Positions 1 to 26,939 of a DNA stretch of 26,939 nt are shown here, piece by piece. A model generated the notes under the pieces. The model searched no databases. It was not told the DNA's origin and was given only the letters and a program-made list of their open reading frames with translations. The DNA is taken from IMG/VR virus record IMGVR_UViG_3300044729_001739, positions 1 to 26,939 of that record. One strand, given 5' to 3'. Positions within the stretch are counted from its first letter, which is position 1. Every line of letters begins with the position of its first letter. Source of the stretch: a virus. The position numbers and the translations under genes were made by a program.

Positions 1-136
1 GCACATCCTGGATGAACAACGGCATAGTATGGACCCATAACCTTGCTTTGACGCAGTGTAGCAGCAGCCTTCATAATTAACTCAACGGTTAGTTCTGTTG
101 TGGTAGAACCGATGTCTGTTGAGAAACTATCGAAAG
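1..136. repeat. Terminal overlap of circular assembly (left copy)
   Basis: Bases 1-136 match 26804-26939 over their whole length with a single difference: C at 127 against T at 26930. Both copies fall inside the major capsid gene and joining them restores one open frame. The natural reading is a circularly permuted or circularised genome opened at an arbitrary point, not a physical terminal repeat with its own function. The mismatch changes capsid residue 126 from Ser (AGT) to Asn (AAT), so at least two variants probably contributed to the assembly. Confidence 0.93.
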
Positions 137-503
137 CAGCGAAGGCTGTGGTATCGAAACTTTCACCGATAGCACGACCTGATACTTCTGCTAATTGTGC
201 CATAACATCACCGTATGCTGAATCTTTCAACATATCTGTGACACGGCTGTAATAGACATGCTCTGATAGTGTAATCAGTGCCTGACTTGATGTGGTGTCA
301 GCAGCAGTAGCAGCACCTTCATTGGTAATTACTTGAGCACTGCCCTGTCCCCAGATAGGCACTTGAGCAACCTTACCCGCATTCATAGGAATGGGGAAGA
401 CCTTCATTAAATTACGAGCAACTGATGTTTCATAGGCCGCAAATTCCGCATCAGTGACGAAGTTTGCGTAAAATTGGGTATTCCAATCTGCTTGATTAGC
501 CAT
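1..503 (-). CDS. Major capsid protein, N-terminal part (gene crosses the window junction)
   Basis: This is the first 167 codons of the major capsid protein, the subunit of the icosahedral head shell. The gene leaves the window at base 1 and continues at 26803. Joined, it is 870 nt and encodes 289 residues, a common size for HK97-fold capsid proteins without a long delta domain. Its ATG has a strong ribosome binding site (AAGGAAGG). It follows a scaffold gene directly and precedes head-tail joining genes, the standard order in tailed phages. Segments such as FPIPMNAGKVAQVPIWG and LITLSEHVYYSRV look like the N-arm and E-loop region of this fold. I see no maturation protease gene nearby. The assignment rests on context and sequence style, not on a database match. 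Confidence 0.85.
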   Translation of the reverse strand, partial: MANQADWNTQFYANFVTDAEFAAYETSVARNLMKVFPIPMNAGKVAQVPIWGQGSAQVITNEGAATAADTTSSQALITLSEHVYYSRVTDMLKDSAYGDVMAQLAEVSGRAIGESFDTTAFAAFDSFSTDIGSTTTELTVELIMKAAATLRQSKVMGPYYAVVHPGC

Positions 504-528
504 TATATTTTCCTTCCTTTATAGTTAA

Positions 529-1185
529 TTATCGACCCTTCATTTCGCGATATAATTGTCGCTGTTTAGGATCACGCATATCGAATTTTGTTGGATCAAG
601 TTTCGCAGGAAGGTTACTGATATTACTACGGCTATTGGTTGTTGATGGACCAGCGGCACGAAAGTGTAGGTTTGTATCTAAAAATTCACGAACTAGATCT
701 TCTACCTGATAGGGCGTGCCCTTATCTGAATATCTTGTAGATCCCTTGTCGTCCATAATCTCTACTTCACCTGAATCATTTAGTCGCACATAAGGCTTAA
801 GCAGTTGTTTGACCTGTTGAGGATTAACAGCACCTAATTTAGCGGCTGTGTCAATCAACGGCATATCAACGGTATAACTGCGAATAATTTCATCCCTTTT
901 ACGAATTTCTTGATCTTTCTTTTCTGCTAACTCTTGAATTACCTTATCGAACTCACCTCGCTTCTTGGCTTCTTCGGTGCGTCTGCGTTCGTAATCCTGT
1001 TTGAGTTGTCGCAGTTCTTCAACATCTCCTAAATCTTCATATTGTTTAGATAATTTTTTAGTTAGGCTGCTACGCAATCTAGCCATCATATCATTAACTT
1101 CGGATTCAGAATATGTTTTCTGTGCCTGGTCTTGTTTATCAGACGATCCAGTATCGTCATTTGCCAATGTTTCTGTGTCGGCCAT
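529..1185 (-). CDS. Capsid scaffolding protein
   Basis: A 218-residue, highly charged, mostly helical protein, almost certainly the internal scaffold that directs capsid assembly and then leaves the procapsid. A long Lys/Glu/Arg-rich coiled coil spans roughly residues 25-105, preceded by an acidic, low-complexity N-terminus. The C-terminus is short and basic (KQRQLYREMKGR), as is usual where scaffolds contact the capsid shell. It lies immediately before the major capsid gene, the classic scaffold position. I chose the ATG at 1185 because GGCGAGG precedes it at good spacing. An in-frame ATG six codons upstream (1203) has no such site. Confidence 0.85.
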   Translation of the reverse strand: MADTETLANDDTGSSDKQDQAQKTYSESEVNDMMARLRSSLTKKLSKQYEDLGDVEELRQLKQDYERRRTEEAKKRGEFDKVIQELAEKKDQEIRKRDEIIRSYTVDMPLIDTAAKLGAVNPQQVKQLLKPYVRLNDSGEVEIMDDKGSTRYSDKGTPYQVEDLVREFLDTNLHFRAAGPSTTNSRSNISNLPAKLDPTKFDMRDPKQRQLYREMKGR

Positions 1186-1226
1186 TGTTGCCTCGCCTTT
1201 CATTAAAAAGTAATTGTGATTACTAT

Positions 1227-1592
1227 TTATTGAGCAGATATTTTTTCGGCGTATTTTGTGCGTAATTCTGCCAGTCTTTGTCTATTCTGTTGAATTAGAC
1301 AGGGCACAGGTGTGCTCATATGATTAAAATTAGGATGGCTCCATAACCATTCATTTTCCGTATCTCTATTTTCTAAATCGGTGGCTAATTTTTTTAATTT
1401 GCGATGATTAAGATCACAGATATAGACTCGTGCTTCTAATGGTGGTTCCAGTACTAGGCGATAACCTCGCCACCGGACTATATCAATCAGTCCTTTGCGA
1501 TAAGCAGGCAGACTCCAGGGGCACACACTTCGTATGCTCCTGAAGTAATCTAACCAATTAACCTCTACGGCCTGGTTTCTTTTTCTTTCCAC
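1227..1592 (-). CDS. Conserved-looking phage protein of unknown function (GTG start)
   Basis: A 121-residue protein between the small head genes and the scaffold. Its N-terminal part contains VNWLDYFRSIRSVCPWS, followed by a compact alpha/beta-looking segment with YICDLNHRKLKKLA and a polar, Gln/Arg-rich C-terminus. I do not recognise a catalytic motif. Its place in the head module suggests a virion or head-assembly role, which is inference only. The start is odd: the frame opens just after a TGA, and the only usable upstream codon is a GTG without a ribosome binding site. The well-placed site GGGAGAT instead serves an ATG at 1605 in another frame, which ends after 15 codons inside this gene. 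A frameshift, coupling or an assembly indel could explain this. Confidence 0.7.
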   Translation of the reverse strand: MERKRNQAVEVNWLDYFRSIRSVCPWSLPAYRKGLIDIVRWRGYRLVLEPPLEARVYICDLNHRKLKKLATDLENRDTENEWLWSHPNFNHMSTPVPCLIQQNRQRLAELRTKYAEKISAQ

Positions 1593-1605
1593 GGTTCATT
1601 GCCAT
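1558..1605 (-). other. 15-codon mini-ORF overlapping the start of the 121-residue gene
   Basis: MAMNRGKKKKPGRRG followed by TAA. Its ATG has a good ribosome binding site (GGGAGAT) and starts directly after the preceding 54-residue gene. It overlaps the first 35 nt of the downstream frame across an A-rich run (GGAAAGAAAAAGAAACC). A shift of one base forward inside that run would fuse it to the 121-residue protein and give a basic N-terminal extension. It may be a coupling leader, a programmed +1 shift site or a one-base assembly error. Confidence 0.35.
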
Positions 1606-1607
1606 CT

Positions 1608-1772
1608 TTATCTCCCTTTAGGTGTGAAACGATACTTCTGACTTTTAGGTGCTGCCTTACGAGCAATACTTAATGCTATGGCAACTGCCTGTCGTTGAGG
1701 CACACCTGCTTTCATTTCTGTTTTAATATTTTTAGCGATTGTGTGTTCGCCATATCCCTTTTTGAGAGGCAT
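1608..1772 (-). CDS. Small basic phage protein resembling the DUF6496 type
   Basis: A 54-residue basic protein starting at an ATG that overlaps the stop of the preceding gene (TAATG). The pattern MPLKKG...TIAKNIKTEMKAG.PQRQAVAIALSIARKA matches from memory a widespread family of very short phage and bacterial proteins whose core is K.I..EM.AGKPQKQAVAIAL. The function of that family is not established as far as I know. A helical, positively charged core suggests nucleic-acid or protein binding. It sits between the portal region and the scaffold, a common location in aquatic phage genomes. Confidence 0.75.
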   Translation of the reverse strand: MPLKKGYGEHTIAKNIKTEMKAGVPQRQAVAIALSIARKAAPKSQKYRFTPKGR

Positions 1773-2068
1773 TATATTTGCTCCTGTTCTAAAATATTAC
1801 GGGCCCATACCAATGCAGCAGGTCCGCCCCATAGTAGGTATGCCTGTGTTCCCGGTGTGTCTGTGCCTGGTCGATAATATACTTGTGCTCTACTCAAGAA
1901 ACTATAAGTTCTTTTAACAATATCTAAACTAACTAATTCCCTATTAGCGAATTGACGAGCACGAGCAAGTCCTATAGCAGTGCCGCCCCGACGACTTGCG
2001 GGTGCTTGTTCTCGTAGTCTTAATGCTCTACGGGCTGCTGCGGCCATTGCTTCTGTAGGTTTATACAT
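1772..2068 (-). CDS. Small conserved head-module protein with a WLLWGG motif
   Basis: A 98-residue protein. The ATG at 2068 overlaps the portal stop as TGATG, and a TTG one codon earlier is less likely. The N-terminal half has a pattern I have seen in many phage structural genes: ARRALRLREQAPASRRGGT, then GLARARQFANRE and a Ser-Leu-Asp step before a helix with VKRTYSFLSR. The C-terminal half ends with AYLLWGGPAALVWA. Related segments occur as free small proteins or fused to capsid or portal-associated proteins. The biochemical role is unknown to me. Position directly after the portal supports a head-assembly or minor virion role. Confidence 0.7.
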   Translation of the reverse strand: MYKPTEAMAAAARRALRLREQAPASRRGGTAIGLARARQFANRELVSLDIVKRTYSFLSRAQVYYRPGTDTPGTQAYLLWGGPAALVWARNILEQEQI

Positions 2069-3561
2069 CAATCTTCTTCTTTGTGAATATATCCCTGCTC
2101 CATATAGGCAATGTGTTCTTGCTCTGTTCTTGCTATAACTTCTTCTCCTGTTTCAGGATTATACATAGTGTGGGCTTCGAACAAAGGTTGAGGGGGTAGA
2201 TTTTCTGCTTCAATTGACACATATTCAGGCATAATGAGATCAGCATCTTCACCTAATACTTCTAATATTTCGTGATCAATAGCATAGAGCACACGAGGAT
2301 CAGTGGCTGCTGATTTAGCACTGACTAATTCTTGTATTTCTCTATTAGTATCTCTAACATTGAAACTATCAGGATACTTAATCTCACCATCCCAAGTTAA
2401 TCCCTGATAGACAGCAAATAATTTCCATATCTGTTCTTCGGCTAATTCTAAATTATCTGCAACGGTTGATAAGCGAGCATTTAAGAGTTGAAATTCTGTT
2501 TCCAATGCCACACCACTCATTTCTCTAGCAGCAGTAGCACGAATACCACCTGTGTTTGCCATACGATCAATTGCTTGAATCAGTTTATCCTGTGTTGAAT
2601 GAATACTACCCACTGCTGAACTTGAGAATTCAAGAGCATAGGGATTCAATCCCGGATCACTTCCTTGCTCTAGAATAATTAATGCTCCTGCTCCTGCTCC
2701 GACCTGTGCGTTAGGTGGTACTACGAGTGTAGGATGTGTGCCTAATCTTATTGCCTGTTCATTTTCAGAGTTCATATTATACAACATCTTCTGAACATCT
2801 GCTATATCATTTATAACACTAACGCCTATACCTTTTTCAATTGATCTTTCGTTATAGACTAGCACAGCAGGAATAATACCTAATTCATTAGGTTCAATAG
2901 TGCGAATATTTGCTGTGCGTTCTATCTGATTCATTTCCCAGGTTTCAATGGTTTCAGGACGCCATATCTTAACTACCTGAATACGATCGATAACTTCTTC
3001 TACATATTTGAGATAGACTAATTCATAGGCACCTGTGGCTCGACGACGCCAGGTAAAGTCTGATACTACTAAAGGTGTCATTAGATTTATATAAGGTCTT
3101 ACACCTTCTTCCATTTCCTGCTGTGCTGTGGTAGCACCTACATTGGGTTTAGTAAGAATACACCAGCAGTGTCCGAATACACCGCTCCAGATAGCCACCT
3201 GTTTCATAAAATCATCGAAACTGCGACCTTCATAATCGCAGTCCTTGAGAAAATCTTCTACATCCCAACGACCCTCCCAGGATTCGAAATCTCTATCTGG
3301 ATGCTGTCTAAAAAGAAAACTGATATAGGTTTGAATAACACTTTGACATTGATTATCTAAAGGAGTGTTATATAATCTCTTTTGGTATTCACCATCATTC
3401 TCTAATTGATAGCGTGTTAGATGTCCTGCATCACGGTATTCTTTACCACCTACATAACTTTCATAGAGAAATTGCCATCTATCACGATATTTTAGATAGA
3501 GTTGATGTGTAGTTGATAATGCTATATAATCTTGTTGTAGGGTAAAATTGCTACTGGCCAT
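2068..3561 (-). CDS. Portal protein
   Basis: A 497-residue portal, the dodecameric ring at one head vertex through which DNA is packaged and ejected and to which the tail attaches. Supporting features are the length (usual range 430-550), the position directly after the large terminase with no gap, and the residue pattern: N-terminal helices with YRDAGHLTRYQLENDGEYQKR, a clip and stem region in the middle, then a long crown-side helix region (LNARLSTVADNLELAEEQIWKLFAVYQG) typical of DUF4055/SPP1-type portals. The C-terminus is acidic (EDADLIMPEYVSIEAENLPP). The ATG is preceded by AGGAAAATGTAA. No frame damage is seen. Confidence 0.92.
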   Translation of the reverse strand: MASSNFTLQQDYIALSTTHQLYLKYRDRWQFLYESYVGGKEYRDAGHLTRYQLENDGEYQKRLYNTPLDNQCQSVIQTYISFLFRQHPDRDFESWEGRWDVEDFLKDCDYEGRSFDDFMKQVAIWSGVFGHCWCILTKPNVGATTAQQEMEEGVRPYINLMTPLVVSDFTWRRRATGAYELVYLKYVEEVIDRIQVVKIWRPETIETWEMNQIERTANIRTIEPNELGIIPAVLVYNERSIEKGIGVSVINDIADVQKMLYNMNSENEQAIRLGTHPTLVVPPNAQVGAGAGALIILEQGSDPGLNPYALEFSSSAVGSIHSTQDKLIQAIDRMANTGGIRATAAREMSGVALETEFQLLNARLSTVADNLELAEEQIWKLFAVYQGLTWDGEIKYPDSFNVRDTNREIQELVSAKSAATDPRVLYAIDHEILEVLGEDADLIMPEYVSIEAENLPPQPLFEAHTMYNPETGEEVIARTEQEHIAYMEQGYIHKEED

Positions 3562-4824
3562 TTACATTTTCCTAAATGTGTTTTCGGGGTTTGAACTGCC
3601 TAATTTATGACCCCACATTCTTATAGCAGGTTGCTGATAGGGTAATTTAATGGGGAACATATAATCCACCATATACCTCAAGGCATCTGCCATATGATCG
3701 AAACCTGATTCTTTGTCTGGTATTGATGATCCCTGTTTATAGGTCAGTTTCTCCAGACACTCAATGATATATTTACACGACGGGTTTATAAACAGAGTCG
3801 ATATGCCCGAACTACTACGCAATTTAGCATTGACGGCATTAACACCATCTCTAACTGCGTTGTGTGCATGAGGTGCTAATACCTTAAAGCCCGCAGCCCT
3901 TAAGATTGTATGATCTGTTCTACCTCCTGCTGATGTGCGACGCTGTGCGCCCGCAGGATCAGGATAGGCCGTGATCACACTCAAGGGATAGCGTGATTTA
4001 ATTTCTTCTACTAATTCATCTGTGTTCGAACCCATAATTCTTATTTCATCTATGATCCAGAGTTCATCACCTCTACGCACTGCTACCACAGCACTAACTG
4101 GATCTATATTGAAGTCTATTCCAATATGCAATTGATCTAACTTTAGGTTATCAGGAGTTCTAACATTATATTTTCTATCGAAAGCATAGAACACACGACC
4201 GCTGAAGGTCTCGAATGTGGCCATATATTCTTGACGAAATGTTCTTTCATCAAGTGTGCTACGAGCGGCTTCTATTTCCTTTTCACTGACATTACCGCCG
4301 TCTATAGTTGTGTATTGAAAACTACGCCACTCATCAGGGAATTCAGTTTCAAGCGAATATAGGTCGTGTGCCCAATTAAGTCCTTTAGGTGTGCCGATAA
4401 AGAGAGCATGTCCCATACGATCAGATAAGGTAGGTCGAAGAGTTTCATACCAAGCATCAGGATCTATGTCTGCGAACTCGTCTAGCACAAGATAATCTAA
4501 TCCCACCCCGCGAAGACTATCGTGATTGTCCGCACCTTTAAGACTGATCACTGATTGATTCTTTAGTTCAAGAGTTAGTTCTGTTTCATTGATCTTCTTA
4601 ACCCAGCGTAGATCTAGTAATCTCTGTTTAAGTTTCTTCCAGGTAATCATTTTAGCCTGGCGATAAGTCGGTGCCACATACCATACCGTGCGTTCGGGCA
4701 TACGAGCATTAAAACATAATTGTCTAATGCTGAGATGTGTCTTGCCAAATCTCCTTCCCGCTATAACACACTTAAATCTTTGTGGTGCCGCTACTATTTC
4801 TTGTTGAGGCAGACTTAGAGCCAT
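3562..4824 (-). CDS. terL: Terminase large subunit
   Basis: A 420-residue DNA-packaging motor with an ATPase and a nuclease domain. The ATPase part shows Walker A AGRRFGKT at residues 22-29, Walker B LVLDE at 112-116 and the coupling motif FIGTPKG at 142-148. The RNase H-like nuclease part begins with IGIDFNIDPVSAVVA near residue 233 and contains YPDPAG and a late acidic helix with GFDHMADALRY that would supply the last metal-binding residue. The length fits the family. Its ATG overlaps the small terminase stop as TAATG, and the portal follows at once, the canonical packaging cassette. Confidence 0.96.
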   Translation of the reverse strand: MALSLPQQEIVAAPQRFKCVIAGRRFGKTHLSIRQLCFNARMPERTVWYVAPTYRQAKMITWKKLKQRLLDLRWVKKINETELTLELKNQSVISLKGADNHDSLRGVGLDYLVLDEFADIDPDAWYETLRPTLSDRMGHALFIGTPKGLNWAHDLYSLETEFPDEWRSFQYTTIDGGNVSEKEIEAARSTLDERTFRQEYMATFETFSGRVFYAFDRKYNVRTPDNLKLDQLHIGIDFNIDPVSAVVAVRRGDELWIIDEIRIMGSNTDELVEEIKSRYPLSVITAYPDPAGAQRRTSAGGRTDHTILRAAGFKVLAPHAHNAVRDGVNAVNAKLRSSSGISTLFINPSCKYIIECLEKLTYKQGSSIPDKESGFDHMADALRYMVDYMFPIKLPYQQPAIRMWGHKLGSSNPENTFRKM

Positions 4825-5207
4825 TATTCATTATCAGTCCAAGGAAGGGGTTGCAGTGCTTCAGAATTGACTCCATTTTCAGATTGGCCCAGAATGTTTT
4901 TGCCTAACCATATGAGCATTACGGCATTACCACTTAAGGCCAAACTTAATTGAGCACGGCGAAGACTCTGCTTTAAGTTCTCACGACCTTTTATGAGTTC
5001 TACGCTAAAGTTGTAGGTTAATGTATTTTCATCTATACCAAACCACGCAGCAATTTCAATATCCTTACAGCCTATTTGAGCCAGTTTATAAACTTCTTCA
5101 GGAGGGATAATTTTCTTATCACGGCCTACCACACGGCCTTCAACTTCTTTAGTACCTGTTCGGGGCGTTTTTCTCTTATTCTTTTTATGTTCTTCTTGTT
5201 CTGACAT
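4824..5207 (-). CDS. terS: Terminase small subunit
   Basis: A 127-residue protein upstream of and overlapping the large terminase gene. After a lysine-rich tail (KKNKRKTPRTGTK), residues about 35-60 read PPEEVYKLAQIGCKDIEIAAWFGI, then DENTLTYNF, a helix-turn-helix in which an Ile/Ala-rich helix precedes the recognition helix. This is the usual DNA-binding part of small terminases. A helical oligomerisation segment follows (ENLKQSLRRAQLSLALSGN) and a short acidic tail. It should recognise the packaging start site. It is the first gene of the late operon, read from the promoter at 5294-5322. Its AAAGG sits unusually close to the ATG. Confidence 0.88.
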   Translation of the reverse strand: MSEQEEHKKNKRKTPRTGTKEVEGRVVGRDKKIIPPEEVYKLAQIGCKDIEIAAWFGIDENTLTYNFSVELIKGRENLKQSLRRAQLSLALSGNAVMLIWLGKNILGQSENGVNSEALQPLPWTDNE

Positions 5208-5232
5208 CCTTTATTTACTCAATCTCGCAAAA

Positions 5233-5274
5233 AATCATAAAGAAACCCCCCTACAGCATCTTGCTATAGAGGGG
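5233..5274 (-). terminator. Rho-independent-type terminator in the leader of the late operon
   Basis: On the minus strand CCCCTCTATAGCA pairs with TGCTGTAGGGGGG around an AGA loop (13 base pairs with two G-U pairs, arms at 62-74 and 46-58 of the 52xx block) and is followed by TTTCTTTATGATTTTTT. It lies between the promoter at 5294-5322 and the small terminase start, so transcripts from that promoter must read through it. That suggests attenuation or antitermination. It would also stop transcripts arriving from the early genes. Confidence 0.75.
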
Positions 5275-5293
5275 CCTGCTTTTTGATATTATT

Positions 5294-5322
5294 ATTATAC
5301 GACTGCGACAGACTAAAGTCAA
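5294..5322 (-). promoter_or_regulatory. Sigma70-type promoter for the late operon, with an operator-like spacer
   Basis: On the minus strand TTGACT (5317-5322), a 17-base spacer, then TATAAT (5294-5299). It is five of six at -35 and six of six at -10 with ideal spacing, pointing at the small terminase gene. The predicted start is near 5287. The spacer holds GTCTGTCGCAGTC, the reverse of the ACTGCGACAGAC element that also lies beside the promoter at 5798-5826, so one regulator may control both. Confidence 0.85.
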
Positions 5323-5346
5323 TAATAAAAATATCCAATTAGCCCA

Positions 5347-5373
5347 TAATAGGGCTGAATCACAGCCCTATTA
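5347..5373 (-). terminator. Perfect stem-loop directly after the 56-codon ORF
   Basis: TAATAGGGCTG pairs with CAGCCCTATTA over 11 base pairs with a 5-base loop, two bases past the stop codon of the upstream ORF. On the minus strand it is followed by TGGGCTAATTGGATATTTTT, so a U-run exists but is displaced. It may be a weak terminator or a 3' end stabilising the short early transcript, just before the late promoter. Confidence 0.5.
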
Positions 5374-5374
5374 A

Positions 5375-5545
5375 TTATTTGAAATAATTATGGTTTAATG
5401 GTTTTTTATCTTCTAGATAACGCTGGCGTAGGTTTTCTATTGTATTACCAGTAAGATCTTTGCGATAACCATCACTCTCTAAAAATATTGCCCATCTTAA
5501 GTTTTGTTCTTCTTTTGTTAATTTTTCGAAATCGTTTTGTGTCAT
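5375..5545 (-). CDS. 56-residue protein of unknown function
   Basis: A short ORF beginning MTQNDFEKLTKEEQNLRWAI and ending NHNYFK, charged and probably helical, with no signal peptide or metal-binding cysteines. It is the second of two tiny genes read from the promoter at 5798-5826 and ends at a strong hairpin. An 8-bp hairpin (5554-5573, loop GCAA on the minus strand) sits just ahead of its ATG, and no clear ribosome binding site lies between hairpin and ATG, so translation may be controlled. Its place between two promoters that share an operator-like element makes a regulatory role possible, which is a guess from position. Codon use and composition look like real coding sequence. Confidence 0.6.
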   Translation of the reverse strand: MTQNDFEKLTKEEQNLRWAIFLESDGYRKDLTGNTIENLRQRYLEDKKPLNHNYFK

Positions 5546-5553
5546 TTTTTCTA

Positions 5554-5573
5554 AAGGGTAGTTGCCTACCCTT
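5554..5573 (-). promoter_or_regulatory. 8-bp hairpin ahead of the 56-codon ORF
   Basis: AAGGGTAG, loop of four, CTACCCTT: a perfect 8-bp stem lying between the two tiny genes and ending about eight bases before the ATG at 5545. The stem's AAGG is the only Shine-Dalgarno-like sequence nearby and is buried in it. Processing signal, translational switch or weak terminator are all possible. Confidence 0.4.
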
Positions 5574-5580
5574 ATTCTCC

Positions 5581-5754
5581 TTATTTGAATTTAGTTTCTA
5601 ATCGTTCTAAAATGTCGGCAATTCGTTCTAATTGCCAGGATATACTATGCAGTTCATCTCCTACGGTTTGTCCGTAATCATTATTTGGATTTAGGTGATA
5701 AGAGATATCATCAATGCTGTTAATAATTTCTGTAATTTGTTTTTCAATTGACAT
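5581..5754 (-). CDS. 57-residue coiled-coil-like protein of unknown function
   Basis: A small acidic ORF starting MSIEKQITEIINSIDDISYH and ending LERIADILERLETKFK. The start has AAAGGA at good spacing. The hydrophobic residues of the last 20 positions fall in a heptad-like pattern (ISWQLERIADILERLETK), so it may dimerise. It is the first gene after the promoter at 5798-5826, and a palindromic operator-like site lies within its leader. I do not recognise a DNA-binding helix-turn-helix. If either of the two tiny genes encodes the regulator of the shared operator it would be unusual in form. Confidence 0.65.
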   Translation of the reverse strand: MSIEKQITEIINSIDDISYHLNPNNDYGQTVGDELHSISWQLERIADILERLETKFK

Positions 5755-5774
5755 ATTTTTTTCCTTTAATATTG

Positions 5775-5791
5775 ACTGCGTCTGTCGCAGT
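5775..5791. promoter_or_regulatory. Palindromic operator-like site
   Basis: ACTGCGACAGACGCAGT on the minus strand: 6-base arms ACTGCG/CGCAGT around a 5-base centre. It starts at the predicted transcription start of the promoter at 5798-5826. The half ACTGCGACAGAC recurs inside the spacer of the late promoter at 5294-5322. On the + strand the same bases form part of TTGACT-N16-TATTAT (5772-5799), a weaker promoter-like sequence in the opposite direction. Confidence 0.6.
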
Positions 5792-5797
5792 AATATT

Positions 5798-5826
5798 ATT
5801 ATATATAAATTATTTATTCAAGTCAA
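5798..5826 (-). promoter_or_regulatory. Sigma70-type promoter for the two tiny genes
   Basis: On the minus strand TTGACT (5821-5826), a 17-base AT-rich spacer and TATAAT (5798-5803). Predicted start near 5791, overlapping the palindromic site at 5775-5791. The first gene downstream starts at 5754. The match to the sigma70 consensus equals that of the late promoter. Confidence 0.85.
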
Positions 5827-5839
5827 TAGATCAATTTGC

Positions 5840-5995
5840 TCATTTTCTACAGGTTATTTCTTTAGGTGAGTTAGGACATTGAAAACTGGTGCAGCGTTGA
5901 AATTCGCCATTTACTCGTTGCGTATATTCTTCTATATTGCAACCGGTATCACCACAACCAGAGATTACTAATACGATTAATAATAGGTATTTCAT
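5840..5995 (-). CDS. Small predicted lipoprotein, possible outer-membrane spanin partner
   Basis: A 51-residue protein with a clear lipoprotein signal: MKYLLLIVLVISGC, where the lipobox ISGC places the lipidated cysteine at residue 14. The mature part is about 38 residues with four more cysteines (GC at 19, then 35, 40 and 49) and is polar. Its ATG overlaps the stop of the membrane protein gene upstream (ATGA). A membrane-anchored protein followed by an overlapping small lipoprotein is the architecture of two-component spanins (Rz/Rz1), which disrupt the outer membrane at lysis. The upstream partner is much shorter than typical Rz and no endolysin is next to it. So lipoprotein is firm, spanin is tentative. 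A superinfection-exclusion lipoprotein is the alternative. It ends just before the promoter at 5798-5826. Confidence 0.7.
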   Translation of the reverse strand: MKYLLLIVLVISGCGDTGCNIEEYTQRVNGEFQRCTSFQCPNSPKEITCRK

Positions 5996-6225
5996 CGGGC
6001 TTTACTCAAGCAGTGACTAATCTTAATAGTATGTAGGTCATAATTAGGATACCGTGTGATTTGAATATATCGTGCTATCTGTTCTGTTTCCTTACTGGCC
6101 ATACATTCTGGCGTAATTCTGCTCTTGCTGGGCCAAAAGATATAAACGCAGAATACACAAATACATAATACCAAAGTTAGTTTAAGAATCCGATCCATTT
6201 GTTCATTGAGTGCTAGCCAGTTCAT
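5992..6225 (-). CDS. Single-pass membrane protein, possible inner-membrane partner of the lipoprotein
   Basis: A 77-residue protein. One hydrophobic helix spans about residues 14-32 (KLTLVLCICVFCVYIFW), preceded by a short acidic N-terminus and followed by a basic-polar tail of about 45 residues with PSKSRITPECMASKETEQ. It overlaps the downstream lipoprotein gene by ATGA, so the two are probably co-translated. If the tail is periplasmic it could pair with the lipoprotein in a spanin-like complex. The tail seems short for that and its topology cannot be settled here. The start at 6225 has a weak AGGA. A TATAAT at 6285-6290 upstream might serve a promoter but lacks a good -35. Confidence 0.65.
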   Translation of the reverse strand: MNWLALNEQMDRILKLTLVLCICVFCVYIFWPSKSRITPECMASKETEQIARYIQITRYPNYDLHTIKISHCLSKAR

Positions 6226-6327
6226 TAAGATATCCTATGTGTGTTAATATATTATTATTTTAACAAATAAGCCAAGGATAGTCTATTATACTTTAGTATT
6301 CTGTTGCGTTATCACAACTGGGAGCAG

Positions 6328-6401
6328 GAAGGTTTCCCCTAACCGTATCTGGAGTCAGCGGGTAGCAACGCCTCTCACTAGCACTCCTGCTTGTGCTCCA
6401 A
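6328..6401 (-). other. Compact inverted-repeat-rich element (possible structured RNA)
   Basis: On the minus strand GGAGCA near the left end can pair with TGCTCC at the right end, AGGA with TCCT just inside, and between them GGTT/AACC, GGAGT/ACTCC and GCG/CGC can form short stems. The element overlaps the last codons of the 63-residue gene and continues into the 150-base gap before the next gene (6226-6377). It lacks the features of a tRNA (no T-loop consensus, no usable anticodon arm). It may be an attenuator, a processing site or a small RNA. The rest of the gap is AT-rich with a TATAAT at 6285-6290. Confidence 0.35.
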
Positions 6402-6569
6402 ATCTGCCGGACTGATCCAATCATAATCCGGATATTCTTGTAGAAATTGATATATGGCACTTTCTTCAGTTCTTGCTCTAACTGAACGATATTGTTGTTG
6501 TTCCGCTAGAGTATAGGCTATTAGAAATTGTTTATATTGTGTTTTAACAAATTCTTCCGTATCTATCAT
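6378..6569 (-). CDS. 63-residue acidic protein of unknown function
   Basis: Small early protein starting MIDTEEFVKTQYKQF and ending PADLEHKQEC. I use the ATG at 6569, preceded by GGAAG. An in-frame GTG three codons earlier (6578) is less likely. The stretch AIYQFLQEYPDYDW resembles SLEKFMKQNPDW in the reading frame of the early gene at 6904-7116, so the two may share a short helix-plus-P-D-W/Y motif. No catalytic or metal-binding pattern is visible. It overlaps the end of the 76-residue gene upstream, consistent with one polycistronic early message. Confidence 0.6.
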   Translation of the reverse strand: MIDTEEFVKTQYKQFLIAYTLAEQQQYRSVRARTEESAIYQFLQEYPDYDWISPADLEHKQEC

Positions 6570-6774
6570 AACTTCCACTCTCTAATAGATCCCAGGCACT
6601 ATCATAAAAATCATAGCCTAATAATATGGCCATGGTATGTGCTGAACTATTCATTCGTACCCAACAGCCTCGCTCTATTTCTATAGCACCTAATTCTTTA
6701 ATTTGCTGAAATGATTCAAGGGGTAATCTCTGTATGTTTCTTCTACTGATAAAAACATGATCCTTCAACGACAT
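6544..6774 (-). CDS. 76-residue protein with an RMNSSAHTMAILLG motif (paralogue of 6904-7116)
   Basis: A short protein whose centre reads IEIERGCWVRMNSSAHTMAILLGYDF. The gene at 6904-7116 contains IELQAYTIRRNSATHTLAILLGLRL at the equivalent place, so the two are paralogues sharing IE.....R.NS.HT.AILLG. The core looks like a beta strand, a polar turn and a hydrophobic helix. I do not know its function. Keeping two copies three genes apart in a 27-kb genome suggests that both are useful. The ATG lies inside the end of the 49-residue gene upstream (10-nt overlap) with GGAGA directly before it. Confidence 0.65.
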   Translation of the reverse strand: MSLKDHVFISRRNIQRLPLESFQQIKELGAIEIERGCWVRMNSSAHTMAILLGYDFYDSAWDLLESGSYDRYGRIC

Positions 6775-6914
6775 TCTCCAATAATAGTTAATCCATTGAC
6801 CATGCCTTCTAGAGTAATTTTAAAATCAGGATTTTGAGCACTATAACCTGGTGGAGGTTCTAGATCTATACTCTTATTCTTTTCTGATTCAGGGACTTTA
6901 TTATCAGTATTCAT
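6765..6914 (-). CDS. 49-residue protein of unknown function
   Basis: A tiny early protein, hydrophilic in its first half (MNTDNKVPESEKNKSIDLEP), then PPPGYSAQNPDFKITLEGMV and a short hydrophobic end. It starts at an ATG overlapping the stop of the upstream gene (ATGAATACTGA) and ends 10 nt inside the downstream one. The tight overlaps and composition argue for a real gene although it is very short. No motif is recognised. Confidence 0.5.
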   Translation of the reverse strand: MNTDNKVPESEKNKSIDLEPPPGYSAQNPDFKITLEGMVNGLTIIGECR

Positions 6915-7116
6915 ATTGGTATAATTCATCAAGTCGTAGTCCTAATAAAATAGCCAAGGTATGTGTGGCACTATTACGACGAATAGTATAGGCCTGTAGT
7001 TCAATATGATAGACAAAATCTTGTTCAGAGGCCTGCTTTCTTAAAATATCTGCTGCACTGGGATTTGTATATAATTCGTGAGCATATACCACGGTCCAAT
7101 CAGGATTCTGCTTCAT
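6904..7116 (-). CDS. 70-residue protein, paralogue of the 76-residue early protein (start uncertain)
   Basis: The C-terminal half carries HIELQAYTIRRNSATHTLAILLG, which aligns with the motif of the gene at 6544-6774. I chose the ATG at 7116 because AGAGAAG precedes it and because the distance to the shared motif is then similar in both proteins. An upstream in-frame ATG at 7185 lacks a binding site and would overlap the neighbouring gene by 86 nt. Yet the extra residues (SLEKFM before KQNPDW) resemble part of the 63-residue protein, so the longer form cannot be excluded. The frame stays open up to 7263. Function unknown. Confidence 0.55.
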   Translation of the reverse strand: MKQNPDWTVVYAHELYTNPSAADILRKQASEQDFVYHIELQAYTIRRNSATHTLAILLGLRLDELYQYEY

Positions 7117-7309
7117 AAACTTCTCTAAAGACGCATTCCTTGACTGCCTCGCCGCCCACAACTCCCCGAACGATAATTTCGTCATAATGGTTTCTAGCAG
7201 TTCGTTGATTGGAGTAAGTGAAACGGGCGGTCTGCTTATTGGTAAGTTGTAATTCGATGGCATAGTGATTAACCTTTTGTGGATTTCGCAAGAGTGCGGC
7301 TTTTTTCAT
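7100..7309 (-). CDS. 69-residue protein of unknown function
   Basis: A basic-then-acidic small protein (MKKAALLRNPQKVNHYAIEL at the start, ending CVFREVYEAES). The pattern of alternating hydrophobic residues around HYAIELQLTNKQTARFTY suggests two beta strands followed by a helix with RNHYDEIIVRG. No catalytic residues are evident. The ATG overlaps the stop of the coiled-coil gene upstream as ATGA, the usual junction in this operon. The 3' end overlaps the next gene. Confidence 0.6.
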   Translation of the reverse strand: MKKAALLRNPQKVNHYAIELQLTNKQTARFTYSNQRTARNHYDEIIVRGVVGGEAVKECVFREVYEAES

Positions 7310-7515
7310 AAAATAATACCTTCTAATAGTTGTAGTCTGCGTTCATACTCTTTGTTGATCAGTTCTAAACTTTCAATTTTTTTTGATTGAAACTTTATAT
7401 AGTTTGATATTTTAATCTGTTGATCTAGGATATGTGCCGTGGTCTCAAGATTATGTCGAATAGTTTGTTCTATTCTCTCTATTCTTGTTAGCGGATCTTC
7501 TATATCATCGAGCAT
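7306..7515 (-). CDS. 69-residue coiled-coil protein
   Basis: Almost the whole protein is a predicted amphipathic helix: Ile/Leu positions recur every three to four residues from TRIERIEQTIRHNLETT to SLELINKEYERRLQLLEG. It has no membrane segment, so it is probably a soluble oligomeric protein. Its ATG has a strong GAGGAGAAG site and lies just inside the preceding gene. Possible roles include a regulator or an accessory factor of replication, neither of which the sequence itself shows. Confidence 0.65.
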   Translation of the reverse strand: MLDDIEDPLTRIERIEQTIRHNLETTAHILDQQIKISNYIKFQSKKIESLELINKEYERRLQLLEGIIL

Positions 7516-7826
7516 GGAACTTCTCCTCTTATAACATCATCTACAGGTAAGTTAAAGTTTCTTCTATTCTTACACCATAATTGTTGATGTCTAGTCATTA
7601 GCATTGAATTAGTCATAGTCCAGGGCTGTGTAGGATCTATGCGGCTTAAACATACACTATCTTTGTGGCGTCCTCTACGCATAAACATCTGTTCATCGGG
7701 AAAGAATAGGCAATAGTCTTCATAGGTCAATAACCATACTTCATTTCTAAACTTGGCCTGTGCTCTTTGTCTATGAAAAGCAGTTCTACGCTGTTTTTCC
7801 CAGCCCTGATATTTTTCTGGTCTCAT
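7500..7826 (-). CDS. HNH-like small phage protein (108 residues)
   Basis: The protein contains AKFRNEVWLLTYEDYCLFF, then FMRRGRHKDSVCLSRID and DPTQPWTMTNSMLMTRHQQL. This order (helix with RNE.W.LT.EDY, an R-G-R step, a D-P...W...N element and a final helix) matches from memory small phage proteins related to HNH or AP2-type homing endonuclease domains, where the D-P..W...N element corresponds to the metal-site loop. Classical HNH histidines are not obvious, so it may bind DNA without cutting. The downstream-shifted ATG at 7826 overlaps the previous stop by ATGA, while an in-frame ATG at 7856 also exists. The gene next to it has a similar central element. Confidence 0.5.
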   Translation of the reverse strand: MRPEKYQGWEKQRRTAFHRQRAQAKFRNEVWLLTYEDYCLFFPDEQMFMRRGRHKDSVCLSRIDPTQPWTMTNSMLMTRHQQLWCKNRRNFNLPVDDVIRGEVPCSMI

Positions 7827-8245
7827 CGGGGTCTTACCACTTCCTTGTCTGTCCATCCACGATTAATTCTACTGACTAATGTGGCATACTTTATGCCTGT
7901 CATCTCACTTACTTCAGTTATATGTCTAATCTTATTACGGTACTTGATAAAATATCTACCACAGGCTCTTAAGGTGATATTTTTAGATAAATCATATTTG
8001 ACATTACCTGGAACCCAGCCTAAACTGGGATCAACTATGCTGAACTTATATTCAGGACCAGGTTTATAACCTATATCATTTTCGACCCAACTGGCAAAAT
8101 ATTCGAAATCATCAAGTCCTTCTACAGGTCTATTAGGTTCATATTTGGGATTACGACTATTGAGAACTATTTGCCTAATGCGTAGCCAAGGACGCCATAG
8201 AGGATTTTGATATCTTGAAGCATATTTTCTTTTAATCTTTTTCAT
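7823..8245 (-). CDS. HNH-like protein with a C-terminal helix-turn-helix
   Basis: A 140-residue protein. The middle holds IGYKPGPEYKFSIVDP and GWVPGNVKY, the kind of loop seen in phage HNH-type endonucleases (D-P...G/W...GNV). The C-terminus has IRHITEVSEMTGIKYATLVS followed by RINRGWTDKEVV, a typical helix-turn-helix of the sort attached to homing endonucleases (S.ITG....T...R...GW). It may be a DNA-binding or nicking protein and could have arrived as a free-standing homing gene. The N-terminus is very basic (MKKIKRKYASRYQ). The ATG has AGGACAAGATT ahead of it. It is likely paralogous to the gene immediately downstream. Confidence 0.55.
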   Translation of the reverse strand: MKKIKRKYASRYQNPLWRPWLRIRQIVLNSRNPKYEPNRPVEGLDDFEYFASWVENDIGYKPGPEYKFSIVDPSLGWVPGNVKYDLSKNITLRACGRYFIKYRNKIRHITEVSEMTGIKYATLVSRINRGWTDKEVVRPR

Positions 8246-8265
8246 AATCTTGTCCTATATTATAT

Positions 8266-8658
8266 TTATTCAATCCTAAATAGATCTTTAATTTTTTCTC
8301 GTGCTAGTAATTCTTTATAATCTTTACTACCACGACTGGCAGCACGAAGTCTTTCTAATAAAGGTCGTATCTGATCCATATCACCTAACAATTGCCATTC
8401 ATCTCTGGCTTGACCTGGAACTATTCTCCTACTATGCTCTATGTTGTCTATAATCCAAAGCAGTATATTTTTATTAGGATCTACAACTTTGAATTTATTA
8501 AGTCTTAAAGCATCAACTAATCCTGGCAAATATCTAGTTTGAAAGTTTTGCCAATTAACTGAATTTAAGACCTTATACTTGTAATCTACCATCCATTGAC
8601 ACACGGTTATTAAGTGTTCTAAATCTGGTTCTGTTAATTCTACATAATCTATTTTCAT
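8266..8658 (-). CDS. 130-residue early protein of unknown function
   Basis: A well-formed ORF starting after GGAGATAAGGTA (MKIDYVELTEPDLEHLITV). Helical throughout, with LNKFKVVDPNKNILLWIIDN in the middle and a basic C-terminal helix (ERLRAASRGSKDYKELLARE). No catalytic motif or metal site is visible. It is separated from the gene upstream by about 54 bases without a promoter-like sequence, so it belongs to the same early message. Function unknown. Confidence 0.65.
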   Translation of the reverse strand: MKIDYVELTEPDLEHLITVCQWMVDYKYKVLNSVNWQNFQTRYLPGLVDALRLNKFKVVDPNKNILLWIIDNIEHSRRIVPGQARDEWQLLGDMDQIRPLLERLRAASRGSKDYKELLAREKIKDLFRIE

Positions 8659-8712
8659 TACCTTATCTCCTTCGGGTAATTTATTTAGTGTAGAATTGAT
8701 TTTTTCGGTGCT

Positions 8713-8889
8713 TTAGGTTATAATAATACCTTTTTCTTGACCTATTTTAACTTCCTGTTTGCTCAACCAGGCCACAAACACTTGGCAATCTCTACAATAA
8801 TATTTGTAGAAGTTATGTGCGGAGGACTGCTGAATTTCTACTTGATGTTCTCGATGTTTCACTAAAGGTGGGATAGGTTTCTTTTTCAT
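8713..8889 (-). CDS. Small putative zinc-binding protein (58 residues)
   Basis: A basic protein with HREH near residue 12 and YYCRDCQVFVAWLSKQE near residue 31. Together H..H and C..C could bind one zinc ion. Similar short proteins with a lone C..C followed by [FV]AWLSK occur in aquatic phage genomes as I remember them, with no established function. I use the ATG at 8889, which overlaps the preceding stop (ATGA). An in-frame ATG at 8922 lies deeper inside the upstream gene. Confidence 0.6.
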   Translation of the reverse strand: MKKKPIPPLVKHREHQVEIQQSSAHNFYKYYCRDCQVFVAWLSKQEVKIGQEKGIIIT

Positions 8890-9227
8890 TTTATTAGATC
8901 TATATGGCGAAAGGAATGCCATCTAAAATCTAGCATATCTCGCACAGGCACTATGAGAAAGACATCATTAAGGTCGAGTTCAATAAAACTTTCATAACCT
9001 AGATGCTGTTTAATTAAATCATAATCAATATTATGAAATCTATCCCATATCTCATCTTGCGTAGGAGGATTTTTGCCTTCTCTTTCTTCGGGACTCATCC
9101 AGGCATTCCAACTTAATAATTCTAAACTATTCCAACATATTTGACTGCCTTCGGGATGGTTCTTATCTAACCAGGTAAAGAATTGACTATATCCTAGATT
9201 CTTACCTATAGGTACTATATAATTCAT
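8886..9227 (-). CDS. 113-residue early protein of unknown function
   Basis: An acidic protein rich in Trp and Phe (SQFFTWLDKNHP, CWNSLELLSWNAWMSPEERE, FRWHSFRHIDLIK). Joined to the previous gene by ATGA. The aromatic-rich composition suggests a compact globular or protein-binding role. It is also compatible with a DNA mimic because of its acidic charge, but nothing specific supports that. No catalytic motif is recognised. Confidence 0.65.
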   Translation of the reverse strand: MNYIVPIGKNLGYSQFFTWLDKNHPEGSQICWNSLELLSWNAWMSPEEREGKNPPTQDEIWDRFHNIDYDLIKQHLGYESFIELDLNDVFLIVPVRDMLDFRWHSFRHIDLIK

Positions 9228-9619
9228 TCTTCTTCCTCATAAGGTTGTGGTTCAGCATAATACCCCATATACTCTGTTTGCTGGTACTGATGAGTTAGGC
9301 ATTGGTAATAAAAATCTCTATCGTATTCCCATTCAGCAAAATTCACTAACTTACCCCTATGTTGTGGAGGTTCATTGTTATCATATTCATACCAGGTGAA
9401 TTCTGCTCGTTTTTTATTAATATAAATCACACAGCCTAAATTATTATAGTGAGTAATTTCACAATTAGGCAATTGCACCCTTGTTTGTCTATTTCTAGGT
9501 ATTCTATATTGACTATGTGAAATTAAAGACCAATAAAATATTATTTGTTCTTGTTGGGGCAGATTGACATAGATGCTGACATAATCATCGTTTAGATAAG
9601 CCTGTGCTAAACTAGTCAT
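9224..9619 (-). CDS. 131-residue early protein rich in Tyr/Gln
   Basis: Begins MTSLAQAYLNDDYVSIYVNL and continues with strands around TRVQLPNCEITHYNNLGCVI, ending in a Tyr/Gln/Glu-rich tail (PQPYEEEE). The ATG at 9619 overlaps the previous stop by eight bases (ATGACTAG). A TTG at 9640 in frame is unlikely. The alternating pattern suggests a beta-rich fold. Function unknown. It is the second gene behind the early promoter and so should be strongly expressed. Confidence 0.65.
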   Translation of the reverse strand: MTSLAQAYLNDDYVSIYVNLPQQEQIIFYWSLISHSQYRIPRNRQTRVQLPNCEITHYNNLGCVIYINKKRAEFTWYEYDNNEPPQHRGKLVNFAEWEYDRDFYYQCLTHQYQQTEYMGYYAEPQPYEEEE

Positions 9620-9875
9620 CTTTTTGCATTTCCCAAGCAATTAGTTGTCGAAATTCATCACTATTTTCCCATTCCATTTGATCAGCATACTCTTCTACAT
9701 ATATTTCTAACCAATTATCGAAATCTAAAGGTTCTTTAGTATCTAAATTATAGATTTCTTCGCAATCGAATAGTGCAAATACATCACAATCCAGATAATT
9801 CTGATATTTTTCCACAAGATCGGGACCGTGTTTTATTACCATTAATATTGCTTGTTGTGATTCAATCCATCGCAT
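9612..9875 (-). CDS. Highly acidic 87-residue protein, first gene of the early operon
   Basis: Starts MRWIESQQAILMVIKHGPDL after a textbook AAGGAGAT. Asp/Glu runs dominate the middle and end (DNWLEIYVEEYADQMEWENSDE), giving a strong negative charge. It is read first from the promoter at 9895-9922, the usual position of phage host-takeover or anti-defence proteins, and small acidic early proteins are sometimes DNA mimics. That is position-based inference. No known family is recognised. Confidence 0.65.
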   Translation of the reverse strand: MRWIESQQAILMVIKHGPDLVEKYQNYLDCDVFALFDCEEIYNLDTKEPLDFDNWLEIYVEEYADQMEWENSDEFRQLIAWEMQKDD

Positions 9876-9894
9876 AATTTATCTCCTTAAGTTT

Positions 9895-9922
9895 ATTATA
9901 CAGCAGTTAGGAATTTAGTCAA
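9895..9922 (-). promoter_or_regulatory. Sigma70-type early promoter
   Basis: On the minus strand TTGACT (9917-9922), 16-base spacer, TATAAT (9895-9900). Predicted start near 9888, with the first gene starting at 9875 after AAGGAGAT. It lacks the ACTGCGACAGAC element found at the two later promoters, so it could be active at once on infection. It lies beside the AT-rich repeats at 9941-10060. Confidence 0.85.
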
Positions 9923-9940
9923 GCATTTCGGTAAAATTAA

Positions 9941-10060
9941 AAAACCTTACAACATATATAAAAAATAAAAAAATAAAACACTTATATATAACCTTCTTAC
10001 TTTCGAAAAACCTTACAACATATATAAAAAATAAAATAATAAAAACACTTATATATAACC
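9941..10060. repeat. Tandem AT-rich direct repeat, candidate replication origin
   Basis: Two copies (9941-9993 and 10007-10060, 66 bases apart) of a 53-54 base unit: AAAACCTTACAACATATATA at the left, A-rich middle (AAAAATAAAA), then CTTATATATAACC. They differ only in the A-rich middle. They fill the only AT-extreme gap in the genome, between the polymerase-like gene and the early promoter. Iteron-like repeats beside an easily melted tract next to a replication gene suggest an origin. A regulatory or terminator role is the alternative. Confidence 0.6.
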
Positions 10061-10065
10061 CTACT

Positions 10066-11124
10066 CTACATATCTCTATCTTGTTCTATCTTACTCCACG
10101 AGAACTTGACCTCATACCCCGTTTGATTTCGAACTACATATTCTAACTCATTAGGAGTAAAGAACACATCACTTCGAAATCCATCGTGTTCGAGAAATAC
10201 TCTCGCAGATCTCGTATTCATATATCTCCTCACAGATTTCATTACTTCACCCTCTAACCTCTTATAGTAATCAGTTCTATCACGACCAGTTAGTCTCCGT
10301 TTTCTCCTCACACCCTGTGAGGTATAGTAATATGATCTCTCTATGTCCAGACCTATGACCTGCCATAATTTTCGAATATCCTTAATGAGATATTGAATGA
10401 ATTCATTTAATTTCAATTGACGCATTATATAATGATTATTATTGATTATGCGTAAGATTTTATTATCCCTGTTATGAGAAAGGGGAGCACTCATAATGAT
10501 GGCATTCAATACGGATTTAACGGATTTAGAACCTAAATTAAATTCTACACATAATTGATCTCGAACTGATTGCTTGTGCTCAATAAGATATTCTAAATAG
10601 CACAATTTTGCGGCGGCGGATTTCAGTTTATAATATCTTTGTAGTAGCAGTGTAGGGGCACAACTTTCGATGTCATAATCATAACAATAACCTCTGCGGC
10701 TCCACTCAATAATTTTATCTTCACGAGGTATATATTGTAGTCCGTTATATAGTCGAGAATCAGAACCTAGATTATATTCGAACTGCCCTAATGCAATCTG
10801 CTGCTCTTGTTCTTGAAATCTCTGCTCAATTCGTAATTTTTTTAATTCAATTGAGGGAAGACCTATGCGTTCTGCTATTCGATTGAGGTGTAGAGTATTA
10901 ACACTATATTTCTTACAACTATGTCCTACTTCATATCTGTCATTAACGGTTATTAACAGCATATTTTTAAGATAGCGTCCTACATCACTATTGCCGAAAA
11001 TTCGTCTTATTTGACTGCTATGAATTGATCGAGGTTCCAGTCCGATAGTATCTCGTAGATACTCAATTATCTTTCGTGTTCTTCGTTGTGTGCTAGCATT
11101 TGTCCAGCAAGGTTTATAAGTCAT
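10066..11124 (-). CDS. Putative compact polymerase related to the PolA/T7-RNAP superfamily (TV-Pol-like)
   Basis: A 352-residue protein, the largest early gene and the only replication candidate. Three elements occur in the order and spacing of family A palms. YDYDIESCAPTLL at 148-160 looks like motif A, with Asp149/Asp151. SKSVKSVLNAIIMSAPL at 199-215 looks like motif B (K...N....G-like). LEHDGFRSD at 311-319 looks like motif C (HD plus acidic residue), followed by a strand ending VKFSW as in PolA proteins. YYKRLEGEVMKSV at 286-298 resembles the Q/EG helix before motif C. TV-Pols, described in transposons and viruses, are similarly degenerate relatives of PolA. The N-terminal 120 residues are helical and basic. 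Good ribosome site (AAGGAG). This is motif-level inference. An alternative is an unrelated DNA-binding initiator. Confidence 0.5.
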   Translation of the reverse strand: MTYKPCWTNASTQRRTRKIIEYLRDTIGLEPRSIHSSQIRRIFGNSDVGRYLKNMLLITVNDRYEVGHSCKKYSVNTLHLNRIAERIGLPSIELKKLRIEQRFQEQEQQIALGQFEYNLGSDSRLYNGLQYIPREDKIIEWSRRGYCYDYDIESCAPTLLLQRYYKLKSAAAKLCYLEYLIEHKQSVRDQLCVEFNLGSKSVKSVLNAIIMSAPLSHNRDNKILRIINNNHYIMRQLKLNEFIQYLIKDIRKLWQVIGLDIERSYYYTSQGVRRKRRLTGRDRTDYYKRLEGEVMKSVRRYMNTRSARVFLEHDGFRSDVFFTPNELEYVVRNQTGYEVKFSWSKIEQDRDM

Positions 11125-11160
11125 ACAATCTCCTTGTTTAGCACAATTATTTAGTCATAC

Positions 11161-11188
11161 AAAAGAGAACCCCCGATTTCTCGGGGGG
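11161..11188 (-). terminator. Rho-independent terminator at the end of the late operon
   Basis: On the minus strand CCCCCGA, loop GAAA, TCGGGGG, then TTCTCTTTT: a perfect 7-bp GC stem closed by a stable tetraloop with a U-rich tail. It separates the late operon (ending at 11355) from the polymerase-like gene (starting at 11124). I see no convincing sigma70 promoter for that gene downstream, so it may rely on read-through. Confidence 0.9.
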
Positions 11189-11223
11189 TAAGTTGCTAAA
11201 CTTTAGGATTTTCTATGTCTGAC

Positions 11224-11289
11224 TAGTCCTCATTGCAAGGACTACTATTTCTCATCTATTTGACCTTGCCCGTCGGAGATTTGAGAAAT
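11224..11289 (-). other. Two nested or adjacent stem-loops in the late operon 3' region
   Basis: The gap 11189-11354 holds no gene. It contains TAGTCCT...AGGACTA (11224-11244, 7 bp, 7-base loop) and ATTTCTCA...TGAGAAAT (11247-11289, 8 bp). The sequence GGCAAGG inside the second loop is complementary to CCTTGC in the first hairpin, so a pseudoknot is possible. CTCCG occurs three times nearby. The block precedes the terminator and could stabilise the late mRNA, be a small RNA or mark a DNA site. Confidence 0.4.
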
Positions 11290-11354
11290 AACTTCGGAGA
11301 ACGGAGATTGATATTATTAAGGATTATGCGGCTTGTTCTCTTCAGTAATATTAT

Positions 11355-11624
11355 TTAGCAAGAATTCTTATTAGTAGGTAATTTTGTGATAAAACCGCAG
11401 ATATTACAACGCCTTTGAATACACTCTTTTAGTATTGCTATATCGAATATCTGTCCTTTGACTTTTTTGAGGCAGATTTCACAGGTTTTTTCTCGGCGTG
11501 CTCGAAAATATAAACTACCATCTATGCGTTCATTTAGTGATAGTTTATCCCAGGATTTTTTAGTATATTTTATATCACGACTGAAGTGTAGTTCAATGAC
11601 CTGTTCCAGTTTATTTCTATCCAA
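11355..11624 (-). CDS. Small zinc-ribbon-like protein (TTG start)
   Basis: An 89-residue basic protein, last gene of the late operon. TCEICLKKVKGQIFDIAILK is followed by ECIQRRCNICGF, so two C..C knuckles about 27 residues apart could hold one zinc ion. The N-terminal part is a charged helix (DRNKLEQVIELHFSRDIKYT). No ATG fits. The TTG at 11624 has GGAG five bases ahead and is my choice. A TTG at 11648 is also open. An ATG at 11635 that overlaps the preceding stop (TAATG) opens another frame that ends after 21 codons. The function is not recognised; nucleic-acid binding is plausible. Confidence 0.55.
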   Translation of the reverse strand: MDRNKLEQVIELHFSRDIKYTKKSWDKLSLNERIDGSLYFRARREKTCEICLKKVKGQIFDIAILKECIQRRCNICGFITKLPTNKNSC

Positions 11625-11634
11625 TCCTGCTCCA

Positions 11635-11829
11635 TTATTGTTTGACAATCAGTACGGCACTGCAAACCAGAACTAGAATACCTATTGCGGATCTAACTGC
11701 CAGAGTGATTATCTGTGTCTTAACACTTTCAATGAGATTTGATATGCCATCAACTTTCTTTTCAAGACTATCTAATCTACGATTAATTTCATGAACATGC
11801 TGTTGTAGTGTCATTTTACGATTGCTCAT
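11635..11829 (-). CDS. Coiled-coil/membrane protein, XhlA-like (possible lysis factor)
   Basis: A 64-residue protein with a helical coiled coil at about 8-42 (HVHEINRRLDSLEKKVDGIS) followed by one C-terminal hydrophobic helix at about 44-62 (ITLAVRSAIGILVLVCSAVL). This architecture and size match the XhlA family, membrane-associated partners of holins in some phages, and many small late-gene holin candidates. The ATG at 11829 has GAAGG seven bases ahead. An in-frame ATG at 11844 lies further inside the previous gene. Its place at the end of the tail module, where lysis genes usually lie, agrees. No endolysin is adjacent. Confidence 0.6.
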   Translation of the reverse strand: MSNRKMTLQQHVHEINRRLDSLEKKVDGISNLIESVKTQIITLAVRSAIGILVLVCSAVLIVKQ

Positions 11830-12046
11830 TTGGTGTGCCTTCATATTCCGCGTGTATATTATCTTGTCCTACAGGTGGAGGATCTATAAATCCCACATAA
11901 TATTCGCCAGTGACTACAAAATTCTGACCATAATACATTTGTGATCCATCTACGGTTAATACAATCTGTGAAGGGCTAACAGGAGTACCTGTTAGACAAT
12001 ACCAAGTTGAACTACCGTTTCCGCTAAAATAATCATTAATTAACAT
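11816..12046 (-). CDS. Small beta-rich virion protein
   Basis: A 76-residue protein that reads like the short beta-sandwich found in many phage tail fibres: FSGNGSSTWYCLTGTPVSPS, then QIVLTVDG and a later GEYYVGFIDPPPVGQD. The pattern F.G.GS...LTG.P..P..I.VTVDG...... is common in adhesin or fibre accessory proteins of marine phages. It lies directly behind the beta-propeller gene and starts after GAGAG. Likely a minor tail or fibre tip component. Exact role unknown. Confidence 0.6.
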   Translation of the reverse strand: MLINDYFSGNGSSTWYCLTGTPVSPSQIVLTVDGSQMYYGQNFVVTGEYYVGFIDPPPVGQDNIHAEYEGTPNEQS

Positions 12047-12055
12047 TATACTCTC

Positions 12056-13156
12056 TCATCTCGTAAAATTGGGATAGATAGTAGGATATCTAGCACTAGA
12101 TACCGTTGAGGTCATTGCTCCCATATTGACCCAAGTGGAGGTAGTGGCAGGATCACGCCTAAAATAGGTAGTATTCCCGCTAAAATGAGCACTAACTACA
12201 AATCTACCATCACTACTACAATCTATACCATATCCATCTGGACCAGCAGGCACCGTAGCAGGATTGGCTGCTTTCATAAATGTATCACCTGAACGCAGAT
12301 AAAAATGAACATAGGGAGAATTTGTTCCATTACATACCAAATATTCACTATTAGTTCCTCCCCAGGCCACACCATAAACATTACTGGGAGGCTGTGTAGG
12401 ATCTACACTGATTTTGGTAAATGTGCCAGTAGAATTGCGATTAAAGATTGCTAATTTTCTTGTAGTAGTGGGTCCTCCACCTATGGCTATACTAGTTCCA
12501 CTATTATTCCAAGCAACATCTTCACATCTATTATTAGGATGATTTCCTTCTAATGGATTAACAATTTTAGTAAATGTTTTGGTTGATTCATCGAATGTAT
12601 AGGCAAGAAAATATGGAGCACTACTCATCACCATACAGAGAACATCACCTTGCGGACTCCAACTACATTTTGTCATTGAAATAGTTGCTGTTATTGCAGC
12701 AGTGAAACTGGCTGTGTTTGTGACCGTAGTAAATGTATCCCCGTTTCTTTCCCATACAACACATTGTCCTAAATTATTATTTGCATCGAATACGCCTGCA
12801 ATATATTTTCCACTAGGATGCCAACTAATTCCTTGACAAGCCTTATTAGGAATATGACCTGCTCCAAAATCAGGTAATTTAGTATAACCATTTCCTATTT
12901 TGTTAAAAAAGAATACATAGGGACTAGCAGAATAGGCCACCGCCAAGGTAGTGCCGTTAGGGTCGAATCTAAAAGCATTTCCAGTGCCGGAAGTAGGAAA
13001 TCCCGTACTGGTTGTTAAATTATTAACAGCAGTGAAAGTACCTACTTCTCTTGTTTCAATATCTACAATTTCTACTCTTGGATTTGTTGCGGCTCTACCT
13101 TGGCTCCACATATATTGGCCAATCATTCGGCCCATTTGATTCTGATTAAACAACAT
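12056..13156 (-). CDS. Beta-propeller (WD40-like) virion protein
   Basis: A 366-residue protein built of about six to seven repeats. Each has a W or F.p.G..iA type strand (GISWHPSGKYIAG, KCSWSPQGDVLCM, DVAWNNSGTSIAIG, GVAWGGTNSEYLV, GIDCSSDGRFVVS) followed by a second strand with an aromatic pair before a G-D/N-T-F-TK turn (NGDTFTTV, ESTKTFTKI). This is the signature of a propeller of WD40 type. The N-terminus ([20 protein letters not shown]) is an amphipathic lead that may dock to the fibre. Its ATG overlaps the stop of the collagen-like fibre gene (TAATG), so it is probably a fibre-associated receptor-binding or carbohydrate-binding protein. A cytoplasmic role is unlikely in this operon. 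Confidence 0.75.
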   Translation of the reverse strand: MLFNQNQMGRMIGQYMWSQGRAATNPRVEIVDIETREVGTFTAVNNLTTSTGFPTSGTGNAFRFDPNGTTLAVAYSASPYVFFFNKIGNGYTKLPDFGAGHIPNKACQGISWHPSGKYIAGVFDANNNLGQCVVWERNGDTFTTVTNTASFTAAITATISMTKCSWSPQGDVLCMVMSSAPYFLAYTFDESTKTFTKIVNPLEGNHPNNRCEDVAWNNSGTSIAIGGGPTTTRKLAIFNRNSTGTFTKISVDPTQPPSNVYGVAWGGTNSEYLVCNGTNSPYVHFYLRSGDTFMKAANPATVPAGPDGYGIDCSSDGRFVVSAHFSGNTTYFRRDPATTSTWVNMGAMTSTVSSARYPTIYPNFTR

Positions 13157-15174
13157 TAGACAAATCCTTTATTCAGAGATGCCAGATATCTTGTGCCATC
13201 ATAGTAGATATTAACCACATCTACACTTGAAGTAGTTGAAGTTAAGACACGATTATTACCTGCAAATCTCATAGTTGAAGAAAGTGTTCTTGTGCCTGTG
13301 GTAGCATCCTGCGTAAGCACTAACATAAGCATACTGCCTGTTGAGACATTTGTGATACTATTCACCGTTATATTACCCACTAATGTCATTAGATGAACCG
13401 TGCCTGAACTGATATCAGGAGTAATAGTTCCGCTGACATTACCGTGATTATATTGTGTGACTCCACCACCCGCTCCTGCCGGGCCACTTGGTCCTTGTGG
13501 TCCTTCTGGTCCGGTTGCCCCTGTGACACTGGCTCCGCTTGGTCCCTGTGGTCCTTGAGGACCTGTGGCTCCATCCACTCCGATTGTGCCATTAGCACCA
13601 CTAGGTCCTTGAGGGCCTTGAGGGCCTTGAGGTCCGGTAATGCCTTGTGGTCCTTGTGGTCCTTCAGGTCCTTGAGGTCCGGTTGCTCCCTGTGGTCCTT
13701 GTGGTCCTTGTGGTCCTTGTGGGCCCGTAATACCTTGAACACCTTGAGGGCCTTGCGGGCCAGTTGAACCAGTAGGTCCAGATGGGCCTTGTGGTCCTAT
13801 AACACTGATATTAGTCCAAGTACTGCCATTCCATCCTTGAAAATATTGTGTGCTGGTATTCCAACGGAAACTATCTTCTATAGCAGTGCCCGTGATATAA
13901 CCACTGCCATTTGTGCTATCAATACGCCATACTACACCTAAAAATTGTTGTAGATAAGTGCTGCTTGTAGGAGGCACATTGGTATAACCACCTGCGGCAC
14001 CTAGATAGACATTATCACCAGTTTGAAATAGACTGGTATCTACACCTTTTATTTCACCTAAAATCAGTGCTCTACCTTCAGCATCATTGGCAATAGTTTC
14101 GTCTAATACGGCTATGGCAGGTGATTTTGTTAGGTCATCAGCACGAGCAGCCGCTACGGTAGGGGTATTTCCTGATATGCCCACTTGATAAACAGGCGTG
14201 CCTTTAGCCAAGGGTCCGCCACTGACATTCTTTACCGTTTCATAGATTGTTTTAGCATGAACACGATCAGTCCATACCGTGTCATAATCTGCGGCACTGG
14301 CCTTTTCTAAATATTCACCAGTTAGGCCACCTGCAGGTAATCCTGCTCCGCTGGGTCCTTGTGGTCCGGTAGGGCCCGTATTACCACCAGGCCCTTGAGG
14401 GCCCTGTGGTCCGGTTGCTCCCGTAGGTCCTGACGGGCCTTGCGGTCCAATTACGCCTTGTGGTCCTTGAGGGCCAGTTGCCCCTTCTGGTCCTGATGGA
14501 CCTTGTGGTCCTTGAGGTCCGATACTACCCTGCGGTCCTTGAGGGCCAGTTGCACCGTCTGGTCCGGAAGGTCCCTGTGGTCCAATTACGCCTTGAGGTC
14601 CTTCGGGACCGGAAGGTCCTTGCGGGCCAGTTGATCCTTGAATACCCTGTGGTCCCTGTGGTCCGATTACGCCTTGAGGTCCTTCAGGTCCTGATGGTCC
14701 TTGAGGTCCAGTTGATCCTTGAATGCCTTGAACCCCCTGCGGACCTTGAGGTCCGGTTGAACCCTCGGGTCCTGATGGCCCTGATGGACCTTGAGGACCA
14801 ATACTACCTTGTGGGCCTTGAGGTCCTACTACACTTGCTCCACTGGGTCCAGAGGGTCCTTGTGGTCCGGTAGAACCATCAATACCTGCTGTGCCCGAAG
14901 GTCCGCTTGGTCCTTGTGGTCCGGTACTGCCCTGAACTCCTTGAGGACCAGTTGAGCCCTGCGGTCCTTGTGGTCCCTGTGGTCCTGCCTGTATGCTGAC
15001 TATGCCCTGTGTGGCTATACTGACTTCAGTAATAGTAGTAGCAATATTGACTTCAGTTTGCGTATTATTAACCGTAATAGGTGTATCATCAATGCTAACG
15101 GTGAATGAAGCAGCAGGCACAATCGTAGCCGTGAAACCATAGACAACCTCGGTTATGGTGAATGTTATACTCAT
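13156..15174 (-). CDS. Collagen-like tail fibre protein
   Basis: A 672-residue fibre. Residues 1-63 are a beta-rich N-terminal domain, probably for virion attachment. Residues 64-276 and about 457-570 are Gly-X-Y repeats, mostly GPQ, GPS and GPE, that should form collagen triple helices. Between them, about 277-456, is a globular domain with [20 protein letters not shown] and [11 protein letters not shown], of a kind seen in other phage fibres. The last 100 residues (from [15 protein letters not shown] to LNKGFV) form a globular tip nearly the same as the end of the 1338-residue protein. Repeats of this kind expand and contract by slippage or recombination. The gene starts one base after the preceding gene. 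Confidence 0.88.
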
Positions 15175-15175
15175 T

Positions 15176-15673
15176 TTAACTTATAGCAGTATAACCTGCT
15201 GCCTGTGTGGGATCGGTAGGCTGAACTCCGGGTTCATAACACTGAATAAAGGCCCATCTATGCGTGTTAGTGGCTGCGGGACTACCTGCGTCTGTCCAAC
15301 TGACTCCTACCACGGTTATAGGAACATTTTTGCGAGCATCTGCGTAGATAGGCCCTGAATACATATTTTTAGGTATAGTTATATTGACTAAACCTGTGGC
15401 AGTGTTAGTGACTAGGATATTTGAAGAAGTTGTTATAACACTGGCAGTGAAAAATCCTATGACCGTTGAATTTGCGAAATTAGGATCTCCATCTCGTGTA
15501 TAGGCAATCTCATCAACCACTAATGTTTGATAGTCTGCGTGAAATGTCCATCCTGCGATGTTTTGACTGAAATTATATTGTAGAGTGCGTTGAGTTGAAG
15601 GAAATATTTCTTCAATGATGACCTGATCCGGTCCGCCTAAAAACTCACTCCATTTTAATACGCCATTGGCCAT
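15176..15673 (-). CDS. Conserved virion structural protein, unknown role
   Basis: A 165-residue, mostly beta-stranded protein beginning [20 protein letters not shown], a start I associate with structural proteins of marine phages, and containing [20 protein letters not shown]. It lies between the two fibre genes and has a strong GGAGAAT site. An 8-bp hairpin (CTCGATAC, loop CCTA, GTGTCGAG on the minus strand at about 15694-15713) precedes it in the 83-base gap that follows the large fibre gene. A fibre or baseplate accessory function is likely from position only. Confidence 0.65.
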
Positions 15674-15756
15674 ATGATTCTCCAGATAAGTCGTAAAATC
15701 TCGACACTAGGGTATCGAGAAGTTCTTATAGATATTTACTTATAGTACTAATTTTT

Positions 15757-18700
15757 CTACACAAAACCCTTGTTTAATGATGCCCAGTATGTGGTTCCAT
15801 CATATAACACACTAACAATATCAGTAGAGGCAGTTGTTGAAGTTAGCACTCGATTATTACCTGCGAACTTCATTGTTGAGGATAAGGTGCGTGTGCCTGT
15901 GGTTGCGTCCTGTGTTAATATTAATAACATTTGACTACCAGTAGTAATATTTGTTATAGAATTTATAGTTATATTACCTACAAGAGTCATACGATGTATG
16001 GTTCCTGAATTTATGTCTGGCGTTATAGTTCCTGTGACATTACCGTGGCTATAAACCGTAGCGGCTCCACCTGAACCTGCGGGTCCGCTTGGACCTTGAG
16101 GACCTGATGGTCCTTGAGGACCGCTTGGCCCTGTTGGACCTATTAAACTTGCTCTACTTGAGATAGGAATACCATCGCCGGAGAATATCAAGGTATTAAC
16201 GGTCACGGTTGTGGCTACCGTAGGCACATAATGAGTAATAGTTGAGGCTGCTGCTGTGATTAAATTTTGATCAGTGACAGCATCCTGTATGCGAACAGAT
16301 CCGCCTGTGCCTCCCGTGGCCCATTGAATAGTATCTACATTAAATCCGGCACTCTTAACATATACTTCGGCATTTTGAAAAGTAAATGAACCACCAGGAG
16401 TATAATATATGGTATCATTAGTAAAATTAGGATCATTATAGAATCTGTTAGTGCCTGTTCCTATATAGATACTTTGATATACGGTTAAGGTATTTGTTGC
16501 TGTTATATTGGCAAATACAACACTACTGGTAGTATAAAGATCCTGGTCAGTTCTACTTGGTCCTGTGGGTCCAGTTGCTCCCTGGGGACCTTGAGGACCT
16601 GAAGGTCCACTTGGACCTGTGGGACCCGTTGCTCCTGTGACTAAACTGCCAGTGCTAATTTCGCCTGTGCCCGCATTATAATAAAGACTGGTCAGTCCTG
16701 TAGTGCCAGTATGTGCTCTAATAGGTTTAACATAGAATGAATTACTTGTTGCGGGGTTAAATTCACTACCTGAAGCATTTAGGGTTATGCTGTTATTCTG
16801 TTTATGAACACTTGGCGTTGCAGCAGCAGCCAGATAACCTATAGCAATAGAATAGGTGCCTAAACCATATCTACCTGCGTAATAACCTATGCCCACATTA
16901 TAATCAGAATCGAAACCTGTGCTAATAGCACCATTGGCCCCTCTGCCGATACCTATTTTGCCTTCCCCTATACCCGCTGCATCTCTGCCAATATATACCG
17001 TATCGGTGCCCGCACTAAAAGTTCCTGCCTGATGTCCAATGGCAATGGCATAAGGTGCAGGATAATCATTTAAGGTAGAATAACCTATACCTACTCTATA
17101 TCCAAGATCATCTGATTCAACAAAATTACCAGATTCCCAACCTATGAATACATCATAATTGCCTTTGCCAGTAAGCCCCGCAGCAGGTCCGATTGCTATA
17201 GTACCCGTGCCTAAATAATTGCCTCCTGCATTTGATCCTATTGCAATACTATCTATTCTTTGATTGGTTTTACCTGCCAAGGCTCCTATTGCTATAGCAT
17301 TTCTTTGTTGATTTGTTTTGCCTGCTTCGAATCCTATAGCCACAGATTGACCTAGGCTGGCTCCTACTTGTTCGCCCTGGTTTTGATAGCCTGCTAGATA
17401 ACCTATGGCAATACTACTAGTTGTCTGTCCTATTGCTCCGGCATTTGATCCTATGGCAATTATATTTGTGCCACTGGTAGAAGTATTATGAACAAATTGA
17501 CCTAAACCTATAACGGTAGGACCACTTGCTCCTGTCTTATCGCCTAATGTTGCCCAGGTTGCTGTGGAACCTCCACCTCCACCTCCACCTCCACCTCCCG
17601 GTGGCACTGCCCATTGTCCATCATTACGCAAGAAGGTTGAAGTACTACCTGTGGGAGGCGGAATCACATAGGTATTCCAGGTTAAGGTATTATCTATATC
17701 AAGGTTAGGTGTGTATAGATAATCTTCTGTGGAACTTGATAAACTGGTAATATATTTTAATTCTACGGTAGCATTAAGAGCAGTAAAGGTTCCTATGGTA
17801 TCTGCCATAGAGATATAATACTCTATGCCATCTGTGGCCTGATTAATCATAATCTGTTCAGCATTCAGCACAGCACCACTTTGTAGATAACCGAAATCAT
17901 TAAAGATACTAGTGGCTGTGCTAAATCCGCTTTGTAGATTAGGATATAAGACTATGCTGCGAGCCTTAAACGAAAGAGTATCTTGAGGTAATGCAGGAGC
18001 ACTCCAATAACCTATAACAACATCACCTTCTACAAAGTCTTGATCACCACTAGGCCAGGCACGAGTTAGCCAATCATATACGCCGGGATTATCAAGTAAT
18101 TCAATATACCAATCAACTGCACTGATAGGCGGACTACCAGGTGGAATTGTCACACCTAATTCTATATCTAAAGTGTTTAGATTTATAGTAGAACTGGTAT
18201 GTATAGGAGCGGGTAATAAATTAGCGGGAGGTATATTTGTGTTAGGTTTATCTTCACCATCTGTTTGTGTGTCATCACTATAAACTGCTGCATTGTATTC
18301 TAATGCAGTAATCTCTACTGCTAGACCACCATCTTCACTTTCTGTTTCCCTTACACGAGTTATTCTAAATAATTTTTCCGTGAAATCGTATATAGGATTT
18401 GTGACCTTAACTACATCACCTACTTCACAGACCAGTGCAGAATAGTCTGCTGTGAATTGTATAACTAAATCATATCTACTCTGATTTAATTCAATAAGTC
18501 CTATGCGTCCTGCCTGAATACCATTATTAACAAGATCCAAACGCATACGCATTAGATTATCAGGTTCTAAATTATTACGCTGTGCTATGGGTATAGATGC
18601 TTTATAGAAATCGCTTTGATCACGAGCATTACGATTAGCATAACTTACTTCAACAGAATTATAGAGATCTTCTAAATTAGTTGAGGTTAGATTGATATCA

Positions 18701-19773
18701 CTGATAATGTTATCATCATCGAACACAAAGGCATCGGATAATTCGCCTGCTGTGGCACTGCGATTTATTACTACACCCCATTTACCTGTCTTATGATCAT
18801 AGGTAGTCCAGGAACTTGAAGCGAGATTAATACGGTCTATATTATTCTTAACGGTATCACCTGTGTTCAATACACCGTTTATAATATATCTTACCTGTGT
18901 TGATGTAGATCCATCATTATTAAACTGATTTGTGGGAACCTGATTAGACCAAGACTTAAGACTGGTTGATGTAGTGCCTGTGACTGAATCTAAATCAAGA
19001 TTTGAAATATCTAATCCCGCTCCATAACGACTATTTGTCATATAATCGACCCAGACATCACCTGGATTGCTTATACTATTCGTTAAGTCGAAGGTCATAG
19101 TAGGTAATGCTGTGGTGCCTGCTTGACTATTATAGGTTAATTCAACTACAGCAAATACTAAATCACTCATAGCATAGGAAGTGGCAGTGCTTAATAAATC
19201 ATAGGCATTAACACTTGGTACGGCTCCTCCTGCTATACCGACATTATATGAACTATCACTACCGCCATTAAAAGCATAAATCTTAACCAGGTTGGCTAAT
19301 GTGGTTGAGGTAGTAGGTCCATTGGTATCTTGCACATCGGATGAGGCTACGGTAAATCCATCTACATCGAAGTTTAGTTTTTGATCATTCCAATATACGG
19401 CATTAAAAGTAAAGGTGGAAGTTGAAGTTCTTTCACTCAATACTAAAGTATAGGTCATAGTCTGACGATCCGCACTTAATTTTGCGTCCGTTATGATTGG
19501 TTGTTGAAAAGCACGACCATAAACAATAGGAATTTTATTTTCAGTTGCGGGAGGAAGTTGAACACGCACACCTTGATCTTGAATACCGCTACCGCCTCTT
19601 GCTCCTGGGCCATTAATTATTCTTGAGGTAGCATAGGCTAATCCTACACTGACAACCGTGGCAATAGCCGCATAGGTAAATGCTCCTGCTGCTATGGCTG
19701 CTCCTACCGTGGCAAAAGTCGCTCCTGTGACTGCTGCCGCTACATAAGCCCCTATTGCGGTAAAAATAGGCAT
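15757..19773 (-). CDS. Large tail-tip/fibre protein: gpJ-like part, beta-roll repeats, collagen-like stretches
   Basis: A 1338-residue mosaic. Residues 1-52 are very hydrophobic and Ala-rich (AAAVTGATFATVGAAIAAGA), like tail-assembly inserts of lambda gpI/gpJ-type proteins. About 53-500 resembles the central tip protein (VQLPPATENKIPIVYGRAFQ, GDVVKVTNPIYDF, FRITRVRETE). About 520-715 looks like fibronectin-type linkers, ending in a run of ten Gly at 725-735. About 750-995 has repeats of the form S[IV]AIG..AG (SIAIGYLAGY, SVAIGFEAGK, AIAIGALAGK), the left-handed roll of YadA/Hep-Hag head domains. Two short Gly-X-Y blocks follow at about 1051-1073 and 1211-1233. The final 100 residues repeat the tip of the other fibre. 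It is probably the main host-recognition protein. Confidence 0.85.
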   Translation of the reverse strand: MPIFTAIGAYVAAAVTGATFATVGAAIAAGAFTYAAIATVVSVGLAYATSRIINGPGARGGSGIQDQGVRVQLPPATENKIPIVYGRAFQQPIITDAKLSADRQTMTYTLVLSERTSTSTFTFNAVYWNDQKLNFDVDGFTVASSDVQDTNGPTTSTTLANLVKIYAFNGGSDSSYNVGIAGGAVPSVNAYDLLSTATSYAMSDLVFAVVELTYNSQAGTTALPTMTFDLTNSISNPGDVWVDYMTNSRYGAGLDISNLDLDSVTGTTSTSLKSWSNQVPTNQFNNDGSTSTQVRYIINGVLNTGDTVKNNIDRINLASSSWTTYDHKTGKWGVVINRSATAGELSDAFVFDDDNIISDINLTSTNLEDLYNSVEVSYANRNARDQSDFYKASIPIAQRNNLEPDNLMRMRLDLVNNGIQAGRIGLIELNQSRYDLVIQFTADYSALVCEVGDVVKVTNPIYDFTEKLFRITRVRETESEDGGLAVEITALEYNAAVYSDDTQTDGEDKPNTNIPPANLLPAPIHTSSTINLNTLDIELGVTIPPGSPPISAVDWYIELLDNPGVYDWLTRAWPSGDQDFVEGDVVIGYWSAPALPQDTLSFKARSIVLYPNLQSGFSTATSIFNDFGYLQSGAVLNAEQIMINQATDGIEYYISMADTIGTFTALNATVELKYITSLSSSTEDYLYTPNLDIDNTLTWNTYVIPPPTGSTSTFLRNDGQWAVPPGGGGGGGGGGSTATWATLGDKTGASGPTVIGLGQFVHNTSTSGTNIIAIGSNAGAIGQTTSSIAIGYLAGYQNQGEQVGASLGQSVAIGFEAGKTNQQRNAIAIGALAGKTNQRIDSIAIGSNAGGNYLGTGTIAIGPAAGLTGKGNYDVFIGWESGNFVESDDLGYRVGIGYSTLNDYPAPYAIAIGHQAGTFSAGTDTVYIGRDAAGIGEGKIGIGRGANGAISTGFDSDYNVGIGYYAGRYGLGTYSIAIGYLAAAATPSVHKQNNSITLNASGSEFNPATSNSFYVKPIRAHTGTTGLTSLYYNAGTGEISTGSLVTGATGPTGPSGPSGPQGPQGATGPTGPSRTDQDLYTTSSVVFANITATNTLTVYQSIYIGTGTNRFYNDPNFTNDTIYYTPGGSFTFQNAEVYVKSAGFNVDTIQWATGGTGGSVRIQDAVTDQNLITAAASTITHYVPTVATTVTVNTLIFSGDGIPISSRASLIGPTGPSGPQGPSGPQGPSGPAGSGGAATVYSHGNVTGTITPDINSGTIHRMTLVGNITINSITNITTGSQMLLILTQDATTGTRTLSSTMKFAGNNRVLTSTTASTDIVSVLYDGTTYWASLNKGFV
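17569..17599 (-). repeat. Hexanucleotide microsatellite encoding poly-glycine
   Basis: On the + strand ACCTCC is repeated five times; on the coding strand (GGAGGT)5. It encodes the ten-glycine linker between the tip part and the beta-roll part of the large fibre. The coding strand is G-rich enough for a two-layer G-quadruplex. Changes by whole units keep the frame and would alter linker length. Confidence 0.85.
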
Positions 19774-19775
19774 CT

Positions 19776-20231
19776 TTAATCTCCAATCATATATGTGGCT
19801 TCAATGAATTTAAAACCACGCTTTTCATAGTCGAAATCAGGTGAATTTGCCATTTTACTAACGGTAAATCCTGCGATTTCTTCCGAATCTAATAACATTT
19901 CTGCTGCTTTTTTATACTGATGAAAAAGGCGTGCTCCTATACTTGTTTGACGATAATCTTCACTAACAAACCAGGCTAATTCACGCAGATAGATAGTTCG
20001 AGGTGTCCAGATATCCGGAACTTTTATACTTAAAATAAATCCTACTATTCTATCATCCTCTATAGCGACATAGTTAAGGCCGCTGTTTAGACATCGAATT
20101 AAAATCGTATGTATTTGAGCATAATCATAATTTTCTTCTCGACTTAAATTAGTCAATCCGGTTTCACCTGCGAATTGCTTAAGCAGTTCGAAGATTTGTC
20201 TAAAATCACTGCGTTCAAGATTTCTAATCAT
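19776..20231 (-). CDS. GNAT-family N-acetyltransferase
   Basis: A 151-residue protein of the usual GNAT length. The N-terminus MIRNLERSDFRQIFELLKQF is the first strand-helix of the fold. LNYVAIEDDRIVGFILSIKV gives the central strands. YLRELAWFVSEDYRQTSIGARLF contains the strand beta4, then the acetyl-CoA pyrophosphate loop, where Q-T-S-I-G-A replaces the usual R-x-x-G-x-G/A. The C-terminus YEKRGFKFIEATYMIGD is the standard last part. Overlapping TAATG with the upstream tail gene, it is embedded in the tail-tip module. It may modify a virion or host protein. GNATs in this location are recurrent in marine phage genomes as I remember them. The substrate is unknown. Confidence 0.85.
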   Translation of the reverse strand: MIRNLERSDFRQIFELLKQFAGETGLTNLSREENYDYAQIHTILIRCLNSGLNYVAIEDDRIVGFILSIKVPDIWTPRTIYLRELAWFVSEDYRQTSIGARLFHQYKKAAEMLLDSEEIAGFTVSKMANSPDFDYEKRGFKFIEATYMIGD

Positions 20232-20911
20232 TAGCCAGCATCCCTAATATCATTATAATCTCTAGGTGGTTCTCCAGAACCTGATCCTCCACCGGTGCCT
20301 CCTTCACTGCTCACAGGTTTTCCAAAGTCGAATTGTGTATTAACCAGTCCGGGCACACGATCGAATGAAGTATCACCTGTGTATAAGGCCTTTTGATCTG
20401 TGGGATTAGTTCTGCGTCCGGATATCTGCTTTTCAAGTATGGCATGGACACTGCTCAAGTTTAACAAACAGGTATAAGATTCTGTTCTTGATTGAAGATC
20501 TTGATTATCACTGATAGTAAAATTACTGACATAACCATCATATCTTAAACTAACATTATCAGAACTTATAGTAAAATCTGGGTTAATAAATGCACGATAT
20601 ATTTCTACTCGACTGCCCTTAAGTGGAGTATTAAGAATAAGGCTCACATAACTTGACCAAGTGCCTAATCCTGCTTCACCTGGATCTTTAGGTATGCCAC
20701 TTAAACTCATTTGTAGTGAATTGTTTGTGGCCTGTAGGTCATCCTGAATTTCAGCAAATCCTAAAAAATGTCCTAAACCTGTGTAGGTTGTTCCGCCTAC
20801 CGTAATAGGACCATAGGTATTTGCTATGGTATAGGTTCCGGTATTAACCGTCATCTTAACAAGAACGCAGTGTTTAACTGCGGTGCCTGTGGTTGCGGGT
20901 AAAGTTATCAT
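20231..20911 (-). CDS. Tail-tip (hub) protein, DUF2163-like
   Basis: A 226-residue beta-rich protein. It contains GLGHFLGFAEIQDDLQATNN, a pattern LKGSRVEIYRAFINPDF and later YTCLLNLSSVHAILEK, then GRRTNPTDQK, resembling the tail-hub/DUF2163 or gpL-like proteins placed between tape measure and tip protein in siphoviruses. The C-terminus has a Gly/Ser-rich flexible segment (GGTGGGSGSGEPP). The ATGA overlap with the preceding gene and position three genes after the tape measure support a tail-tip structural role. The precise family was not verified. Confidence 0.7.
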   Translation of the reverse strand: MITLPATTGTAVKHCVLVKMTVNTGTYTIANTYGPITVGGTTYTGLGHFLGFAEIQDDLQATNNSLQMSLSGIPKDPGEAGLGTWSSYVSLILNTPLKGSRVEIYRAFINPDFTISSDNVSLRYDGYVSNFTISDNQDLQSRTESYTCLLNLSSVHAILEKQISGRRTNPTDQKALYTGDTSFDRVPGLVNTQFDFGKPVSSEGGTGGGSGSGEPPRDYNDIRDAG

Positions 20912-21606
20912 ATTACTTTCTCAATAAGAACAAAATCATCAGTAAATTCAGCCCAATCTTTTTGTCTTAATCTATATGTGGGTATTTGACTGACTAACAC
21001 ACGCAGCGTAGTTTGAGTACCATAATATAGTGTTTGATTATTAACATTGATACCTTCACTGGTAATTAAGGGTCTATGTACCGTGGCGGTGAATGTTGAA
21101 GTATTATAAGGAGTACCTGTGACGGTTGCGGCAGTTGTGACATCACTAGTAACTATATAAGGGTAGCGACTATTTGCGGGTTGAATCCAATCTCCTGCTT
21201 TTAGATATTGACTTGTGCCTGGGAATACGCATCCGAAACTTATACCATCCCATTCCACACTCATAGTGACCGTAGTACCTGTGAAATCGACAATTTTAGG
21301 CGTTTGAACACAGGGACTACCTATACTAAAGTAATTGCCTCTATATTCATTAATATAACTTAAATTGCCCGAACCTATATATACTTGTGTTTCAGTATTA
21401 CGATCCGCATTAACTATAGTTTCTAAAATACCTCTATTTTCACTAAACCTAAATCTCGCTGTAGGTGTTATTGTTATAACAAAGGGTTGAGCAGTGGCTC
21501 TTTCAGCAGTCTTAATACGCTGACTACGACTGATACTTTGACCTATGGTCTTACGGAGATCGAACTCCATAGTTTGAGCACTATTGATAATTGCTTGAAT
21601 ACTCAT
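20908..21606 (-). CDS. Distal tail protein-like structural protein
   Basis: A 232-residue protein directly following the tape measure gene (TAATG overlap), the usual place of the distal tail protein or gpM-like tip component. The N-terminal part SQRIKTAERATAQPFVITIT and the central beta-rich region with WDGISFGCVFPGTSQYLKAG resemble tail proteins of uncultured marine siphoviruses. The C-terminus has a gpM-like closing (RLRQKDWAEFTDDFVLIEKV). It has no catalytic residues I recognise. The role is inferred from order. Confidence 0.65.
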   Translation of the reverse strand: MSIQAIINSAQTMEFDLRKTIGQSISRSQRIKTAERATAQPFVITITPTARFRFSENRGILETIVNADRNTETQVYIGSGNLSYINEYRGNYFSIGSPCVQTPKIVDFTGTTVTMSVEWDGISFGCVFPGTSQYLKAGDWIQPANSRYPYIVTSDVTTAATVTGTPYNTSTFTATVHRPLITSEGINVNNQTLYYGTQTTLRVLVSQIPTYRLRQKDWAEFTDDFVLIEKVI

Positions 21607-23927
21607 TATGCTAATCTCCTTGTAGGCTGACTACGACGACCTGTTTCTGTGACCTGATAGATAAACTGCGGATCACGAGACACTAATGCTCTAAAACTAG
21701 CGGCATCTACAGCCTGAATATTATAGGTTATATTAGTTCCTGCTCCACCTAGATTCATAGTATCCGCATTATTCATAATACTACCAGTGCTGGCAGGTAT
21801 GAATAATTCAGGACCATTTTCGCCTACCATATAACCTCGGCCTCTACTAACAGGTCCGCCGCCTGCTCTGCGTCCGAATATATCTGCGGCTGTGGCACTA
21901 AAAGGACTATCACCTGCGGTTATACCAATACCACTAGGATCGATGGTCATACCGCCTGTTATAATTCTAAACACACTGCCTAATATACTGCGGGCTTGAG
22001 CACGAGCGAATTCTGCTATAAGACTATTGGCTAATTCTTTGAAACTGAATTTACCTGTTTGAACTAATCTAATAAAACTATCTTCGAAGCCTCTTGTGAA
22101 TATATCTACATAACTGCGTGCCTGGTCATTGGCCCTGCGAGCGTTTTCAGCATAGACACTCCAGGCTCTTTCCCATCCTGCTGCGAAATCTTCCTGTTCA
22201 GCAATAGTTCTGTTGCGTCTTTCTTCAGCAGCAGATTTTTCTATTTCAGCAGTGGCATTTATACTATCTATAGCCTTTTGACGATCCGCAGGTTCCATCA
22301 TAAGACTATTAAGTTGTCTTAACTTTTGTATGCGAGCAGTTTCAATTTGATTTATTTCTAATGCCAATTTGCGATCTTCTTCCCGACTATTTCGCATCAT
22401 ATATTCTAAATCGGATCTTTCTTTGGCTAATGAAACCTGTTCAGCATAGGAACGAGCCAGTTCAATACCCTGACTATTCTGTTTCTGTAGTTCATCTGCT
22501 GCTCGTGCTAATTCATCAGCATATTGCTGTGCTAATTCTTGTTGATCTTTGACCTGACGAACTAATAAATCTGTGTTAATTTTTTTAATTTGTTCGGCGG
22601 CACTAGCAGTAATCTTAACTCTTTCTAGTGCAGCACGGCCTTCAATCTCTTTGGTTCTTTCTGCTATCTCTGTAGCAATTTGAGAGGCACTTTTATCGTT
22701 GCCGCGGACTTCCGCTGCCATTTTTGCGATTTCAGCCTGACTATCAGAATTTATTTTAGCAAGATCACGAGCCTTTGTGGCTTCAATCTTTTGTATAGCA
22801 TCCGCACTTTGTAGAGCAGTATTTAGAGCATTTTCAGCAGCAGTTTGATTTGCTATCTTTTCTGCTTCTATTCTACTGGCAGCGATTCTCTTAACACTTT
22901 CTCTGCGTGCCTTTTCTTCTTCACTTATGGCTTCTATAACGGTACGACCTGCTGAACCTTGAGTAGTAGGTATGGTAGGAAAATCTAATGCTGCTGCGGC
23001 CTGTTCAGCACTACGGGCTAATTCATCATTTCTCTTGCTTAATTCTTCAATAGCAATGCCAGTAGTAGCCACAGCACCTCCCGCTGCGGCTAATTTTGCT
23101 ATCATACCTAAAGGACCTTTGCCTATTAGATTACTCAATCCTGCTGTTATACCTAAAGCAGCATTAATAGTGGTTATACTTTTTAGAATGCTGGCACCAA
23201 AGGCTAATCCTAATGTTATACCTACAATTTTTATAGCGAGGGCAGCATTTTCAGCACCTAATTTTTGATCACCTAATGCTTTTAATATAGGATTCAATGC
23301 TTCAAGAGCGGCTTTTTGTAGATTCTTATAGGCCTTTTCCATATTACCTATAAGTTCAGCACTATTTTTTGCCGATTCTTCAAGTTTAGTGAAATCTCCT
23401 GTTCGTAAGGCTTCAGCAAAGGCAGCAGGATCTATACTGCGGAATGCTCTACTTAATAAGGTAGTTGCTATGCGAGTTCTTTCTGATCCTGCTTCCATTG
23501 CAGCAAGACCTTTAACGGTTTTATCTAATAGATCACCTTCTGATAAATTACGCAGGTCATCTAAACTGACACCTACTTTCTTAAAGGCCTCTTGTAGTTT
23601 TAGACTACCATCAGCAGCAGCCTCGATTGTGTTAAAGAAAGATGTGATTACTCTTTCAGCATTTTCAGCCTTACCTCCTGCTTCTTGTAGAGCATTACTA
23701 AATGCACCTATTCTTGCTACACTAATACCTGTGGCATCTGAAAGGTCTTGTAGGCTTTCTGCCATACGCACAGCACTGACTACAAATGCTCCCATTGCTG
23801 CTAATGGGATAGCAGCAGCAAGTCCATTAAGTCGGTCTGTGGCCGCACTGACATCAGCAGATAATTTCTTAATATTATCCGCACCATCAGTTTTTATTCT
23901 TAAGATAAAATTCTCTACGGTTGCCAT
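21606..23927 (-). CDS. Tape measure protein
   Basis: A 773-residue protein that sets tail length. The N-terminal region (VENFILRIKTDGADNIKKLS) and the early helical part with AAAIPLAAMGAFVVSAVR are typical. A hydrophobic segment at about 215-290 is followed by a long Ala/Glu/Lys-rich coiled coil (about 330-600, for example EKARRESVKRIAASRIEAEK). The C-terminus has the lambda gpH-like motif RRAGGGPVSRGRGYMVGENG followed by PELFIPASTG. By the usual relation of about 1.5 angstrom per residue, the tail should be near 110 nm. It follows the chaperone genes and has AAAGGATAACC before its ATG. Confidence 0.93.
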   Translation of the reverse strand: MATVENFILRIKTDGADNIKKLSADVSAATDRLNGLAAAIPLAAMGAFVVSAVRMAESLQDLSDATGISVARIGAFSNALQEAGGKAENAERVITSFFNTIEAAADGSLKLQEAFKKVGVSLDDLRNLSEGDLLDKTVKGLAAMEAGSERTRIATTLLSRAFRSIDPAAFAEALRTGDFTKLEESAKNSAELIGNMEKAYKNLQKAALEALNPILKALGDQKLGAENAALAIKIVGITLGLAFGASILKSITTINAALGITAGLSNLIGKGPLGMIAKLAAAGGAVATTGIAIEELSKRNDELARSAEQAAAALDFPTIPTTQGSAGRTVIEAISEEEKARRESVKRIAASRIEAEKIANQTAAENALNTALQSADAIQKIEATKARDLAKINSDSQAEIAKMAAEVRGNDKSASQIATEIAERTKEIEGRAALERVKITASAAEQIKKINTDLLVRQVKDQQELAQQYADELARAADELQKQNSQGIELARSYAEQVSLAKERSDLEYMMRNSREEDRKLALEINQIETARIQKLRQLNSLMMEPADRQKAIDSINATAEIEKSAAEERRNRTIAEQEDFAAGWERAWSVYAENARRANDQARSYVDIFTRGFEDSFIRLVQTGKFSFKELANSLIAEFARAQARSILGSVFRIITGGMTIDPSGIGITAGDSPFSATAADIFGRRAGGGPVSRGRGYMVGENGPELFIPASTGSIMNNADTMNLGGAGTNITYNIQAVDAASFRALVSRDPQFIYQVTETGRRSQPTRRLA

Positions 23928-23930
23928 AGG

Positions 23931-24233
23931 TTATCCTTTACTGATCTTTTCTATATATTTTATTAGGTCATCTGTGGCGGGCTGACTCATACCTTTAGGT
24001 GCTTGAACACTGCCTCTCATTTGACCATCTCTTATGCCTCTGCCTTCATCTAACACACGAGCATAATCATAATTTGTCTGTATTTCATTCTTACGCAGTT
24101 TTGTGTTTCTAAAAGCATTGCCAGTGCGTTTAGGTGTGTAGTATCTAAATCTCTTAAAGGCAAAATCAGCCAGTTCCTCTTCTTTAAGAAGTGAATTTAA
24201 CTGATCTAATCTGCGATTTATTTCACCACTCAC
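23931..24233 (-). CDS. HK97 gp10-like head-tail joining protein
   Basis: A 100-residue protein with the gp10-like core YYTPKRTGNAFRNTKLRKNE, where T-P-x-R-T-G-x-x-R is the family mark, followed by YDYARVLDEG and a Gly/Pro-rich loop with QAPKGMSQPA. Homologues usually sit between connector and major tail genes. Here it lies after the tail chaperones and before the tape measure, an unusual location. The start is GTG, overlapping the previous stop (GTGA), with AAAGGAC ahead. Confidence 0.7.
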   Translation of the reverse strand: MSGEINRRLDQLNSLLKEEELADFAFKRFRYYTPKRTGNAFRNTKLRKNEIQTNYDYARVLDEGRGIRDGQMRGSVQAPKGMSQPATDDLIKYIEKISKG

Positions 24234-24421
24234 GATTTTGTCCTTTGAACAATATTAATTAATTCTTGTTCATCATAAAGTGCGGGATCATCAGGATTAT
24301 TTTTGTGATTCTCCCAAGTCATCATAACATCTGCTATCATAATGTCGTAGGTAGTGGCACGATCAAGTACTTCACTGGGAAGTAAATGATAAGTTTTTGC
24401 CAAATTACCCACGGTTATCAT
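24230..24421 (-). CDS. Tail assembly chaperone, second frame (T-part of a G-GT pair)
   Basis: A 63-residue frame starting MITVGNLAKTYHLLPSEVLD and containing VMMTWENHKNNP, the C-terminal part of siphoviral tail-assembly chaperones that load onto the tape measure. It overlaps the end of the first chaperone frame (TAATG) and is in the -1 frame relative to it. The GGGAAAG site at 24466-24472 can fuse the two into a 177-residue G-GT protein, with the open link VKNQVIDRGSWETAV between. It may be made mainly as that fusion. Confidence 0.85.
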   Translation of the reverse strand: MITVGNLAKTYHLLPSEVLDRATTYDIMIADVMMTWENHKNNPDDPALYDEQELINIVQRTKS

Positions 24422-24762
24422 TACTGCGGTTTCCCAACTTCCTCTGTCGATGACTTGGTTTTTGACTTTCCCAGAACTTGATTAATCCTGGTTAAGATTG
24501 CCAAGGTAATATCAACAGGCAGTATTTCATCTTCTTTTAAGATATTTTGCCCTTGTGAATTCAATAAAATTTTACTTAATACCCGATTGAATTGTTCAGT
24601 ATCAGCAACATTTTGACTGCGATAAAAATCGAAGTAGGTCATAATATCCAGATGATCTCTCATCCAGAAACTGATAGATTCTCCATATTCCGTAATGATC
24701 TCTGGGTCATCTATAACCACTTCTACTAATTGGGGTTTCTTTGCGAATTTACCTAAATCCAT
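24421..24762 (-). CDS. Tail assembly chaperone, first frame (G-part)
   Basis: A 113-residue protein upstream of the T-part frame, equivalent to lambda gpG. It begins MDLGKFAKKPQLVEVVIDDP and has a mixed helical body (DHLDIMTYFDFYRSQ, EDEILPVDITLAILTRI). Codons 98-99 read GGA AAG within CTG GGA AAG, so the heptamer G GGA AAG is in phase for a -1 slip and gives the G-GT fusion. Ribosomes that do not slip finish 14 codons later (KSKTKSSTEEVGKPQ). It sits between the small gene after the major tail protein and the tape measure, as in lambda. The start at 24762 follows the upstream stop directly. Confidence 0.85.
   Translation of the reverse strand: MDLGKFAKKPQLVEVVIDDPEIITEYGESISFWMRDHLDIMTYFDFYRSQNVADTEQFNRVLSKILLNSQGQNILKEDEILPVDITLAILTRINQVLGKSKTKSSTEEVGKPQ
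24466..24472 (-). promoter_or_regulatory. Programmed -1 ribosomal frameshift site GGGAAAG
   Basis: The heptamer GGGAAAG, in phase as G GGA AAG, is identical to the lambda G/GT slippery sequence. After a -1 slip the frame reads GTC AAA AAC and stays open through GCA GTA ATG into the second chaperone frame. The same kind of heptamer GGGAAAC at 24429-24435 is in the wrong phase. Confidence 0.88.
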
Positions 24763-24936
24763 TTATCTTTGATCCTTTCTATCTTTTATAATGTGTAGGG
24801 CAAGTAGAGCAAATCTTAATCTACTTGAAATCTTTTCAGCATCGCCTTGAAGGCAACGCAGTTCATTTGTGCTCTTGGCTATTTCTGCTTCGATGCTTAA
24901 AATTAATTGTTCATCTGAATAATCTTTTAAGTCCAT
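24763..24936 (-). CDS. 57-residue helical protein between major tail and chaperone genes
   Basis: Starts MDLKDYSDEQLILSIEAEIA and is helical throughout, with CLQGDAEKISSRLRFALLAL and a basic end (KDRKDQR). I chose the ATG at 24936 because AAAAGGATATAAA precedes it and because an in-frame ATG at 24975 lies inside the terminator after the major tail gene. Function unknown. The position suggests a tail-assembly accessory. It abuts the G-part gene. Confidence 0.6.
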   Translation of the reverse strand: MDLKDYSDEQLILSIEAEIAKSTNELRCLQGDAEKISSRLRFALLALHIIKDRKDQR

Positions 24937-24974
24937 TTTATATCCTTTTAATCTATATACATACTTATCGACCA

Positions 24975-25002
24975 TAAAAAATAAGGGCTCATTTAGAGCC
25001 CC
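24975..25002 (-). terminator. Rho-independent terminator after the major tail gene
   Basis: On the minus strand GGGCTC, loop TAAAT, GAGCCC, then TTATTTTTT: a 6-bp stem with a good U-run. It lies between the major tail protein gene and the next gene inside the late operon, so it probably lowers downstream expression and allows the abundant head and tail proteins to be made in excess. No strong promoter is seen between it and the next ATG. Confidence 0.85.
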
Positions 25003-25026
25003 TATTCTTGACCTTTTTAAGAGATC

Positions 25027-25482
25027 TTAAACGGTTCCGCTGGTAATATCACCATCTACGGCTAGCGTAATTGGAGACACCCAGACTGGAGCCGTAGGAT
25101 TAACCGTTGGGGCTAATCCTGTTAGATAACCAGAACCACTAACATACTTGGCACCGGTACTGCGTCCATTAAAATAGACACGGAAATATACCAAGGTAGC
25201 ATTATTAGTTAAACTAAAGATACCTGAAACACCATTTGATCCGGTAAAGAATGTGGTGTCATCAAGCACGAAGTTCCCGCTGATGCTGTTGTTTGCTGGG
25301 GTAGGAACGGTTTTAGTACTGAATGTATCTAATTGGTTCCACTGAAAAGTTCCCACAGCATTATTGATTGTGATGTCTTGTAAGGCTGGCACTACATATC
25401 CGCTGCTGGTTGTTGAGATCGTAGCAGTTGAGATTTGTAGAGTAGCCTGACTATTAACACCAGAAACATTGATGTATGCCAT
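25027..25482 (-). CDS. Major tail protein
   Basis: A 151-residue beta-rich protein with an Ig/jelly-roll-like pattern (AYINVSGVNSQATLQISTAT, AVGTFQWNQLDTFSTKTVPT, GVSGIFSLTNNATLVYF), ending in PVWVSPITLAVDGDITSG. Size and position, after the tail-terminator candidate and before the chaperones, fit the tail tube subunit of siphoviruses. The strong AAGGAAAAATAA site before its ATG and the terminator directly after it fit a protein made in large amounts. The fold is inferred and the family is not verified. Confidence 0.75.
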   Translation of the reverse strand: MAYINVSGVNSQATLQISTATISTTSSGYVVPALQDITINNAVGTFQWNQLDTFSTKTVPTPANNSISGNFVLDDTTFFTGSNGVSGIFSLTNNATLVYFRVYFNGRSTGAKYVSGSGYLTGLAPTVNPTAPVWVSPITLAVDGDITSGTV

Positions 25483-25492
25483 TTATTTTTCC

Positions 25493-25891
25493 TTATGTTG
25501 TTGCGACGCGAATTCTATACTCGAAGGTATAGACAATCACATCCTCGTCCATTTCCACAGAGTAATCACTTTCTTCATCGAAATTGACTACGCCTGTGCT
25601 ACTCTTTGCGGTTAATATTTGTAGAACTGCCGAATCAGTTTGACTAGGAGGATTTTTAGCATCCACAGCAAGATAGGCTCTACAGGTATAAAGATTCTCG
25701 AAGACTTCAGAACCACTTAAAACAGGAAATAATGTGCCCTGTTCAAGTACTTCTTGATCCACATAGATTTTCTTCATATTTTTTCTATACAAGGGCTGAC
25801 CATTTTGACTCCAAGGCAATTCCGTACTCACACTAAATTGAGTCAATGTTGCTATGGCTGTGGTAATCCCTGATATAATACCTGCTCTCAT
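25493..25891 (-). CDS. Tail terminator-like / minor tail protein
   Basis: A 132-residue protein with an N-terminal helix (MRAGIISGITTAIATLTQFS), followed by strands (KKIYVDQEVLEQGTLFPVLS, TVRAYLAVDAKNP-like region) and a C-terminal pair (DVIVYTFEYRIRVATT). Helix-first then a four-stranded sheet is the shape of tail-terminator (gpU-like) or head-tail joining proteins. The gene begins at the stop of its neighbour and lies just before the major tail gene, the usual location for that class. Function inferred from position and shape. Confidence 0.6.
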   Translation of the reverse strand: MRAGIISGITTAIATLTQFSVSTELPWSQNGQPLYRKNMKKIYVDQEVLEQGTLFPVLSGSEVFENLYTCRAYLAVDAKNPPSQTDSAVLQILTAKSSTGVVNFDEESDYSVEMDEDVIVYTFEYRIRVATT

Positions 25892-26421
25892 TATCTTACT
25901 CTGGTTAGATTAACACGAGTGGGCATCTTCTCGGAATTAGTAATAATACCAGTTCCATCGAAATCATACCAATCACCTGCGTTAATTAATGTGCGAAATA
26001 GTTCCCCGAATTTAGCCTGATAAAATCCTATCTTACGATATTCTGCGTTATCTTCATTTGAGAAATCTGCTACTTTAGGTAGTAGATATTCATATAACAC
26101 AAGATAAACACATAGATCTGTCCAGTCTTGAATACGAGCCTTAAACTTGTTAGCATTAGGCACAGGAACATCTATTAGCCCCTGTGTGCTCACATCGGTA
26201 TTGCCCTTATCCTCTACGAGAAAATAACTTTGCCACCACGCAGTATCCTTTATCATATAAAGAATCTTTTGTGTGGCTCGCTCGCCGAAACCATCTTCGT
26301 CATCTACTAATCCGGCACTAGCAATGATTTCATTAGCCTCGAAGACACGACTATCTCTGCTGACACAATCAAGGTAGTCGCAGAAACTTACTACGCCTGT
26401 TCTATCACTAATAAAAGCCAT
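25891..26421 (-). CDS. Head-tail connector / head completion protein
   Basis: A 176-residue protein directly after the major capsid gene, with GAGGAG ahead of its ATG. It is helical in the first and last thirds (CDYLDCVSRDSRVFEANEII, AEYRKIGFYQAKFGELFRTL), with WDL-type aromatic residues between (DTAWWQSYFLVEDKG). Size and place fit the adaptor/completion protein that attaches to the portal after packaging. The C-terminus (TRVNLTRVR) is basic. The family was not verified; gp6-like or neck proteins are the main candidates. Confidence 0.65.
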   Translation of the reverse strand: MAFISDRTGVVSFCDYLDCVSRDSRVFEANEIIASAGLVDDEDGFGERATQKILYMIKDTAWWQSYFLVEDKGNTDVSTQGLIDVPVPNANKFKARIQDWTDLCVYLVLYEYLLPKVADFSNEDNAEYRKIGFYQAKFGELFRTLINAGDWYDFDGTGIITNSEKMPTRVNLTRVR

Positions 26422-26436
26422 TGCGATTCTCCTCTA

Positions 26437-26939
26437 TTAATCTAAATCTGTTTCCGCAGTTATCTTAACACCGTGAGTGCTCTGTAGAACACTGGCACCC
26501 ATAACTGCCACAACACTCATATCTGTAGCACGATTCTGTGGTAGATATAGTGTGTTTAGAGTTAGACCGCCACGCTCTGCGATACCCACTGCTGTAGGTG
26601 CGAATACGCCGTTAATGAACGCAGCACTGGCTGGATCGTCTGTGCGAGCCTTGACCAATGGTGATTCAATTACGGTCACTCCACCGATATTTCCCAGTAC
26701 ACCAGTTAGCAGAAGATTATTACCACCGGCACTTAAAGCAGGAACATTTGTTGAGGCTCCGCTGTATAGTGTTTGAACGGTCATCTGCTTCTTGATATAA
26801 TAGGCACATCCTGGATGAACAACGGCATAGTATGGACCCATAACCTTGCTTTGACGCAGTGTAGCAGCAGCCTTCATAATTAACTCAACGGTTAGTTCTG
26901 TTGTGGTAGAACCGATGTCTGTTGAGAAATTATCGAAAG
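26437..26939 (-). CDS. Major capsid protein, C-terminal part (continues at window start)
   Basis: The gene enters the window from its other end; bases 26804-26939 duplicate 1-136. The C-terminal part runs from LTVELIMKAAATLRQSKVMG through HPGCAYYIKKQMTV and ITGVLGNIGGVTVIESPLV-type strands to THGVKITAETDLD and the stop at 26437. The middle helix with KAAATLRQ, a G-P-Y-Y-A-V-VHPG strand and the final beta strands suit the A-domain of HK97-fold capsids. The overlapping part carries Asn126 where the left copy has Ser. Confidence 0.88.
   Translation of the reverse strand, partial: FDNFSTDIGSTTTELTVELIMKAAATLRQSKVMGPYYAVVHPGCAYYIKKQMTVQTLYSGASTNVPALSAGGNNLLLTGVLGNIGGVTVIESPLVKARTDDPASAAFINGVFAPTAVGIAERGGLTLNTLYLPQNRATDMSVVAVMGASVLQSTHGVKITAETDLD
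26804..26939. repeat. Terminal overlap of circular assembly (right copy)
   Basis: Matches 1-136 with one mismatch (T at 26930 against C at 127). It shows that the window is a closed circle of about 26,803 bp and should be read across the ends when annotating the capsid gene. Confidence 0.93.

Follow-up and report, generated by a model that had tools for sequence, protein, structure and literature searches.

The gene considered here lies in IMG/VR record IMGVR_UViG_3300044729_001739, a virus contig of 26,939 nt that was analysed in its entirety and is referred to below as the window. The two ends of the window overlap within a capsid gene, such that it closes as a circle; it is, therefore, a whole genome, circular and some 26.8 kb in length. 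The open reading frame in question (Table 1) has an ATG start and is real, as the first-pass annotation had supposed in proposing, from the sequence alone, that it encodes a compact polymerase. It is followed directly by the most AT-rich segment of the genome, which harbours a pair of repeats and a promoter-like site, whereas just upstream of the gene there is a terminator-like GC-rich hairpin with a T-rich tail (positions 11170–11187, minus strand). Elsewhere in the window, two small HNH-endonuclease-like proteins are encoded on the minus strand (7500–7856 and 7823–8245; their families recur, with members in 49 and 22 fetched loci, respectively), and a β-propeller-like (WD40-type) protein, assigned from gene order and sequence, lies among the tail genes (12056–13156, minus strand).

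Table 1. Features of the window discussed in the text (positions are those of the 26,939-nt window)
Feature	Position	Strand	Basis or remark
Compact family-A (TV-Pol-like) polymerase, 352 aa	10066..11124	-	ORF, family alignment, fold, profile matches
N-terminal winged-helix-like domain, residues 1-90, putative origin-binding	10855..11124	-	AlphaFold2 model of domain alone
Catalytic palm/fingers domain, residues 113-347	10084..10788	-	AlphaFold2 model, PDB fold matches, profile match
R124-L-x-x-x-L-Q130, counterpart of TGRLSS..PNLQN	10735..10755	-	R124, Q130 in 73/73
Motif A, Y150-D151-I152-E-S-C-A156-P157	10654..10677	-	73-member alignment
R188, invariant basic residue, start of fingers	10561..10563	-	73/73
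Motif B, K203-x-x-x-N207	10504..10518	-	K203 in 73/73; aligned to K522-xxx-Y526 of T7 DNA polymerase
Motif C, H313-D314-G315	10180..10188	-	73/73
Most AT-rich genome segment, candidate origin and/or operator	9893..10065	.	20% GC vs 39.6%; directly downstream of polymerase gene
AT-rich repeat copy 1	10006..10062	-	ends 3 nt from stop codon
AT-rich repeat copy 2	9940..9993	-	66 nt beyond copy 1
Promoter-like TTGACT-16-TATAAT (11/12)	9895..9922	-	consensus match only; faces small-gene cluster
Small H..H/C..C protein	8713..8922	-	relatives adjoin the polymerase gene in roughly one-third of related loci
Terminal overlap	1..136 with 26804-26939	.	135/136 identical, inside capsid gene

Used as a single query, the window protein matched no Pfam family and no PDB sequence and gave no significant PHROG match, and a tblastn search of 50,697 phage records returned nothing. 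Its family was reached through contigs that share a terminase with the window: these provided four polymerase sequences, including that of the window itself, to which the others are 27–32% identical, and from an alignment of the four the family grew to 41, and later to over 80, uncultured viral loci, plus four bacterial genome contigs. The resulting family profile matches no PDB sequence, and none of the 73 family members is matched by Pfam. Short, weak polymerase matches in scaffold genes were rejected as coiled-coil noise. One family member (L147:357–1565) is interrupted by an in-frame stop, which leaves it in two frames. Others reside in bacterial chromosomes, namely those of Janthinobacterium (L123:9594–10664) and Caballeronia (L124:11079–12062); by eye, both have integrase-like genes nearby and no obvious capsid genes, and they are possibly small integrated elements.

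The motifs A, B and C claimed for the protein are present in that order, and they are no chance occurrence: their catalytic residues do not vary among the 73 aligned relatives. The residues conserved in every one of these sequences are Arg124, Gln130, Tyr150, Asp151, Ile152, Arg188, Lys203, Tyr287, Glu291, His313, Asp314 and Gly315. Two details of the original description were not upheld: Asp149, the first aspartate of the supposed D-x-D, is Asp in only 16 of the 73 relatives, which leaves Asp151 as the motif-A aspartate, and the C-terminal tryptophan is not conserved. By contrast, an informative element had been overlooked, namely the S-x-RLxxPLQ context of Arg124 and Gln130. The corresponding family-A motif reads TGRLSS..PNLQN; plasmid relatives of the window protein read SGRLY..LQN, and one of them, with SGRLYT..SLQN, forms a bridge between the two. 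Arg124 corresponds to the template/primer-contacting arginine that superfamily A carries in a hairpin ahead of the palm, and the other hallmarks of the superfamily are also in evidence: a palm with the motif-A and motif-C aspartates in RRM-like order, and a fingers insert with the motif-B lysine.

AlphaFold2, supplied with the family alignment, returned a family-A-type palm with a pLDDT of 92. In this model, the strand carrying Asp151 (residues 148–152) is followed by the helical fingers insert, whose helices span residues 155–260 between the palm strands, then by a helix (residues 280–304) and a hairpin (residues 309–312 and 315–318) with Asp314 of the HDG motif at its turn, and finally by a helix (residues 324–335) and a strand (residues 341–345). 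The thumb region is represented only by helices 92–105 and 107–112, the TV-Pol thumb being two antiparallel helices. This order of elements would place Asp151 and Asp314 in one pocket. Foldseek matched the model to KlenTaq, Aquifex Pol I, T7 DNA polymerase, Pol theta, and the human and yeast mitochondrial RNA polymerases (best E-value 2.8e-4); the TM-scores are moderate (0.3–0.46), as expected for a protein much smaller than the enzymes matched. Among viral proteins, the fold matches extend to an E-value of 1.4e-9 and include TV-Pol-like replication proteins of virophages and phages. The structure prediction proposed in the first-pass annotation as a check has, therefore, found a palm, with matches to family-A polymerases rather than to an unrelated family, and we regard the assignment of fold and family to superfamily A as near certain.

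Within the superfamily, the suggestion of a resemblance to the divergent TV-Pol group, a family defined by Iyer, Abhiman and Aravind in 2008 and predicted to have both primase and polymerase activity (PMC2579912), stands in respect of fold matches, profile matches and motifs, but not in respect of the RxxxK fingers motif. In hhalign comparisons, the family aligns to a protein of Microcystis phage LMM01 with an E-value of 4e-4 and with all three motifs in register, the unrelated T7 gp4 giving 0.2; judging from its position and motifs, rather than from an accession, the LMM01 protein is likely the TV-Pol named in PMC2579912. Alignments to D29 PolA, T7 RNA polymerase and the T7 primase-helicase were at chance, and T7 DNA polymerase aligned weakly, at motif B only. 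In common with TV-Pols, the family has a minimal, nuclease-free palm/fingers core of superfamily A, found in small viruses and mobile elements, with a template-strand arginine, two metal-binding aspartates and HDG; indeed, no other domain was found in the 352 residues, and the genes occur in records of 20–40 kb and plasmids of 7–11 kb. It departs from them in its length (350 residues as against 400–600), in an N-terminal domain that is winged-helix-like rather than all-helical, in having no D5 helicase fused or nearby (common, although not universal, in TV-Pols), and in the presence of a DNA element within the gene and next to it. Moreover, position 199, four residues before Lys203, is variable, the invariant Arg188 lies 15 residues upstream of that lysine, and no fingers aspartate is invariant in the family alignment, where TV-Pols have a conserved one. 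With RxxxK absent, we place the family on a TV-Pol-like branch of superfamily A rather than among TV-Pols in the strict published sense.

The family also differs from classical PolA, in that there is no DNA_pol_A match (PF00476, 0 of 50 related records) and neither the Glu nor the Phe of the ribose gate. Five residues after the motif-A aspartate, where Pol I and CCPol have Glu, 70 of the 73 relatives have Ala (Ala156); four after the motif-B lysine, where DNA polymerases have Phe or Tyr, 61 of the 73 have Asn (Asn207). Both positions were set by counting from the catalytic residues, together with the T7 DNA polymerase alignment. As both ribose-discriminating residues are replaced, we reason that the enzyme may accept NTPs. 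CCPol, which is described in PMC7581432 as the only TV-Pol whose activity had been measured, retains the counterparts of E710 and F762 and makes DNA primers (PMC7581432). The CCPol-MP system, comprising the PolA-SSB primases of SCCmec-like elements (PMC7581432, PMC10061031), resembles the present family in being a mobile-element family-A core with a proposed primase role; it differs at the positions of Ala156 and Asn207, in its MP/SSB partner and Cch helicase, for neither of which a counterpart was recognized here (SSB in 0 of 48 related records, and no conserved helicase), and in that a small Cys/His protein is a frequent neighbour of the genes described here.

This small protein follows the pattern H..[HC] and C..[CH], then W[LIV]..., with further examples at L087:7808–8008 and L126:4721–4960. 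It is encoded no more than about 2 kb from the polymerase gene, and mostly right beside it, in 30 of 89 polymerase loci; it is present in two of 78 terminase-centred loci, an unfair control for that figure. It could be a zinc-binding partner of the polymerase.

A link outside the phages is provided by Polaromonas plasmids. The profile matches a protein of pW9NP1 over 222 columns with an E-value of 2.8e-16. The plasmids share the catalytic core by profile, but their proteins are longer, with a different N-terminal part, and the initiator is a separate gene: in pW9NP1, 11 bp separate the palm gene from a RepA_C replication initiator that follows it. Two such TV-Pol-like palm proteins were located, of 538 aa in pW9NP1 (L267, 37–1653) and 501 aa in pH8NP1 (L268, 6095–7600); they are annotated as hypothetical or Clp-N, and the label of Clp protease N-terminal domain is probably wrong.

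When residues 1–90 of the window protein were modelled alone, the pLDDT was 91.5, and the elements followed the order of a winged helix: helices 10–27, 36–43 and 47–56, then strands 57–61 and 72–75. Fold matches in the PDB are weak and not significant (best E-value 0.2), although mostly to winged-helix proteins; the assignment is, therefore, one of topology, and the domain is probably DNA-binding. That the plasmid palm adjoins a separate initiator, while the phage palm is fused to a DNA-binding-like domain, provides circumstantial support for an initiator role.

The gene content of the phages is informative in this regard. Pfam matches for the window, and Pfam and PHROG matches for three near-complete relatives, include structural, packaging, nuclease and modification genes among the first 25 families of each scan; a weak single match may lie beyond these. 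The first-pass annotation is right that the window shows no further polymerase, helicase or primase: none could be recognized among the matches listed from Pfam and the other scans, and because the genome is complete, the absence of other replication genes applies to all of it and not to a fragment. Gene-content counts were made over up to 50 related records, most of 20–40 kb. The window and nearly all of some 47 related records are without DnaB, D5, AAA_25, SSB and PolA: D5_N (PF08706) is found in 0 of 48, DnaB_C in two of 50 and AAA_25 in two of 48, these being the same two outlying records, and ResIII is above cut-off in one. At least 10 of 20 related records tested have overlapping ends and are, therefore, near-complete, at 28–35 kb. 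The DnaB-type helicases belong to L120 and L145 (records G049 and G047), of which one has a highly divergent family member whose polymerase is 443 aa long, while the other is a 101-kb genome; these are possible intermediates to classical systems. On the grounds of gene content and plasmid context, it is highly probable that the polymerase has a role in replication.

The AT-rich repeats that had been reported beside the gene are real: there are two 39-nt copies, 97% identical and 66 nt apart, in the lowest-GC stretch of the genome, and their 20-nt core occurs exactly twice in the genome as against 0.01 expected. An Rfam search gave no match, and GC skew, with no switch at the repeats, was uninformative. 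Repeats also accompany the gene in other members of the family, and this paired element, in and just after the polymerase gene, is new in this analysis. In 26 of 74 non-redundant loci, an element of 20–77 nt with the core CCCTAKTGTA has one copy in the linker, at about codon 100–140 and, hence, at the junction of the N-terminal and palm domains, and one that coincides with the stop codon or follows it closely; the internal copy is present in 31 of the 74. The aligned copies have the common core ATACCCTAKTGTA..ACAAGTC, and many cores are near-palindromic, for example TGTANTACA. In a model-free search, the repeats of 33 of 77 loci beat all 40 shuffles, and scores of at least 19 were reached in 30 of 76 polymerase genes as against three of 158 control genes of similar length from the same contigs. 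A weight matrix, trained on the same copies and, hence, partly circular, recovers both copies in the 26 loci and at 17 bits or more found zero matches outside the linker and stop sites in 1.8 Mb on both strands. No repeat pair could be detected in about half of the relatives.

Two different reading frames run through the internal copy (27 and four loci), implying that the element is conserved as DNA; accordingly, YPSVLQV was rejected as a protein motif, as it also appears in the second frame and after the stop codon. Copies are near-identical within a genome and different between genomes, as would be expected either of sites coevolving with a binding protein or of gene conversion. In one relative (L133; positions 8375, 9217 and 9333), a 77-nt stretch of linker-coding DNA is perfectly duplicated after the polymerase gene, and there is a third copy of the core. 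The CCCTAKTGTA element is not found in the window, which has only the downstream copies of an unrelated AT-rich sequence; likewise, the locus of its closest relative, L126, has two downstream copies, 70 nt apart. The position of the repeats is, then, common to the window and its relatives, whereas their sequence is different.

The reading that we favour, to which we give a probability of roughly 0.55, is that the protein combines an origin-binding initiator with a family-A primase/polymerase and acts at these repeats, with host machinery following. The N-terminal domain would bind the repeats in or beside its own gene (in the window, those just past the stop codon) and the neighbouring AT-rich DNA would open; the palm/fingers domain would then lay down a primer, possibly of RNA, or a short DNA strand, after which host helicase, clamp and polymerase III would take over. 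Of the two options raised in the first-pass annotation, a self-contained enzyme or a primase-like one working with host helicases, the latter fits the gene content. Counting against the initiator reading are those relatives in which no repeat pair was detected, the restriction of the window to downstream copies of its own AT-rich sequence, the non-significance of the winged-helix fold matches, the lack of a GC-skew switch at the repeats and the fact that no ssDNA-binding or helicase-recruiting partner was identified.

A full replicative DNA polymerase, performing strand displacement, making its own primers and needing little help from the host, would also account for the sole polymerase of a complete genome and for its conservation in phages without DnaB and SSB, and would fit the dual activity predicted for TV-Pols (PMC2579912). 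We consider this rather unlikely, however, as the enzyme has short fingers, a thumb reduced to some 20 residues and no exonuclease, the replacements at Ala156 and Asn207 point away from a faithful DNA polymerase, and phages of this size commonly rely on the host replisome. It is also unlikely that the enzyme is a catalytically degenerate or non-replicative one, with a function in repair, defence or tailing; indeed, we rate this far lower, because, despite its great divergence from characterized enzymes, the catalytic residues are all invariant in 73 sequences and the gene is the sole candidate for replication in complete genomes. Similarly, we see only a slim chance that the protein is a small relative of the single-subunit RNA polymerase of T7, transcribing phage genes with the repeats as its promoters. 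The small residue at the motif-A ribose gate is as in RNA polymerases, and the mitochondrial enzymes of human and yeast are among the fold matches, but T7 RNA polymerase is more than twice as large, and the hhalign alignment of the protein to it is at chance. Moreover, the element occurs only in or beside the polymerase gene and never ahead of others; its absence elsewhere argues against phage promoters, and the idea of promoters for a phage RNA polymerase was rejected.

The repeats themselves could be interpreted differently. Those of the window adjoin a promoter-like site and, thus, could be operators, the N-terminal domain repressing or activating transcription near its own gene while the polymerase acts elsewhere; the strength of the promoter-like match directly beyond the repeats and the many near-palindromic cores, as expected for a dimeric regulator, are in keeping with this. 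In the relatives, however, one copy is deep in coding sequence, at the domain junction and about 760–860 nt from the other, and a plain operator need not sit there; furthermore, operator and origin functions can coexist. We therefore judge operators in place of an origin to be improbable. More improbable by far is a mobile polymerase cassette, in which the palm segment, bounded by direct repeats, moves between genes for the N-terminal domain: two copies do bracket the catalytic domain, with almost no difference between them inside any one genome but divergence from one genome to the next, yet the search turned up no N-domain gene without the palm segment, and all members carry the palm domain at the same position.

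For the favoured initiator, there are partial precedents. The lambda origin lies in the middle of gene O (PMC3985674), and O is, likewise, an initiator whose binding repeats sit within its own gene; unlike the present protein, O has no polymerase domain and acts via lambda P and DnaB, and its four repeats are clustered, whereas the pair here is divided between the interior and the end of the gene. A possible working model is ColE2 Rep (PMC4538821), which binds the origin and makes a primer for the host polymerase, albeit with an archaeo-eukaryotic-primase fold instead of that of superfamily A. Tentatively, and with rather less confidence than in the initiator itself, we propose that the family may represent a third primase-initiator architecture: some 350 residues, comprising an origin-recognizing winged-helix-like domain and a family-A palm that, having lost both ribose-excluding residues, would make RNA primers, with two origin sites that bracket its own catalytic domain, would constitute the entire phage-encoded replication apparatus of widespread phages of 27–36 kb.

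Many small phage genomes have no recognizable replication gene and have been assumed to take everything from the host; in one widespread uncultured group, the replication gene is simply too divergent to be recognized. The family is among the smallest of natural family-A polymerases and suggests a connection, which can be put to the test, of TV-Pols with phages and plasmid replication modules. Moreover, the conserved DNA element makes the question of the origin directly testable, and it may be that one protein both finds the origin and starts replication.
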